Source: Pseudomonas sp. P818
GTDB lineage: Bacteria; Pseudomonadota; Gammaproteobacteria; Pseudomonadales; Pseudomonadaceae
Direction: 5' to 3'
Length of the DNA stretch: 64,000 bases
NCBI RefSeq assembly: GCF_000418555.1
Contig: NZ_ATKM01000005.1
Span: forward strand, 124,001 to 188,000
The notes beneath the pieces are model-generated. The model made no database searches. It was given only the letters and a program-made list of their open reading frames with translations, and had not been told where the DNA came from. Below are positions 1 through 64,000 of this stretch, one piece after another (position 1 is the first letter of the stretch; each line of letters starts with the position of its first letter). The translations under genes and the position numbers were made by a program.

Positions 1-45
1 GACATGGAATCTGGCTCGCTATCGAATCGGTATGCAGAACGGACG

Positions 46-576
46 TCACTCGGGGGCGTCCAGTTCCTCAATGGTCTGGTGATGATTGGTGAAGACGCAG
101 ATATCGCCGGCAATACCGAGCGCGGTCTCGGCCACTTCACGGGCGGACAGGTCGGTCTTCATCAGCAGTGCGCGTGCGGCCGCCTGGGCGAAGTTGCCGC
201 CGGAGCCCATGGCGATCAGGCCTTCTTCGGGTTCGACGACGTCGCCGTTGCCCGTGATGATCAAGGATGCGTCCTTGTTGGCCACCGCCAGCATGGCTTC
301 CAGGCGGCTCAGGCTTCGATCTGTGCGCCAGTCCTTGGCCAGCTCGACGGCGGCGCGGACCAGATGGCCCTGATGTTTCTCAAGCTGCCCTTCGAAGCGC
401 TCGAACAAGGTGAAGGCGTCGGCGGTGGCGCCAGCGAAGCCGGCCAACACCTGGCCGTGGTAGAGGCGGCGCACCTTCTTGGCGTTGCCCTTCATGACGG
501 TGTTGCCGAGGGATACCTGGCCGTCGCCTGCCATCACGACCTTGCCGTGGCGGCGCACTGAAACGATGGTGGTCAA
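46..576 (-). CDS. hslV: ATP-dependent protease proteolytic subunit HslV (ClpQ)
   Basis: Threonine peptidase subunit of the cytoplasmic HslUV (ClpYQ) protease. I place the start at a TTG (574-576), because the protein then begins [12 protein letters not shown], exposing the catalytic N-terminal threonine after Met removal, and GGAGA lies just upstream. The frame stays open 30 codons further upstream, but that extension has no family resemblance. The 176 residues match the family length, and the body is a typical bacterial HslV. On the minus strand an ATG-TC at positions 5-1 is where hslU (family start MS...) would be expected, in the usual hslVU order, but only five bases are visible. Confidence 0.96.
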
Positions 577-663
577 GGGTGAATCTCCACGCTGCGGGGC
601 GAACTTGCCCGGATGGAAACTCAGATGGGGTGCCCGCCCCAGCTTTTCAACCGGCGGCGGGCT

Positions 664-810
664 CAACAGGCTGTTGAAAAAACTACCTGCGTTGTCTGGC
701 CGTCGTTAAAAACAGCCTCAAAATGCTCATTTACAACGCGTAAACTGCGCTTTTTCGGCTGTTTTTGCCTCGGCCAGCCTGCCTCGCCTACGTTTTTCAA
801 CGGCCTGTTG
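664..810. repeat. Intergenic repeat with terminal inverted repeats, copy 1
   Basis: This 147-bp element lies between the SPOR-protein gene and hslV. Its ends (664-683 and 791-810) are inverted repeats of about 20 bp with two mismatches. The core carries AAACTACCTGCGTTG, CGTTAAAAACAGCCT, a small stem-loop TTTAC-AACGC-GTAAA near 730-744, and GCCTCGCCTACGTTTTT. The same ordered blocks occur at 60730-60926 and, diverged, inside a coding gene at 53579-53717. It contains no ORF of interest and is probably a non-autonomous, MITE-like intergenic repeat. Confidence 0.75.
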
Positions 811-815
811 GGCGA

Positions 816-1490
816 TCAGCGGACCTGACGCTGCTGTAACAGCAGGTTGCTGTAGCCGTTGCCGGCCAGGGTCTTCTGCGCTGCCGCCAGTTGCTCGCGA
901 CTGGCGAAGGGGCCGACCAGCACGCGGTGCCAGGTCTCGTCGCGTACCTTGCCGGTTTCCACGCGCACGTTCTGCCCTAGCAGAATGATCTGCGCGCGCA
1001 CGGCATCGGCATCGTCGCGTTTGCGGAACGAGCCGGCCTGGAGGAAGAACTGCGTGGTCACCGGCGCGCTGGCCAGCACGGGCGGCGGAGGCGGTGGCAC
1101 CTGGCCGTTGAGCGCGGCTTCGGCGCGAGCGGTGTCGATCTTTGCGGCTTCTTCCGGGGTGACCGGCTTCTGCTCCGGTGCCGGTGGCGGCGTTTCCTCC
1201 AGCGCTTGCGGCAGGATCACTTCCGACTCCGGCAGCAGGGTGTAGAAGTCGTATTTGGGCCTGGCCGGCTCGGGCTGCGTCGGCTTCGGCTCGGGCTTGG
1301 TGCTGCGCACCTGCTCGCCCTTGTCGCGCTTGATTTCGTCACGGCCCGGTTCGAGACTGAACAGGAACATGAAGAAACCACCGACCACCAGGCCGCAGGC
1401 CAGCCAGATCCAGCCCGGTACGGGTTTCTTCGCCGGGGCCTGATAGCGACTGGCGCCGCGTTTCGGCGCCGGCTTCTTGCGCGCTGCCAT
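816..1490 (-). CDS. SPOR-domain membrane protein, FtsN-like
   Basis: Bitopic inner-membrane protein of 224 residues. It has a short basic, Lys/Pro/Arg-rich cytoplasmic N-terminus, one membrane segment at about residues 27-46, a Pro/Glu-rich periplasmic linker (about 60-140), and a C-terminal SPOR domain (about 147-222, starting FFLQAGSF). SPOR domains bind denuded septal peptidoglycan, so a role in cell division like FtsN is likely. It is the gene directly downstream of argS (the argS stop is at 1491-1493), as in P. aeruginosa. The essential-FtsN assignment itself rests on architecture only. Confidence 0.85.
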   Translation of the reverse strand: MAARKKPAPKRGASRYQAPAKKPVPGWIWLACGLVVGGFFMFLFSLEPGRDEIKRDKGEQVRSTKPEPKPTQPEPARPKYDFYTLLPESEVILPQALEETPPPAPEQKPVTPEEAAKIDTARAEAALNGQVPPPPPPVLASAPVTTQFFLQAGSFRKRDDADAVRAQIILLGQNVRVETGKVRDETWHRVLVGPFASREQLAAAQKTLAGNGYSNLLLQQRQVR

Positions 1491-3230
1491 TTACATGCGC
1501 TCCAGTGTTTCCAGGCCGAGCAGCTCCAGGCCCTGCTTGAGCGTGCGGCCGGTCAGGGCGGTCAGGCGCAGGCGGCTGTCACGGGTGGCCTCGTCTTCGG
1601 CGGCGAGAATCGGGCAGTTCTCGTAGAAGCTGGAGAACAGCCCGGCCAGGTCGTACAGGTAGCTGCACAGCATGTGCGGCGTGCCCTTGTCGGCGACGCT
1701 GGCGAGCAGCTCGCCAAACTGCGCCAGCTTGGCGGCCAGGGCCTGTTCCTGCTCGGCGACCAGGGCGATCTGCCCGCCGATCTCGTCGATGCCCTTGCCC
1801 AGCTTGCGGAACACGCCGGCCACGCGGGTGTAGGCGTACAGCAGGTAGGGCGCGGTGTTGCCCTCGAAGCTCAGCATCAGGTCGAAGTTGAAGCTGTAGT
1901 CGCTGGCGCGGTGCTTGGACAGGTCGGCGTACTTCACCGAGGCGATGCCGACTACGCGGGCGATGCGGCGCAGCTCGTCCTCGGCCAGTTCCGGATTCTT
2001 GCTCTTGACCAGCTCATAGGCGCGCTGCTCGGCCTCGTCGAGCAGTTGCACCAGCTTAACGGTGCCGCCGTCGCGGGTCTTGAACGGGCGACCGTCCGGG
2101 CCGTTCATGGTGCCGAAGCCCATGTGCTCCAGCTCCATGCTGGCGGGGACGAAACCGGCCAGGCGGGCGCAGGCGAAGACCATCTGGAAGTGCAGGGCCT
2201 GGCGCTGGTCGACGAAGTACAGCACGCGGTCAGCCTTGAGCACGCCCGCGCGGTAGCGGGTCGCAGCCAGGTCGGTGGTGGCGTACAGGTAGCCGCCACC
2301 GGCTTTCTGCACGATCAGCGGCAGCGGGTTGCCTTCGGCGTTCTTGAACTCGTCCATGAACACGCATTTGGCGCCGTTGTCCTCGGTCAGCAGGCCCTTG
2401 GCGGCGAGGTCGGCGACCACCTGTGGCAGGTCGTCGTTATAGGCGCTCTCGCCCTTGACGTCGGCCATGGAGAGCTTGACGCCGAGGCGGTCGTACAGCG
2501 CCTGGCAGTGCGACAGGGAAATGTCGTTGAAGCGATGCCACAGGCGCAGGCACTCGGCGTCGCCGGCCTGCAGCTGGACCACCAGTTCGCGGGCGCGGTC
2601 GGCGAACTCGGGCGACTCGTCGAAGCGTTTCTTCGCTGCGCGGTAGAAGCCTTCCAGGTCGGCCAGCTCGCTCTCGGCGGCCGCCGGGTTTTCCTGCATG
2701 TAGGCCAGCAGCATGCCGAACTGGGTGCCCCAGTCGCCGACATGGTTCTGGCGAATCACCGTGTCACCGAGAAACTCCAGCACCCGCGCCACGCCGTCGC
2801 CGATGATGGTCGAGCGCAGGTGGCCGACGTGCATTTCCTTGGCCAGGTTGGGCGCGGACAGGTCGACCACCACGCGCTGCGCCGGGCCGTTCTTGCGCAC
2901 GCCAAGTTTGGCATCGGCCAGTGCCGCTTCCAGACGCTGTGCCAGGGCATCACTGTTCTGGAAGAAGTTGAGGAAGCCGGGGCCGGCGATTTCCACCTTG
3001 GTGATCTGCTCGTCGGCCGGCAATGCTGCGATCAGCTTTTCGGCCAGGTCGCGCGGCTTCATGCCGGCCGGTTTGGCCAGCATCATGGCGATGTTGCTGG
3101 CGAAGTCGCCGTGACTCTTGTCCTTGGTGTTCTCCACCTGGATGACCGGCGTCAGGCCTGCAGGCAGCACGCCTTCGGCGGTCAGGCGGTCGAGGGCTTG
3201 CTGGATCAGGTGGCGAATGCTGTCTTTCAT
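1491..3230 (-). CDS. argS: Arginyl-tRNA synthetase
   Basis: Class I aminoacyl-tRNA synthetase charging tRNA-Arg. The 579-residue protein starts [13 protein letters not shown]. It has the HIGH-type signature as [12 protein letters not shown] near residue 128, and lacks a canonical KMSKS, as is usual in bacterial ArgRS (the region reads [19 protein letters not shown]). The C-terminal anticodon-binding domain ends [10 protein letters not shown] minus-strand TATAAT at 3273-3278 is a candidate -10 about 40 bp upstream of the start. The SPOR protein gene follows immediately and is probably cotranscribed. Confidence 0.98.
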
Positions 3231-3284
3231 GTTCGGCTCGGGTTGCCTTGGGGCTTTGGTCGAAAACTGCGCATTATAGAAGTA

Positions 3285-3347
3285 GCTGCAGGTTGCAGGC
3301 CACAGGCTTCAGGCAAAGCGATCGGCCTGTGGCCTGCAGCTTGCAGC
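3285..3347. repeat. Large inverted repeat between argS and priA (REP-like)
   Basis: A 23-bp arm at 3285-3307 (GCTGCAGGTTGCAGGCCACAGGC) pairs with 3325-3347 with two mismatches, around a 17-nt loop. It starts seven bases beyond the priA stop codon and reaches the place where the argS -35 box would be. Such GCTGCAAGC/CTGCAGGCC palindromes are common between Pseudomonas genes. It could act as a priA terminator or mRNA-stabilising hairpin. Confidence 0.7.
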
Positions 3348-3354
3348 CTGAGGC

Positions 3355-5574
3355 CTAGAAAAGATCGATCGGGTCGACATCCAGCGACCAGCGCACCGCA
3401 CGGCCACTGGGCATTTGCTCCAGCGCATGCAGCCAATGGTTGAGCAGGCGGTGTAGCGGGGCGCGGGCATTGCCCTGCAGCAGCAGTTGCGCGCGAAAAC
3501 GTCCGGCGCGGCGTTCCATTGGCGCCGGTACCGGGCCGAGCAGTTCGATGCCGGACAGTCCCAACTCACCCAGCAGGTGCTCTGCCTCGCTGCAGGCCTC
3601 ATCGAGAAAACCTTCTGCCTGGCCGGGCTTGTGCGCTTCGGCGCGCAGCAGGGCCAGGTGGCAGAACGGCGGCAGGCCGGCACTGCGGCGCTCGCTCAGC
3701 GCCTGCTCGGCGAAGGCGAAGTAGCCCTGTTCGGTCAGTTGCACCAGCAGTGGATGGTCTGCCAGGTGGCTCTGAATGATCACCTTGCCCGGCTCCTCGG
3801 CACGCCCGGCGCGGCCGGCGACCTGTACGATCAGCTGCGCCATGCGTTCGCTGGCGCGAAAATCCGCCGAGAACAGGCCGCCATCGGCGTCGAGGATCGA
3901 CACCAGCGTCACCCGTGGGAAGTGGTGACCCTTGGCGAGCATCTGGGTGCCGACCAGGATGCACGGCTCGCCCTTGTTGATGGTGGTGAACAGGCGATCC
4001 ATGGCGCCCTTGCGCGAGGTGCTGTCGCGGTCGATGCGCAGCACCGGGTAGTCGGGGAACAGCAGCGCCAGGCGTTCTTCGGCACGCTCGGTGCCGGCGC
4101 CGACCGGGCGCAGGTCGACGTGCTGGCATTTTGGGCAGTTGCTCGGTTGCTTCTCGACATGGCCGCAGTGGTGGCAGCGCAGCTCCTGATAACGCTGGTG
4201 CACGGTCATGCGTGCATCGCAACGCGGGCACTCGGATAGCCAGCCGCAGTCGTGGCAGAGCAGGGTCGGGGCGAAGCCGCGGCGGTTGAGAAACACCAGC
4301 ACCTGCTGGCCGGCCGCCAGGGTCTGGGCGATGGCCTGCTGCATCGGTCCGGAGATGCCCGAGTCCAGTGGCCGGCTCTTCACGTCCAGGCGCAGGAAGC
4401 GTGGCTGGCTGGCGCCGCCGGCGCGCTGCGTCAGCTTGAGCAGGGCGTAGCGGCCGCTGTGGGCGTTGTGCAGGCTTTCCAGCGAGGGTGTGGCCGAGCC
4501 GAGGACGATGGGGATGTCTTCCTGGCGCGCGCGAACCAACGCCAGGTCACGGGCGTGATAGCGCAGGCCTTCCTGCTGTTTATAGGAGGCGTCGTGTTCT
4601 TCGTCGACGATGATCAACCCAGGGTTCTTCATCGGCGTGAACAGTGCCGAGCGGGTGCCGATGATGATGTCGGCCTCGCCATCGCGCGCGGCCAGCCAGG
4701 CATCGAGGCGATCGCGATCATTGACCGCTGAATGCAGCAGGGCGATGCGTGCGTTGAAGCGCCGGGCGAAACGGTCGAAGGTCTGCGGCCCGAGGTTGAT
4801 CTCCGGGATCAGCACCAGGGCCTGCTTGCCGGCTTGCAGGCATTGATGGATCAGTTGCAGGTAAACCTCGGTCTTGCCGCTGCCGGTGACGCCCGCCAGC
4901 AGGAAGGCATTGAACTGGCCCCAGCCCGACGCCACGGCATTCACCGCCGCGCGCTGTTCGGCGTTCAGCGGCAGTTCCGGCTGCGCCAGCCAGTGCGCGG
5001 GCTTGGGATGAGGCTGGGTGCGGCGCACCTCGACCCGTACCAGCCCCTTCTCATGCAGTAATTGCAGGCTGTCGCGGTTGAGTTGCAGCTGGCTGAGCAG
5101 GCTGTGGGCCACGCCGTGCGGGTGTTGTGCCAGTGCCTTGAGTGCGTCGCGCTGGCGCGGAGCTCGGGCCAGCCGTGGGTCGTCGACACTGGCGCCTTTG
5201 CTGGCCAGCCAGTAACGCTCCTGGCGAGTTTCGGCCGGCTCGCCCTGGCGCAGCAGTACCGGCAAGGCCCAGCTCAGGGTGTCGCCGAGGCTGTGCTGGT
5301 AGTACTGCGCTGTCCACAGACACAGTTTGAACAGCGGCGACGGCAGCGGTGGGCGAGCATCGAGCAGTTCCAGGGCGGGCTTGAGCTTGTCGAGTGGAAC
5401 TTCGCTCTGGCTGTCGACTTCCACCAGCACGCCGATTATCTCGCGGCGGCCGAAGGGCACGCGCAAGCGTACGCCTGGCTGCAAGGCACTGCGCGACACG
5501 CCACCGGGGGCGAGGTAGTCGAACAGGCGGCGCAGCGGCGAGGGCAGGGCAAGGCGCAGGATCAGGTTGGGCAA
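3355..5574 (-). CDS. priA: Primosomal protein N' (replication restart helicase PriA)
   Basis: Superfamily 2 DNA helicase that recognises stalled forks and loads the primosome. In its 739 residues I see the N-terminal 3'-DNA-binding domain, Walker A GVTGSGKTE at about residue 228, the DEEH box (VDEEHDASYKQ, about 325) and the cysteine-rich double zinc-binding insert (CHDCGW, CPRC, CHHC, CPKC, about 438-485). A C-terminal helicase lobe with QMLAKGHHFP follows. The protein ends DPIDLF. The length is normal for the family. It is transcribed towards argS. Confidence 0.98.
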   Translation of the reverse strand: MPNLILRLALPSPLRRLFDYLAPGGVSRSALQPGVRLRVPFGRREIIGVLVEVDSQSEVPLDKLKPALELLDARPPLPSPLFKLCLWTAQYYQHSLGDTLSWALPVLLRQGEPAETRQERYWLASKGASVDDPRLARAPRQRDALKALAQHPHGVAHSLLSQLQLNRDSLQLLHEKGLVRVEVRRTQPHPKPAHWLAQPELPLNAEQRAAVNAVASGWGQFNAFLLAGVTGSGKTEVYLQLIHQCLQAGKQALVLIPEINLGPQTFDRFARRFNARIALLHSAVNDRDRLDAWLAARDGEADIIIGTRSALFTPMKNPGLIIVDEEHDASYKQQEGLRYHARDLALVRARQEDIPIVLGSATPSLESLHNAHSGRYALLKLTQRAGGASQPRFLRLDVKSRPLDSGISGPMQQAIAQTLAAGQQVLVFLNRRGFAPTLLCHDCGWLSECPRCDARMTVHQRYQELRCHHCGHVEKQPSNCPKCQHVDLRPVGAGTERAEERLALLFPDYPVLRIDRDSTSRKGAMDRLFTTINKGEPCILVGTQMLAKGHHFPRVTLVSILDADGGLFSADFRASERMAQLIVQVAGRAGRAEEPGKVIIQSHLADHPLLVQLTEQGYFAFAEQALSERRSAGLPPFCHLALLRAEAHKPGQAEGFLDEACSEAEHLLGELGLSGIELLGPVPAPMERRAGRFRAQLLLQGNARAPLHRLLNHWLHALEQMPSGRAVRWSLDVDPIDLF

Positions 5575-5635
5575 GCCAGGAGCTCCTTTGACAGGCCGGC
5601 GATCTTAGCACGCGACGGTCGGCACCTTGCGCAGC

Positions 5636-5663
5636 TTGCATCGTGTCGGGTGTCTGGTAAGAT
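5636..5663 (+). promoter_or_regulatory. Candidate sigma70 promoter for rpmE
   Basis: TTGCAT (5636-5641) and TAAGAT (5658-5663) are separated by 16 bp, about 70 bp upstream of the rpmE start and directed away from priA. It is a good match to a sigma70 promoter by eye; no start site is known. Confidence 0.5.
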
Positions 5664-5732
5664 GCGCGGCCTATTTCTGTGCGGTGCCTGACATTGGTCG
5701 GGTGGCGGCACGACTACCCCGAGGAAAGCACC

Positions 5733-5945
5733 ATGAAAGCCGATATCCATCCGAACTACGTCGAGATCGACGCCACCTGCTCCTGCGGCAACGTGATCAA
5801 GACCCGCTCCACCATTGGCAAGAACCTGAGCCTGGACGTTTGCTCCGAGTGCCACCCGTTCTATACCGGTAAGCAGAAAGTGCTGGACACCGGCGGCCGT
5901 ATCGATCGCTTCAAGCAGCGCTTCGGCGTATTCGGCGCCAAGTAA
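5733..5945 (+). CDS. rpmE: 50S ribosomal protein L31, zinc-containing type
   Basis: Large-subunit ribosomal protein of 70 residues, starting [12 protein letters not shown]. It carries the zinc-ribbon cysteines CSC (residues 16-18) and CSEC (about 37-40), which identify the zinc-binding paralogue rather than the zinc-free RpmE2 form. A GAGGAAA Shine-Dalgarno sequence at 5721 supports the ATG at 5733 over an earlier ATG at 5679. The frame ends FGVFGAK-stop, typical for Pseudomonas L31. Confidence 0.98.
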
Positions 5946-5971
5946 GCGACCGAACGATAACGGAAACTGGC

Positions 5972-6772
5972 ATGCGCCACTCCGTGATACTGAAAAAGGC
6001 GTCCCTGGTGGGCGCCTTTTTCGTTTCTCTGCTTTGTAGCGGCCTGGCCCAGGCCTTCTGTCCGCAGCGTGCCGATCTTGCTCAGGTCGCCGTGCGCCAG
6101 GTGGTCGATGGCGACACGGTGCGCCTGGTCGACGGGCGCAGCATTCGCCTGATCGGTATCAACGCCCCTGAACTGGGGCGCAAGGGGAAAAGTGACGAGC
6201 CTTTCGCCGTGCAGTCCAAGCGGCGTCTGCAGGCGCTGGTCGATGCCAGCGATGGGCGTGTCGGCTTGCTTTACGGCAAGCAGCGCAAGGACCGCTACGG
6301 GCGCACCCTGGCGCACCTCTATGACCGCCAGGGGCGTAATCTCGAAGCGCAATTGCTGAGCGAAGGTCTCGGTTTCATGGTCGCGGTGGCGCCCAATGCT
6401 GCGCTGGCCAGCTGTCAGGCGCAGGCCGAGCGCCAGGCGCGGCGTCAGCGCCTCGGCCTGTGGCGTACCAATCAGGTGAAGGCGGCCGGCCAGCTGAACG
6501 GTGGCGGTTTCGCCCTGCTCGGCGGTCGGGTTGTCGACGTGCAGCGCAATCGCGGCGGCCTGTGGATTGATCTCGATGGCGGTCGGGTGCTGCGCGTCGC
6601 GCCTGAACTGCTCGGCGAGTTCGATCTGCCCGCTTTGCAGAAACTCAAGGGGCGGCGGGTGGAGGCGCGTGGCTGGGTCATCGATCGCCAGAGTCGCGGC
6701 GGCTTGAAATCCGGGCAGGCGCGCTGGATGCTGCCGCTTACCCATTCGGCGATGCTGGAGGTGTTGCCATGA
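5972..6772 (+). CDS. Secreted thermonuclease-family (SNase-like) protein
   Basis: The 266-residue protein has an N-terminal signal peptide (hydrophobic VGAFFVSLLCSGLAQA, cut near residue 28) and a staphylococcal-nuclease-like fold. Family motifs are VVDGDTVRLVDG (about 43-54), RLIGINAPE (about 57-65) and KDRYGRTLAHLY (about 107-118), with the acidic and arginine residues expected of an active SNase. A C-terminal extension of about 100 residues follows. It overlaps the next gene by 4 bp (ATGA), so the two are cotranslated. The first codons coincide with a terminator hairpin at 5993-6021; a GTG at 6008 is an alternative start. Confidence 0.85.
   Translation: MRHSVILKKASLVGAFFVSLLCSGLAQAFCPQRADLAQVAVRQVVDGDTVRLVDGRSIRLIGINAPELGRKGKSDEPFAVQSKRRLQALVDASDGRVGLLYGKQRKDRYGRTLAHLYDRQGRNLEAQLLSEGLGFMVAVAPNAALASCQAQAERQARRQRLGLWRTNQVKAAGQLNGGGFALLGGRVVDVQRNRGGLWIDLDGGRVLRVAPELLGEFDLPALQKLKGRRVEARGWVIDRQSRGGLKSGQARWMLPLTHSAMLEVLP
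5993..6021 (+). terminator. Rho-independent terminator hairpin after rpmE
   Basis: AAAAAGGCGTCCC pairs with GGGCGCCTTTTT around a TGGT loop, ending in a T run. It is the expected rpmE terminator, 48 bp after the stop codon. It lies inside the signal-peptide region of the downstream nuclease gene. Confidence 0.75.
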
Positions 6773-8205
6773 TTCGTGCATTGATGCTGTGTCTGTTCTG
6801 CAGCTGGCTGGCCGGTTGCGCGGTCAATCCCGCGACCGGTCGTACCGATTTCGTGATGATGAGCGAGCGCCAGGAGCTGGATCTCGGCGCGCGCTACAAC
6901 CAGGAAATCCTCAAGCAATACCCGCGCTACGAGGATGCCAAGTTGCAGGCCTACATCCAGCGCGTCGGCGAGCGGGTGGCGCGCAGCAGCCATCGCAATC
7001 AGCTCAACTACGTTTTCACCCTGGTGGACAGTCCGGACGTCAATGCCTTCGCGCTGCCGGGTGGCTACATCTATATCCACCGTGGCCTGCTCGCCTACCT
7101 CAACTCCGAGGCGGAGCTGGCTGCCGTGCTGGGTCATGAGGTGGGGCACGTGACGGCCCGTCACAGCGTGCGCCAACAGAGCCAGTCCACGGCCTGGGGG
7201 CTGCTCGGCCAGGCTGCGGCCATCGGTACCGGTGTCGGTGCGGTGGGCGATCTGACCAATGTGATGGGCAATGCCTTCGTACGCGGCTACGGGCGTGACA
7301 TGGAACTGGAGGCCGATGGCCTGGGCGCGCAGTACCTGGCGCGCAGCGGCTACGACCCGCAGGCGATGATCGAGGTGGTCAAGGTGCTCAAGAGCCAGGA
7401 GGACTTCGCCCGCGAGCAGGCCGCCAGGCGTGGCGAAGCACCGACAGCGGGCGGCTATCACGGCTTGTTCGACACTCACCCGGACAACGATAGACGCCTG
7501 CAGGAAGTGATCGGTCGTGCGCGTGCGCTGGCCGGCGGCAACCAGGAAGTGGGGCGCGATAATTTCCTGCAGATGCTCGACGGCCTGGTGTTCGGCGATT
7601 CGGCCGCTAGCGGGATTCGCCGCGGGCGCAACTTCTACCATGGCGAGCTGGATTTCACCCTGAGCTATCCGCAGGGCTGGCAACTGGTCAACCGCCCGGA
7701 TGTGCTGATCGGCCATACCCCGGATGAGCAAGCCTTCATCGCCATGACGCTGGAAGCGGTGGACAAGCAGCTTTCGCCCGCCGAATTCCTGCGCAGGCGA
7801 GTCGGCAATCAGCGCCTGGTCGCCGGTGAGGAACTGCGTCTGGGGGCGCTGCAGGGCTATACGGCGGTGTTGCAGGGGCAGTCGGCGCGGCGTGTTGCGG
7901 TGATCTACCGCGGCGACAATGCGTATCTGTTCGTGGCTGCGGTAAAAGGGCGCGCTTCGCTGGAAACCGAGGACCAACGTTTCCTCGAGGTCATCCGCAG
8001 TTACCGGCCTCTGAAGCCCGCCGAACGCAAGCTGGCCGAGCCGGTGCGCCTGCATCTGGTGCGCGCCAGGGCGGGGCAGAGCCTGGCCGCTCTGGCCAAG
8101 GATTCGCCTTTGCCGGCTGATGGCGAAGCGCAGTTGCGCCTGCTCAATGGACTCTACCCAAGCGGCGAACCGCGCCCCGGCGAGTGGCTGAAAACGCTGC
8201 GCTAG
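6769..8205 (+). CDS. M48-family metalloprotease lipoprotein
   Basis: Periplasmic zinc protease of 478 residues, probably anchored to a membrane by a lipid. The lipobox LAGC places the modified Cys at about residue 17. The catalytic HEVGH motif is at residues 123-127 with the downstream third-ligand region MELEADGLGAQYL. The C-terminal part resembles a secreted 'DUF4157/YggG-like' tail rather than TPRs, so it is nearer the LoiP/YcaL-type proteases than a full BepA. It is coupled to the nuclease gene by an ATGA overlap. Its substrate is unknown; envelope protein quality control is the usual role of the family. Confidence 0.9.
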   Translation: MIRALMLCLFCSWLAGCAVNPATGRTDFVMMSERQELDLGARYNQEILKQYPRYEDAKLQAYIQRVGERVARSSHRNQLNYVFTLVDSPDVNAFALPGGYIYIHRGLLAYLNSEAELAAVLGHEVGHVTARHSVRQQSQSTAWGLLGQAAAIGTGVGAVGDLTNVMGNAFVRGYGRDMELEADGLGAQYLARSGYDPQAMIEVVKVLKSQEDFAREQAARRGEAPTAGGYHGLFDTHPDNDRRLQEVIGRARALAGGNQEVGRDNFLQMLDGLVFGDSAASGIRRGRNFYHGELDFTLSYPQGWQLVNRPDVLIGHTPDEQAFIAMTLEAVDKQLSPAEFLRRRVGNQRLVAGEELRLGALQGYTAVLQGQSARRVAVIYRGDNAYLFVAAVKGRASLETEDQRFLEVIRSYRPLKPAERKLAEPVRLHLVRARAGQSLAALAKDSPLPADGEAQLRLLNGLYPSGEPRPGEWLKTLR

Positions 8206-8309
8206 CGCTGCGCTTCAATCGCGACCGAACGGTCTTGTGCAGGTGTATACAACTTGCGTATCCTCGGCCGCCTGCCCGTTCAACAGCCAACAAAAGCGGA
8301 AATGCCACT

Positions 8310-9578
8310 ATGTCAGATCTAAAAACTGCCGCTCTCGAATATCACGCTCAGCCCCGCCCCGGTAAGCTGAGCGTCGAGTTGACCAAAGCCACTGCCACTG
8401 CCCGCGACCTGTCGCTGGCCTACAGCCCGGGTGTCGCCGAGCCGGTACGCGAAATCGCGCGTGACGCCGAGCTGGCCTACCGCTACACCGGTAAAGGCAA
8501 CCTGGTCGCCGTTATCTCCGACGGTACCGCCATCCTCGGTCTGGGTAACCTCGGCCCGCTGGCTTCCAAGCCGGTGATGGAAGGTAAAGGCGTGCTGTTC
8601 AAGCGTTTCGCCGGTATCGACGTGTTCGATATCGAAGTCGATTCGGAGAGCCCGCAGGCATTCATCGACACCGTAAAGCGCATCTCCATCACCTTCGGCG
8701 GCATCAACTTGGAAGATATCAAGGCCCCCGAGTGCTTCGAGATCGAGCGCGCTCTGATCGAGCAGTGCGACATTCCGGTATTCCACGATGACCAGCACGG
8801 CACCGCGATCGTGACCGCCGCCGGTATGCTCAACGCCCTGGAAATCGCCGGCAAGACCCTGGAAGAGGCGAAGATCGTCTGCCTGGGCGCCGGTGCTGCT
8901 GCCATCTCCTGCATGAAGCTGCTGGTGAGCATGGGCGCCAAGGTCGAGAACATCTTCATGATCGACCGCAAGGGTGTGATCCACGCCGGCCGTGATGACC
9001 TGAACCAGTACAAGGCCGTGTTCGCCACCGAGACCGACAAGCGCACGCTGTCTGACGCGCTCGACGGCGCTGATGTGTTCGTCGGCCTGTCCGGTGCCAA
9101 CCTGCTGAGCCCGGAAGATCTCAAGCGTATGGCGGCCAACCCGATCGTCTTCGCTTGCTCCAACCCGGATCCGGAAATCAAGCCTGAGCTGGCGCATGAG
9201 ACCCGCAATGACGTGATCATGGCCACCGGTCGTTCCGACTATCCGAACCAGGTCAACAACGTGCTGGGCTTCCCCTTCATCTTCCGCGGTGCGCTGGACG
9301 TTCGCGCCACCCGCATCAATGAAGAAATGAAGATCGCCGCTGCCCTGGCGCTGCGTGACCTGGCCAAGCTGCCGGTCCCGCAGGATGTGTGCGATGCCTA
9401 TGGCGGTATCGAACTGTCGTTCGGTCGTGAGTACATCATTCCGAAGCCGATGGATCAGCGTCTGATCACCGTGGTTTGCGATGCGGTGGCCAAGGCCGCC
9501 ATCGAGTCCGGCGTGGCGACTCTGCCGTATCCGAAGCACTATCCGCTGAAGTCGGTGGATGACGTGTTCAACGGCTGA
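8310..9578 (+). CDS. Malic enzyme, short form
   Basis: Oxidative decarboxylation of malate to pyruvate, reducing NAD(P)+, in the cytoplasm. The 422-residue protein begins [19 protein letters not shown]; the ATG at 8310 is preferred to an upstream start because the extra 42 residues look non-coding. Features include the malic N-terminal domain ([12 protein letters not shown]), the metal-binding FHDDQHGTA motif (about 151-159) and the Rossmann [11 protein letters not shown] motif (about 185-195). The MaeB phosphotransacetylase-like C-terminal domain is absent. The same gene is next to ponA in P. aeruginosa. A strong terminator follows. Confidence 0.96.
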
Positions 9579-9586
9579 TCACCCGA

Positions 9587-9622
9587 ACAATAAAAAACCC
9601 GCTTCGGCGGGTTTTTTATTGT
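9587..9622. terminator. Rho-independent terminator after the malic enzyme gene
   Basis: Perfect 16-bp stem ACAATAAAAAACCCGC / GCGGGTTTTTTATTGT with a TTCG tetraloop, 9 bp after the stop codon. The symmetric A and T runs mean it could also terminate transcripts of the convergent ponA gene. Confidence 0.93.
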
Positions 9623-9628
9623 CATCTT

Positions 9629-9670
9629 GGCTACAGGCTACAGGCTACAGGCTACAGGCTACAGGCTACA
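9629..9670. repeat. Heptanucleotide tandem repeat GGCTACA x6
   Basis: Six perfect copies of GGCTACA followed by a partial unit lie between the malic enzyme terminator and the end of ponA. It is a non-coding microsatellite-like array, next to a diverged copy of the palindromic sequence seen after priA (about 9675-9712). Confidence 0.9.
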
Positions 9671-9712
9671 GGCTCTTGCCTGCCGCTTGCAGACTGAGGC
9701 CTGCCGCCGCTT

Positions 9713-12124
9713 CTAGAACAGATCGATCGGCGCCATTTCGTCAGCCGGCAGCGGGCTGCCGGGAGCGCCCATGCCGGGTTCGAATTCGCTCATCGGCGGC
9801 GGCGAGTCCTCGCTCTTGAACAGTTCGAAGTACGCATCCGGCGTGCCAGGTGCAGCGGCGCGGCCGCTGACCGGATCAACGCGCAGGGTCAACAGGCCCT
9901 TGGGTTCCTTGGGTAGATGGTTGGGGCGGTCTTTGAGCGCTGCGCCCATGTAGTTCATCCAGATCGGCAGGGCCACGGTGCCGCCATACTCGTGCCGGCC
10001 CAAGCTTTCCGGCTGATCGAAGCCAGCCCAGACGGTGGTCACGTAGTCGGCGTTGTAACCGGAGAACCAGCTGTCCTTGGACTCGTTGGTGGTGCCGGTC
10101 TTGCCCGCCAGGTCGTTACGCCCCAATGCCAGGGCGCGGCGACCGGTGCCGCGCTTGATCACATCCTGCAGCATGCTGGTCATGATGTAGGCCGTGCGCT
10201 CGTCGATGATCTGCTCGGCCACCTTGGGTTCTTCCAGAGGCAGATCATCGGTCGCGTTCACCGTCAGGTTGGCATTCTCCTCGGTCGGCTCGCTGCCGGG
10301 GACGCGCGCCGGGTTGGCGCGGAACAGCAGTTTGCCATTGCGATCTTCGATGCGTTCGATCAGGTAGGGCTCGATCTTGTAACCGCCGTTGGCGAAGGTG
10401 GCCCAGCCTTCGGCGATTTCCATCGGCGTCAGGCTGGCGGTGCCGAGTGCCAGCGACAGGTTGCGTGGCAGGTCCTGCGGGGCGAAGCCGAAACGTTCGA
10501 TGTAGCGCAGGCTGCGGTCGATGCCCATGTCCTGCAGCAGGCGGATCGAGACCAGGTTGCGCGACTTGTACAGTGCCTCGCGCATGCGAATCGGGCCGAG
10601 GAAGGTGTTGTTGTCGTTCTTCGGCCGCCACTTCTGTGATAGGTAGTCGTCGGAGAGGATGATCGGCGCATCGTTGACCAGTGTCGCCGCGGTGTAGCCG
10701 CTATCCAGTGCCGCGCTATAAATGAAGGGTTTGAAGCTGGAGCCCGGCTGACGCTTGGCCTGTACGGCGCGGTTGTAGTTGCTCTGGTCGAAGGAGAAAC
10801 CGCCGACCAGTGCCTGAATGGCGCCGCTATAAGGATCGAGGGAAACCAGCGCGCTCTGCGCCGCCGGCACTTGGGTAAAGCGCAGGCTGCCATCTTCCTG
10901 GCGCTGCACGCGCACGATATCGCCGACCTGGGCGACGTCACCGGGTTGTTGTGGGCGCGGGCCAAGACTGTTGGTATTGAGGAAGGGGCGTGCCCATTTC
11001 ATGCTGTCCCACGCCACGGCCTGCTCTTCGCCATTGCGGGTCAGCACCAGGATGCCGCTCTTCTCCACCTGGGTCACCACCGCAGGCTCCAGGCCACCGA
11101 TACTGCGGAACTTGCCCAGTTCGGCAAGCCAGGCTTCGCGGGTCATGCCTGGCAGGCGGCTCTCGGGACCGCGGTAGCCGTGGCGCTGGTCATAGGCGAT
11201 CAACCCGTCACGCAGCGCGGTGTTTGCCACTTCCTGCAGTTGGCTGGGCACGGTGGTGGTGACATTGAAACCTTCGGTGTAAGCCTCGCTGCCATAGCGA
11301 CCGACCATCTCCGCACGCGCCATCTCGGCTATATAAGGTGCGCTCAGTTCGGGAGCAGGTACGTGGTAGCGGGCATCGACTTCTTCGGCCAGGGCTTGCT
11401 CGTAGCTGGCCTGGTCGATGCGGCCAAGGCGATACAGGCGGCCGAGAATCCAGTCGCGGCGTTCCTTGGCGCGTGTCGGGTTGACCAGAGGGTTGTAGCG
11501 CGACGGGGCTTTCGGCAGTCCGGCAATCATCGCCATCTGCGCCAGATTCAGGTCACGGATCGACTTGCCGTAGTACACCTGAGCGGCAGCTTCGATGCCG
11601 TAGGCGCGGTGGCCGAGGTAGATCTTGTTGACGTACAGCTCGAGGATCTCGTCCTTGCTCAGTTCACGTTCGATCTGCAGGGCCAGGAGAATTTCTGTGG
11701 CTTTGCGCGAGAAGCTGCGCTCGCTGGTGAGGAAAAAATTCTTCGCCACCTGCATGGTGATGGTGCTGCCGCCGCTCTGAATCTGACCGCTTTTCAATAA
11801 TTGCGTGGCAGCGCGCATCAGGCTGGTCACATCGACGCCATAATGGTTGGCGAAATTATCGTCTTCTGCTGCCAGCAGGGCGCTGATGAATTCCTTGGGG
11901 ATCTCGTCGAAGCGAATGGGCGAGCGGCGCATCTCGCCGAACTCGGCGATCAGCTTGGCATCGCTGCTGTAAACGCGCAGCGGGATCTGCAGCTGGACCT
12001 GACGCAGCGACTCGACGGAAGGAAGGGTCGGGCTAAGATAAAGAAACGCACCGCTGAAACTGAGCAACAGCCCACAAAAAACGGCAACGAAAGACCACCA
12101 GATAAACTTCAGCAGGCGTATCAA
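9713..12124 (-). CDS. ponA: Penicillin-binding protein 1A (bifunctional PBP)
   Basis: Class A PBP, inner-membrane peptidoglycan glycosyltransferase/transpeptidase, 803 residues. One N-terminal membrane anchor (about 7-30) precedes the GT51 domain, with EDDNFANHYGVD (about 87-98) and QVAKNFFL. An OB-like insert and then the transpeptidase domain follow, with the SxxK serine in PGSSFKPFIY (about 460), a second-motif region around KSRNLVSI, and KTGTTNESKD (about 650). The acidic C-terminus ends APIDLF. It is divergent from pilM, the order known from P. aeruginosa. A candidate -10 lies at 12194-12199. Confidence 0.98.
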   Translation of the reverse strand: MIRLLKFIWWSFVAVFCGLLLSFSGAFLYLSPTLPSVESLRQVQLQIPLRVYSSDAKLIAEFGEMRRSPIRFDEIPKEFISALLAAEDDNFANHYGVDVTSLMRAATQLLKSGQIQSGGSTITMQVAKNFFLTSERSFSRKATEILLALQIERELSKDEILELYVNKIYLGHRAYGIEAAAQVYYGKSIRDLNLAQMAMIAGLPKAPSRYNPLVNPTRAKERRDWILGRLYRLGRIDQASYEQALAEEVDARYHVPAPELSAPYIAEMARAEMVGRYGSEAYTEGFNVTTTVPSQLQEVANTALRDGLIAYDQRHGYRGPESRLPGMTREAWLAELGKFRSIGGLEPAVVTQVEKSGILVLTRNGEEQAVAWDSMKWARPFLNTNSLGPRPQQPGDVAQVGDIVRVQRQEDGSLRFTQVPAAQSALVSLDPYSGAIQALVGGFSFDQSNYNRAVQAKRQPGSSFKPFIYSAALDSGYTAATLVNDAPIILSDDYLSQKWRPKNDNNTFLGPIRMREALYKSRNLVSIRLLQDMGIDRSLRYIERFGFAPQDLPRNLSLALGTASLTPMEIAEGWATFANGGYKIEPYLIERIEDRNGKLLFRANPARVPGSEPTEENANLTVNATDDLPLEEPKVAEQIIDERTAYIMTSMLQDVIKRGTGRRALALGRNDLAGKTGTTNESKDSWFSGYNADYVTTVWAGFDQPESLGRHEYGGTVALPIWMNYMGAALKDRPNHLPKEPKGLLTLRVDPVSGRAAAPGTPDAYFELFKSEDSPPPMSEFEPGMGAPGSPLPADEMAPIDLF

Positions 12125-12193
12125 AATGTTCGGAATTCCAAGTAAAAGAATGAGTTAAGCAGGAGCCGTGGCTCAAAGGGAAAAGCTGATCAC

Positions 12194-12199
12194 ATTATA
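12194..12199 (-). promoter_or_regulatory. Candidate -10 box for ponA
   Basis: Minus-strand TATAAT in the 181-bp ponA/pilM divergent region, 70 bp upstream of the ponA start. No good -35 is visible at 16-18 bp. On the plus strand TTGCGC (about 12225) and TTTAAT, 17 bp apart, are a weaker candidate for pilM. Confidence 0.4.
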
Positions 12200-12278
12200 A
12201 GCGTTTTTTTTCCCGGGGAGCCATTTGCGCTTCTGTCAAGACTGATATTTAATGTGGAAAAACATAAATAGTCCGTAA

Positions 12279-13369
<1,091 letters not shown>

Positions 13370-13370
<1 letters not shown>

Positions 13371-13942
13371 TGGCGCGGATTAACTTACTCCCCTGGCGCG
13401 AACAGCTACGCGAGGAGCGCAAGCAGCGGTTCTTGGTCAGCCTTGTCGGCGTGCTCGTCATCGCGGGCGGCTTGGTGTTCCTCGGGGATCAGATGCTGAG
13501 CGCAGCTATCGATAACCAGAACGCGCGAAATGAGTTCATCAAGAAGGAAATTGCGGTTCTTGATGCTCGCATCAAGGAAATTAGTGAGTTGAAAACTAGG
13601 CGTCAGCAGCTTCTTGAGCGGATGAAAATTATTCAGGACCTACAAGGTAATCGGCCGATCATTGGGCGTGTATTTGACCAGTTGGTAAGAACGCTTCCGG
13701 ACGGCGTTTATTTTACCAGCGTCAAGATGGCTGGTAAGAACATCGCTATCGTTGGTGCGGCTGAGTCAAACAATCGGGTCTCGAACTTGATGCGCAATCT
13801 GGATGGCTCTGAATGGTTGATGGCTCCTAATTTGACTGAGGTCAAAGCGGTTACGGCGGGGGCTCTGGATCAGGCGAACGTCTTCCAGTTGACCGTTCAG
13901 CAAACACAGCCTGAACAAGGGAAGGCGGAGGCGGCGCAATGA
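13370..13942 (+). CDS. pilN: Type IV pilus assembly protein PilN
   Basis: Bitopic inner-membrane protein, 190 residues. The conserved short N-terminus INLLPWREQLREERK (residues 3-17) is the PilM-binding peptide. A membrane segment (about 22-42), a coiled coil (about 48-90) and a ferredoxin-like periplasmic domain follow. It heterodimerises with PilO. It overlaps pilM by one base and pilO by 4 bp. Codon use is visibly more A/T-rich than in flanking housekeeping genes. Confidence 0.97.
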
Positions 13943-14559
13943 GTATTAAAAGTTCATTGGACAGTTTGCGCAGTGTCGATCTCAATGATCTTGATCTGAA
14001 TAATGTCGGGTCGTGGCCTGCGGCGGTAAAGTTTATAGCTGGTCTGCTGATGCTTATTGTTGTGCTGGTGTTGGGCTATAACTTTCACTTGAAAGATTTG
14101 CAAGGCATGCTGGAGCAGCGCCAGCGGGAAGAGGTAGACCTAAAAGAGCAGTTTACCAGCAAGGCTTTTCAGGCGGCGAACTTGGAGGCCTATAAAGAGC
14201 AAATGCAAGAGATGGAGGTGTCCTTCGGTGCTCTTCTACGTCAGTTGCCAAGTGATACCGAGGTCCCAGGGCTGCTGGAGGACATTACTCGCACCGGGTT
14301 GGGTAGTGGTTTGGAGTTTGAAGAAATCAAGCTTCTGCCTGAGGTGGCTCAGCAGTTTTACATCGAGCTGCCAATTCAGATCAAAGTCACGGGTGGTTAT
14401 CATGATCTGGCGACTTTCGTTAGCGGTGTAGCCAGTCTGCCTCGTATTGTCACCTTGCATGATTTTCAACTGGCCCCTGCCAACGCTGAAAGTTCCAGTC
14501 GCCTGAGCATGCAGATTATGGCCAAGACCTACCGCTATAACGATAAGGGGGCCCAATGA
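13939..14559 (+). CDS. pilO: Type IV pilus assembly protein PilO
   Basis: PilN partner of 206 residues. Its N-terminal cytoplasmic segment has the repeated DLNDLDLNNVGSWP pattern, followed by one membrane helix (about 29-49), a coiled coil (about 50-95) and a periplasmic ferredoxin-like domain. It links PilN to the lipoprotein PilP. The start ATG overlaps the pilN stop (ATGA), and the stop overlaps pilP in the same way. Confidence 0.97.
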   Translation: MSIKSSLDSLRSVDLNDLDLNNVGSWPAAVKFIAGLLMLIVVLVLGYNFHLKDLQGMLEQRQREEVDLKEQFTSKAFQAANLEAYKEQMQEMEVSFGALLRQLPSDTEVPGLLEDITRTGLGSGLEFEEIKLLPEVAQQFYIELPIQIKVTGGYHDLATFVSGVASLPRIVTLHDFQLAPANAESSSRLSMQIMAKTYRYNDKGAQ

Positions 14560-15083
14560 TCAGGTTCTCGCGTTTGGCTCTGGTAGCAGGGTTCTCGCTT
14601 TTGGCGGGCTGTGGTGGCAGCGGTGATTTTTCCGATTTGCGTACCTTTATGGACGAAGTGCGCGCAAAGCCGAAAGGCGCCATTGAGCCGCTACCGACTT
14701 TTCAGCCCTATGAAAGCTTCACTTACCGTGCTGCTTCCCTGCGCAGCCCATTTCAGCCGCCGGTCAAGATTGATGTCGTAACCCGCCAAAAAGGTGCGCC
14801 AGAGATCAAGCCGGATGAAAGTCGCGTGAAGCAATTCCTCGAGGGGTTCAATATTGAAACCTTCGAAATGGTTGGCACTTTGAGAAATGATCGTGAATTG
14901 TACGCGCTGGTTAACGGTGCGGGCGGGGTTCATCGGGTAAAAGTGGGCGACTATCTGGGGCGCAATCACGGCAAGATTCTTGCGATCGATGACTCCAAGA
15001 TCGATGTGATGGAAATTGTTCCAGACGGCGAAGGTGGCTGGCTTGAGCGACCACGCAGCCTTTCCTTGAAGGAGCGCTCCTGA
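14556..15083 (+). CDS. pilP: Type IV pilus lipoprotein PilP
   Basis: Inner-membrane lipoprotein of 175 residues connecting PilNO to the secretin PilQ. It has a signal peptide with lipobox LAGC (Cys at about 19), a flexible Pro-rich segment, and the C-terminal beta-domain (about 80-160, including RVKVGDYLGRNHGKI). It sits in the pilMNOPQ operon between pilO and pilQ. Confidence 0.97.
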   Translation: MIRFSRLALVAGFSLLAGCGGSGDFSDLRTFMDEVRAKPKGAIEPLPTFQPYESFTYRAASLRSPFQPPVKIDVVTRQKGAPEIKPDESRVKQFLEGFNIETFEMVGTLRNDRELYALVNGAGGVHRVKVGDYLGRNHGKILAIDDSKIDVMEIVPDGEGGWLERPRSLSLKERS

Positions 15084-15138
15084 CGGAGCGGGGTGAGAAA
15101 TGAATACAAATAATCTGTCTGCCAAACGGGATCCGAAA

Positions 15139-17256
15139 ATGAACAGCTCTCTCTCGCGTCTGAGCGTTGCCTTGTTGGCCGCGCTGCTGTCGCCCGCAAT
15201 ATTGGCGGCCAATCTGCAGGATTTGAGTGTTGCTAGTCTCCCTGGGGATCGAGTGGAGCTGAAGCTTTCCTTCGATGAGCCGGTTACTGCTCCTCGCGGC
15301 TATACCATCGAGCAACCGGCGCGTATTGCGTTGGACCTGCCAGGGGTGTCGAACAAGCTTGGCTCGAAGAATCGTGAGCTTGGTGTAGGCAATGCGCGCA
15401 GCGTAACTATTGTCGAGGCCAAGGATCGCACCCGTCTGATCGTTAACCTCACCAATCTGGCGCCCTACAGTACTCGAGTCGAGGGCAATAACCTCTATGT
15501 GCTGGTTGGCGACTCCTCTGCCGTTGCGGCGTTCCCGGCCACATCGATACCGGCACCGGTAGCGTCTGTTCCGCCGAAGAAGGCCTATGGTCCGCAACCG
15601 AAGACCATAAGCAACATCGACTTTCAGCGTGGTGAGCAGGGGGAGGGTAATGTCGTCATCACCTTGTCCGATGCTTCGGTAAGTCCAGATATCCAAGAGC
15701 AAGGCGGCAAGATCCGTCTTGATTTTGCCAAGACGGATTTGCCCGAATCGTTGCGGGTGCGTCTGGACGTGAAAGACTTTGCGACTCCGGTGCAGTTCGT
15801 CAGTGCCACTGGTAGTGCCGATAGAACGAGCATCCTTATCGAGCCGGTAGGTCTTTATGATTATCTGGCGTACCAGACCGAAAACACGCTGACACTGAGT
15901 GTCAAACCGCTTACTCAGGACGACGCTGAGCGCCGGAAGGCTGAGCGTTTTGCTTACTCTGGCGAAAAGCTGTCGCTTAACTTCCAGGATATCGATGTGC
16001 GATCGGTTCTGCAGCTGATTGCTGACTTTACCGATCTGAACTTGGTGGCGAGTGATACCGTTGCAGGCAATATCACCCTGCGTCTGCAGAACGTGCCCTG
16101 GGACCAAGCTCTGGATTTGGTATTGAAAACCAAGGGCCTCGATAAGCGTCAAGTGGGTAATGTCCTGCTGGTCGCGCCTGCTGACGAAATTGCGGCGCGT
16201 GAGCGTCAGGAGTTGGAGTCGCAGAAGCAGATCGCTGAGCTGGCTCCACTGCGTCGGGAGCTTATCCAGGTGAATTACGCCAAGGCGGCAGACATGGCGA
16301 AGCTGTTCCAGTCTGTTACCAGCGCTGACGGGGCCTCGGATACTCGTGGCTCTGTAACCGTTGATGAGCGCACCAACAGCATTATTGCCTACCAGACGCA
16401 GGATCGGCTGGATGAGTTGCGCCGTATCATTGCTCAGCTCGATATTCCTGTACGCCAAGTAATGATTGAGGCGCGTATCGTCGAGGCTAACGTGGATTAT
16501 GACAAGGCTCTGGGTGTGCGCTGGGGCGGTGCGAGTCGTCGCGGAAACTGGAGTGTCTACGGTAAGGATGGTGCAACCTCCTTTGATAACGATAGCGGAC
16601 AGGTGTTCCTGCCTGGCACTGATACCGTGGGCAACGTTTCGCTCCAGGATGGCGTGGCTCCGGTGCCTTTCGTTGATATGGGGGTGCTTGGCAGTACTTC
16701 GGGTATAGGTATCGGTTTCCTCACTGACAATGTCACGCTGGATCTGCAACTTTCCGCGATGGAGAAGACGGGTAACGGCGAGATCGTTTCTCAGCCGAAG
16801 GTTGTTACCTCGGACAAGGAAACTGCCAAGATCCTGAAAGGACAGGAGGTTCCCTATCAGGAAGCAAGTTCCAGCGGGGCTACCAGTACTTCATTCAAGG
16901 AGGCTGCACTGTCTCTTGAAGTCACGCCGCAGATCACGCCCGACAACCGCATCATCATGGAAGTCAAGGTGACCAAGGACGCTCCAGACTTCGCTCGGGC
17001 TTTGAATGGTGTGCCTCCGATCAACAAGAATGAGGTTAATGCCAAGGTGTTGGTTAATGATGGCGAGACCATTGTGATTGGGGGGGTCTTTTCCAATACC
17101 CAGACTAAGGGTGTTGAGAAGGTCCCGCTCCTTGGGGATCTGCCTTTCCTTGGTCGGGTATTCCGGCGCGATGTTGTTGCCGATAACAAAGCCGAGTTGC
17201 TGGTTTTCATCACACCGCGCATCATGAACAACCAAGCCATTGCCGTGAATCGATGA
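15139..17256 (+). CDS. pilQ: Type IV pilus secretin PilQ
   Basis: Outer-membrane secretin through which the pilus fibre passes, 705 residues from this start. From MNSSLSRLSVALLAALL the signal peptide ends ILAA, matching the known start of P. aeruginosa PilQ. An ATG at 15100, preceded by GGGGTGAG, would add 13 residues and cannot be excluded. Domains in order are two AMIN domains (about 30-270), N0 (about 290-360), N1 (about 370-460) and the secretin core with VPYQEASSSGATSTSFKEAA and GGVFSNTQTKG. The operon ends here, five bases before aroK. Confidence 0.97.
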   Translation: MNSSLSRLSVALLAALLSPAILAANLQDLSVASLPGDRVELKLSFDEPVTAPRGYTIEQPARIALDLPGVSNKLGSKNRELGVGNARSVTIVEAKDRTRLIVNLTNLAPYSTRVEGNNLYVLVGDSSAVAAFPATSIPAPVASVPPKKAYGPQPKTISNIDFQRGEQGEGNVVITLSDASVSPDIQEQGGKIRLDFAKTDLPESLRVRLDVKDFATPVQFVSATGSADRTSILIEPVGLYDYLAYQTENTLTLSVKPLTQDDAERRKAERFAYSGEKLSLNFQDIDVRSVLQLIADFTDLNLVASDTVAGNITLRLQNVPWDQALDLVLKTKGLDKRQVGNVLLVAPADEIAARERQELESQKQIAELAPLRRELIQVNYAKAADMAKLFQSVTSADGASDTRGSVTVDERTNSIIAYQTQDRLDELRRIIAQLDIPVRQVMIEARIVEANVDYDKALGVRWGGASRRGNWSVYGKDGATSFDNDSGQVFLPGTDTVGNVSLQDGVAPVPFVDMGVLGSTSGIGIGFLTDNVTLDLQLSAMEKTGNGEIVSQPKVVTSDKETAKILKGQEVPYQEASSSGATSTSFKEAALSLEVTPQITPDNRIIMEVKVTKDAPDFARALNGVPPINKNEVNAKVLVNDGETIVIGGVFSNTQTKGVEKVPLLGDLPFLGRVFRRDVVADNKAELLVFITPRIMNNQAIAVNR

Positions 17257-17261
17257 TCTAA

Positions 17262-17780
17262 GTGCGGAATGTAATCCTCGTAGGCCCGATGGGAGCTGGA
17301 AAGAGCACCATCGGGCGTTTGCTTGCCAAAGAGCTGCGTTTGCCTTTCAAGGACTCCGACAAGGAGATCGAGCAGCGTACCGGTGCCGATATTCCCTGGA
17401 TCTTCGATGTCGAGGGCGAGCAGGGTTTTCGTGAGCGGGAGCAGGCGGTGATCGCCGAGCTCTCGCAGCAGGACGGTCTCGTGCTGGCCACGGGGGGCGG
17501 AGCGGTAATGCGTCCCGAGAATCGCCAGGCTTTGCATGCGGGAGGGCGGGTCGTCTACCTGCATACCTCCGTGGAGCAGCAGATCGAACGGACTTCGCGT
17601 GATCGTAATCGTCCGTTGTTGCGTACGGCCAATCCGGCCCAGGTGCTCAGGGATCTGATGGCCATGCGCGATCCTCTCTACCGGGAAGTTGCCGATATCA
17701 TCATCGAGACCGACGAGCGTCCACCGCGCATGGTGGTGCAGGAAATTCTCTCGCGCCTGGAGGCCTTGTCGCCCCGTTAA
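17262..17780 (+). CDS. aroK: Shikimate kinase
   Basis: ATP-dependent phosphorylation of shikimate, cytoplasmic. The 172-residue protein starts at GTG 17262 ([16 protein letters not shown]). Walker A is GPMGAGKST (about 8-16), the shikimate-binding Asp/Arg lie in [13 protein letters not shown], and the [11 protein letters not shown] motif (about 79-89) and the RDRNRPLL lid (about 115-122) are present. It follows pilQ by five bases and precedes aroB by 51 bp, the usual pilQ-aroK-aroB order in gammaproteobacteria. Confidence 0.98.
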
Positions 17781-17831
17781 AGCGCGAGGCGAACTGCGCT
17801 ATCCTAGTGGCCTTTTTATTCTGGGGGCCTC

Positions 17832-18935
17832 ATGCAGACTCTTCACGTTGAACTCGGCGAGCGCAGTTATCCCATTTATATCGGTGATGGTCTGTTGGCA
17901 CGTTCCGAGCTGCTTACGCGTCATATCGCAGGGCGGCAGGTGGCAGTGGTTACCAATGAGACTGTCGCGCCTCTGTACCTTGAAACGCTGATGCGATCCC
18001 TGGAAGGTTTCAAGGTTGCCTCAGTCGTGTTGCCCGATGGCGAGGCGTTCAAGAACTGGGAAACCCTGCAGCTGATCTTCGATGGGTTGCTGAAGGCCCG
18101 GCATGATCGGCGTACGACCGTTATCGCCCTGGGCGGCGGTGTCATTGGTGATATGGCAGGCTTTGCCGCAGCCTGTTACCAGCGTGGCGTGGACTTCATT
18201 CAGGTACCGACGACCTTGCTGTCTCAGGTGGACTCCTCGGTGGGCGGCAAGACCGGAATCAACCATCCGCTGGGCAAGAACATGGTCGGTGCGTTCTATC
18301 AGCCCAAGGCGGTGCTGATCGATACCGCCAGCCTGCATACCCTGCCGGAGCGCGAGCTGTCAGCCGGTTTGGCTGAGGTCATCAAGTACGGTTTGATTTG
18401 CGATGAGCCTTTCCTGGCCTGGCTCGAGGACAACATGGTCGCGTTGCGCGCCCTGGATGGCGCTGCGCTGACCTATGCCATTGAGCGTTCCTGTGCGGCC
18501 AAGGCGTGGGTGGTCGGGGCAGATGAGCGTGAGTCGGGGGTGCGAGCCACTCTCAATCTGGGGCACACCTTCGGTCATGCCATCGAGACCGAGCAGGGTT
18601 ATGGTGTGTGGCTGCATGGCGAAGCCGTTGCCGCTGGAACGGTGATGGCGCTGGAAATGTCCCACCGCCTTGGCTGGCTGTCGGCGGCGGATCGGGATCG
18701 TGGCGTGCGCCTGTTGCAGGCCGCTGGTCTGCCAGTGGTGCCGCCGCAAGATATGACGCCCGAGCGGTTTCTTGAGCATATGGCAGTGGACAAGAAGGTT
18801 CTCGATGGCCAGCTGCGCCTTGTCCTGCTCAAACGTCTGGGTGAGGCGGTAGTGACTGCGGATTACCCGCGTGAAATTCTCGACGCCACGCTGCGTAGCG
18901 ACTACGCCGCGCTGGCTCAGTCGTCCAACTCTTGA
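17832..18935 (+). CDS. aroB: 3-dehydroquinate synthase
   Basis: Converts DAHP to 3-dehydroquinate, the second step of the shikimate pathway; NAD+ and a divalent metal are cofactors. It has 367 residues. The NAD-binding region is [15 protein letters not shown] (about 98-112); [20 protein letters not shown] (about 125-144) and the metal-binding HTFGHAIE (about 247-254) are intact. Pathway demand for aromatic precursors also serves the aryl polyene cluster further right. Confidence 0.98.
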
Positions 18936-18945
18936 AGAGTGATTC

Positions 18946-20532
18946 ATGACCAGTTTGCATGCTGACGAAGCTTTTCTGGCCCATTACCAGTTCAGCCACG
19001 ACCCCTTTGCGCCGCGCGTTCCAGGCTTCAAGTTCTTCCCGGCACAGCGCAAGCCCGTGCTGGGGCAGTTGCATCACCTTGCGCGCTACAGTCAGCTGCT
19101 GCTGGCGGTAGTCGGGCCTGAGGGTAGCGGCAAGACGCTGCTGCGTCAGGCCTTGGTTGCCAGTACCAACAAGCAGGCGGTGCAGAGCATCGTGATTGCT
19201 CAGGGCGTGACGGGCAGCGAGGCGTTGTTGCGTCAAATAGCGCAGGGCTTGTCCATTGCCCAGGCTGATGTTCGCTCGATTCTGGCGCAGGTCGGACAGC
19301 TGGCGTTGACTGGTCAGGAGGTTTACCTGCTGATCGATGATGCGGATCAGCTGGATGATGTCGCGCTGAAGAATCTGCTGGTGCTCGCGGCGGGGGGCGA
19401 TGAAGGGCGTCCGCATGTCTTCCTGTTTGCCGAGCATGAATTGCTGGCTCGACTGGAGTCGCTGGCGGGCGGCGAAGAGTGCTATCACGCGATCGAGCTT
19501 CAGCCCTATGCCGAGGAAGAAACGCGCGAATACCTCGCGCAGCGGCTCGAAGGGGCTGGGCAAGGCATCGAATTGTTGACCGAAGAACAGGTCGAGGATA
19601 TTCATGCACGTTCCCAGGGGTGGCCTGGAGCGATCAATCAGGAGGCGCGGGAGCTGCTGGTTGAGCAGATGCTTGCGCAGCGTGCGGCTGGTCGTGGTGC
19701 TGCAGGGGGTGGTTTCACTTTGCCGAAGAAGCATTTGCTGGCGCTGGCGGTGGTCTTGGTAGGTGTCGCAGCCGCCTGGTTCATGCAGGGTCGAGAATCT
19801 TCCTCGCCTGCGCCTGTAGCGAGCAATACCTCGCTGCCCTTGCAGTCCTCCAGTCCGGCAGCAGAAGCTGAGGAGCCCGAGCAGGCGCCTGCATCGCAAG
19901 GCCGTACGCCTGCCATTGAATTTGCAGGTGCCAGTCAGCCACTGCCGTTGCCACTGGTAGGTGAGCCACAAGCAGTGATTCGTCAGCCATTGGCCGAAGC
20001 AGCCGGCGAGGAGCTGGATAACTTCGAGCCGCCGGCTGTGCCTGAACCCTCGACAGTTACTCCGCCATCGGCTCCAATCGCTGCTGCACCTGCACCTGCA
20101 CCTGCACCTGCACCTGCACCTGCACCTGCACCTGCACCTGCACCTGTAAAGCAGCCTGAGCCGGCGGCGCCCAAGCCCGCAGCTCCTGCACCGGCACCGG
20201 CACCGGCGGCTAAGCCTGCGCCTGCTCCTGCTGTGGCGCCCACTACTGCTTCGAGTAACTGGTATGCGCAGCAGCCGGCGTCCCGCTATGCCCTGCAGGT
20301 GGTTGGGTCTCGTTCGGAGGCCAATATCCAGGCGCTGGTGCGTGAGGGCGGCAGCGAGTACCGCTACTTCAAGAAAATCCATCAAGGGCAGCCGCTGTAC
20401 GTGCTGACCTATGGTAGCTTCTCCAGTCGTGACGCCGCTCAGGCTGCTGTGAAAACCCTGCCTGCCAAGCTTCAGGCTGGTAAGCCCTGGCCTCGCACCC
20501 TGGGCAGCATTCAGCAGGAAATGAGCCGCTAG
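18946..20532 (+). CDS. DamX-like AAA ATPase / SPOR-domain protein
   Basis: Bitopic inner-membrane protein of 528 residues. It has an N-terminal ExeA-like AAA domain with Walker A GPEGSGKTLL (about 57-66) and Walker B VYLLIDDADQ (about 126-135). One membrane helix (about 264-283), a long Ala/Pro-rich linker including a pure (Ala-Pro)10 stretch, and a C-terminal SPOR domain (about 445-525, YALQVVGSRSEAN) follow. The SPOR domain suggests septal localisation, like DamX. It is placed directly after aroB (10-bp gap), as in other gammaproteobacteria. The (AP)n linker is encoded by a hexanucleotide array (20086-20145). Confidence 0.9.
   Translation: MTSLHADEAFLAHYQFSHDPFAPRVPGFKFFPAQRKPVLGQLHHLARYSQLLLAVVGPEGSGKTLLRQALVASTNKQAVQSIVIAQGVTGSEALLRQIAQGLSIAQADVRSILAQVGQLALTGQEVYLLIDDADQLDDVALKNLLVLAAGGDEGRPHVFLFAEHELLARLESLAGGEECYHAIELQPYAEEETREYLAQRLEGAGQGIELLTEEQVEDIHARSQGWPGAINQEARELLVEQMLAQRAAGRGAAGGGFTLPKKHLLALAVVLVGVAAAWFMQGRESSSPAPVASNTSLPLQSSSPAAEAEEPEQAPASQGRTPAIEFAGASQPLPLPLVGEPQAVIRQPLAEAAGEELDNFEPPAVPEPSTVTPPSAPIAAAPAPAPAPAPAPAPAPAPAPVKQPEPAAPKPAAPAPAPAPAAKPAPAPAVAPTTASSNWYAQQPASRYALQVVGSRSEANIQALVREGGSEYRYFKKIHQGQPLYVLTYGSFSSRDAAQAAVKTLPAKLQAGKPWPRTLGSIQQEMSR
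20086..20145 (+). repeat. In-frame hexanucleotide microsatellite (GCACCT)x10
   Basis: Ten perfect GCACCT units encode alternating Ala-Pro in the periplasmic linker of the DamX-like protein. Perfect identity at codon level, not only at protein level, points to slippage. Copy-number change would keep the frame and alter linker length. Confidence 0.93.
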
Positions 20533-20540
20533 CGCTTTGT

Positions 20541-20577
20541 CGCAAGATGACCGTCTGGTCGTTAGCACGACCTTGCG
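20541..20577 (+). terminator. Possible terminator after the DamX-like gene
   Basis: Nested inverted repeat CGCAAG...CTTGCG enclosing GGTCG-TTAGCA-CGACC, 8 bp after the stop codon and followed by a T-rich stretch (TTTTT at about 20590). The stem is imperfect, so this is tentative. Confidence 0.4.
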
Positions 20578-20629
20578 GTCCAATCCTTCGTTTTTGCGAC
20601 ATAAATATTCACCCCTTCGTCACGAAAAT

Positions 20630-20658
20630 TTGTGACGTCATGGGTGGATATGTACAAT
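20630..20658 (+). promoter_or_regulatory. Candidate sigma70 promoter for gltBD
   Basis: TTGTGA (20630-20635) and TACAAT (20653-20658) have the optimal 17-bp spacing and give a leader of about 105 nt before the gltB ATG. An AAAATTTGTGACGTCA segment overlaps the -35. No regulator site is assigned. Confidence 0.6.
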
Positions 20659-20769
20659 GACCTCCCTTTTGCCCATGCAAAGCACGCCCGTGCCTGCTAT
20701 TCGGGTTTAAGTAATTGAATTAGAAAGTAATTTGCCTGAGGTCTAGGCAGCCTGGTGAGAGTTTCCCCT

Positions 20770-25218
<4,449 letters not shown>

Positions 25219-25243
25219 GAATGCGCCTGAAGTGGTTTGATGA

Positions 25244-26671
<1,428 letters not shown>

Positions 26672-26712
26672 TGACGCAGGGCAAGTAGAGGCGAGACAAA
26701 TCGTCGCGATGG

Positions 26713-26746
26713 ACAAAAGGCACGGCACTCGCCGTGCCTTTTGTTT
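26713..26746 (+). terminator. Rho-independent terminator after gltD
   Basis: 14-bp perfect stem ACAAAAGGCACGGC / GCCGTGCCTTTTGT with an ACTC loop, then TTTG, about 40 bp after the gltD stop and 45 bp before hemE. Confidence 0.9.
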
Positions 26747-26790
26747 TGCGCTCTGCGAAAATGCCCGCACTTTTTTCGCCGGATGCCGCC

Positions 26791-27858
26791 ATGACCGCCC
26801 TGAAGAACGACCGTTTCCTTCGTGCCCTGCTCAAGCAACCCGTGGATGTCACGCCGATCTGGATGATGCGCCAGGCCGGCCGCTATCTGCCGGAGTACCG
26901 CGCGACCCGGGCCAAGGCCGGCGATTTCGTGAGCCTGATGAAGAATCCCGAGCTGGCCTGCGAGGTCACCATCCAACCGCTGGACCGCTACCCGCAACTG
27001 GATGCGGCGATTCTCTTTTCCGACATCCTCACCATCCCTGATGCCATGGGCCAGGGCCTGTACTTCGAGACCGGCGAAGGTCCGCGTTTCAAGAAGGTGA
27101 TCAGCAGCCTGGCCGACATCGAGGCGTTGCCGGTGACGGATGCCGAGAAGGATCTGGGCTACGTGATGGACGCCGTGCGCACCATTCGCCGCGAGCTCAA
27201 CGGCCGCGTGCCGCTGATCGGCTTCTCCGGCAGCCCGTGGACGCTGGCCACCTACATGGTCGAAGGCGGCTCGTCGAAGGATTTCCGCAAAACCAAGGCC
27301 ATGCTCTACGACAACCCGCAGGCTTTGCATGCACTGCTCGACAAGCTGGCGCAGTCGGTCACCGCCTATCTCAACGGGCAGATCCTGGCCGGCGCTCAGG
27401 CGGTACAGATCTTCGATTCCTGGGGCGGCGCGCTGTCGGCGGCGGCCTATCAGGAGTTCTCCCTGGCTTACATGAAGAAGATCGTCGACGGCCTGATCCG
27501 CGAGCACGACGGGCGCCGCGTGCCGGTGATCCTGTTCACCAAGGGCGGCGGTCTGTGGCTGGAGTCCATGGCCGACAGCGGCGCCGAGGCGCTGGGACTG
27601 GACTGGACCTGCGACATCGGCAGCGCCCGTGCCCGTGTTGGTGCCAAGGTCGCCCTGCAGGGCAACATGGACCCGGCGGTGCTCTACGCCAAGCCGGCAG
27701 CGATACGCGCCGAAGTGGCGCGCATCCTGGCCGCCTACGGCGCCGGCAGCGGCCATGTGTTCAACCTCGGCCATGGCATTACTCCGGAGGTCGACCCGGC
27801 TCACGCTGGCGCCTTCTTCGAGGCCGTCCACGAGCTGTCCGCGCAATATCACCAGTAA
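26791..27858 (+). CDS. hemE: Uroporphyrinogen decarboxylase
   Basis: Haem pathway: decarboxylates uroporphyrinogen III to coproporphyrinogen III. It has 355 residues from ATG 26791 ([19 protein letters not shown]). Signature [16 protein letters not shown] (about 21-36), the invariant Asp in [12 protein letters not shown] (about 77-88) and [17 protein letters not shown] (about 142-158) are seen. An in-frame upstream ATG (26734) is inside the gltD terminator and is rejected. This is the last core gene before the metabolite cluster. Confidence 0.98.
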
Positions 27859-27862
27859 GTGG

Positions 27863-27894
27863 GGCCAGGCAGCCGAACACCTGTTTGCCTGGCC
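27863..27894. terminator. Hairpin between convergent hemE and DUF2141 gene
   Basis: GGCCAGGCA (27863-27871) pairs perfectly with TGCCTGGCC (27886-27894) around a 14-nt loop, in a 37-bp convergent intergenic gap. The stem is good but the T run is absent, so factor-dependent or bidirectional termination is only likely, not shown. Confidence 0.55.
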
Positions 27895-27895
27895 G

Positions 27896-28345
27896 CTAAC
27901 GGCTACCGTTGCGTGGTGCTAACGGCGCCACGCGGTCCTTTTTCTTGCGCGGCGAAATCAGGCGCACGCTGATCACGCTGTCTGCCGCGCCATGCTCGAA
28001 CAGGCTGTTCTGGGGCGTGGGTTTGCCGCCGAAGAGTGATGGGTTGCCGGAGAAACCTACCGGCTCCAGCGGGATGCCGCGGGGGCTGAGATCCAGTTGG
28101 CCATTGCCGTTGCTGTCCTGGAACACCTGCACGGCGTAGCGACCGGGTGGCAGGTCGGTAATAAGCAGCGGCGTTTCCGCTCCCTGCAGTTCGTGCAGGC
28201 TGGGCTGCCAGTCGGGCTGGTCGGCTGGCACCAGGGCCAGATACAGGTTTGCCTGATCCTGCCTGCCTTCTACTTCGACCAGCAGGTCGCCTGCCTGGAT
28301 CGTCTGGCAAACGAGGAGCGGAACCAATAGGCAAAGTTGGCGCAT
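27896..28345 (-). CDS. DUF2141-family secreted protein
   Basis: Small exported protein of 149 residues starting MRQLCLLVPLLVCQTIQAG (signal peptide, cut about residue 18). It has one beta-sandwich domain of the DUF2141 type: LVEVEGRQDQANLYLAL, PPGRYAVQVFQDSNGNGQLD (about 76-95) and PVGFSGNP are family hallmarks. A basic tail (PRKKKDR) follows. The frame is open much further upstream, but the signal peptide fixes the start; an ATG at 28378 is the alternative. Function unknown. It is divergent from the darA-like gene with a 65-bp gap. Confidence 0.8.
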   Translation of the reverse strand: MRQLCLLVPLLVCQTIQAGDLLVEVEGRQDQANLYLALVPADQPDWQPSLHELQGAETPLLITDLPPGRYAVQVFQDSNGNGQLDLSPRGIPLEPVGFSGNPSLFGGKPTPQNSLFEHGAADSVISVRLISPRKKKDRVAPLAPRNGSR

Positions 28346-28410
28346 GCAGGTTACGGTTTGAAGAAGGCTCTGTGGCATAATCCGGCCATTTTGCAGGGAA
28401 TGCGCCGCGA

Positions 28411-29328
28411 ATGCGTCATGTTTTAGTCGTCCACTTTTCTCAGACTGGCCAATTAGACCGCCTGGTGCGATCGGTCTGTGGGCCACTGCGCGAGTGTGAC
28501 GACATCCAGGTGGATTTCCTGGCGCTGCAGCCGGCTGAACCTTTCCCCTTTCCCTGGCCATTTCTCGGTTTTTTTCGCATCTTCCCGGAAACCGTGCTGA
28601 TGAAGCCGCAGCCATTGCTGCCGCTGGCCGTGGATGCCGACAAACGCTATGACCTGGTGATCCTGGCCTACCAGGTCTGGTTTCTCTCGCCGTCGCTGCC
28701 GTGCACCAGCTTTCTCGCTTCGCCCGAGGCGGCTCGCCTCTTGAAAGGCGCCCCGGTGGTCACGCTGATCGGTTGCCGCAATATGTGGCTGATGGCGCAG
28801 GAGAAGGTCAAGGCGCGCCTGAACGCGCTGGGCGCGCGCCTAGTGGACAACATCGTGTTGACCGATGCCTGCGGCACGGCCGCCAGTTTCCTGGCCACGC
28901 CGCTGTGGATGTTTACCGGCCGGCAGAAGCCCTACAGCTGGGTGCCGCGCGCCGGTATCGACGAACGGGAATTGGCGGCGGCCAGCCGCTTCGGCGACGC
29001 TATGGCGCGGCGGCTGCTGGCTGACGACCTGCTGATCGAGGCTCCGATGCTCACTGGCTTGGGCGCAGTCAAGGTAGATGAAAAACTGATCGCCAGCGAA
29101 AAGGTCGGCAATCGCAGCTTTACCCTGTGGAGTCGTCTGCTCTCGGCGCTCGGCCCGCAGCAGAGTCGGCGCCGTGGCGCCGGGCTGGTGCTGTACATCG
29201 TATTCCTGATTTGCCTGATCCTGACCGTGGTACCCATCACGGCTGTTTTGAAGAAGTTGCTGGCGCCGCTGTTCAAGGCGCGTATCCAGCGAGAGAAGGC
29301 CTACTTTGCCGGCCCATCCGGCGAGTGA
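28411..29328 (+). CDS. Dialkylresorcinol biosynthesis protein, DarA-like flavodoxin-fold protein
   Basis: The 305-residue protein has a flavodoxin-like N-terminal domain (phosphate-binding loop HFSQTGQL at residues 8-15) and a C-terminal membrane segment (about 252-276, LVLYIVFLICLILTVVPI). The family is usually labelled 'dialkylresorcinol condensing enzyme' and is the partner of DarB: DarB makes the cyclohexanedione and DarA is thought to aromatise it, which fits a flavoprotein. A CATAAT at 28376-28381 is a possible -10. It starts the four-gene plus-strand operon of the cluster. The reaction order is from the literature on DAR clusters; the assignment here is by recognition. Confidence 0.78.
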   Translation: MRHVLVVHFSQTGQLDRLVRSVCGPLRECDDIQVDFLALQPAEPFPFPWPFLGFFRIFPETVLMKPQPLLPLAVDADKRYDLVILAYQVWFLSPSLPCTSFLASPEAARLLKGAPVVTLIGCRNMWLMAQEKVKARLNALGARLVDNIVLTDACGTAASFLATPLWMFTGRQKPYSWVPRAGIDERELAAASRFGDAMARRLLADDLLIEAPMLTGLGAVKVDEKLIASEKVGNRSFTLWSRLLSALGPQQSRRRGAGLVLYIVFLICLILTVVPITAVLKKLLAPLFKARIQREKAYFAGPSGE

Positions 29329-29347
29329 AGTGACCCGAGGTAATTCC

Positions 29348-30505
29348 GTGGTAACCCCTGTATTCATCAACCGCATCAGCGCCTGCCTGCCGCACGAGCC
29401 CGTGGACAACGAGCAGATGGAAGCGCGCCTGGGCATGGTCGGTGGCAAGCCGTCGCGTGCGCGCAAGCTGGTGCTGCGCCGCAATGGGATCCGGCAGCGT
29501 CACTACGTGATCGACCCCGCGACTGGTGAGCCGAGCATGAGCAATGCGCAGCTCAGTGCCGAAGCGATACGTGGTTTGCAGGGCGAAGGGTTTGAACTGA
29601 ACCAGCTCGACTGCCTGGTGGCCAGCACCTCGTCGCCGGATCAGGTGATGCCGGGGCACGCGGTAATGGTGCATGGCGAGCTGGGCAATCCGTCCTGCGA
29701 GGTGGCGACCACGGCCGGTATCTGCCTGTGCGGGATGACAGCGCTGAAATATGCCTGGATGAGTGTGGCCAGTGGCGAGAGCCGCACTGCCGTGGCCTGT
29801 GGTTCGGAGGTCGCCTCGACGCTGATGCAGGCGCGTAACTTCAACGCCGAATACGAAAGCCGTATCGATGAGCTGGAAAAGCACCCGGAGATCGCTTTCG
29901 AGAAGGACTTTCTGCGCTGGATGCTTTCCGATGGCGCAGGTGCCGTGCTGCTGCAGGATCGCCCCAACGAAAGCGGGCTGAGCCTGCGTATCGACTGGCT
30001 GGATATCCTTTCCTTCGCCGACCAGATGCCGCCCTGCATGTACGCCGGCGCCGACATGCAGGACGGCACACTGCGTGGCTGGAGCCACTACGATGCCGAC
30101 GAGCGCGCGAAGCAGTCGGTGATGGCGATCAAGCAGAACGTCAAGCTGCTCAACGAGAACATCGTCAAATACACCGTGGAAGAGGCGCTGCGCCGGATCA
30201 TGGCGCGGCGCGAGCTGCGTGTGGCGGACATCGACTGGTTCCTGCCGCACTACTCCTCGGAGTTCTTCCGCGAGCCGCTGGCCGCGGGCCTGGCCAAGGT
30301 CGAGCTGCCGATCCCGATGGAGCGCTGGTTCACCAACCTGACCAGCAAGGGCAATACCGGCGCGGCCTCGATCTTCATCATCCTCGAAGAACTGTTCAAC
30401 GGCGGTCCTTTGCGCAGCGGCCAGCGGTTGCTCTGTTACGTGCCTGAAAGCGGGCGTTTCTCCAGTGCATTCATGCACCTGACGGTGGTTGGCGATGAAA
30501 GTTGA
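29348..30505 (+). CDS. DarB/StlD-family beta-ketosynthase (KAS III-like)
   Basis: Thiolase-fold condensing enzyme of 385 residues from GTG 29348 (MVTPVFINRISACLPHEPVD), with GAGGT just upstream. Catalytic Cys is about residue 126 (TTAGICLCGM), catalytic His in FLPHYSSEFF (about 301) and Asn in TSKGNTGAAS (about 336). DarB-type enzymes join two beta-ketoacyl thioesters and cyclise them to a dialkyl-cyclohexanedione, the precursor of dialkylresorcinols. It follows the darA-like gene by 19 bp, the characteristic darA-darB pairing. It is not FabH: the substrate-region sequence and the pairing differ. Confidence 0.82.
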   Translation: MVTPVFINRISACLPHEPVDNEQMEARLGMVGGKPSRARKLVLRRNGIRQRHYVIDPATGEPSMSNAQLSAEAIRGLQGEGFELNQLDCLVASTSSPDQVMPGHAVMVHGELGNPSCEVATTAGICLCGMTALKYAWMSVASGESRTAVACGSEVASTLMQARNFNAEYESRIDELEKHPEIAFEKDFLRWMLSDGAGAVLLQDRPNESGLSLRIDWLDILSFADQMPPCMYAGADMQDGTLRGWSHYDADERAKQSVMAIKQNVKLLNENIVKYTVEEALRRIMARRELRVADIDWFLPHYSSEFFREPLAAGLAKVELPIPMERWFTNLTSKGNTGAASIFIILEELFNGGPLRSGQRLLCYVPESGRFSSAFMHLTVVGDES

Positions 30506-30902
30506 CGAGGTTCCGCAGGATCCCGGCTCTGCCTATGGCGGGCATAGCAAGCTGCTCTATGCGGTCGATGAAAGCGGTCATTACCAGGGCGCGCAGAGCG
30601 TAGGCTGGGATCCCGAGTCTTACGCCACGCAACTGGCCGTCGCCGAGTTGCAGGCCCAGGAAGCCGAGGCTTTGGCGCTTTGGCAGCGTGGCGAGCTGTC
30701 GCCGCTGAAATGTCTGATGTATCGCTATCGCATGGACGAGCCGGCGCTGGCGCAGATCACCGGTCTGTGGCAGTGGCGCGTGCGCCGCCACTTTCGCCCG
30801 CAAATCTATCGCCGCCTGAGCACCTCGGTGCTGGCACGCTACGCCGAGGCCTTCGGCCTGACCGTCGACGAGTTGCGTCGTTACCAGAGAGAGTTGCCAT
30901 GA
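30495..30902 (+). CDS. Small unknown protein with HTH-like C-terminus
   Basis: The 135-residue soluble protein starts at ATG 30495, overlapping the darB end by 11 bp. No signal peptide is visible. The C-terminal half (EPALAQITGLWQWRVRRHF then STSVLARYAEAFGLTVDELR) looks like a helix-turn-helix or Xre-like bundle ending in a 'domain 4' type helix; this is my reading by eye, not a family hit. It sits between the DAR ketosynthase and the BtrH-like gene and is coupled to both. It could be a small cluster regulator or an accessory protein. Function not recognised. Confidence 0.7.
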   Translation: MKVDEVPQDPGSAYGGHSKLLYAVDESGHYQGAQSVGWDPESYATQLAVAELQAQEAEALALWQRGELSPLKCLMYRYRMDEPALAQITGLWQWRVRRHFRPQIYRRLSTSVLARYAEAFGLTVDELRRYQRELP

Positions 30903-31900
30903 CTGCGTTCCAGCACCGCCAGAGCGCCCACTGCGAAAGTGGCGTCATGGCCAGCCTGCTCACCCATGCCGGTTTGCCGATGAGCGAGCCGATGGCCTTC
31001 GGCCTGGCATCCGGTCTGGCCTTCGCCTATCTGCCCGTCGTCAAGATCGGCGGCATGCCGCTGATCGCCTACCGCATGCCGCCACGGCACCTGATCAAGA
31101 CCCTGAGCAAGCGCCTCGGCGTGCGCCTGACCAGCCGCACCTTCGCCAACCCCGAGCAGGGCCGTGCGGCCTTGGATGCGGCGCTTGATAGCGGGCGCCT
31201 GGCTGGTCTGCAGAGCTCGGTGTTCTGGTTGCCGTACTTCCCGGCTGAGATGCGCTTTCACTTCAACGCTCACAACCTGCTGGCCTATGGGCGCGAGGGC
31301 GACGAGTACCTGCTCAGCGATCCGGTGTTCGAGGAGCCGGTGCGCTGTGCCAGCGCAGATCTGCAGAAAGCGCGCTTCGCCAAGGGCGCGCTGGCTGCCA
31401 AGGGGCTGATGTACTACCTCGACGACGTGTCGCCGGAGCAGGACTGGGAACGCCTGATTCGCCAGAGCGTGCTGTCCACCTCGCGCATCCTCGACGGCAT
31501 GCCGCTGCCGTGGATCGGCATTCGCGGCATCCGGCACCTGGCCAAATGCGTCGAGGCGCTCGACCCTGCGCAGGTCAAGTACAACCGCCTGTATCTGACC
31601 CATATCGTGCGCATGCAGGAGGAGATCGGCACCGGCGGTGCGGGTTTTCGCTTCATGTACGCCAGCTTCCTGCAGGAGGCCGGTGAGAAGATCGGCGATG
31701 CCAGCCTGCAGGAGGCTTCGGTGCGGCTCACGGCGGTGGGCGACGACTGGCGCCAGTTCGCCTCGGCCTGCGTGCGGGCCAGCCGCAGCAAGGGCGAGGT
31801 GCCGGACTTCAGGCCGATTGCCGACAGCTTGCGGGCTATTGCCGATCAGGAGCAGGGCCTGATGAGGGAGTTGGGCGCCTGGGCCAAGCGCAAGGGTTGA
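30899..31900 (+). CDS. BtrH N-terminal-domain protein, putative acyltransferase
   Basis: Cytoplasmic protein of 333 residues. The N-terminal part (FQHRQSAHCESGVMASLLTHAG, then a Gly/Ala-rich strand AFGLASGLAFAYL) matches the BtrH N-terminal papain-like fold; Cys14 and His11/12 are candidate catalytic residues, followed by HFNAHNLLAYG and DEYLLSDPVFEEP. BtrH itself moves an acyl group from an acyl carrier protein to an aminoglycoside. By analogy this protein may esterify an ACP-bound chain to a hydroxyl (inference). It overlaps the previous gene by 4 bp (ATGA). It is the last gene of the plus-strand operon and converges on 32001-36371. Confidence 0.72.
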   Translation: MTAFQHRQSAHCESGVMASLLTHAGLPMSEPMAFGLASGLAFAYLPVVKIGGMPLIAYRMPPRHLIKTLSKRLGVRLTSRTFANPEQGRAALDAALDSGRLAGLQSSVFWLPYFPAEMRFHFNAHNLLAYGREGDEYLLSDPVFEEPVRCASADLQKARFAKGALAAKGLMYYLDDVSPEQDWERLIRQSVLSTSRILDGMPLPWIGIRGIRHLAKCVEALDPAQVKYNRLYLTHIVRMQEEIGTGGAGFRFMYASFLQEAGEKIGDASLQEASVRLTAVGDDWRQFASACVRASRSKGEVPDFRPIADSLRAIADQEQGLMRELGAWAKRKG

Positions 31901-31910
31901 GGCTGATCGC

Positions 31911-31980
31911 GGTGGGCTGAGGCTCACCCCGCAGTCACCGAATTGCATCTGTCGCCCCGTAGGGTGGGCTTCAGCCCACC
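31911..31980. repeat. Two related GGTGGGCT hairpins in the convergent gap
   Basis: GGTGGGCT-GA-GGCTCACC (31911-31928) and GGTGGGCT-TC-AGCCCACC (31963-31980) are short hairpins of the same repeat type, common in Pseudomonas intergenic DNA. They lie in the 100-bp gap between the BtrH-like gene and the convergent gene at 32001 and may end both transcripts. Confidence 0.6.
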
Positions 31981-32000
31981 AACGCAGTCAACAAAGCAGA

Positions 32001-32555
32001 TCAGAGCTGCAACTGCAGCACATCGATGCCGGCCGTCAGCTCGGCGAAGTCCTGTGCTTCGGTTGGCGCTTCGATCAGCACCGCCTGCGCCTGAAAGCCG
32101 TCATTCTCGTCGATCACCACCAGCAGCGCCTGATCGACCAGGCCATCGCCGAGGTCCAGCAAGGCCAGTGCCTGAAGCTGTTTCCAGACGTTCGGCCCTG
32201 CGCCGATAAACAGGTTGGGGCCTTCCAGCCCCAGCTGTGCGGCAACATGGAAGCCGGCGGCGTTGCTCACGCTATTGACGAACTCGAAGGGCTTGGGCTG
32301 GAGCTGGTGAGCGCACACCGCGTCGAGCAGGGCGCCCATGGTGGCGCGCGCTGGGTGATGGGAGGCAAGGTACAGGCCGCAGCGACTCTGGACGCTATCT
32401 TTCATCGGCGTGGTACAGAGCAGGGCCTGCAGGATAAGCCGGTCGATGCGCCGTGGCGGAGCTGCCAGCCACTGGCTCAGGGCGGCCTTCAGGTCCTTGT
32501 CGGAACAGCCCGCGGAGCCGCTCACGCTACATGCGGCGATCACCTGTTTCATCAA
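32001..32555 (-). CDS. Truncated ketosynthase-like (chain-length-factor-like) protein
   Basis: The 184-residue protein resembles an N-terminal thiolase half: FVNSVSNAAGFHVAAQLGLEGPNLFIGAG (about 91-119, here split by description: FVNSVSNAAG then QLGLEGPNLFIG) mirrors the active-site nucleophile region of ketosynthases, with Ser-Asn-Ala where a Cys would be. Only half a KS fold is present, and no catalytic His/His pair. It overlaps the ketosynthase gene upstream by 4 bp, as expected for a KS-CLF pair. A chain-length-factor or structural partner role is plausible but unproven. Confidence 0.68.
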   Translation of the reverse strand: MMKQVIAACSVSGSAGCSDKDLKAALSQWLAAPPRRIDRLILQALLCTTPMKDSVQSRCGLYLASHHPARATMGALLDAVCAHQLQPKPFEFVNSVSNAAGFHVAAQLGLEGPNLFIGAGPNVWKQLQALALLDLGDGLVDQALLVVIDENDGFQAQAVLIEAPTEAQDFAELTAGIDVLQLQL

Positions 32556-33658
32556 TCGCTCCCCTGGCAGCTTTGCAATACGAGGCTGGCATTGTTGCCG
32601 CCGAACCCGAAGAAGTTGGCCAGCAGCAGGCGGTTCCCTGCGACGGCTATGGGGCTGGCCTGCAGCGGCAGCAAGGCCTGGTCGGCATAGTCCAGGCCAG
32701 GCAGGTGGTCGCAGCTTTCCATCATCAGCAGGGTTTCACTGAGGCCACAGGCGCCCAGCGTATGGCCCAGCCAGGGTTTGAGCACGCACAGGGGCGGCAG
32801 TTGGTCACCGAATAGTCGGCGCACGCCGTTACTCTCGGCGCGGTCATTGGCCGCGGTGGCGGTGCCGTGCAGCTTCACCAGACCGATCTGCTCGATGCTG
32901 GCGCCAGCGCTGCGCAGTGCTTCGCGCATCACCCAGTCGATATGGCTGCCATCTTCGCGAGTGGTGGTCAGGTTGCTGGTATCGCAGGCACTGAAGCCGC
33001 CGAGCAGCTTCGCCAGTGGGGCGTCACCAGGCTCCCGCGCCAGCAGCGTGGCGGCATAGGCCTCACCGAGAATCAGGCCGTCGCGTTCGGGGTGGAAGGG
33101 ACGGTAGGCGCCGCTCGGACTGGTCAGGTCGAGCGCACCGAAGCCCTGCCTGGCGACGGCACTGGGCGTCTCGAAGGCCAGTACCAGTACGCGCTCGTAC
33201 AGGCCGGCCGCCAGCATTCGTGCACCATAGAGCAGACCGTTGGCTGCGCTGGTGCATGCGGTGTTGAGGGTGAAGGCGTCAGCGAAGCCCCAGCGTTGGC
33301 GAGAGCGCTCGGCCAGCAGGTCGAGCGATGTCGAGTGCTCCAGGCGGAAGCCACCTGCCGCGGCGGCACGCTGTTCAAGGTCGTCGATGTCCAGGCTGGT
33401 GCTGGCGACGATCAACAAACAGTCATCCAGTTTGCCGGAGGTATTGCCGAGGACTTCGCCGATCAGTCGGTCACAATGCTCGTCGCGGCTTTCCCCGTTG
33501 CTGCTGGCGTACAGATAGGGGCGCGGTTGCTGCAGTTCATGCAGCAGGAAAGAGCCGGGAGCCGGCAAGGCGCCCTGGCGCAGGGCCATGCCGGCTGCGT
33601 GCAGGTCGGCACCGAGCGCACTGAGCAGGGCGCCTCGCTGCAAAAAGACGTGGTTCAC
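32552..33658 (-). CDS. Beta-ketoacyl-ACP synthase (extra KS)
   Basis: FabB/F-like condensing enzyme of 368 residues with an intact Cys-His-His triad: Cys135 in NTACTSAANG, His264 in KLHGTATAAND and His299 in WLGHTLGACG. It is shorter than FabF (about 410) at the N-terminus. Overlaps of 4 bp with the KS-like gene downstream and the ACP gene upstream show tight coupling. It is distinct from the two ketosynthases of the APE operon. I infer that it makes the acyl chain used by the DAR enzymes or a modified polyene chain. Confidence 0.85.
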   Translation of the reverse strand: MNHVFLQRGALLSALGADLHAAGMALRQGALPAPGSFLLHELQQPRPYLYASSNGESRDEHCDRLIGEVLGNTSGKLDDCLLIVASTSLDIDDLEQRAAAAGGFRLEHSTSLDLLAERSRQRWGFADAFTLNTACTSAANGLLYGARMLAAGLYERVLVLAFETPSAVARQGFGALDLTSPSGAYRPFHPERDGLILGEAYAATLLAREPGDAPLAKLLGGFSACDTSNLTTTREDGSHIDWVMREALRSAGASIEQIGLVKLHGTATAANDRAESNGVRRLFGDQLPPLCVLKPWLGHTLGACGLSETLLMMESCDHLPGLDYADQALLPLQASPIAVAGNRLLLANFFGFGGNNASLVLQSCQGSD

Positions 33659-33921
33659 GATTTCAGCCTGATAAAGGCCGCAATGCTGGCGATGCTGTTG
33701 AGAATGCGCCTGCCGTCCTTGGCGCCTTCGATGCGCACACCGTAGCGCTGTTGGAGGGCCAGCGAGACCTGCAGGGCGTCGAGGCTGTCCATGGCGATCC
33801 GGCTCTGCTGGCCGAACAGCGGCTCGTCATTGGCGATGCTTTGCCAGTCGATGTCGTCTTCCTTGTCGCACTCACGGATCAGCAATTGCTTGAGTTCTTG
33901 TTCTAGTAATGTGTCGTCCAT
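33655..33921 (-). CDS. Acyl carrier protein (third ACP of the cluster)
   Basis: An 88-residue ACP (MDDTLLEQELKQLLIRECDK...). The 4'-phosphopantetheine attachment serine is Ser46 in AMDSLDALQV. Four-helix ACP pattern; pI should be acidic. It is embedded in a long ORF whose upstream part is only the shadow of the permease gene; the ATG at 33919-33921 lies inside the 3' end of the permease gene (19-bp overlap). It is the probable carrier for the adjacent ketosynthase and the BtrH-like protein. Confidence 0.85.
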   Translation of the reverse strand: MDDTLLEQELKQLLIRECDKEDDIDWQSIANDEPLFGQQSRIAMDSLDALQVSLALQQRYGVRIEGAKDGRRILNSIASIAAFIRLKS

Positions 33922-35084
33922 TGCGTTTGCTGCACTCGTTTGCGGAACAGGAGAAGCCCGCCGCCGCCCAGCAACAGGGCGAACAGCAGAAGGCGGGCGC
34001 AGTCGGGGGCGATGTCGGCGAGGCTTCCCTGGCCGACCAGCAGGGTCAGAAAGGCGTCCAGCGCCCAGCTCATGGGGGAGACTTCCGCCAATTGACTCAT
34101 GGCCTCGGGCATCACGCTCTTGGGCACCATGATGCCGCCGATTGCGGCGAGGATGATATTGATGCCGCCGCCCAGCAGCAACGCCTGCTCGCCACTGCGC
34201 GCCAGTGAAGCCAGGAACAGGCCGAGGCTGCAGGCCGCCAGGCTCAGGCTCAGTGCGAGCAGCAGGTAGGCCAGCGGGGCGCCCGGCAGGCTCAGACCAC
34301 TGAGACCGAGCAAGGGCAGCACATGCACGCCGATAGCCAGCAGCAGGGCGAACTGCACCAGGTTGATGGCCACGTAGGGCAGCAACTTGCTCATTACGAG
34401 GGTTGTGGGACTGAGCCCCAGCGCGCGGAAACGCAGCAGGGCGCCGCTTTGCTGTTCCCGCTGGAAGCCACCGGCCATTGGCAGCGCGACGAAGAACATG
34501 CCGAAGATCAGCCAGGCCGGCACGCTCAGCTGGCTGGCGTTGGCTCTGCCACTTAGCTCGCCGCTGGCCAGCATCTGCCGTTCGCTGATCTCGCTCTGGG
34601 TGCGCTGGCGAATCAACTGCCAGCGTTGCTCGGTACTCATACCCGCGTCCAGCGCGTCGCTGTCCTCCAGGTAGGCCAGCAGGCGGGTCTGCGCCAGGGC
34701 GATGTTCAGCGCTGCGCGCAGACGCTGGCGGGTCTGGCCATCGGTGCGCGGAGGGAAGCTCAACCTGGGGCCTGTGTGAGGTGTTTCCAGCAAGGTCTCG
34801 GAAAAACTCTCGGCCAGACTGATGCGGGGCAAGGGCTCCTCGCTGCTGGTGAGCAGGTGGCTGCCCGGCAGTTGCTCCTGCAGCGCATGCTGGAAGAACA
34901 CGCTGGCTTCGCTGGCTTGCGCGACCTCCAGCACCAGGCTCAGGGGCGGTGGCTCGTCGCGCAGGTAATTGGACAAGGCTGCCGCCATCAGCACCAGAAA
35001 CAGGATCGGCATGATGAACAGCACGGCCAGCGCATGCGGATCGCGCAGCAGCAGCAGGCATTCCTTGCGGATCAGCGCCAGCAT
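33903..35084 (-). CDS. ABC-2 type transporter permease
   Basis: Integral membrane protein of 393 residues from MLALIRKECLLLLRDP. One N-terminal membrane helix (about 20-40), a large periplasmic loop (about 45-190) and five C-terminal helices (about 200-375, with VPMAGGFQREQQSGALLRFR at the cytoplasmic coupling region). This is the architecture of the ABC2_membrane_3 (YhhJ/LtnG-like) exporters. A GTG at 35093 overlapping the ATPase stop is an alternative start. It pairs with the ATPase gene directly upstream. The cargo is inferred to be the cluster product or its lipid part. Confidence 0.88.
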   Translation of the reverse strand: MLALIRKECLLLLRDPHALAVLFIMPILFLVLMAAALSNYLRDEPPPLSLVLEVAQASEASVFFQHALQEQLPGSHLLTSSEEPLPRISLAESFSETLLETPHTGPRLSFPPRTDGQTRQRLRAALNIALAQTRLLAYLEDSDALDAGMSTEQRWQLIRQRTQSEISERQMLASGELSGRANASQLSVPAWLIFGMFFVALPMAGGFQREQQSGALLRFRALGLSPTTLVMSKLLPYVAINLVQFALLLAIGVHVLPLLGLSGLSLPGAPLAYLLLALSLSLAACSLGLFLASLARSGEQALLLGGGINIILAAIGGIMVPKSVMPEAMSQLAEVSPMSWALDAFLTLLVGQGSLADIAPDCARLLLFALLLGGGGLLLFRKRVQQTQWTTHY

Positions 35085-35089
35085 CGGGC

Positions 35090-35974
35090 TCACAGGCGGC
35101 CTCCGTTGAGGCTCAGGTAGAGCTGCTCCAGTGATGGTCGGCCGAAACGCAGCAGGCTCGGAGGCACCGGCTGCGCGGCGATGAACCGGGTGATCGCCAG
35201 CAACTGCTGAGCGTCCAGGTTGCCGATACGCAGGCCATTGGGCAGGGCCTCCGCCTCCAGATTCAGCTGGCCGAGCAGCGCCTGAAAACCTTCGGGAACC
35301 TGCTCTGGCCACTCCAGCAGCAGGCCGTGGCCACCTTCGAGCAGTTGCTGTTTGTCCACGTCGAGGCGCACCCGGCCTTCGTGCAGCAGCAGGATGCGTC
35401 CGGCGACCCGCTCTACCTCGTCCAGATAGTGGCTGGTGTAGATCACGCCATGGCCTTCGCCGGTCAGGCGCTCGACGGCATCCAGCAACAGCTGCCGGCT
35501 GCTCGCATCGACGCCGACGGTGGCTTCATCGAACAGATACAGGCGCGCAGGCTGGAGCAGGCCGATGGCGAAATTCAGTCGCCTTTGCTCGCCGCCTGAA
35601 AGGCGCGCGGCGCGACGTGAGAGTTTGTCTGCCAGAGCCGTGCTGGCGATGCACAGCTCCAGGCGCTGGCGGCGCTGCGCGCCCTGCAGACGGTAGAGGT
35701 CGGCGAACAGCGCGAGGTTTTCGGCTACCGTCAGCTCGGCATAGAACGCCAGCTGTTGTGGCACCAGTCCGAGGCTGCGCGGACCGTGCCAGTTGATCTC
35801 ACCCTGCTGCACGGCCAGGGTCTCGCTGAGCAGCGCGAGCAGGGTAGTCTTGCCGGCGCCGTTGCTGCCGAGCAGGCCCAGGCACTGGCCCTCCTGCAAT
35901 TGCAGGTCGATATTTTGCAGGGCAAGACTATCTGCCCCCGGATAGCGGAAACTGACGTCGCGTAGTTCAAGCAC
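35090..35974 (-). CDS. ABC transporter ATP-binding protein
   Basis: Cytoplasmic ATPase of 294 residues with Walker A GSNGAGKT (36-43), Q-loop around VPQQ (71-74), signature LSGGEQ (125-130) and Walker B LYLFDE (145-150), plus an H-loop in YTSHYLDE. A C-terminal extension of about 80 residues follows the ATPase core. It overlaps the dehydratase gene upstream by 8 bp and is followed by the permease gene. It belongs to the CcmA/NatA type of multidrug or lipid exporters. Confidence 0.92.
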   Translation of the reverse strand: MLELRDVSFRYPGADSLALQNIDLQLQEGQCLGLLGSNGAGKTTLLALLSETLAVQQGEINWHGPRSLGLVPQQLAFYAELTVAENLALFADLYRLQGAQRRQRLELCIASTALADKLSRRAARLSGGEQRRLNFAIGLLQPARLYLFDEATVGVDASSRQLLLDAVERLTGEGHGVIYTSHYLDEVERVAGRILLLHEGRVRLDVDKQQLLEGGHGLLLEWPEQVPEGFQALLGQLNLEAEALPNGLRIGNLDAQQLLAITRFIAAQPVPPSLLRFGRPSLEQLYLSLNGGRL

Positions 35975-36371
35975 GAACGAGCACCAGCAGCAGTTTGCCG
36001 TCCAGCAGCGGTTGGGTGCCGGCCTGGATGGCGAAGGCGTAGAGCGCCCCGGCAGGGCTCAAGGCTTCCTGCCGGGCGCTGATCAAAAGCGGCTCTTCGC
36101 GCGCTGTGACCGGGTGCAGATTGAGCTGGGAAAGTTTGCCGACCAGGGCCATTTCGATGGCATCCGCTTCGCCGTATAGGGCACCATGTGCCGCGCAAAG
36201 TTGGGCCGCCGCTTCGAACAGCAGGCAGGGAGAGGCATCTTCGCCGAGCTTGTCGAGGTGATGCCAGGCGCTGAGACCGCGGATGCTCTGGGCATCGTGA
36301 TCGACCAATGCATCCAGCCAGAGCGCATCGCCCTGGTGCGGCAGCAGTGTGTGCAGTTGGGTGCGATCCAT
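35967..36371 (-). CDS. Hotdog-fold 3-hydroxyacyl-ACP dehydratase-like protein
   Basis: The 134-residue single hotdog domain has the FabZ/ApeP-type start DRTQLHTLLPHQGDALWLDAL with the His-Gln-Gly position used in catalysis, and LFEAAAQLCAAHGAL on the long central helix. It is the first gene of the six-gene minus operon 36371-32001, which shares a 63-bp divergent upstream region with the methyltransferase-like gene. Together with the extra KS and ACP it forms a second type II fatty acid module. Start chosen at ATG 36371; the open frame beyond it runs into the neighbouring gene. Confidence 0.78.
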   Translation of the reverse strand: MDRTQLHTLLPHQGDALWLDALVDHDAQSIRGLSAWHHLDKLGEDASPCLLFEAAAQLCAAHGALYGEADAIEMALVGKLSQLNLHPVTAREEPLLISARQEALSPAGALYAFAIQAGTQPLLDGKLLLVLVRA

Positions 36372-36434
36372 GGCAAGCGGTCGGTGCGTGTGGGCGACGC
36401 AGTGTAACAGAGGCAGGGATAGAGGGAGGATGGG

Positions 36435-36989
36435 GTGACGATCTGGCAGTGGGTGGCTTTTGTGACGATCAGCGCAGCGCTGGTGGGAATTTCCTGGCGT
36501 ACGCTGGGCAATCCGCGTAGCCACGGGTTTTACCGTTTCCTGGCATGGGAGGCGATGGCGGTGATGCTGGTGCTCAACGCCTCATCCTGGTTTGGAGATC
36601 GGGCTGAGCTGAACCAGCGCATAGCCTGGGTTCTGCTCAGCCTTTCGCTGTTGGTGCTGTTCGCGGGGATCTACCAGATGCGGCGTTTCGGCAAGGCTGG
36701 AGCACAACGCCAGGATGAAGAGTTGTTCGCCTTCGAGCGAACCTCTCAGCTGGTGACGGGCGGCATCTTTCACTACATCCGGCATCCCATGTATTGCTCA
36801 CTGCTGTTGCTGGCGTGGGGCATCGCCTTCAAGCGCATGGACGCGCTGATTCTCTCGCTGGCGCTGCTCTCCAGCGTGTTGCTGTGGTGTTCGGCGCGTT
36901 GCGAGGAGCGCGAGTGCCTGGCCTATTTCGGCGAGGCCTATCGCGACTACATGGCACGTACACGTATGTTCGTGCCGTATGTGTTCTGA
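36435..36989 (+). CDS. Isoprenylcysteine carboxyl methyltransferase-like membrane protein
   Basis: The 184-residue polytopic inner-membrane protein has about five hydrophobic segments and the ICMT/PEMT signature TGGIFHYIRHPMYCSLLLLAWG (about 108-129; RHPMY is the SAM-binding hallmark) and CEERECLAYFGEAYRDYMART near the end. It starts at GTG 36435 behind AGGGAGG. It is the only plus-strand gene between two minus-strand operons of the cluster. It could O-methylate a lipid-soluble product at the membrane (inference). Confidence 0.8.
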   Translation: MTIWQWVAFVTISAALVGISWRTLGNPRSHGFYRFLAWEAMAVMLVLNASSWFGDRAELNQRIAWVLLSLSLLVLFAGIYQMRRFGKAGAQRQDEELFAFERTSQLVTGGIFHYIRHPMYCSLLLLAWGIAFKRMDALILSLALLSSVLLWCSARCEERECLAYFGEAYRDYMARTRMFVPYVF

Positions 36990-36995
36990 GCGGGA

Positions 36996-37586
36996 TCAGT
37001 CTGACGCCTGATTTTCCAGCAGAAGTTTTCGGTAGGCGCGTTGATAGTCCTCGTAACCGAGATGCTGCTGTTGCAGCTCGCGTATCTGCTCATCCAGGCT
37101 CTTGCTTCGCGGTGAAGCGCTTTTGCGTTGCGCCTCTGCGGTGACGGTGGCAGTCAGCTGCACGTTTGCCAGCAACTCGTCGATGACCGGATCGATCTTG
37201 CTCTTGGTTCCCTGCCACTTCATCAGCGATAAACCGCCTTTGCCGCGCAGGTGGTAATTGGCCTTGGCCAGGGTTTGACGACGTGGGCCGAGAATGACTA
37301 TTTCGGCAGTAGACAGGTAGGGCGCCATGTCCCATGAGCGGCGGGCTGTGTAGGTCACCACATAGGGACACTGCTCGCGGGGGATCTTCGCGTACAGCTG
37401 CGTCTCGATGCCATGACGGGCGAAGCCCTGCTGCAGCACGGGTACGAAATCACTGACCTGCACCTTTGGGTTCTCCTCGATGCACATCTGGTCCGCTGCG
37501 CTTTGCAGTGGGGTGACTTGCGTGGCGGTGCAGCCGACCAGCACGGTGGCGGCGAGTAAGGGCAGGCAGGAGCGAACAGGCGACAT
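36996..37586 (-). CDS. Sbal_3080-family lipoprotein
   Basis: The 196-residue lipoprotein has a signal peptide with lipobox LVGC (Cys at about 19) and the motif QVSDFVPVLQQGFARHGIET characteristic of the Sbal_3080 lipoprotein family. VVTYTARRSWDMAPYLSTAEIVI and a charged, coiled-coil-like C-terminus (LDEQIRELQQQHLGYEDYQRA) follow. It is the last gene of the APE minus-strand run and faces the methyltransferase-like gene. Function unknown; such lipoproteins recur at the ends of APE clusters. Confidence 0.75.
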   Translation of the reverse strand: MSPVRSCLPLLAATVLVGCTATQVTPLQSAADQMCIEENPKVQVSDFVPVLQQGFARHGIETQLYAKIPREQCPYVVTYTARRSWDMAPYLSTAEIVILGPRRQTLAKANYHLRGKGGLSLMKWQGTKSKIDPVIDELLANVQLTATVTAEAQRKSASPRSKSLDEQIRELQQQHLGYEDYQRAYRKLLLENQASD

Positions 37587-37610
37587 GGTCAATGGTCTTC
37601 CTTGGATAAA

Positions 37611-37637
37611 CCAAGGCCACCGTTGCGGTGGCCTTGG
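37611..37637 (-). terminator. Hairpin between the two small secreted-protein genes
   Basis: Perfect 12-bp stem CCAAGGCCACCG / CGGTGGCCTTGG with a 3-nt loop, followed on the minus strand by TTTAT. It lies 15 bp after the stop of the gene at 37652 and may separate the last lipoprotein gene from the operon. Confidence 0.7.
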
Positions 37638-37651
37638 CTGCGGGGCGGTGA

Positions 37652-38092
37652 TTACTTCACCTTGGCGTATTTGGCCTTCAGTGCAACGCCGGCCATGATG
37701 GCGCCAGCGTGGCATTCGTATTTGCTGTCGTCGCGGTATTCCTTGTTCTTGTAATTGCTCGCCAGGTCGACCACGGCGTTGGCACCGGCGGCCTTGGCGG
37801 CGTTCTGCAGCTTGATCAGGGCCGATTGCAGCACCCAGCTGCAGGCTTCCTCATCGCTCTTGTTGAAGGCATTGGTCTTCTGGCTGGTGGTGACGTTGGC
37901 GTTGATGATCTGCGCGCCAGCCGGGATCTTGTTCAGGTAGAACTTCACCGAACCATCGAGACGGCCAGCCTGGGTGGCTTCGTTCACCACGGACTGGAAG
38001 TCGAGGAAGTGCGCGGTATCACGGGCCTGGCTGAGGCCGGGCAGAAGGCTGGCGCAGAAGGCGGTGGCGATCCAGTACTTGTGTTTCATCAA
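37652..38092 (-). CDS. Small exported protein (often mislabelled 'excinuclease')
   Basis: The 146-residue protein has a signal peptide (MMKHKYWIATAFCASLLPGLSQA, cleavage about 23). The mature part SWVLQSALIKLQNAAKAAGANAVVDL (about 85-110) is the conserved core of a YbjQ-like domain, and it has Cys pairs (Cys84, Cys127). Databases often call this family 'excinuclease ATPase subunit', but there is no ATPase or nuclease motif here. It is periplasmic. It is found among the small genes after apeR. Function unknown. Confidence 0.7.
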   Translation of the reverse strand: MMKHKYWIATAFCASLLPGLSQARDTAHFLDFQSVVNEATQAGRLDGSVKFYLNKIPAGAQIINANVTTSQKTNAFNKSDEEACSWVLQSALIKLQNAAKAAGANAVVDLASNYKNKEYRDDSKYECHAGAIMAGVALKAKYAKVK

Positions 38093-38161
38093 GCTCTCTC
38101 CTTGGTGATGTGGGTGCCTGCAAATTGCTGCGCTCGGCCATGCAGCTTTGCAGACATCCTC

Positions 38162-38584
38162 TTATTGCAACGAACCGGTAAGGTTTTGTGCGATGCGGAC
38201 TTCCTGCAGGATCACCCGATTGAGCTTCTTCACCAGCGCGTTGTAACGCTTGTGAATCTTGCCATCCGCGTAGTCCAGATCGTGGCTGTCACGATAGCGG
38301 ATGTCATAGCGTCCGCCAGCGTAGTCGATGGTAATGGAGGCGCTGTGCTGGCGGAAGTCGATACGCGCCAGGATGCGATTGGCCTCTTCTTCTTCCAGGG
38401 TCCACTTGGCCCGTGTCAGGGCGCGGATCAGCGGTTCGCGCAGCTGCTCGTCGCTCAGTGTGGTCGTGGCGGGCAGCTGCTGATGAACGGTCATGATCGG
38501 TTGCACGCGGCTGCAGGCCGCGAGCCCCACCAGCATCAGGACGAACAGAAAACGGGGAAGGGTTCGCGTAGTCATCAGTTTCAT
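38162..38584 (-). CDS. Small lipoprotein after apeR
   Basis: The 140-residue protein has a signal peptide and lipobox LAAC (FLFVLMLVGLAACSR, Cys about 22). The domain contains DEQLREPLIRALTRAKWTLEEEE and YDIRYRDSHDLDYADGKIHKRYN, which resembles small outer-membrane lipoproteins of APE clusters. The start ATG at 38582-38584 overlaps the apeR stop (ATGA). An alternative start four codons later (38575) is possible. Function unknown; it may help outer-membrane placement of the pigment. Confidence 0.7.
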   Translation of the reverse strand: MKLMTTRTLPRFLFVLMLVGLAACSRVQPIMTVHQQLPATTTLSDEQLREPLIRALTRAKWTLEEEEANRILARIDFRQHSASITIDYAGGRYDIRYRDSHDLDYADGKIHKRYNALVKKLNRVILQEVRIAQNLTGSLQ

Positions 38585-39813
38585 GCTTGGCGCCAGCGTT
38601 TGAAGATCAGGGAAGTGTTCACGCCACCGAAGGCGAAGTTGTTGTTCATCACGTACTCGTGGCTCATGTTGCGGAACTCGCCGCACAGATAGTCCAGCTC
38701 GCCGCAGGCCGGGTCGATGTGATCGAGGTTGAGCGTGTGCGCATAGCTGTCGGAGTTCATCATCTCGATACTGAACCAGGACTCCAGTGCGCCGCAGGCA
38801 CCCAGGGTGTGGCCGAAATAGCTCTTCTGCGAGCTGATCGGCATGCGCGGGCCGAACAGGCTGCTGGTGGCCAGGGTCTCGGCGACGTCGCCTTGTTCGG
38901 TAGCGGTGCCATGGCCGTTGACGTAACCGATTGCCGAGGGCTCCAGGCCGGCGTCATCGAGTGCCAGCTGCATGGCGCCGCGCATGGTTTCCTGCACCGG
39001 CTTGGTAGCGTGCTGGCCGTCGGAGTTGCAGCCGAAACCGACGATCTCGGCATGGATGGTGGCGCCGCGGGCGAGTGCATGCTCCAGCTCCTCGAGCACC
39101 AGGATGCCGGCGCCCTCGCCGATTACCAGGCCGTCACGGCCGCTGTCGTAAGGGCGCGGGCTGGTGTGCGGGGCGTCGTTCTTCAGGCTGGTGGCGTAGA
39201 GCGCGTCGAACACCATGGCTTCGGTCGGGCACAGCTCCTCGGCGCCACCGGCGAGCATCATCTTCAGGCGACCGAACTTGATCGCCTCGTAGGCGTAACC
39301 GATGCCCTGGCTGCCACTGGTGCAGGCGCTGGAGGTGGGGATCAGGCGGCCCTTGAGGCCGAAGAAGATGCTGATGTTGGCCGCCGTGGTGTGCGGCATC
39401 ATGCGGATGTAGGAGTTGGCGTTGAGACCGTCGGCCACCGAGTTCAGCAGCATGTTGCCGAAGGCCTTGACCTCCTCGGTGCTGCCGGTGGACGAGCCAC
39501 AGGCCACGCCCATGCGGCCGTCGGCGATGCACGGGTCGCCGAGCAGGCCGGCGTGCTCCAGGGCGCGTTCGGCGGCATATACGGCCAGCTTGGACACCCG
39601 GCCCATGCTGCGGGTCTGCTTGCGGTTCCAGTGCTTGGGCTGGACGAAATCGTCCACCGGGCCACCCAGGCGGGTGTTCAGCTCGGTGAAGCGATCCCAT
39701 TCGTCCATGCGCCGGATACCACTCTTGCCGGCCTTGAACGCGGCCGAGATGGTTGGCCAGTCGCTACCCAGGGAGGTGATACCGGCCATACCGGTGACGA
39801 CTACACGCTTCAT
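38581..39813 (-). CDS. apeR: Aryl polyene ketosynthase (ApeR-like KS)
   Basis: FabF-like condensing enzyme of 410 residues with an intact triad: Cys164 (SSACTSGSQG), His301 (YVNGHGTATEQGD) and His335 (SYFGHTLGACG). Start MKRVVVTGMAGITSLGSDWP. In characterised aryl polyene pathways one KS pairs with a chain-length factor and another acts alone; gene order (O-P-Q-R) makes this the R enzyme, probably providing early chain units. It overlaps apeQ by one base and the lipoprotein gene by 4 bp. Confidence 0.88.
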   Translation of the reverse strand: MKRVVVTGMAGITSLGSDWPTISAAFKAGKSGIRRMDEWDRFTELNTRLGGPVDDFVQPKHWNRKQTRSMGRVSKLAVYAAERALEHAGLLGDPCIADGRMGVACGSSTGSTEEVKAFGNMLLNSVADGLNANSYIRMMPHTTAANISIFFGLKGRLIPTSSACTSGSQGIGYAYEAIKFGRLKMMLAGGAEELCPTEAMVFDALYATSLKNDAPHTSPRPYDSGRDGLVIGEGAGILVLEELEHALARGATIHAEIVGFGCNSDGQHATKPVQETMRGAMQLALDDAGLEPSAIGYVNGHGTATEQGDVAETLATSSLFGPRMPISSQKSYFGHTLGACGALESWFSIEMMNSDSYAHTLNLDHIDPACGELDYLCGEFRNMSHEYVMNNNFAFGGVNTSLIFKRWRQA

Positions 39814-40556
39814 CAGCACAGACCGCCATTCACTGCGAGAACCTGACGGGTAATGTACGCCGCTTCGCTGGACATCAGGAAGTTCACCGCACCAGCGACT
39901 TCCTCCGGTGTGCCCATACGCGCCGCCGGAATCATCTTGAGGATCTCTTCGACCGGTACCAGTTCGTCGATAATCTCGGTATCGATCAGGCCGGGTGCCA
40001 CGCAGTTCACCGTGATCTTGCGTTTGGCCAGCTCGATCGCCAGGGCCTTGGCGGCGCCGATCACGCCGGCCTTGGAGGCGCTGTAGTTGACCTGACCACG
40101 GTTGCCGACCAGCCCCGACACCGAGGTGATGCAGACGATGCGCCCAGGCGCGCGACGGCGAATCATCGGCATGGTCAGCGGGTGCAGCACGTTGTAGAAA
40201 CCGTCCAGGTTGGTGCGCAGCACCTGGTCCCAGTCGTCTTCGGAGAGGGCCGGGAAGGCACCATCGCGGGTCAGGCCGGCGTTGCACACCACGCCGTAGT
40301 AGGCGCCGTGCTGCTCGACATCGGCCTCCAGCGCTTCGCGGCAGGCCGCGCGGTCGGATACGTCGAACTGCAGGATGCGCGCCTGGCGTCCCAGTTCGGC
40401 GATCTGCGCCTGCACGGCTTCGGCCTCATCGCGGCGTGAACGGCAGTGCAGGACGATGTCATGGCCCGAGCGCGCCAGGCGCAAGGCGATGGCGCGGCCG
40501 ATACCACGGCTGGAGCCGGTGACCAGAACGGTGGCGGCAGAAGTATTTTCAGTCAT
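39813..40556 (-). CDS. apeQ: 3-oxoacyl-ACP reductase (ApeQ-like, FabG family)
   Basis: Short-chain dehydrogenase of 247 residues. NADPH-binding TGSSRGIGRAIALRLAR (about 12-28), catalytic Ser-Tyr-Lys in SVSGLVGNRGQVNYSASKAG (about 144-163) and CVAPGLIDTEI (about 186-196) are intact. It reduces the beta-keto group in each polyene extension cycle. The downstream neighbour is apeR; the upstream ATG at 40556 overlaps the end of the dehydratase gene by 8 bp. Confidence 0.9.
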   Translation of the reverse strand: MTENTSAATVLVTGSSRGIGRAIALRLARSGHDIVLHCRSRRDEAEAVQAQIAELGRQARILQFDVSDRAACREALEADVEQHGAYYGVVCNAGLTRDGAFPALSEDDWDQVLRTNLDGFYNVLHPLTMPMIRRRAPGRIVCITSVSGLVGNRGQVNYSASKAGVIGAAKALAIELAKRKITVNCVAPGLIDTEIIDELVPVEEILKMIPAARMGTPEEVAGAVNFLMSSEAAYITRQVLAVNGGLC

Positions 40557-41013
40557 GGGATTGTTCTTGCGATTCTTGAAGATAGACCGCCGGTTGCGGC
40601 GGGCGGAATACATTGAGGCGGGCTTCGGCCTGGATGCCGGGGCCTGTCAGGTGGCATTCGAACACGCCCATGCCGTTGTCGTCCTGTAGCGAGCACTGAG
40701 CGCGGATGTGCAGTTCGCTGCCGGCCGGGAAGTGCTCGACGTTGCAATTGTACTTGCGTGTGCCGAGCAGAAAGCCCAGCTCCACCGGCAGGCCGGCACG
40801 TTTGGCCTGGACGCCGGCGAAGGCGGCGATGGCCTGCGCCATCAGCTCGATGCCGGTCCAGGCCGGCAGGTGGCCGTCGGCGTCGCTGAGCAGGCCGTGC
40901 GGGCGTACGACGAGGCGCACCTCGATCGCTTCCGTGTCGCAGCTCAGGACTTCGTCGAGCAGCACCATGTTGCCGGCATGAGGCACCAGTTCGGCGACGG
41001 GCCACAGCTTCAT
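40549..41013 (-). CDS. apeP: 3-hydroxyacyl-ACP dehydratase (ApeP-like)
   Basis: The 154-residue hotdog protein has PHAGNMVLLDEVLSCD (about 11-26; the His is the catalytic position), PAWTGIELMAQAIAAFAG on the central helix (about 50-67) and GFLLGTRKYNCNVEHFPAG. This is the ApeP type, which works with the ApeI hotdog domain as a hetero-oligomeric dehydratase in aryl polyene synthesis. It overlaps apeO and apeQ at its ends by 4 and 8 bp. Confidence 0.88.
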   Translation of the reverse strand: MKLWPVAELVPHAGNMVLLDEVLSCDTEAIEVRLVVRPHGLLSDADGHLPAWTGIELMAQAIAAFAGVQAKRAGLPVELGFLLGTRKYNCNVEHFPAGSELHIRAQCSLQDDNGMGVFECHLTGPGIQAEARLNVFRPPQPAVYLQESQEQSHD

Positions 41014-42212
41014 GGCGCGTCCCCCAGAATCAGGGCGACATTGTTGCCGCCAAAGGCGAAGGAGTTGCTCATCAGGTGGCGGCCCTGGCTACGAGGTAGC
41101 CGGGCCCCGGCCTGGACGAGTTCGATCGGGGCCAGTTCGGGATCGCGCTGCCCGTCCCAGAGGTGCGGCGGCAGCAGGCCGTCACGGTTGTAGTCGCTCA
41201 GGGTCAGCCAGCAGAAGGCCGCCTCCAGCGCACCTGCTGCGCCCAGGGTGTGGCCGGTCATGGGCTTGCTCGATGAGCAGGGCAGGCCGTTGGGGAACAG
41301 GCCATGCACGGCCTTGCTCTCCATCGAGTCGTTATGCCGGGTGGCAGTGCCATGCAGGTTGAGGTAGTCGATCCGATCCGGCGTCAGGCCAGCATTGGCG
41401 AGGGCCTTTTCCATCGCGTTGCGTGCGCCGAGACCGTCCGGGTGCGGGGCGGAGATATGGTGGGCGTCGGAGCTGGCGCCGCCACCGAGAAAGGCGATGG
41501 GCGCGGGCTCACGCGTCATCAGGAAGAGGACCGCGGCTTCGCCGATATTGATGCCGTTGCGGTTCACCGAGAACGGATTGCAGGGCTCGGCGGATACCGC
41601 CTCCAGCGATGAGAAACCATTGAGCGTCAGGCGGCACAGACTGTCCACACCGCCGCAGATCACCGCGTCGCACAGTCCCATGCGCAGCAGGCGATGGGCG
41701 CTGAGCAGGGCGCGGGCGCTGGAGGTGCAGGCCGTGGACTGGCAGTACACCGGCCCGCCAAGCTTCAGCCAGTCCGCCAGGAAATTCGCTGGCGCGGCCA
41801 TCTCCTGCTGAGCGTAATGGTAGTCGGCAGGCAGCTCGCCTTCGCTGAGATGGCGTCCGATGTGGTCGCCTGCTTCGCGAATGCCCGAGGTGCTGGTGCC
41901 CAGCACCAAGCCGACGCGATGAGCGCCATGGCAGGCGATGGCCGCCCGCAGCTCGGGTTCGATCTGCAGCGCCGCAGCCAGCAGCAGCTGGTTGTTGCGG
42001 CTGTGCGAACGCTCGAAGCCGGGCGGCATGGCCGGCAGCTCGGCATGCACGGCGCCGACCGTCAGGCTGCGCTCCCTGACCCAGCCCTCTTCGGCACGCA
42101 TGCCCGAGGCGTCGCCGGCGAACAGCGCATCGGCCACGGCCTGCTTGCCTTCGCCGAGGGCACAGAGCAGGCCGAGCGCATTGAGGTAGCCAGGGATGGG
42201 GGCGCGGGACAT
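41010..42212 (-). CDS. apeO: Aryl polyene ketosynthase (ApeO-like KS)
   Basis: Condensing enzyme of 400 residues with Cys162 (QSTACTSSARA), His287 (YLNLHGTATRHND) and His321 (PMTGHTLGAAG). In the characterised system ApeO forms a KS-CLF heterodimer with ApeC, whose gene is the first of this operon. The start MSRAPIPGYLNALGLL is chosen over an upstream ORF extension that overlaps the DUF3261 gene. It overlaps the lipoprotein gene by one base. Confidence 0.87.
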   Translation of the reverse strand: MSRAPIPGYLNALGLLCALGEGKQAVADALFAGDASGMRAEEGWVRERSLTVGAVHAELPAMPPGFERSHSRNNQLLLAAALQIEPELRAAIACHGAHRVGLVLGTSTSGIREAGDHIGRHLSEGELPADYHYAQQEMAAPANFLADWLKLGGPVYCQSTACTSSARALLSAHRLLRMGLCDAVICGGVDSLCRLTLNGFSSLEAVSAEPCNPFSVNRNGINIGEAAVLFLMTREPAPIAFLGGGASSDAHHISAPHPDGLGARNAMEKALANAGLTPDRIDYLNLHGTATRHNDSMESKAVHGLFPNGLPCSSSKPMTGHTLGAAGALEAAFCWLTLSDYNRDGLLPPHLWDGQRDPELAPIELVQAGARLPRSQGRHLMSNSFAFGGNNVALILGDAP

Positions 42213-42706
42213 CAATCGTTTTCTTCCAGGTTCAGTGCACGTATCCGGTAGTTCAGGCCGGTCTTGCCCATGGTGAAATCCAGCGGGCCGTGGTAGTCGA
42301 TGATCCAATCCGGCGCGAGTCGGCGCCGGTCATCGCCTACTTGTTGCCAACTGCTGGCCGGGTAGGCCTGCAGCGCATCGTCTCGGGTCAGAGCGAACAA
42401 CAGCGCGGCGAACAGTTCACGCGCCTCGGCATGTGGGGGCAGCAAGCCGTCGTTGCGCCATTGTCCGGCATCCAGCAGCTGGCGTGCCTGTGGGATGCCG
42501 AGTGGATCCATCAGTGACCAGCGCAGGGCCGAGCCCTCGCCTTGGATCACCAGCAGCCAGTCCTGTCGCACCTGCGCCTGCTCACGCTGGATCTGCAGGC
42601 TGAGCGGCAAGGGGGCGACCAGTGCTGGTGGCGTCTGCGGCACGGGGGTATGGGCGGCGCAGGCGCTCAGCAGCAGGCTGACGACGAACAGGAGTATGCG
42701 TGGCAT
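42212..42706 (-). CDS. DUF3261-family lipoprotein
   Basis: The 164-residue protein has a signal peptide with lipobox LSAC (Cys about 15). The mature region carries DWLLVIQGEGSALRWSLMDPLGIPQARQLL (about 50-79, given in parts: QGEGSALRWSLMDPLG, then QARQLLDAGQW) and ends DYHGPLDFTMGKTGLNYRIR. DUF3261 lipoproteins are a steady part of aryl polyene clusters, next to the ketosynthase O gene. It is probably on the outer membrane or periplasmic face. A TGATG overlap links it to the methyltransferase gene. Confidence 0.82.
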   Translation of the reverse strand: MPRILLFVVSLLLSACAAHTPVPQTPPALVAPLPLSLQIQREQAQVRQDWLLVIQGEGSALRWSLMDPLGIPQARQLLDAGQWRNDGLLPPHAEARELFAALLFALTRDDALQAYPASSWQQVGDDRRRLAPDWIIDYHGPLDFTMGKTGLNYRIRALNLEEND

Positions 42707-43425
42707 CACGGCTTGCGCGCCACTACGTTGAGCAGCGTTTCGTCGCGCTGGCCGACGGGCTTGGGACGCATCAGCCCCCAGCGCTCCAGCAGGCCGAAGT
42801 CCTTGGCCCGGCTCCACCACAGGTAGGGATAGGAGGTGCTGGCGTCGTCGAACTGGAAACCCTGCTCACGCAGCATGTCCAGGTATTGTTCGGCGCTGCG
42901 TTGTACGTGCATCGGGTGACGGAACAGCCAGCGGATCACCCAGGTGTCGATGTAGAACTTGGTCGACTCGGCCAGCAGCAGTCGCCCGCCCGGCTTGAGC
43001 ACGCGCCAGAACTCGGCGAGGGCTTTCTCCTGTTCCACCAGGTGATGCAGCGTCTGATGGCAGAACAGCAGGTCGACGCTGGCGTCGGGCAGATCGATTG
43101 CCGCGCAGTCGCTGGCGACCAACTCAACCTCCAGGCCGAGGCGCTCGGCCTCGCGGCGCGAGCAATCGAGGCTGTGTGGGTCGGCGTCGAGACCGATCAT
43201 CCGCGCCGGTGCGAAGGCGGCGTCGAGCAGGCCGAAGGAGCGCCCTTGGCCGCAACCCGCGTCCAGCAGGACGGGGGCGTGCGGCAGTGGTTCGCCTAGC
43301 AGGCGTACCAGATCGTTGATCGCGACCCGCAGTACGTGGTGCTGCCACACATGGCTCTGCAGGAACCAGAAGCCAAAGCGGGTTTCTTCGACGTAGGTGG
43401 GCGAGACGGGGCGCAGGGCGTTCAT
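42706..43425 (-). CDS. SAM-dependent class I methyltransferase
   Basis: The 239-residue Rossmann-type methyltransferase has motif I VLLDAGCGQGRSFG (about 52-65), the acidic end of strand 2 MIGLDADPHS (about 75-84) and motif LFCHQTLHHLVEQEKAL (about 118-134). VLKPGGRLLLAE is motif III (about 142-153). The N-terminal YVEETRFGFWFLQSHVWQHHVLRVAI is typical of APE-cluster methyltransferases. It probably methylates the aryl head group or its hydroxyl (inference). It is 12 bp downstream of the flavoprotein gene. Confidence 0.85.
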   Translation of the reverse strand: MNALRPVSPTYVEETRFGFWFLQSHVWQHHVLRVAINDLVRLLGEPLPHAPVLLDAGCGQGRSFGLLDAAFAPARMIGLDADPHSLDCSRREAERLGLEVELVASDCAAIDLPDASVDLLFCHQTLHHLVEQEKALAEFWRVLKPGGRLLLAESTKFYIDTWVIRWLFRHPMHVQRSAEQYLDMLREQGFQFDDASTSYPYLWWSRAKDFGLLERWGLMRPKPVGQRDETLLNVVARKP

Positions 43426-43437
43426 CGACGGTCCTTG

Positions 43438-44685
43438 TCAGTTCGAGGAGCAAAGCTCGGCCAGCACCCGCAGGCGCCGACGAGGTTCGGAAACATAGGG
43501 ATTCTTACCGTCCCAGGCGTAGCCGGCAAGGATCGAGCTGATCATGCGGCGGATCTCCGGGGAGGCTTTTTCGTAGTAGATCACGTCCTGGAACGAACCC
43601 TCGTACCAGCCTTCGACATAGACGCGGAAGGTGTCCACGCCGCGTTTGAGCGGGATGGCGAACTCGTTTTCCCAGTCCACCGTTTCGCCACCCAGCTGAC
43701 GATGCAGCAGCCCGGCGGCCATGCTTGCCGAACGCATGGCGATGGTCACCCCCGAGCTGAATACCGGGTCGAGAAACTCGGCGGCGTTGCCCAGCAGGGC
43801 AAAGCCTGGCCCGTGCAGGCTCTTGACGTTGGCCGAGTAACCATTGATCTCGCGCGCCGGGGTATCCCACACGGCATTGCCCAGCACCTTGCTCAGCGAA
43901 GGGGTCTCGGCGACGAACTGCTTGAGGCAGGCATCGAGATCCTTCGGGTAGTTCTCATAGTGCTCGGCTGCGGCGACCACACCCAGCGAGCAGCGGCCGT
44001 TGCTGAATGGAATGGTCCAGAACCACACGTCGCGCAGGGTCGGGTGAGTGGTGATGAGGATCATCTCGCGGTTGAAACCCGAGGCCGGGTCGATACGGTC
44101 CTCGATATGGGTGAACACGGCGCGACGGACCGGGAAGGCTGACGGTGTGTCGAGGTCGAGCAGGCGCGGCAGCACGCGGCCATAACCGCTGCCGTCGAGG
44201 ACGAAGGCGCACTCGACCTGGTACTCGAAGCCGTCGGCCAGGCGGCGTACCGACAGGCGCGGGCAGTCGCCGGAGAAATCCGCGGCGAAGATTTCCTCCT
44301 CGTAGCGAATCTCTACGCCCTGACGCTCGGCCTCGTCGGCCAGCAGCTTGTCGAAGTCGGCGCGAATCACCTGATAGGTCGAGCCCTTGCCCTCGGTGAA
44401 CTTGTCGCGGAAGTCGAAGCTGGTGTAACGATCGCCCCAGGCGAACGCGGCGCCGTGCTTGGTCTGGAAGCCGGCTGCCTGCACGGCTTCGAGCATGCCG
44501 GCTTCCTCGACGAAGTCCAGGCAGTGCGACAGCAGACTTTCGCCGATGGAAAAGCGTGGGAAACGCTGGCGCTCAAGCACCAGCACGTCATGGCCCTGGC
44601 GTTTGAGAATGGCGGCGGCGATGGCGCCGGACGGACCGGCACCGATGACGACGATCTGGCGTTGTTCGAGTTCAGGAGATTTCAT
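43438..44685 (-). CDS. FAD-dependent oxidoreductase with flavin halogenase motifs
   Basis: The 415-residue flavoprotein has the FAD dinucleotide motif VVIGAGPSGAIAAAILKRQG (about 12-31). It has GFQTKHGAAFAWGD (72-85), where Lys76 sits at the catalytic-lysine position of phenolic/pyrrole halogenases, and WFWTIP (221-226), the WxWxIP motif of flavin-dependent halogenases. GPGFALLGNAAEFLDPVFSSGV (about 291-312) is the FAD-binding second half. Whether it chlorinates, brominates or acts as a reductase is not certain. No flavin reductase gene is nearby. It overlaps the antiporter gene by 14 bp. Confidence 0.75.
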   Translation of the reverse strand: MKSPELEQRQIVVIGAGPSGAIAAAILKRQGHDVLVLERQRFPRFSIGESLLSHCLDFVEEAGMLEAVQAAGFQTKHGAAFAWGDRYTSFDFRDKFTEGKGSTYQVIRADFDKLLADEAERQGVEIRYEEEIFAADFSGDCPRLSVRRLADGFEYQVECAFVLDGSGYGRVLPRLLDLDTPSAFPVRRAVFTHIEDRIDPASGFNREMILITTHPTLRDVWFWTIPFSNGRCSLGVVAAAEHYENYPKDLDACLKQFVAETPSLSKVLGNAVWDTPAREINGYSANVKSLHGPGFALLGNAAEFLDPVFSSGVTIAMRSASMAAGLLHRQLGGETVDWENEFAIPLKRGVDTFRVYVEGWYEGSFQDVIYYEKASPEIRRMISSILAGYAWDGKNPYVSEPRRRLRVLAELCSSN

Positions 44686-45820
44686 AGCGGGCTTTCGCTT
44701 CATGATTGGCCACATGCCGACCCAGCAGGGCAGGTAGCAGAGTAGAGAACAGACTCATCAGCAGCAGGCCGAAGTACACCGTTGAATCAATCAGCTGGAG
44801 CTGCAGGAGCAGGTTGAGGAACACGATTTCGGTCAGGCCACGGATATTCAGCAGCAGGCTTTCACGCCATTTGATCCGGGCCGCCGCAGCCGGGTCTGCC
44901 CAATGCAGGCCCAGCCAGCTACCAAGCACCTTGCTGATGACCGGCAGCGCCAGCAGGGTACCTATCACCAGCCAGGACAGGTGTTGATCCAGGCCATGGA
45001 AATCGACGCGCAGCACGCCATAGGTGAGTATCAGCGGAACCGCGAGGCCATTCATCGCCAGCTTCCAGTGGCGCTCCGCCAGCGGCAGGACGAAGGGCTG
45101 GCGCAGGTAGCCCAGGCACAGCATGTAGCCGATGCCGAACACCAGCGCATTCAGTTCAAGCTGCTCGAAGGCCAGCATCAAGGCGAAGAATGGCAGGCTG
45201 TAGAACGCGGGGTGGTTCAGCCTGAGTGAGCGCAGCAGCAGAGGCAGCAGCGCCGCCAGCAGGGGCCACAGCAGTGTCGTGGGCTGGCTGCTGCCCTGAG
45301 CCAGACCGAACAGGCTCCAGCACATGAAATCCATCAGGATCGCCGCATGCAGCAGGCGTTTGCTGTCGGCCGCGGGGTAACCGATGCTCTGCAGAAACAG
45401 GTAGAGCACGGGAATGGCGGTGATGGAGAACAGCAGGCCGATCCCGATCGCACTCAGCCAGCCGCGCTCGCCGGGCAGCAGCCAGAGCGAACAGGCCAGG
45501 CCGGCGAGCATCGGCACGAGGAAGCTGGGCAGGGCGATCTTCACGCACGCCGGGCTGAGGTCCAGGTCGATCACATCGCTGAGGATGTAGCCCAGCAGCA
45601 GCGCGAAACACAGTCCATAGGCCAGGTCCAGCCAGCCGGGGGCGAGCAGCTCGGCGGCGCTCAGGTGCAGGTGCGGCTCGGCCCAGAGTAACAGCAGCGC
45701 CGGGATGGCCAGCGCGGCCACCAGCAGTTGGCCGACGATGGGAATCAGGCGTCGCCCGCTGAGTACGCTGACCATCGCGTAGAGCACCAGGGCCAATAGC
45801 CAGAACAGAGCGACGCTCAC
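44672..45820 (-). CDS. Cation:proton antiporter-like (CPA2) membrane protein
   Basis: The 382-residue protein has about 11-12 hydrophobic helices with the CPA2/Kef-like pattern: LGYILSDVIDLDLSPACVKIALPSF, FSITAIPVLYLFLQSIG (discontinuous helix) and LLLNIRGLTEIVFLNLLLQLQ (about 312-332; RGLTEIVFLN is a family hallmark). There is no RCK domain. It overlaps the flavoprotein gene by 14 bp and the MMPL gene by 4 bp, so it belongs to the operon. A transport role next to a pigment exporter is unusual; it may balance protons or be a repurposed carrier. Confidence 0.82.
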   Translation of the reverse strand: MSVALFWLLALVLYAMVSVLSGRRLIPIVGQLLVAALAIPALLLLWAEPHLHLSAAELLAPGWLDLAYGLCFALLLGYILSDVIDLDLSPACVKIALPSFLVPMLAGLACSLWLLPGERGWLSAIGIGLLFSITAIPVLYLFLQSIGYPAADSKRLLHAAILMDFMCWSLFGLAQGSSQPTTLLWPLLAALLPLLLRSLRLNHPAFYSLPFFALMLAFEQLELNALVFGIGYMLCLGYLRQPFVLPLAERHWKLAMNGLAVPLILTYGVLRVDFHGLDQHLSWLVIGTLLALPVISKVLGSWLGLHWADPAAAARIKWRESLLLNIRGLTEIVFLNLLLQLQLIDSTVYFGLLLMSLFSTLLPALLGRHVANHEAKARYEIS

Positions 45821-48144
45821 GGATGCTGCTCCCGTTTATGTGCATCAGCAGCCCAGGGGGCGAGAAGAAAACTGAAGGCCAGGCCGATGCTGATGGTCAG
45901 GCCGAAGTTGCTCACCGCCGGTGTGCTGGACACTGCCAGCAGGCCGAACGATAGCCAGGTGGTCAGTGCCGACAGCAGAGTGCCGAGCAGGCTGGTGGCG
46001 GCGCCGCCGACCTGTTCACGGATCAGAATGGCATAGTCGACGCCGATGGCGGTGACCAGCAGCAGGCCGAACAGGCTGAACAGCGTCAGCGGCTGGCCTA
46101 GCCAGCCGAGGCTCGCCAGGCTGGCCAACGCTGCCAGCAGCGATACCGCCAGCACGCGAGCTGCGCCGCGTGCGCCGAACGAGAAACACAGCACGACGAA
46201 GATCAGCAGGCAGGAGGCCAGTTTCAGCTCGGCGGCGCTGACCTGCGTAGCGGCGAACAGGCGATTGAGTTCGCCGAGGCGGTCGACCAGCTTTACGCCT
46301 TCCAGCCCTTCGGCCTGCGCCACGAGCAGGTCGCTGTCGCTCAGCCCCTGCAGGCTGATCAATCCGGCGACCTGACCGTTGGCTTCATTGCCCAGCCAGA
46401 GCGGTCGCCAGGGTTCACCGAGCGGTGCGGCGAGCACCTGTTGGATATTCAGCAGCGGCAGCGCTTGCAGCTGCCGCGCCTCTTGCTCGATGGCGGTGAG
46501 GGGAATGCCCAGCTCGGTGAGCGCGGCGCTGTGTTGCGGCAGCTGCGCCAGTGCCTGGCGCAGTTTTGCCTGCTGGGAGACGGGGGCTACCAGTTGACTC
46601 AAAGCCAGGTAGCTCTTCAGCTGGCCTTGCTCCACCAGCTTGTCCAGGCGCTGGCTCAACTGCAGTTGGCGTTGCAGCAGTTGCTCTTCGTCATCGCCGC
46701 GCACCAGAAAGAACTGGCTGGTAGGCTGCGCCCCGACGATCTGGCTGATGGCTTTCGATTGCTCCAGCAATTGCGGCGGCACGCTGGCCCACTGGCGCAG
46801 GTCGTCCTTGTGCGAGAGTTGCAGCAGGCCGCCCGCGCAGAACAGGGCGAAGATCAACAGCAGCCAGGGTGTCGACAGGCGACGCAGCAAGGCTTCGCGC
46901 CAGGCGAGCAGGTGCTGCGCCAGGGTGTGGGGCGGCTGCCAGGGCCGGATCGCGGCCTTGCCCAGCAATGTCGGCAGCAGAAACAGGGTGCTCAGATAGG
47001 CTCCGAGCAGACCGGCAGCAGAAAAGATCGCCACCTGCTTGAGCGCCGGGAAGGGCGTGAAGGCCAGGGCCAGATAACCGATGACATTGGTCAGCAGACC
47101 GAGGGTCAGGCCGAGCAGCGTGGCACGCAGGGCACGCCAGCTGTCCCAGGGTTGCAGCGTCCAGCTTTTCGACAGCAGGTGCAGCGGATAATCGATGGCC
47201 ACGCCGATCAGGCTGGCGCCCAGCACCAGGGTCATCACGTGGACATGGCCGAATACCGCGACGCAGGCCGTAAGTCCGGCCAGCACGCCGATGGCGGCCG
47301 GTACGAACGCCAGCAGCACGCGCACGCGTCGGAACACCAGCAGCATCATCAGCAGGGCGCCAGCACTGGCCAGCCCGCCCATCAGACTGATCTCGCGGGT
47401 GGCCTGACGCTGGCCATGGGCGGAATAGAGCAGGCCGCTGCTGGCGAGCATCTGGCCGCCGCGCGCCTCGATTTCCTCGCGGGCCTGGGCGACCAGATCG
47501 TCCACTGCCAGAGCCAGGTTGCCGTCGAAGGCGTCGGCATTGGTTCGGGCGCGCAGCAGGGCCCAGGTGGTTCCCTCGCTTTCGGCGATCAGCGCACCGC
47601 TGAGATCGACCTGAATATTGTGATGATGCGGGAGATTCTTCTCGGCCAGCGTACTCAGGCCGAGCAGATCGTCATTGGTGGCGACGACACCCTGGCTGCG
47701 AAAGGGGTCGAACAGGTCCTGGGTGCGCCTGGCCACGAACGCCGCAGGATCGTCGATCAGCAACTGGCGGTCGGCTGGCGGCAGCAGCGCCAGGCGTTGC
47801 TCCTGCAATTGCTGGCGGATGGCGCTCAGGTCGGCTTGCGGGTCCCACTGCACCTTCTCGAACAGCGTCTGCCGTTGCCAGCGGGCGCCCAGCTGCGCTG
47901 CCAGAGCCAGGGCCTGTTGGCGCTGCGGGTGGCTGATCAGCACCAGCAGTTCGCGGTTGAGCGGCTCCTGCATGCGTTGCACGGCCTGCTCTTCGAGGGC
48001 ATCCGGCTTGCCGCTGGGCACCAGCTCCAGCAGGTTGGCCGAGATCGGTGCACCGCCGCGCCACTGCCAGGCGGCAACGACGATGAGCAGCAGCAGGGCA
48101 AGCGGGAACAGTCGTGAGCCCCAGTATTCAACTCTGGAAGTCAT
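45817..48144 (-). CDS. MMPL/RND-family exporter of the aryl polyene cluster
   Basis: The 775-residue inner-membrane protein has two repeats, each with a first helix, a large periplasmic domain and five or so helices, about 12 helices in all. Typical segments are ASLIGVAIDYPLHLLSKSWT (about 313-332) and LLVTAIGVDYAILIREQVGG (about 695-714), with the acidic helix residues GVAIDY/GVDYA used in proton coupling. These RND-like exporters are fixed members of aryl polyene clusters and probably move the lipidic pigment outwards. It overlaps the LolA-like gene by 17 bp. Confidence 0.88.
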   Translation of the reverse strand: MTSRVEYWGSRLFPLALLLLIVVAAWQWRGGAPISANLLELVPSGKPDALEEQAVQRMQEPLNRELLVLISHPQRQQALALAAQLGARWQRQTLFEKVQWDPQADLSAIRQQLQEQRLALLPPADRQLLIDDPAAFVARRTQDLFDPFRSQGVVATNDDLLGLSTLAEKNLPHHHNIQVDLSGALIAESEGTTWALLRARTNADAFDGNLALAVDDLVAQAREEIEARGGQMLASSGLLYSAHGQRQATREISLMGGLASAGALLMMLLVFRRVRVLLAFVPAAIGVLAGLTACVAVFGHVHVMTLVLGASLIGVAIDYPLHLLSKSWTLQPWDSWRALRATLLGLTLGLLTNVIGYLALAFTPFPALKQVAIFSAAGLLGAYLSTLFLLPTLLGKAAIRPWQPPHTLAQHLLAWREALLRRLSTPWLLLIFALFCAGGLLQLSHKDDLRQWASVPPQLLEQSKAISQIVGAQPTSQFFLVRGDDEEQLLQRQLQLSQRLDKLVEQGQLKSYLALSQLVAPVSQQAKLRQALAQLPQHSAALTELGIPLTAIEQEARQLQALPLLNIQQVLAAPLGEPWRPLWLGNEANGQVAGLISLQGLSDSDLLVAQAEGLEGVKLVDRLGELNRLFAATQVSAAELKLASCLLIFVVLCFSFGARGAARVLAVSLLAALASLASLGWLGQPLTLFSLFGLLLVTAIGVDYAILIREQVGGAATSLLGTLLSALTTWLSFGLLAVSSTPAVSNFGLTISIGLAFSFLLAPWAADAHKREQHP

Positions 48145-48898
48145 GTTGCTCCGTGTCGCTCAGGGACTGGTCGGCCTGATTGTCCTCGAGACGCAGCACG
48201 GTGCTGTCGCCCTGGGTTTCCTGTAATTCGATGCGTTGCACCAGCTCACCACCGCGGATCACGATGGCGTTGAATACCTGTTTGAGCAGCACGCTGCGCG
48301 GCTTCAGATCGAGCTGCCAGGCGTCGGCGGTGCCGCTCAGGCTGAGTTCGAAGTCCTGGCGCAGGCCGCTGCTGTCACCCTTGAGCACGGCGAGAAACAG
48401 GCGGTTCTGCTGGGCAGTGGCGCTTTGCTGGGCGACGAACTGCCAGCCTTGCTCGGTGCGCCGGGCAATGCCTTTGTCGTCGATGCGGTAGTCCTGTTGC
48501 AGCGGGCGTTCGAGTAGCCAGAGCAGGCCGTGGCCCCTGGCCAGGACGAAGGTGCCGCGGCTGGTCAGCGGTTGCGGCAGGGCACGCAGGTGCTTTTCCT
48601 GAACGAAACTGCCGCGCACCACCTCGGGTTTGCCGAGCTGCTCACTGAGCTGGTCGAGGTCGAAGGCCAGCGCCAACTGGGTAAAGCCAGCCAGCAGTAG
48701 CCCGGATGCAATCCGGGAGAGGGTGCGGGTAATGAGGCGTTTTCCTTCTCTACCCTCTCCCCCAGCCCCTCTCCCGCAAGCGGGAGAGGGGAGCCTGTGC
48801 CGTGCTCCGAGTTTTGTCCTCGTCTCAAATCTGTCCCCTCTCCCCTCGGGGAGAGGGTTAGGGAGAGGGGGGCGAAAGTCCGGATGTGCGCCGTTCAC
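48128..48898 (-). CDS. LolA-like outer-membrane lipoprotein carrier protein
   Basis: The real domain is a LolA-type beta-barrel chaperone (about residues 74-250: FDLDQLSEQLGKPEVVRGSF, EKHLRALPQPLTSRGTFVLA, LKPRSVLLKQVFNAIVIRGG). A hydrophobic signal peptide ends ALAF (about 75). No ATG precedes it; the best start is GTG 48898, which overlaps the thioesterase stop as GTGA and gives 256 residues. The first 55 codons or so are made by a CCCTCTCCCC-type hairpin repeat (48740-48880) in frame between the start codon and the signal peptide. Translation could instead begin from a rare ATT preceded by GAAGGA. Periplasmic pigment or lipid shuttling is inferred. Confidence 0.75.
   Translation of the reverse strand: MNGAHPDFRPPLPNPLPEGRGDRFETRTKLGARHRLPSPACGRGAGGEGREGKRLITRTLSRIASGLLLAGFTQLALAFDLDQLSEQLGKPEVVRGSFVQEKHLRALPQPLTSRGTFVLARGHGLLWLLERPLQQDYRIDDKGIARRTEQGWQFVAQQSATAQQNRLFLAVLKGDSSGLRQDFELSLSGTADAWQLDLKPRSVLLKQVFNAIVIRGGELVQRIELQETQGDSTVLRLEDNQADQSLSDTEQHDFQS
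48740..48880. repeat. CCCTCTCCCC hairpin repeat, in frame in the LolA-like gene
   Basis: Two mirror hairpins: CCCCTCTCCCG-CAAG-CGGGAGAGGGG (48766-48791) and CCCTCTCCCC-TC-GGGGAGAGGG (48836-48857), flanked by further CCCTCTCCC tracts. Dyad elements of this kind are usually intergenic in Pseudomonas. Limits are approximate. Confidence 0.75.
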
Positions 48899-49320
48899 GC
48901 GATGGCCCTCTGCACGGCATCGATGAAGACCTGTGGCGAGGCGAACTGCATTTCCCGCGTGGCGATTTCCACGGCCACCTGCACGGTGCTGCCGCGAGTC
49001 ATGCGCTCGCCCGTCTCGGCGTCGCTGATCAGGTAGTTGATCTTCAGGCGGCTCTCCCATTCGACCAGGTCGGCGCGCACGATGATGCGCTGGCCGAACT
49101 GCGCGCCGCGCACGTAGCGAACCTGCAGGTCGATCACCGGCCAGGCGTAGCCGGAGTCGCGCATCTGCCGGTAGTTGTGGTCGAGCTTGTCGAGCAACGC
49201 GCAGCGCGCCTGCTCGAAGTATTTGACGTAGTGGCCATGCCAGACGATCTCCATCATGTCGACGTCATAGAACTGCACCTGCAGCTCGATTTCCGCCTGC
49301 AGTACGCCCTTGCTACGCAT
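48895..49320 (-). CDS. Acyl-CoA/ACP thioesterase-like hotdog protein
   Basis: The 141-residue 4-hydroxybenzoyl-CoA thioesterase-family protein has FYDVDMMEIVWHGHYVKYFEQ (about 18-38), with the catalytic Asp of the DxDxxxxxxH pattern, and a typical hotdog sheet. ATG 49320 is preferred over an ORF start seven codons earlier. It overlaps the ammonia lyase gene upstream by 8 bp and the LolA-like gene by 4 bp (GTGA). In APE clusters this enzyme may hydrolyse or edit ACP-bound polyenes. Confidence 0.85.
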   Translation of the reverse strand: MRSKGVLQAEIELQVQFYDVDMMEIVWHGHYVKYFEQARCALLDKLDHNYRQMRDSGYAWPVIDLQVRYVRGAQFGQRIIVRADLVEWESRLKINYLISDAETGERMTRGSTVQVAVEIATREMQFASPQVFIDAVQRAIA

Positions 49321-50854
49321 ACAGCCTCCAGTGCTGGGCACGGATACGTTCCAGGCACAGGCGCAGCTCGCCTTCCAGGGCGCGGTCTTCGATCACCGGC
49401 GGGAAGTCGTTGGCCAGTTGCTCACGCATCGCCGCCAGCGGCGCCGGGATGTCGCGCTTGCCGGCACGCTCGCGCAGCCAGACGCCCTGGTTGGCGGCCA
49501 GCAAGGTGGCGGCGGCCACCTGCTCGGTCAGCTCCAGGCTGCGCAGCGCATCGCGTGCGGCGATGGTGCCCATGCTCACCTTGTCCTGGTTGTGGCATTC
49601 GGTGGAGCGCGAGAACACGCTGGCCGGCAGGGTGTTCTTCAGCGCTTCGGCGGTCCAGGCGCTGGCGCCGATCTGCACGGCCTTGAAGCCATGGTTGATC
49701 ATTGCCGTTTCCACTGGTGCGCCGGACAGATTGCTCGGCAGGCCATGGTTGTAACGGGTGTCGACCAGCAGGGCGAGCTGGCGGTCGAGCAGGTCGGCGA
49801 CGTTGCCCACCAGGTTTTTCAGGCTGTCCATGGCGAAGGCGATATGCCCACCATAGAAATGCCCACCGTGCAGGGTGCGTTCGGTCTCGGCATCGAACAA
49901 TGGGTTGTCGTTGGCGCTGTTGAGTTCGGTCTCGATGAACTGACGCAGCAGGCCCAGGCTGTCGGCCAGCACCCCGAGCACGTGCGGTGCGCAACGGATC
50001 GAGTAGCGATCCTGCAGGCGGTGCAGCGGCGGCAGCGGCGCCTCGACGGCCAGGTCCTGGCGAATCCAGGCGGCGACCTGGGTCTGACCAGGATGAGGTT
50101 TGGCAGCGAACAGGCGCTCGTCGAAATGCTCCGGGTTGCCTTCCAGGGCGATCACGTTGAGCGCGGTGATGCGCGTGGCCAGCTTCAGCAGGTAGTCGGC
50201 GCGGGCGTAGGCCAGGCAGGCCAGGGCGGTCATTACCGCGGTGCCGTTCATCAGCGCCAGGGCTTCCTTCGGACGCAGGGTCAGCGGCGTCCAGCCCAGT
50301 TCGCGATGCACATCCGCCGCACTGCGTCGTTCGCCCTTGTACAGCACCTCGCGCTCACCGCTGAGGGTGGCGGCGACGTAGGACAGCGGGGTGAGATCGC
50401 CGCTGGCACCGACCGACCCTTCTTCCGGTATCAGTGGCAGCACGTCGTGATCGATGAACGCCTGGATGCGCTCCAGCAGCTCCACCCGTACCCCGGACAC
50501 ACCGTAGCACAGCGACTGCAAGCGGGCGGCGAGCACGGCACGCGTGCTGGGTGCGTCGAGCAGCTTGCCCAGACCGCAACCATGGAAGGTGAACAGGTGC
50601 TGGGGCAGGGCCTCGACCTGGTGCAGCGGCACTGCCACCACGCAGGAGTCGCCATAGCCGGTGGTGACGCCGTAGATCACGCCTTCCTTGTCCAGCAGGG
50701 TGTCGAGAAAGCGTGCGCCCTTGGCGATCTTTTCCCGGTAGGCGGCATCGTCCTGCAACTGGGCGCGAGCCTGGCGCTGCGACAGGGCTACGATGTTCTC
50801 GATGGTCAGGGCGCGCTCGCCGAAGATCACCGGCTCAGGCTGGTATGTCGTCAT
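49313..50854 (-). CDS. Aromatic amino acid ammonia lyase (HAL/TAL/PAL family)
   Basis: MIO-containing ammonia lyase of 513 residues. The Ala-Ser-Gly triad is intact (residues 150-152, SVGASGDLTPLSYV), and Tyr61 in the loop IYGVTTGYGD is the catalytic tyrosine. The selectivity pair that is Ser-His in HAL and His-Leu in TAL is Phe90-His91 here (LFTFHGCGLG), so the substrate is not histidine by the textbook rule. Making an aryl polyene starter from tyrosine or phenylalanine (coumarate or cinnamate) is expected. ATG 50854 (MTTYQPEPV) is preferred over the 25-codon upstream extension. Confidence 0.88.
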   Translation of the reverse strand: MTTYQPEPVIFGERALTIENIVALSQRQARAQLQDDAAYREKIAKGARFLDTLLDKEGVIYGVTTGYGDSCVVAVPLHQVEALPQHLFTFHGCGLGKLLDAPSTRAVLAARLQSLCYGVSGVRVELLERIQAFIDHDVLPLIPEEGSVGASGDLTPLSYVAATLSGEREVLYKGERRSAADVHRELGWTPLTLRPKEALALMNGTAVMTALACLAYARADYLLKLATRITALNVIALEGNPEHFDERLFAAKPHPGQTQVAAWIRQDLAVEAPLPPLHRLQDRYSIRCAPHVLGVLADSLGLLRQFIETELNSANDNPLFDAETERTLHGGHFYGGHIAFAMDSLKNLVGNVADLLDRQLALLVDTRYNHGLPSNLSGAPVETAMINHGFKAVQIGASAWTAEALKNTLPASVFSRSTECHNQDKVSMGTIAARDALRSLELTEQVAAATLLAANQGVWLRERAGKRDIPAPLAAMREQLANDFPPVIEDRALEGELRLCLERIRAQHWRLYA

Positions 50855-51782
50855 CTCGCTTCCAGAATGGGTAGAAGTTGAACCATTGTTGTGGGGCGTC
50901 CAGGCAGTGTTCGCCCAGGCGTTGCGCATAGCGTTGTGTCCAGTCGCGGATCACCTGATCGCGCTCGCTGCGCTTCCAGGTCACCGCGTCGGCGAAGTGC
51001 TCCAGGCGCACCTGGTAGCGGCCGTCGATCTTCAGGCAATGAATCAGGTCGACCTGGCACTGCAGCAGGCCGGCCAGCAACCAGGGGCCCTGGGGGAACG
51101 CGGCCGGCAAACCGAGGAAGTCGACCACCACGCGGCGCCCGCCGTGCAGGGGCACGCGATCACCGGCGATAGCCAGCCATTCACCGCGTTCCAGGCGTTC
51201 GGCCAGTTGCAGCATGATCGCCGGGTCCAGTTCGCTGACCTGGATCAGGCGCAGGTGGCTGGCGCCGGACTCGCCCAGCAGCCGGTTGAAGCGCTCGGCA
51301 TGCTTGGTGTGCACCAGCACGTTCATGCGCACCTTTTCGCCCAGCTCGGCCAAGGCCCGGCACACTTCCAGATTGCCCAGGTGCGCGCCTACCAGAAGGC
51401 GGCCACGGCTGTCGCCGTGCAGTCGTTCACGAAGATTGTCGGGGTCGACCAGCTGCAGTTGCTGCAGCGCCAGGCGGCCATTCCACACATCGACTTTGTC
51501 CAGCAGGCTGTCGGCGAAGGCGAAGAACTGACGCAGCACCGACCTCCGGCTGGGGCGCAAGTCGGGACGTGCACTCCAGGCTGCCAGGTTGTGTTGATAC
51601 TCCTGGATGCTGGTGCGTGCGCTGCGGCCAAAGGTGTAGAAATACAGGACGATCAGATACAGCAGCGGCACCAATGGACGGCGGCCAAGCAGACGCGCGG
51701 CCGCGACGGTGAAACGCATCAGCAGAAAACTGCCGCGTTCCTTCTGCCGCGCCCAGTGTTCGTTATGCTCGGCAGTGCTCAT
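50835..51782 (-). CDS. Lipid A acyltransferase-family (LpxL-like) protein
   Basis: The 315-residue membrane-associated acyltransferase starts MSTAEHNEHWARQKERGSF. An N-terminal hydrophobic segment (about 32-52) precedes the HX4E catalytic motif VGAHLGNLEVCRA (about 133-145) and GDRVPLHGGRRVVVDFLG. The C-terminus has WFNFYPFW. It overlaps the ammonia lyase by 20 bp and the glycosyltransferase by 4 bp. In APE clusters such proteins, often fused to a glycosyltransferase, acylate the polyene's anchor. Confidence 0.85.
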   Translation of the reverse strand: MSTAEHNEHWARQKERGSFLLMRFTVAAARLLGRRPLVPLLYLIVLYFYTFGRSARTSIQEYQHNLAAWSARPDLRPSRRSVLRQFFAFADSLLDKVDVWNGRLALQQLQLVDPDNLRERLHGDSRGRLLVGAHLGNLEVCRALAELGEKVRMNVLVHTKHAERFNRLLGESGASHLRLIQVSELDPAIMLQLAERLERGEWLAIAGDRVPLHGGRRVVVDFLGLPAAFPQGPWLLAGLLQCQVDLIHCLKIDGRYQVRLEHFADAVTWKRSERDQVIRDWTQRYAQRLGEHCLDAPQQWFNFYPFWKRDDDIPA

Positions 51783-52525
51783 GCGACCAGCCTGCGCCAG
51801 AGAATGCGTGGCGCGCGCAGCAGCATGCCGAAGAACAGGCGGGCATGCATGGCCGAAATCAGCAGATTGTCGTGCCACAGGCGAAAGTGCGAGAGGCCAT
51901 CGGCCGGGTAATGTACGCGAGTCGGCAACCAGTGCATCGGCTGTTCGCGCCAGGCCATGCGCACCAGGATCTCGGTATCGAAATCCATGCGCCGACCGAG
52001 TTTCACGCTGTCGAGCAGCGCCAGGGTGGCGGGCAGCGGATAGACGCGAAAGCCGCACATGGAGTCGCGAACCTGCAGCGACAGGCAGTTGATCCACACC
52101 CATACGTGGGTCAGGTAGCGGGCATAAAGGCGCGATCTGGGCACGCTCGCATCGTATTGCGGGTAGCCGCACACCATCGCTTCTGGATGCGCTCGAGCGG
52201 TGTCGAGGAAATCGTCGATCCGGCTCAGGTCGTGCTGGCCGTCGGCATCGACCTGCAGGGCATGGCTGTAACCGAGGCGCGCCGCTTCGCGCAGGCCGGC
52301 CATCACCGCGCCGCCCTTGCCCAGGTTGCCGGGCAGGCGCAGTAGATGAGCGTCCGCCTGTTGCGCCAGTTGGTCCATGACTGCAGCGCAGGAGGCGCTG
52401 GAACCATCGTCTACCAGCACGCAGGGCAGCCCGGCACGCTGCAGTTCGCTGACCACGCCGGGCAATGGCCGCTCGTGGTTGTAAACCGGGATCACCGCGC
52501 AGGGCTTGAAGCCTGACTCAGCCAT
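51779..52525 (-). CDS. Family 2 glycosyltransferase
   Basis: The 248-residue GT-A enzyme has AVIPVYNHERPLPGVVSELQ (about 10-29), the nucleotide-sugar-binding LVDDGSSASC, LRLPGNLGKGGAVMAGLREA (about 63-82) and the DxD motif QVDADGQHDLS (about 90-100). It is followed immediately (ATGA overlap) by the LpxL-like gene; in several APE clusters the two are one fused protein, here they are separate. It probably attaches a sugar or acts on an undecaprenyl-type carrier to anchor the polyene in the outer membrane (inference). Confidence 0.87.
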   Translation of the reverse strand: MAESGFKPCAVIPVYNHERPLPGVVSELQRAGLPCVLVDDGSSASCAAVMDQLAQQADAHLLRLPGNLGKGGAVMAGLREAARLGYSHALQVDADGQHDLSRIDDFLDTARAHPEAMVCGYPQYDASVPRSRLYARYLTHVWVWINCLSLQVRDSMCGFRVYPLPATLALLDSVKLGRRMDFDTEILVRMAWREQPMHWLPTRVHYPADGLSHFRLWHDNLLISAMHARLFFGMLLRAPRILWRRLVA

Positions 52526-54323
52526 GGGCCGGCTCCAGCAGAATTCGACCGGAGGAGCAGGGCGCATCGCCATTGTGGTAAGCGAAGTAGAGCTTGCCGC
52601 GTTCGGCATCGAAACGCAGGGTCAGCTGCAGGGTGTCGCCGGGGCGTACCAGTTGCTGGAACTTGAGCACTTCCATGCCGGCGAAGCGAGGTGGCAGCTG
52701 GGCGATCAGGTCACGGGCCAGCTGCTGAGCCCAGTCCACCTGCACCACGCCAGGCAGCACCGGGGTTTGCGGGAAGTGGCCGGTGAAATGGGCAAGGTCC
52801 AGCGGTACCAGCAGCTGCAGGTGCCATTGGCCGTCGCGCTCTTCAGCGCTCACGGGCGCTACCCGCGTCGGCCGCGGGGCAGTCAGTAGACTGTCGATCT
52901 GGCTTTGCGGCAGTTTGCCCTGGCTGCTGTAGGGCAGTTCCGGCAACAGGCGCCAGCGACGCGGCAGGGCAATGGCCTCGCAGTGATCGGCCAGGTGCCG
53001 GCGCAGGGTCTCGGTCAGGGTGCGGCGGCCCTGGTTGCGCAGTGCGTATACGCCGCTCGGGCTGAGAGCCAGCACGGCGCCGAGGAAGGCGCGGCCTTCC
53101 TGAACGACACCGAGACGGCCGTCGACGACCCAGTCATGGCTGATCAGCGCTTGTTCGAGCATGGGCAGGGAGATGCGTTTTTCTTCCAGCTTGACGATGC
53201 GGTCGAGGCGCCCACGCAGGACGAAACGGCCGTCAGCGCCGATCTCGGCGGCATCCGCGCTCTGTTCGATATGCCCGGCCGGCAGGTATGGCGAGACGAT
53301 GCGCAGGGCGCCGGTTTCATCGAGGCTCAATTCGACCCCGCAAAATGGCTGCCAGGCCGTGGCGCCCTGGCGCCAGCCGATACCGCCGGTTTCCGAGCTG
53401 CCGTAGATTTCCGTTGGCCACTGACCCAGGCGTTCGTGCAGGGCCTGAGCTGCTTCTGCCGGCAGGGCACCGCCGGAGGAAAAGACCTGTTTGACCCGGC
53501 TCAGCGCTGGCCAGTCGAGGTTGTCGCTCATGCGCTTGAGCAAGGCCGGGCTGGCGACCCAGGCGAAGCCAGGGGCGGCGCAAGCTACTGCGCTCGATGC
53601 TGCCGCGTTGAGAAGCGGCTCGGCCTGCTCATTTACCGCCTGTAAACTCCGCGGCCTCGCCTCTTCTCGCCTTGCATCCTCTTCGCTCGCTACGCATGCA
53701 CTGCCCCTGGCGATAGCCAGGCTCGCCCGTTGCAGGTCTTCGGGAAAAGGCAGGGCTCGACGATACAGAGGGCGACCGGCACACAGGGGCCAGAGCAGGC
53801 GGAACAGCAGGCCGTAGATATGTTGGCAGGCCACGCTGCCGAGCATGGTCGCCATACCCAGGTTGGCGCCCCAGAGTTGTTCCAGCGCCTCGACCTCATT
53901 GGCCAGCTGCGTCAGGCTCTTGTCGATCAGCTTGGGTTCGCCGCTGGAGCCTGAGGTACACAGGGTCAGGCGGCAGGCGTCGAGCTGCAGGCGAGCGCCA
54001 GGCAGCGCGGTGGCGGCCTCGAATTGGTCAAGGCTGTCCAGCCACAGGTCGACCTGCGTGGCCAGACGCTGTCGCGTTTGCGCCTGGGCATCGGCCGGCA
54101 GCAGTACCTGCACACCGGCGCGCCAGGCACCGAGCAGCGCGACGGCCAGTTCACCGGCATCTTCCAGATACAGCGCTACGCGCTGAGCTCCGCGCGCCTG
54201 CAGGGCCGCCGCCAGAGACAAGGCGCGGTGGCGCAGCTCAGGCTGGTGAAGGTTCGGTTCCAGGGCGACCAGGCGCTCCGGGTGAGCCTCCAGCAGCAGG
54301 TCGGTGAGGGGCAGCCAGGTCAT
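52518..54323 (-). CDS. apeH: Fused AMP-dependent ACP ligase and hotdog dehydratase (ApeH-ApeI)
   Basis: The 601-residue two-domain protein starts MTWLPLTDLLLEAHPERLVALE. The N-terminal adenylation domain (about 1-470) has LTLCTSGSSGEPKLIDKS (P-loop, about 119-136), IYGSSETGG (about 307-315) and the hinge GRLDRIVKLEEKRIS. It loads the aryl starter on ACP. The C-terminal domain (about 480-601) is a FabA/Z-type dehydratase with FTGHFPQTPVLPGVVQVDW. Residues about 203-248 are encoded by an in-frame repeat element not expected in the family. It overlaps its neighbours by 4-8 bp. Confidence 0.87.
   Translation of the reverse strand: MTWLPLTDLLLEAHPERLVALEPNLHQPELRHRALSLAAALQARGAQRVALYLEDAGELAVALLGAWRAGVQVLLPADAQAQTRQRLATQVDLWLDSLDQFEAATALPGARLQLDACRLTLCTSGSSGEPKLIDKSLTQLANEVEALEQLWGANLGMATMLGSVACQHIYGLLFRLLWPLCAGRPLYRRALPFPEDLQRASLAIARGSACVASEEDARREEARPRSLQAVNEQAEPLLNAAASSAVACAAPGFAWVASPALLKRMSDNLDWPALSRVKQVFSSGGALPAEAAQALHERLGQWPTEIYGSSETGGIGWRQGATAWQPFCGVELSLDETGALRIVSPYLPAGHIEQSADAAEIGADGRFVLRGRLDRIVKLEEKRISLPMLEQALISHDWVVDGRLGVVQEGRAFLGAVLALSPSGVYALRNQGRRTLTETLRRHLADHCEAIALPRRWRLLPELPYSSQGKLPQSQIDSLLTAPRPTRVAPVSAEERDGQWHLQLLVPLDLAHFTGHFPQTPVLPGVVQVDWAQQLARDLIAQLPPRFAGMEVLKFQQLVRPGDTLQLTLRFDAERGKLYFAYHNGDAPCSSGRILLEPAHG
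53579..53717. repeat. In-frame copy of the intergenic repeat inside apeH
   Basis: The order of blocks matches the repeats at 664-810 and 60730-60926: CTACTGCG, CGTTG, TGCTCATTTAC (11 bases identical to copy 1), then GTAAACTCCGC with the same 5-base loop TTTAC-CGCCT-GTAAA, then GCTCGCTACGC. Terminal inverted repeats are eroded. The element adds about 46 codons to the adenylation domain and keeps the frame open. Limits are judged by eye. Confidence 0.7.
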
Positions 54324-54865
54324 TCGTGTTTCCTTACTTGCTGACGGATCAGCCATTCGCCAGCGAACATCAGGCCGATCAGGCCGTAAGAGATCAATCC
54401 GGTGTAAAGCGTCCACCAGGAGAGCGGAGCCCAGGCCGCGAGGGCCATCAACAGGAAGGTGTTGCCGAGAAAGAACATTGCCCAGACCTGGGTGACCCTG
54501 CGGGTATAGCGCACCGCGATTTCCGGCAGTTCGGGCTCGCGCAGGCGCGCCATGCGCTCGACCAGCGGCGGGCCGAACTTCAGGCTGAGGCCGAACAGTG
54601 CCAGCAGCATGAGGTTGAGCAGTACCGGATACCAGCGCAGCAGCGCCGGTTCGTCCGCCATGCCGAGTACCAGGCAGAACACCAGGGCTGCCGCGGCCAG
54701 CCACAGGCCGCCTGGGCGACGGCGCGCCGTCAGCGCGCGGGCCAGCCACAATCCACCCAGCAGAGCAGCGAACAGGCGCGGTGACCAGTGCTCCATGCCG
54801 TAGTAGACGGCGAAGGGATAGAGGACGCCGGCTATCAGCAGCAGCAGGCCAAACAGGCGTGCCAT
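54320..54865 (-). CDS. COG4648-family membrane protein (ApeG-like)
   Basis: The 181-residue inner-membrane protein has about five hydrophobic segments (about 4-20, 31-47, 53-68, 80-98, 130-175) and the conserved YTRRVTQVWAMFFLGNTFLL (about 119-138). The family is often mislabelled 'DNA gyrase subunit B', but no gyrase domain is present. It lies between the ACP genes and the ligase gene, the standard position in APE clusters. Function is not established. Confidence 0.8.
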   Translation of the reverse strand: MARLFGLLLLIAGVLYPFAVYYGMEHWSPRLFAALLGGLWLARALTARRRPGGLWLAAAALVFCLVLGMADEPALLRWYPVLLNLMLLALFGLSLKFGPPLVERMARLREPELPEIAVRYTRRVTQVWAMFFLGNTFLLMALAAWAPLSWWTLYTGLISYGLIGLMFAGEWLIRQQVRKHE

Positions 54866-54869
54866 GGGG

Positions 54870-55136
54870 TCAGGCTTGCGCCTGAGGCGCTTCGTTGATC
54901 AGGCGGTACACGGCCTCGACCACGTCGCCCACGCTGCGTACGCTCTTGAATTCTTCGGCGGCGAGCTTGCGGCCGGTTTGTCGTTTGATGTGGTCGATCA
55001 GGTCGACCGCATCGATGCTGTCGATCTCCAGATCTTCATACAGGCTGGCTTCCAGGGTCACACGCTCCTCATCCAGCTCGAACAGCTCTACCAGGGCGCT
55101 GCGCAGGGTGACGAAGATTTCTTCGCGGCTTTGCAT
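54870..55136 (-). CDS. apeF: Acyl carrier protein (second APE ACP, ApeF-like)
   Basis: The 88-residue ACP has the phosphopantetheine serine at about 40 (DLEIDSIDAVDLIDHIK). It is short, acidic and four-helical. It follows the other ACP gene with a 12-bp gap, and both lie just behind the acyltransferase gene; paired ACPs are standard in aryl polyene clusters. It carries the growing polyene or the starter. Confidence 0.87.
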   Translation of the reverse strand: MQSREEIFVTLRSALVELFELDEERVTLEASLYEDLEIDSIDAVDLIDHIKRQTGRKLAAEEFKSVRSVGDVVEAVYRLINEAPQAQA

Positions 55137-55148
55137 CTGGAGTAATCC

Positions 55149-55409
55149 TCAAGCGGTTTGCTGGGCGGAAACGAACGCAGCCAGGCTCGCGACATTGGCG
55201 AAGTGCTTGCGAGTATCCTTGGCTTCGGCGTCGATCTTGATGCCGAAGCGTTTCTGGATCGCCAGCCCCAGCTCCAGAGCGTCTACCGAGTCCAGGCCCA
55301 GGCCTTCGCCAAAAAGAGTCTGTTCCGTGCCGATATCGTCGGCGCTCATGTCCTCGAGGCCGAGGGCATCGATGATCAGGTTCTTGATTTCACGTTGCAG
55401 ATCGCTCAT
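55149..55409 (-). CDS. apeE: Acyl carrier protein (first APE ACP, ApeE-like)
   Basis: The 86-residue ACP (MSDLQREIKNLIIDALGLED) has its attachment serine at 41 in GEGLGLDSVDALELGLAIQ. The C-terminal helix runs from about 65 to 82. It overlaps the plsC-like gene by 20 bp. The DSVDALE motif and length match the first ACP of aryl polyene operons. The E/F split follows gene order. Confidence 0.87.
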   Translation of the reverse strand: MSDLQREIKNLIIDALGLEDMSADDIGTEQTLFGEGLGLDSVDALELGLAIQKRFGIKIDAEAKDTRKHFANVASLAAFVSAQQTA

Positions 55410-56199
55410 CTAAGGCGAGCTCCTTCATAAAGTGTTGATGCAGATGGTCGTTGAGCTTGCGCGAGGCAATCGGCAATGGGGCCTGCTCGGTGAATTGCCG
55501 CGGGTCGATATCCTCCCCGACCCGCAAGCGAAAGTGAAAACGGCGCGACGGGATGCTGTACCAGGGCTCGGCCTTGGTCAGGGTCGTGGGCGTCACGCTG
55601 ATGACAACGGGGGTGACCACCTTGGCGCCGCGCACCGCAATCGCTGCGGCGCCGCGGTGAAACTCCGGATTGGTGCCGGGCACCGTGCGGGTGCCCTCGG
55701 GGAAGATGATCAGGGTTTCGCCGCTTTGCAGGGCGCCTGCTGCCTCGTCGAGCATGTCCATGCTGCCGCTGTTGCTGATGTACTGAGCGGCGCGAATCGG
55801 CCCACGCATGCAGGGGTTTTCCCACAGGCTCTGCTTGACCACGCAGTTGGCGTCGCGGATGAAGGCGATCAGCACAACCACGTCGATCAGCGAGGGGTGA
55901 TTGGCGATCACCATCTGCCCAGGACGCCCCAGGCGCTCTGCACCCTCCACCTCATAGGTGAGTACACCCGTGCGGAACATGAACTGCACGAACACACGGA
56001 AGGTCCAGCTGACCACTGCGCGCGCGCGAGTGCGGCGCTGCAGCAGGTCGCCAGGGAGCAGGCCGAGTACCGGAAAAACCAGCACGCGCAGCAGTACGCC
56101 GCCTATGCCGAACAGGGCGAAACTCAGTGCCGTCGCAATGAGCCTCCAGGCATACGGCGGGCTGTAGGTACTCAGTCCTCGTTGCGTGACCAGGTCCAT
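55390..56199 (-). CDS. apeD: 1-acyl-glycerol-phosphate acyltransferase-family protein (PlsC-like, ApeD)
   Basis: The 269-residue membrane-bound acyltransferase has an N-terminal hydrophobic segment (about 22-55). The catalytic HX4D motif is in ANHPSLIDVVVLIAF (about 98-112), and FPEGTRTVPGTNP (about 171-183) and TPVVISVTPTTLTKAEPWY follow. It is second in the APE operon, between the chain-length factor and the ACP genes, overlapping both by 20-28 bp. It probably moves acyl or polyene chains to a membrane acceptor. Confidence 0.85.
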   Translation of the reverse strand: MDLVTQRGLSTYSPPYAWRLIATALSFALFGIGGVLLRVLVFPVLGLLPGDLLQRRTRARAVVSWTFRVFVQFMFRTGVLTYEVEGAERLGRPGQMVIANHPSLIDVVVLIAFIRDANCVVKQSLWENPCMRGPIRAAQYISNSGSMDMLDEAAGALQSGETLIIFPEGTRTVPGTNPEFHRGAAAIAVRGAKVVTPVVISVTPTTLTKAEPWYSIPSRRFHFRLRVGEDIDPRQFTEQAPLPIASRKLNDHLHQHFMKELALDERSAT

Positions 56200-56888
56200 T
56201 GACGGTCTTTCCAGTAGTGAATCAGCGTTCGCTGCCCGCCATGGTAGGCGCGCAACAGGTTCAGGGGGTGTGGCCAGGCGGCGGGTAAGCCGGATTCGGC
56301 GGGCGCGAGGCTCAAGGTCCAGGTTTTGCCCGGTTTCAGCAGCAGAGCCAGCGCATAGGAAAAAGGTACGTCATCTATATAAGGCGTGTAGAGGTCGGGC
56401 GGCAATTCCTCTGCGACGACCAGCAAGACACCGGGGGCACCTTCGGCGAGCAATCCACCCGCTTCGAGCATGGCTTGCTCCAGGCCATCGCCTGTCGCCG
56501 CCAGCGCGGTCATCTCGCTGTTGTCCCCGCGCAGGATCGACCACAGGCCAATGATCGCGTTGTGCACCGAGAGGCTGAACTGGGTGGGAGACAGTGGCTC
56601 ACCTTTTGCCAGTTCGGTAAGGATGACCAGTGTGCGCGGCGTTTCACCGTGACGCGAGACGAACACCAGAGGGAGCGGCCCGTGCTCTTCGGCAAGCGGC
56701 CAGGCGACATGGAACAGCATCCGCGCCAGTCGGCTGAGGCGACGGCGCTGCATGGCGGGCAGAAAGCTCACGTCCGGTTGCTGTTGATCGTCGGGCACGA
56801 CCACAGGGGCGCTGCACCAGGCACGCCAATCATCCTCTGACTCCAGGCCGGGGGCCCAGGCGCGCAGTCCTTCGATCTGGAAATTCAT
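56172..56888 (-). CDS. apeC: Beta-ketoacyl synthase chain-length factor (ApeC)
   Basis: The 238-residue single thiolase half (family 'beta-ketoacyl synthase chain length factor') has LPAMQRRRLSRLARMLF (about 43-59), FVSRHGETPRTLVILTELA and SPTQFSLSVHNAIIGLWSI (about 99-117); Ser replaces the KS Cys, so it is inactive in condensation. It forms the heterodimer with ApeO and sets chain length. It is the first gene of the 23-gene APE operon, 114-119 bp downstream of the predicted -10. Confidence 0.85.
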   Translation of the reverse strand: MNFQIEGLRAWAPGLESEDDWRAWCSAPVVVPDDQQQPDVSFLPAMQRRRLSRLARMLFHVAWPLAEEHGPLPLVFVSRHGETPRTLVILTELAKGEPLSPTQFSLSVHNAIIGLWSILRGDNSEMTALAATGDGLEQAMLEAGGLLAEGAPGVLLVVAEELPPDLYTPYIDDVPFSYALALLLKPGKTWTLSLAPAESGLPAAWPHPLNLLRAYHGGQRTLIHYWKDRQWTWSRNED

Positions 56889-57001
56889 AGCACGAGGCTT
56901 TCGCCACTCCGGGCATACTTCTGTTCGGCACGACGATACGCCTGAAAGAAAAGAGCTCAGTCAGCGTCCATGGCATAGTGCCGGTATCTGTTCGGTCGGG
57001 C

Positions 57002-57030
57002 ATTATCTAGATGCGCACAGAACTGTGCAA
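57002..57030 (-). promoter_or_regulatory. Candidate sigma70 promoter of the APE operon
   Basis: On the minus strand TTGCAC (57025-57030) and GATAAT (57002-57007) are separated by exactly 17 bp, upstream of apeC at 56888. The spacer and -35 contain a 14-bp perfect palindrome (separate entry). This is the only good promoter seen in front of the 23-gene run. Confidence 0.6.
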
Positions 57031-57040
57031 ATGTTGTGCA
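57012..57040. promoter_or_regulatory. Palindromic operator-like site over the APE promoter
   Basis: GCACAG-AA-CTGTGC (57015-57028) is a perfect inverted repeat between the -10 and -35 boxes and overlapping the -35. TGTGCA occurs at 57024-57029 and again at 57035-57040, one helix turn apart. This is the layout of a repressor or activator site; no regulator is identified. Confidence 0.45.
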
Positions 57041-57140
57041 GCTTCTTCTGATAGGCGGATGATGGCAATGTGGTCTGCTTCTCGTGTCTGTCATGGGCTT
57101 TGCATAGAATTCGGAACATTCCAGAACAGGGAGAGCAGCG

Positions 57141-57914
57141 ATGCGACGTGTGGTGTTCAACCAGAAGGGCGGCGTAGGCAAGTCCAGCATCGCCTGCAAT
57201 CTCGCAGCGGTGAGTGCGGCGCAGGGTTATCGCACGCTGTTGATCGACCTCGACGCCCAGGCCAATTCGACCCACTACCTCACCGGGCTGACCGGCGAGG
57301 AAATTCCCATGGGCATCGCCGATTTCTTCAAGCAGACGCTTTCGTCCGGGCCGTTCGCCAAGAAGGGCAAGGTGGACATCTACGAGACGCCATTCGACAA
57401 CCTGCACGTGGTCACGGCTACCGCCGAGCTGGCCGAGCTGCAGCCCAAGCTGGAGCAGAAGCACAAGATCAACAAGCTGCGCAAACTGCTCGACGAGCTG
57501 GCCGAAGACTACGACCACATCTATCTGGATACTCCGCCGGCGCTTAATTTTTATACGGTATCCGCGCTGATCGCGGCAGACCGCGTGCTGATCCCCTTCG
57601 ATTGCGACAGCTTCTCGCGCAACGCCCTGTACGGTCTGCTGGCCGAGATCGAAGAGCTCAAGGACGATCACAACGAGGACTTGGAGGTAGAGGGCATCGT
57701 GGTCAACCAGTTCCAACCGCGTGCCACCCTGCCGCAGCAGCTGCTGGATGAGCTGATCGCCGAGGGTTTGCCGGTACTGCCGGTGAATCTGATGAGTTCG
57801 GTGAAGATGCGTGAGTCGCACCAGGCATGTACACCGCTGATCCATCTGGATGCACGGCACAAGCTGACGCAGCAATTTGTCGAGCTGCACGACCTGCTGA
57901 ACGCTGCTGACTGA
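57141..57914 (+). CDS. ParA/MinD-family ATPase
   Basis: Cytoplasmic P-loop ATPase of 257 residues. It has the deviant Walker A KGGVGKSS (residues 9-16) and LIDLDAQANSTH (about 36-47). DHIYLDTPPALNFYTVSALIAADRVLIPFDCDSFS runs over about 130-164 (DTPPALNF is the Walker B/switch region; CDSFSRNAL follows). It is the P. aeruginosa PA5028-type protein, not the chromosomal ParA next to ParB, so its cargo is unknown. It resumes the conserved gene order after the metabolite cluster. A terminator follows. Confidence 0.88.
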   Translation: MRRVVFNQKGGVGKSSIACNLAAVSAAQGYRTLLIDLDAQANSTHYLTGLTGEEIPMGIADFFKQTLSSGPFAKKGKVDIYETPFDNLHVVTATAELAELQPKLEQKHKINKLRKLLDELAEDYDHIYLDTPPALNFYTVSALIAADRVLIPFDCDSFSRNALYGLLAEIEELKDDHNEDLEVEGIVVNQFQPRATLPQQLLDELIAEGLPVLPVNLMSSVKMRESHQACTPLIHLDARHKLTQQFVELHDLLNAAD

Positions 57915-57946
57915 CCTCGGCCTGGAGCTTTCGGTCCAGGTGAAAC

Positions 57947-57981
57947 AACAACGCCCCGTTGATACCGGGGCGTTGCTGTTT
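57947..57981. terminator. Rho-independent terminator after the ParA-like gene
   Basis: Perfect 10-bp stem CAACGCCCCG / CGGGGCGTTG (57949-57958 and 57966-57975) with a 7-nt loop, followed by CTGTTT. It lies in the convergent gap with the lipoprotein gene at 57992 and may serve both. Confidence 0.85.
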
Positions 57982-57991
57982 GAGCGGGGCG

Positions 57992-58630
57992 TCAGAGCTT
58001 GTTGGCGGTTTCCTCGGCGATTTGCCGCAGGCCCGCTTCAGTGATGGCTTTCCAATCGCTGTCGGTGACAGCCTGCATGCCATCGCTTGTCAGCGTGACG
58101 ATCTCCATCTTCTTCTGGCCGGCGGCCTCGATGTCGAGACGCGACTTGTTGTTCACCGTCACGTAGAGGAAGCCTGGCGAGAACCACGACCAGAACTCCT
58201 TGACGCGCACCTTGATCTCGGTGGCGCCGGCTGTGCTGGGCTCGGAGACCACCTCATAACCGGCTTGCTTGTAGGCTGAGGCCACCGAATCGGCTACCAG
58301 GGCCGAAACCGTACGGCCGGAGGGCAGCAAGACGTCTCCCAGGGCTTTGCCATAGCCGTTGCGTTTGCGGCCAATGGCTCGCTGGGTAATGGAGCTGTCG
58401 CCGATTTCTGCGTTTTTCAGCGAAGGGATATCGGCCTGGCTGGGCTTGGCCTCGAATACGCGCTCATCGGTCGCGCTGATGTACACCTTGCCTTTGCTGG
58501 TTGCGGAGGCCGCTGGCTGAGCCAGCGAAGGTGCCACCACGTCGATCTCGGAGCGACTGGTGGCACAGCCTACGCACAGCGCAAGCAGGAAGGTGGCGGC
58601 TGCCATTCTGAACGTCTTTTCCATATTCAT
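57992..58630 (-). CDS. YajG-like lipoprotein
   Basis: The 212-residue lipoprotein starts MNMEKTFRMAAATFLLALCVGC (lipobox CVGC, Cys about 22), with AAGGATCC upstream. The mature region has SKGKVYISATDERVFEAKPS (about 45-64) and SGRTVSALVADSVASAYKQAGYEV (about 104-127), a fold similar to YajG/LPS-associated lipoproteins. It faces the ParA-like gene. Function unknown; outer-membrane or periplasmic location is likely. Confidence 0.8.
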   Translation of the reverse strand: MNMEKTFRMAAATFLLALCVGCATSRSEIDVVAPSLAQPAASATSKGKVYISATDERVFEAKPSQADIPSLKNAEIGDSSITQRAIGRKRNGYGKALGDVLLPSGRTVSALVADSVASAYKQAGYEVVSEPSTAGATEIKVRVKEFWSWFSPGFLYVTVNNKSRLDIEAAGQKKMEIVTLTSDGMQAVTDSDWKAITEAGLRQIAEETANKL

Positions 58631-58801
58631 CGGAACGGATCCTTGTAGGTAAGTGAAATGGCCGTAGGGCGGGGGGATTCTACAGACACAATGGCGAGCT
58701 GACATCTTGTGGTCAGCCCGTTTTCAGAGCCTGTACGGATTAGCAGGAGTGGGCGGCGATGCGGCCGCCCGGTATCGGTACCTGGGAGGCAGCCGAGGGT
58801 T

Positions 58802-59599
58802 TCAACGCACCACGAACACGTCGCACGGCGCCTTGTGCAGGAAGTGCTGCGCCAGGCTACCCAGCAGCGCCTGAGAGAAAGCGCTGCGGCCATGGCTGCC
58901 CAGCACCAGCAGTTCGCCACGGCGCGTCTTGATCTGCTCCTGCAGGCTGCGCAGGATGCCGCCCTGCAACACTTCGTGGCTCAGCTTGGGGCCGTCGGCC
59001 GGAAGCTTTTGCGCCTCGTCATGCATCAACTGGTCGATCAGCCCCTGCTGGGTCTCAAGCTGCAGCTCGACTTCCTGCGGTGTGCCCTTGTCCGGCTCGA
59101 ACACGTGCAGGGCATGCAGCTCGGCATCTCCGGGTAGCAGGAGATAGGCCTGCCCCAGGGCGCTGCAGGCGCACAGGGAAAAGTCGATTGCAGCCAGTGC
59201 GCGCTTGTAAGGCTGGAAGTCGTTACGCGCCACCAGTAGCAGTGGCACGGTGCAGCGACGGGCGATGCGGTCGAGGCTGGTGCCGGAGAAGAAGTCGTGG
59301 CGTTTATGATGCCCACCCAGCACCAGCAGGTCGCAGCCGCTGTCCTGTACCTGTTGCAGTACTACTTCCGAAGGCTTGCCACTGAGCATGCGCAGCTCGG
59401 TGCCGGGCGGGGCGTACTGGGTCAGGCTGCGATCCAGCGCCTGGCGTGCCTTTTCGTGCTGTTCGCTGCTCTCGCTCGGATCCAGCACATGCAGGATGGT
59501 CAGGCGGGCGTTGTGCTGTTGGGCCAGCTGAGTGGCGCGGCATAGCGCCATGTCGGCGGTGTCGCGCAAGTCATGAGCGATGAGGATGTGATTGAACAT
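58802..59599 (-). CDS. Universal stress protein (tandem UspA domains)
   Basis: The 265-residue cytoplasmic protein has two Usp folds (about 1-130 and 140-265). The second carries the ATP-binding GSHGRSAFSQALLGS motif (GxxGx9G(S/T), about 238-252); the first has GGHHKRHDFFSGTSLD (about 103-118). It corresponds to the P. aeruginosa PA5027-type stress protein, linked to anaerobic survival. A candidate ANR box lies upstream (59664-59677). Confidence 0.92.
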   Translation of the reverse strand: MFNHILIAHDLRDTADMALCRATQLAQQHNARLTILHVLDPSESSEQHEKARQALDRSLTQYAPPGTELRMLSGKPSEVVLQQVQDSGCDLLVLGGHHKRHDFFSGTSLDRIARRCTVPLLLVARNDFQPYKRALAAIDFSLCACSALGQAYLLLPGDAELHALHVFEPDKGTPQEVELQLETQQGLIDQLMHDEAQKLPADGPKLSHEVLQGGILRSLQEQIKTRRGELLVLGSHGRSAFSQALLGSLAQHFLHKAPCDVFVVR

Positions 59600-59635
59600 G
59601 GTGGCGGCTCTCCTGCCGATGCCCGTCGGCAATTT

Positions 59636-59677
59636 TATTGTGCCTGTTCAGATAGCCGCTCTTTTGACCTGTGGCAA
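59636..59677 (-). promoter_or_regulatory. Candidate ANR/FNR box and -10 for the stress protein gene
   Basis: TTGAC-CTGT-GGCAA (59664-59677) resembles the ANR consensus TTGAT-N4-ATCAA (7 of 10 positions). On the minus strand it lies about 30 bp upstream of ACAATA (59636-59641), close to the -41.5 geometry of a class II activator site. Confidence 0.4.
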
Positions 59678-59720
59678 GGTCGGGGACTGTTACCGATTGC
59701 GAATCCGCTAGCGACGCCGT

Positions 59721-60164
59721 TCAGCGTAAACGCAATTGGTAGTGGCCGCGACTTTCCGCGACCACTTCGCCGCTGCCGTCGGTCAGGTGCAGTTCGAGCA
59801 CATATTCGGCCTTGCCCAGCTGGCTTGCCTGTTCTTCCAGGCGGGCGATTTCCTCGGCCGAGAGACGTGCTTCGACTTGGATGTCGGCCATGGCCGGGCG
59901 GCGAAAGCGCAGGTTCATTTCCTTGATGATGGGGTAGAAGCGCTGGGCGTCGAAGCTGGTCAGGAACAGCGCGCCGCCGGGAATTTCCGCGAGGGTGAAG
60001 AGGGCGCCTGCATACATGCTGCCGATATGGTTCTGGTTGCCTTGCAGCGGCATGCGCAGGCGCACGAAACCAGGCTCCAGCACCTCGGCCTTGAGGCCGC
60101 TGTGTCTGACGAAGGCGATCTGTTCTTCGGTGAGTTGGCGAGCGATTTCCACGGGCAGCGGCAT
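59721..60164 (-). CDS. Hotdog-fold thioesterase-like protein (YiiD C-terminal / PaaI type)
   Basis: The 147-residue protein starts MPLPVEIARQLTEEQIAFVRH. The hotdog fold has GNQNHIGSMYAGALFTLAEIPGGAL (about 43-67) and FRRPAMADIQVEARLS. The family contains acyl-CoA thioesterases and proteins of unknown function. ATG 60164 is chosen since the longer frame runs into intergenic sequence. It lies alone between trxC and the stress protein gene. Confidence 0.82.
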   Translation of the reverse strand: MPLPVEIARQLTEEQIAFVRHSGLKAEVLEPGFVRLRMPLQGNQNHIGSMYAGALFTLAEIPGGALFLTSFDAQRFYPIIKEMNLRFRRPAMADIQVEARLSAEEIARLEEQASQLGKAEYVLELHLTDGSGEVVAESRGHYQLRLR

Positions 60165-60283
60165 GCTGAAACTCCTTGAACGGGTGCTTCGCCAGACTAA
60201 GGGGTGCCGCGCTCGCTGCAATTGACCGCAGCGCCCGTAGTGACTGGCCGAAGCGCTCAAGAGCCTCAGGTTACAGGTGCATC

Positions 60284-60718
60284 CTAGATGCCCTGCTGAC
60301 GCAGCCACGCCTGCAGTTGCGGTAGCGGCATGGCGCCACTCTGGCGGGCGACTTCGACGCTTCCCTTGAACAGGATCAGGCTGGGAATGGAGCGGATGCC
60401 CAGTTGCCCGGCCAGGTTGGGATTGGCTTCGCTGTCGAGCTTACCGAGGCGGCAACGGCCTCGCAGTTGTGCGGCTGCCTGCTGGAAGGTGGGTGCGAAG
60501 GCCTGGCAGGGGCCGCACCAACTGGCCCAGACATCCACCAGCAGCGGCAAATCGCCCTTGAGCTGGCTGGCGAAATTGCCTTGGGTGAGCGTTATGGGGG
60601 CAGCGGGCAGCACTTCACTCTTGCAGCGTCCGCAGCGTGGGGCGTCGCCCAGGCGCTCGGCGGGAATGCGGTTGAGCCCGTTGCAGTGTGGGCAGGGGAT
60701 TAGCAGGGGATCGCTCAT
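60284..60718 (-). CDS. trxC: Thioredoxin 2 (TrxC)
   Basis: Zinc-binding thioredoxin of 144 residues with N-terminal CPHC (about 9-12) and CGRC (about 29-32) zinc cysteines and active site WASWCGPCQAF (about 64-74). The cis-Pro is in IRSIPSLILF (about 108-117). It reduces disulfides in the cytoplasm, mostly under oxidative stress. Start MSDPLLIPCPHC at 60718. Confidence 0.96.
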   Translation of the reverse strand: MSDPLLIPCPHCNGLNRIPAERLGDAPRCGRCKSEVLPAAPITLTQGNFASQLKGDLPLLVDVWASWCGPCQAFAPTFQQAAAQLRGRCRLGKLDSEANPNLAGQLGIRSIPSLILFKGSVEVARQSGAMPLPQLQAWLRQQGI

Positions 60719-60729
60719 GATTCGGCTCC

Positions 60730-60926
60730 AGGGCACCTCTAAAAACTACCTGAGTTGCCATCACTGCGTTAAAAACAGACTCGGAGGCCGCTTGCGGCCA
60801 ACGCACTTTAGTGCGGCCCCGAGGGGCGAGCGGAGCGAGTCATGCTCATGTACAAAAGTACACTCCGCTTCCTCGCCTGTTTTTGCCTTGTGCTGACTGC
60901 CTCGCCTACGTTTTTAGAAGTGCCCT
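60730..60926. repeat. Intergenic repeat with terminal inverted repeats, copy 2
   Basis: AGGGCACCTCTAAAAAC (60730-60746) and GTTTTTAGAAGTGCCCT (60910-60926) are inverted repeats with one mismatch. The core shares AAAAACTACCTG, CGTTAAAAACAG, TGTTTTTGCCTTG and GCCTCGCCTACGTTTTT with the element at 664-810, plus an extra block with GCGGCC/CGCTTGCGGCC palindromes and a GTAC-AAAA-GTAC stem. It fills most of the trxC/metY gap. Confidence 0.75.
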
Positions 60927-60976
60927 CTAGTGGTTGTGACCGCTATCTGGAGCCGACGCAGCGGCTTTTCAAGCGG

Positions 60977-62254
60977 TCAGCCGCGCGCAGCCTCGAGAGC
61001 CTGGCTCAGGTCGGCGAGGATGTCGTCGATATGCTCGATGCCGATGGACAGGCGCACCATGTCGCGCGGTACGCCGGCCTTTTGCAGTTCCTCGTCGCTG
61101 AGCTGGCGGTGGGTGGTGGACGCCGGGTGGCAGGCCAGCGACTTGGCATCGCCGATATTGACCAGGCGCACCACCAGTTGCAGCGCATCGATGAAGCGTG
61201 CCCCGGCTTCCTGACCGCCCTGAATGCCGAAGGAGAGGATCGCCGCCGGCTTGCCGCCGAAGTAACGCTGGGCCAGCTCGTGTTCGGGATGAGCGGCCAG
61301 GCCGGCATATTTCACCCAGGCCACTTGCGGGTGATTTTGCAAATATTGCGCGACTTTCAGCGCGTTCTCGGTGTGCCGCTCCATGCGCAGGGCCAGGATT
61401 TCCAGACCTTGCAGGATGAGGAAGGCGTTGAACGGCGATAGCGCCGCGCCGGTGTTGCGCAGCGGTACCACGCGGCAGCGGCCGATGAAGGCAGCAGGGC
61501 CGAAGGCTTCGGTGTAGGTGACGCCGTGGTAGGAGGGATCGGGCGTGTTGAGCAGCGGGAAGCGCGCCTTGTTGTCGGCCCACGGAAATTTGCCGGAGTC
61601 GACCACGATGCCGCCGATGCTGGTGCCATGGCCACCGATGTACTTGGTCAGCGAGTGCACGACGATATCCGCGCCATGCTCGAACGGGCGGCAGAGAATC
61701 GGCGTGGCCACGGTGTTGTCGACGATCAGCGGCACGCCGTGGCGATGCGCGGCTTCAGCCAGTGCCTTGAGGTCGACGATGTTGCCGGCCGGGTTGCCGA
61801 TGGATTCGCAGAACACCGCCTTGGTGCGCTCGTCGATCAGTGCTTCCAGTGCGGCGATGTCATCGTGCGCGGCGAAGCGGGTCTGGATGCCGCAACGCGG
61901 CAGTGTATGGGCCAGCAGGTTGTAGGTGCCGCCGTAGAGCTTGGCCACCGAGACGATGTTGTCGCCGGCCTCGGCCACGGTCTGGATGGCATAGGTAATG
62001 GCGGCCATGCCGGAGGCCACGGCCAGCGCACCGACGCCGCCTTCAAGCGCCGCCACGCGCTCCTCGAGCACGGCGTTGGTCGGGTTCATGATGCGCGAAT
62101 AGATGTTGCCGGCGACTTTCAGGTCGAACAGATCGGCGCCGTGCTGGGTGTCGTCGAAGGCGAAGGAGCTGGTCTGGTAGATCGGTACCGCCACCGCCTT
62201 GGTGGTCGGGTCCGGGTCGTAGCCAGCGTGGATGGCCAGTGTTTCCAATTTCAT
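60977..62254 (-). CDS. metY: O-acetylhomoserine sulfhydrylase (MetY)
   Basis: PLP-dependent enzyme of 425 residues in the Cys/Met metabolism fold type I. The PLP lysine is in [15 protein letters not shown] (about 200-214); the start [20 protein letters not shown] and [18 protein letters not shown] (about 26-43) are typical. RSIEHIDDI-like substrate end [15 protein letters not shown] (about 403-417) is present. It makes homocysteine from O-acetylhomoserine and sulfide. P. aeruginosa PA5025 is the equivalent. Confidence 0.95.
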
Positions 62255-62376
62255 GCGCGCGTTCCTTCAGGGCAGATTGAAAGGATCGCAGCATGGATAA
62301 AGCAGCAAGGCCCGGTCAATGCGCTGAAGCAATGAAACGGGCCTCGGGTTAGAACATTGTATTCGCAGCTTATGCC

Positions 62377-64000
62377 CTAGATCGGCGTCAGCGGGAAGAA
62401 CCAGGGGATGACCAGCGTTGCCACGCCCCACAGCAGCAGGTTCAGCGGAATGCCGACCTTCATGAAGTCGGTGAAGCGATAGCCACCAGCGTTGTAGACG
62501 AAGGTGTTGGTCTGGTAGCCGATGGGGGTGGCAAAGCTGGCGCTGGCAGCGAACATCACCGCGACCACGAAGGCGCGCGGATCGACGCCCAGATGCTGAG
62601 CCATGCCGATGGCGATGGGCGTCACCAGCACCGCCACCGCGTTGTTCGACAGCATCTCGGTGAGGATCGAGGTGAACAGGTAGATGAAGCTCAGCATCAG
62701 CAGCGGCCCGGCCCAGGGCAGCCAGCCCATGACGTTCTCCACGAGCAGCTTGACCAGGCCGACCTTGTCCATGGCGATGCTGATGGCCAGCATGCCGAAG
62801 ATCAGGCTGAGGATCTTCCAGTCCACCGCCTTGTAGGCGTCTTCCACATCCAGACAGCGGGTAGCCAGTACGGTCACGGCGCCGATGATCGCCAGGCCCT
62901 CGATGGGCATCACGCCGAAGGCGGCCAGCAGCATCACGGCCAGGGTCGCGAGAATGGCAATGGGCGCCTTGTCGCGGCGGAAGGCACGCTCCTGCACGGC
63001 GTTGAGGCTGATCAGCTCGCCGTTGTCGGCGAAGCGCTTGATCTGCGCCGGGGTGCCTTCGACCAGCATCACGTCGCCGAACTGCAGCTCGAAGTCGTCG
63101 AGGTTGCCCTGCACGTTCTCGTCCTGGCGGTGCACGGCGAGCACGGCGATGCCATAGCGCGCGGTAAGGTCGAGGTCGCGCATGGGGCGGTGGCTGTAGC
63201 GCGAGTTACGTCCGACGATGGCCTCGGCGAGGATCACGTCATGGCTGCTGATGGTTTCGAAGGCGTCGCCACGGTTGAAGCTCAGATGGCCGCTTTCGCG
63301 TAGTTCCACCACATCCTTGACCTGGCCGTGCAGCACCAGCCGGTCGCCGCTGGCCAGCAGGGTGTCGGCGCCGGGTTCGGTCAGTTCCTGCTCGTCACGG
63401 AACAGCTTGAGCACCTGCAGGCCGCTACCCCCGTTGAGGTTGGCCTCGTGCAGGGTCTTGCCGATCATCGGCGAGTCGTGCGGCACCAGCAGTTCGGTCA
63501 TGAAGGTACGCGACAGGTCCGGGCGCAGTTGGCGTGACAGAGTCTCGCGTTCGGGCAGCAGATGGCGGCCGATGGTCAGCAGGTAGAGCATGCCGACCGT
63601 CGCCATGACCAGGCCAACGCCGGTGATTTCGAAGATGCCAAAGGGCGCCATGCCGGCCTTGCGTGCCACGCCGTCGACCAGAATGTTGGTCGAGGTGCCG
63701 ATCATGGTCAGGGTGCCGCCGAGAATGGTGGCGTAGGACAGCGGAATCAGCAGCTTGGATGGCAGGGTGCCGGCACGACGCGCCAGGGCGATGGCCACCG
63801 GGGTGAGGATGGCCACCACCGGTGTGTTGTTCAGGCAGGCGGACACCACCAGCGCGGTGACGGTAAGGCCTGTAAGGACGCGGATCGGGCTGGTGCCGAC
63901 CAGATTGCCCAACCAGTTGCCGAGGGCGTCGATGCAGCCGGTACGTTCCAGGGCGGCAGAAAGCACGAACATGCAGGCGATGGTCACCGGCGCCGAGTTC
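62377..64000 (-). CDS. SLC13-family permease with TrkA-C domains (5' end outside the window)
   Basis: Partial gene: the frame is open to the window edge and lacks its start, which lies beyond 64000. At least 541 residues are seen. Membrane helices surround two RCK-C/TrkA-C regulatory domains (about 170-330 of the visible part, with GDRLVLHGQVKDVVELRESG and GDVMLVEGTPAQIKRFADNG). The final part has SIAMDKVGLVKLLVENVMGW and the SLC13 signature SFATPIGYQTNTFVYNAGGY (about 493-512). It is a Na+/anion (sulfate or dicarboxylate) transporter candidate; substrate not determined. Confidence 0.9.
   Translation of the reverse strand, partial: NSAPVTIACMFVLSAALERTGCIDALGNWLGNLVGTSPIRVLTGLTVTALVVSACLNNTPVVAILTPVAIALARRAGTLPSKLLIPLSYATILGGTLTMIGTSTNILVDGVARKAGMAPFGIFEITGVGLVMATVGMLYLLTIGRHLLPERETLSRQLRPDLSRTFMTELLVPHDSPMIGKTLHEANLNGGSGLQVLKLFRDEQELTEPGADTLLASGDRLVLHGQVKDVVELRESGHLSFNRGDAFETISSHDVILAEAIVGRNSRYSHRPMRDLDLTARYGIAVLAVHRQDENVQGNLDDFELQFGDVMLVEGTPAQIKRFADNGELISLNAVQERAFRRDKAPIAILATLAVMLLAAFGVMPIEGLAIIGAVTVLATRCLDVEDAYKAVDWKILSLIFGMLAISIAMDKVGLVKLLVENVMGWLPWAGPLLMLSFIYLFTSILTEMLSNNAVAVLVTPIAIGMAQHLGVDPRAFVVAVMFAASASFATPIGYQTNTFVYNAGGYRFTDFMKVGIPLNLLLWGVATLVIPWFFPLTPI

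Follow-up and report, generated by a model that had tools for sequence, protein, structure and literature searches.

Palindromic elements that lie in frame within bacterial genes have been described in Rickettsia, Wolbachia, enterobacteria, and others. The Rickettsia palindromic elements (RPEs) are dispersed palindromes of ~150 bp that occur in frame in unrelated protein genes, as outlined in the passage of PMC10969869 devoted to them, and WPE-like inserts in Wolbachia addA, addB, and priA are judged non-inactivating in the corresponding section of PMC4224334. GTAG/CGTC-tagged REPs are palindromic and partly located in replication and repair genes, with uvr and recBCD named in the relevant part of PMC3733652. 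Enterobacterial RU-1, RU-2, and RU-3 are presented in the account of these families in PMC2759123 as MITE-like intergenic sequences, 103-168 bp long, that contain open frames and are located inside annotated genes as well. Among pseudomonads, R178 of P. fluorescens is characterized in its entry in PMC2718517 as a 101-bp repeat with internal 11-bp inverted repeats, present in 18, 28, and 9 copies in three strains. Given these precedents, a preliminary description of the locus analyzed here was too strong in calling an in-frame repeat of this kind rare in bacteria.

Here, we analyze a palindromic insert in an ApeH-like ligase gene of Pseudomonas sp. P818. The stretch of DNA examined as a whole, 64,000 nucleotides long and hereafter termed the window, is located on contig 5 of a 5.09-Mb host genome (G000).

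The insert in the ApeH-like gene and its dispersed relatives

The features of the window relevant to the insert are:

52518-54323, minus strand: ApeH-like gene, 601 aa, fusion of an AMP-binding ligase and an ApeI-like dehydratase (open frame; Pfam)
~53574-53714, minus strand: in-frame insertion of 141 bp (47 codons) relative to insert-free homologues, residues ~204-250 (protein and codon alignments)
53568-53576, no strand assigned: outer palindrome arm GCCAGGGGC, read in the sequence, pairing with 53703-53711 in DNA and RNA folds
53703-53711, no strand assigned: outer palindrome arm GCCCCTGGC, read in the sequence, pairing with 53568-53576 in DNA and RNA folds
53632-53646, no strand assigned: central hairpin TTTAC-N5-GTAAA (motif search of the window)
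49313-50929, minus strand: aromatic amino-acid ammonia-lyase gene of the same locus, insert-free here (open reading frame; alignment with the homologues in L113 and G602)
669-804, plus strand: further copy of the element (covariance model R1, E 1.2e-28)
60732-60922, plus strand: further copy with an extra interior stem-loop of ~55 bp (R1, E 2.8e-16)

The minus-strand frame at 52518-54323 runs uninterrupted across the insert. Pfam assigns an AMP-binding domain (5.9e-18) and a C-terminal ApeI-like domain (3.2e-15) to its product, and the neighboring open reading frames resemble, as judged by eye, the acyl carrier, acyltransferase, and lyase of an APE locus. The gene thus combines an AMP-binding ligase fused to an ApeI-like dehydratase with a position within an APE locus, and we retain the name ApeH from the preliminary description. 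The protein is 85-88% identical to its counterparts in L039-L045, a group of P. alcaliphila (now placed in Ectopseudomonas by NCBI), P. composti, P. chengduensis, P. mendocina FFL34, and similar strains. Compared with the nearest insert-free homologues, which comprise 554 aa, the window protein has a net gain of 141 bp or 47 codons. Accordingly, the in-frame insert of the preliminary description stands, but its extent of 46 residues at 53579-53717 is revised to 47 codons at ~53574-53714.

Several lines of evidence identify this segment as a copy of a dispersed repeat. The motif TTTAC-N5-GTAAA, searched with at most one mismatch, has two matches in the window, both exact (730-744 and 53632-53646), a number reached in none of 100 shuffles of the window. 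Likewise, TGCTCATTTAC occurs without mismatch at window positions 724 and 53626; with two mismatches its 12 matches are not above chance (8.4 expected). The covariance model R1 was trained on 44 copies, 25 from the host genome and 19 from other genomes, which were not each verified as intergenic and from which the apeH insert and both other window repeats were left out. Its best match in the window is nevertheless the apeH insert (53571-53706, plus strand, 122.5 bits, E 3.1e-32), followed by the two further copies at 669-804 and 60732-60922, in agreement with the two intergenic repeats of the preliminary description; the next match has E 0.3. A chance likeness of short blocks is excluded by the shuffles of the hairpin motif together with the R1 match, and the apeH insert, lying in an open 601-aa frame, is a full copy of a nested palindrome of ~136 bp.

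The insert DNA matches 40 places in its own genome including itself (best other match E 9e-19, 78% identity), and R1 finds at least 75 copies there at E 1e-3 among the best 150 of 2090 candidates scored. Across the order Pseudomonadales, at least 46 of 115 genomes and at least 37 of 83 genera have matches at E 1e-8 (up to 28 candidates scored per genome), with 1 to at least 28 matches per genome and more than 10 in several other families; the element family is therefore widespread. As in other in-frame coding palindromic elements, the sequence is palindromic, dispersed, and present in many copies. From these sequence comparisons and a structural model (see below), we consider it highly probable that a MITE-like nested palindrome of ~136-144 bp, represented by at least 75 copies in its own genome, has inserted into a variable loop of apeH and is tolerated as a translated, disordered loop in a working enzyme.

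Some copies carry additional sequence. The extra stem-loop of ~55 bp in the copy at 60732-60922 lies within the palindrome (about 60783-60842), and the copies L036, L038, L019, and L027 contain other foreign segments at inner positions, as if the element itself were a target for foreign segments. In L013, a copy of the repeat (1501-1613) lies inside a cobalamin riboswitch match of 355 bases (1397-1751, minus strand; model length 189), and the element may have inserted into the riboswitch. Apart from the element, the window contains an Rfam match to asponA antisense RNA (11852-12146, plus strand, 185.7 bits) and a short tandem repeat of CTGCACCTGCAC (20072-20161).

Recurrence at the apeH site and in other proteins

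The ApeH alignment consists of the window protein and the best 80 of 457 apeH loci, all from Pseudomonas or related metagenome bins. Within this set, the segment is absent from 74 of 81 sequences, whole in five, and reduced to remnants of 12-15 residues in two (L041, P. chengduensis; L042, P. composti LY1), which excludes a segment native to Pseudomonas ApeH and, within Pseudomonas and related bins, bears out the absence that the preliminary description proposed to check. The whole segment occurs in the window, P. alcaliphila (L039), P. composti CCUG 59231 (L040), a metagenome-assembled Pseudomonas (L047), and Pseudomonas sp. 2FG (L055, like L113 below a named strain). In the latter four it likewise matches R1 and is a repeat copy. 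A peptide search of 398 genomes of the genus returned five full apeH matches among those listed, with G266 as an additional genome; the full-length, frame-kept insert is thereby found in six genomes (window, L039, L040, L047, L055, and G266). The insertion site lies in a stretch of ApeH already variable between species. L041 corresponds to L039 minus 93 bp flanked by two CGAGCG repeats, so remnants can arise via in-frame deletion. Element copies are also found directly after the apeH stop codon in L066 (4721-4856), L065 (4675-4810), and L085 and L093 (both 4687-4822); these occur in three clades and have relatives that do not carry them.

Other proteins were searched with the in-frame peptide in 398 genomes of the genus and 298 of the family, and the open frames were then read. 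Since a peptide search sees only copies that keep the frame, not gene-breaking ones, and only best matches were listed, no rate of in-frame insertion can be derived from it. Among the matches listed, the element is in frame in five proteins besides ApeH, six in total, and the copies found all use one reading frame, the one searched. 4-Hydroxyproline epimerase bears it in G381, G260, and G378 as well as in G417 of another genus; the G378 protein scores above the NF010577 cut-off, and the site is empty in 19 of 19 relatives read. RecC carries the insert in G060 (taken as P. taeanensis) and G320 (above the TIGR01450 cut-off), and of its relatives G013 is empty and G014 has a remnant-like HSAAA. 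In an AlgX-like protein (G214) the insert follows the Pfam domain and is close to the C-terminus. Five genomes from a single other genus have it in a nitrate reductase/formate dehydrogenase-like molybdoenzyme, where several NCBIfam matches begin or end near the insert and no NCBIfam match attains its cut-off. Finally, the aromatic ammonia lyase of the APE locus, which is insert-free in the window, has the element in frame in G602 of another genus and in P. dryadis (L113), where the frame is covered to the end of the locus. The element is thus in frame in several unrelated proteins and absent from homologues, with empty homologues aligned for apeH, epimerase, RecC (one empty, one remnant-like), and ammonia lyase. 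The stretches behind these assignments were read in two batches. The first, of 20, comprised two apeH and five in-gene copies elsewhere (L182, L187, L193, L195, L196); 13 were rejected as lying, by eye, upstream of a start codon, antisense, or otherwise outside genes. The second, of 14, comprised L234, taken as apeH of the genome of L040, and eight in-gene copies (L235-L240, L243, L244), and five (L241, L242, L245-L247) were rejected by eye.

In several genes, the insert recurs at one site in distant lineages. In a tree of the apeH flanks, built without G266, full inserts fall into three separate clades, each of which also has insert-free members. L055 groups with L085 and L093, both without an in-gene insert, and the flanking DNA of L047 is 94-95% identical to that of L069, which has no trace of the insert. 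The inserts of L047 and the window are 86% identical from end to end and 94% within the core compared, with flanks of 71-77%, and have in common one stem pair changed on both sides. In successive 100-bp segments, the identity of L047 is 88-99% with L069, dropping to 79% in the final segment, and 63-86% with the window outside the insert; the codons adjoining its insert follow L066. Homologous recombination of a longer segment is thus rejected for L047, as its insert flanks resemble L069 and L066 and not the window; a very short tract is possible. In the ammonia lyase, L113 and L087 are 97.5% identical in the outer 240 bp and 100% in the inner 60 bp left of the insert, and 96.7% (inner) and 98.8% (outer) on its right, and L087 is without the 141 bp. 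The lyase inserts of L113 and G602 are 91% identical, their flanks 84-90%.

Compared with the 44 dispersed copies only, most in-gene inserts have a same-site insert as nearest relative. Independent insertion is possible for L055 and G266, whose distance to dispersed copies is much like that to same-site ones, for the epimerase, where the third-nearest copies and dispersed ones score alike, and for the AlgX-like copy, which has a dispersed copy as its nearest relative (0.93). Differential loss, short-tract recombination, and targeted re-insertion are all possible routes to same-site recurrence. A single ancient insertion, ancestral to every same-site insert and lost precisely in most lineages, is a possible but doubtful account. 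It agrees with the same-site nearest relatives of the apeH (window, L039, L040, L047), epimerase, and RecC copies, at 0.93-0.95 for L047 to the window clade, 0.92-0.99 at best for the epimerase, and 0.92 for RecC; moreover, the element changes slowly in general, and the copies after apeH are patchy too. However, the empty lyase site is almost identical in L087, L109, L082, and L117, and loss would have to restore that form repeatedly, and L087 and L069 lack the insert despite their close identity to L113 and L047, respectively, around it. As four relatives share this nearly identical empty form, gain is favored for L113. We tentatively suggest, as a minority view among these routes, that the palindromes move between alleles of one gene in different Pseudomonadaceae species in a homing-like manner, arriving at the same codon site and in the same frame with little or no donor flank and being translated as a loop, with the DNA hairpin rather than the peptide under selection.

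Pairing, frame, and boundaries of the element

The element is a nested palindrome around the central TTTAC/GTAAA hairpin, with 136 model positions and 29 pairs. In the 44 copies, 95.4% of the cells of these pairs pair, and 20 of the 29 pairs show double changes on both sides. Four of five covariation measures were attained by none of 500 shuffles and the fifth (further pair types) by two, and sliding the partners by 1-3 columns lowers pairing to 36-52%. Pairing also extends to 17 in-gene copies outside the model training (461 of 493 cells). The conserved unit thus appears to be the DNA palindrome and not the peptide, with stems that change on both sides at once, also within genes.

Strong covariation would equally be expected if the element acted as a terminator or structured RNA and occurred in genes only incidentally, and the RNA fold of the coding strand of the insert is indeed unusually stable (z -3.82), a stability that the DNA reading does not need. 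We regard such an RNA as unlikely, yet worth keeping in mind. The element has no Rfam match in the window or in eight loci with copies, where the sole match is the cobalamin riboswitch around a copy, and it is also found in the middle of open reading frames. G-T cells can pair in single-stranded RNA. With one constant T-G column set aside, the 44 copies have 10 G-T and 26 A-C cells, which fits pairing at the DNA level better; in the in-gene copies, the numbers (five G-T outside the constant column versus four A-C) are too small to decide. From these cells we infer that the stem constraint acts on DNA rather than RNA. Single-strand DNA folding energy on its own is not convincing evidence, the fold of the insert being only slightly better than its shuffles (z -1.24). 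As the RNA reading is about the function of the family, it is compatible with a palindrome inserted into, and tolerated by, apeH.

The outer arms of the apeH insert (53568-53576 and 53703-53711) are perfect, and beside them lies an imperfect direct repeat, CTGGCTATCGCC/CTGGCTTCGCC, which is missing from the empty alleles read. In nine in-gene copies (RecC and nitrate reductase copies not counted), 14-16 of 17-19 outer-arm positions are Watson-Crick within the copy. The arms vary from site to site, and groups of dispersed copies have a common arm type. L053 (6469-6605) and L052 constitute a filled/empty pair in which 137 bp lie between two TGACCA copies, a clean 6-bp duplication; L056 carries the same insert as L053. 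At the lyase site of L113 and L087, no target duplication was seen.

In the reading frame used by the in-gene copies, the core is open in 26 of 42 dispersed copies, as against one and none in the remaining two frames of that strand; a frame on the reverse strand is open from end to end in 18 of 44 copies. When stop-free frames over the matched stretch were compared for 30 copies of the host genome, the apeH copy had the longest two-sided frame (376 + 347 codons). In two other copies of this genome, L031 and L038, at least one frame is free of stops for 50 or more codons to either side.

Probable tolerance within the ligase and relation to known elements

On the preferred reading, a MITE-like nested palindrome would have inserted into a variable loop of apeH. 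Its tolerance would follow from three properties: one orientation and frame of the element is often free of stops, its length in apeH is a multiple of three, and the site appears to be a permissive loop at a helix-strand junction of the ligase domain. A disordered loop of 47 residues would then be translated and the enzyme left working. Deletions that keep the frame, between short repeats in the arms, can remove the insert piece by piece.

Codon comparisons separate the insert from its surroundings. Between the window and L039, both insert-bearing, the flanking codons have dN 0.074 and dS 0.585 (dN/dS ~0.13). Between lineages, flank dN/dS is ~0.3 (window-L047 0.197/0.715, window-L055 0.225/0.702, L047-L055 0.219/0.777) and insert dN/dS ~0.7 (0.131/0.189, 0.236/0.309, and 0.194/0.281 for the same pairs). 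The enzyme is thus constrained, the peptide little. In an AlphaFold2 model based on 38 sequences (mean pLDDT 83, pTM 0.61), whose best fold matches are acyl and aryl ligases, pLDDT falls below 50 at residues 209-249, between a helix (194-206) and a strand (253-257); most other ten-residue blocks are at 80 or above, and pLDDT is likewise under 50 in the short stretches 125-129 and 375-382. The low values at 209-249 may in part reflect that only four of the 37 other aligned sequences have the full insert. The insert therefore probably forms an extra, translated, disordered loop of 47 residues, as far as the model indicates, and codon data and model together suggest that this loop is probably tolerated and the enzyme not destroyed.

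Domestication, as assumed in the preliminary description, would give the extra loop a selected protein-level role in ApeH, which we consider improbable. The insert is full-length with its frame kept in six genomes and, between the window and L039, less diverged than its flanks (no synonymous difference in 35 sites and three nonsynonymous ones, compared with 174.5 synonymous differences in 430 sites of the flanks). However, low divergence also marks six orthologous copies outside apeH, which are 91.3-98.6% identical between G000 and G177 (taken as P. alcaliphila) in surroundings of 85.5-92.7%. This control compared 40 of 75 host copies with 40 of 65 G177 copies in 150-bp stretches that include ~7 bases either side of the element, and yielded seven pairs, of which L267/L300 was dropped for its weak flank match. 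Slow change is therefore a general property of the element and not peculiar to apeH, which in turn weakens low divergence as proof of a recent arrival. Further, domestication is at odds with the insert dN/dS of ~0.7 between lineages, with the loss of most of the insert in the close relatives L041 and L042 and its absence from others, and with the disordered loop of the model. Although 47 additional residues could impair folding of the ligase domain, damage to the ligase with a gene drifting to a pseudogene, close to the destroyed activity considered earlier, is very unlikely in view of the purifying selection on the flanks between insert-bearing genes, the frame open in six genomes, and the site in a stretch variable between species.

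The six different proteins with the palindrome in frame suggest that such a repeated DNA hairpin can become coding sequence and persist, and this in free-living bacteria whose enzymes are easy to study. The filled and empty alleles in the nearly identical L113 and L087 open the questions of movement and same-site recurrence to testing, as is likewise the case for what an enzyme does with a foreign loop of 47 residues. Annotators should be aware that segments of this kind do not belong to the enzyme family.

Compared with the systems described above, the element is most readily set beside RPE and WPE, going by the descriptions in the cited passages: all are palindromic, dispersed, and in frame in unrelated proteins, but RPE and WPE belong to another bacterial group, and compensatory stem changes within genes and same-site recurrence across genera are seen in the Pseudomonas element. 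With the REPs, as described in the cited part of PMC3733652, it shares the palindrome and the occurrence in recBCD, RecC being one of its hosts; REPs are stem-loops of 20-40 bp, however, in contrast to the nested ~136 bp with 136 model positions and 29 pairs found here. RU-1, RU-2, and RU-3 are alike by their published description but have other hosts. R178 is entered among intergenic repeats in the relevant section of PMC2718517, whereas the present element is also found in genes; by that description, it may belong to the same family. Classical MITEs are likewise short and dispersed, and no gene of its own is seen in the element, which has one clean 6-bp duplication (L053/L052); yet MITEs have fixed terminal inverted repeats, and the arms here are specific to site or group. 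In the open-licence PMC literature searched, none of the papers listed reported pseudomonad genes with in-frame copies of this family. By analogy, the element thus looks to behave like the RPEs, while the family itself and its recurrence at the same sites look like a novel form of this known behavior.
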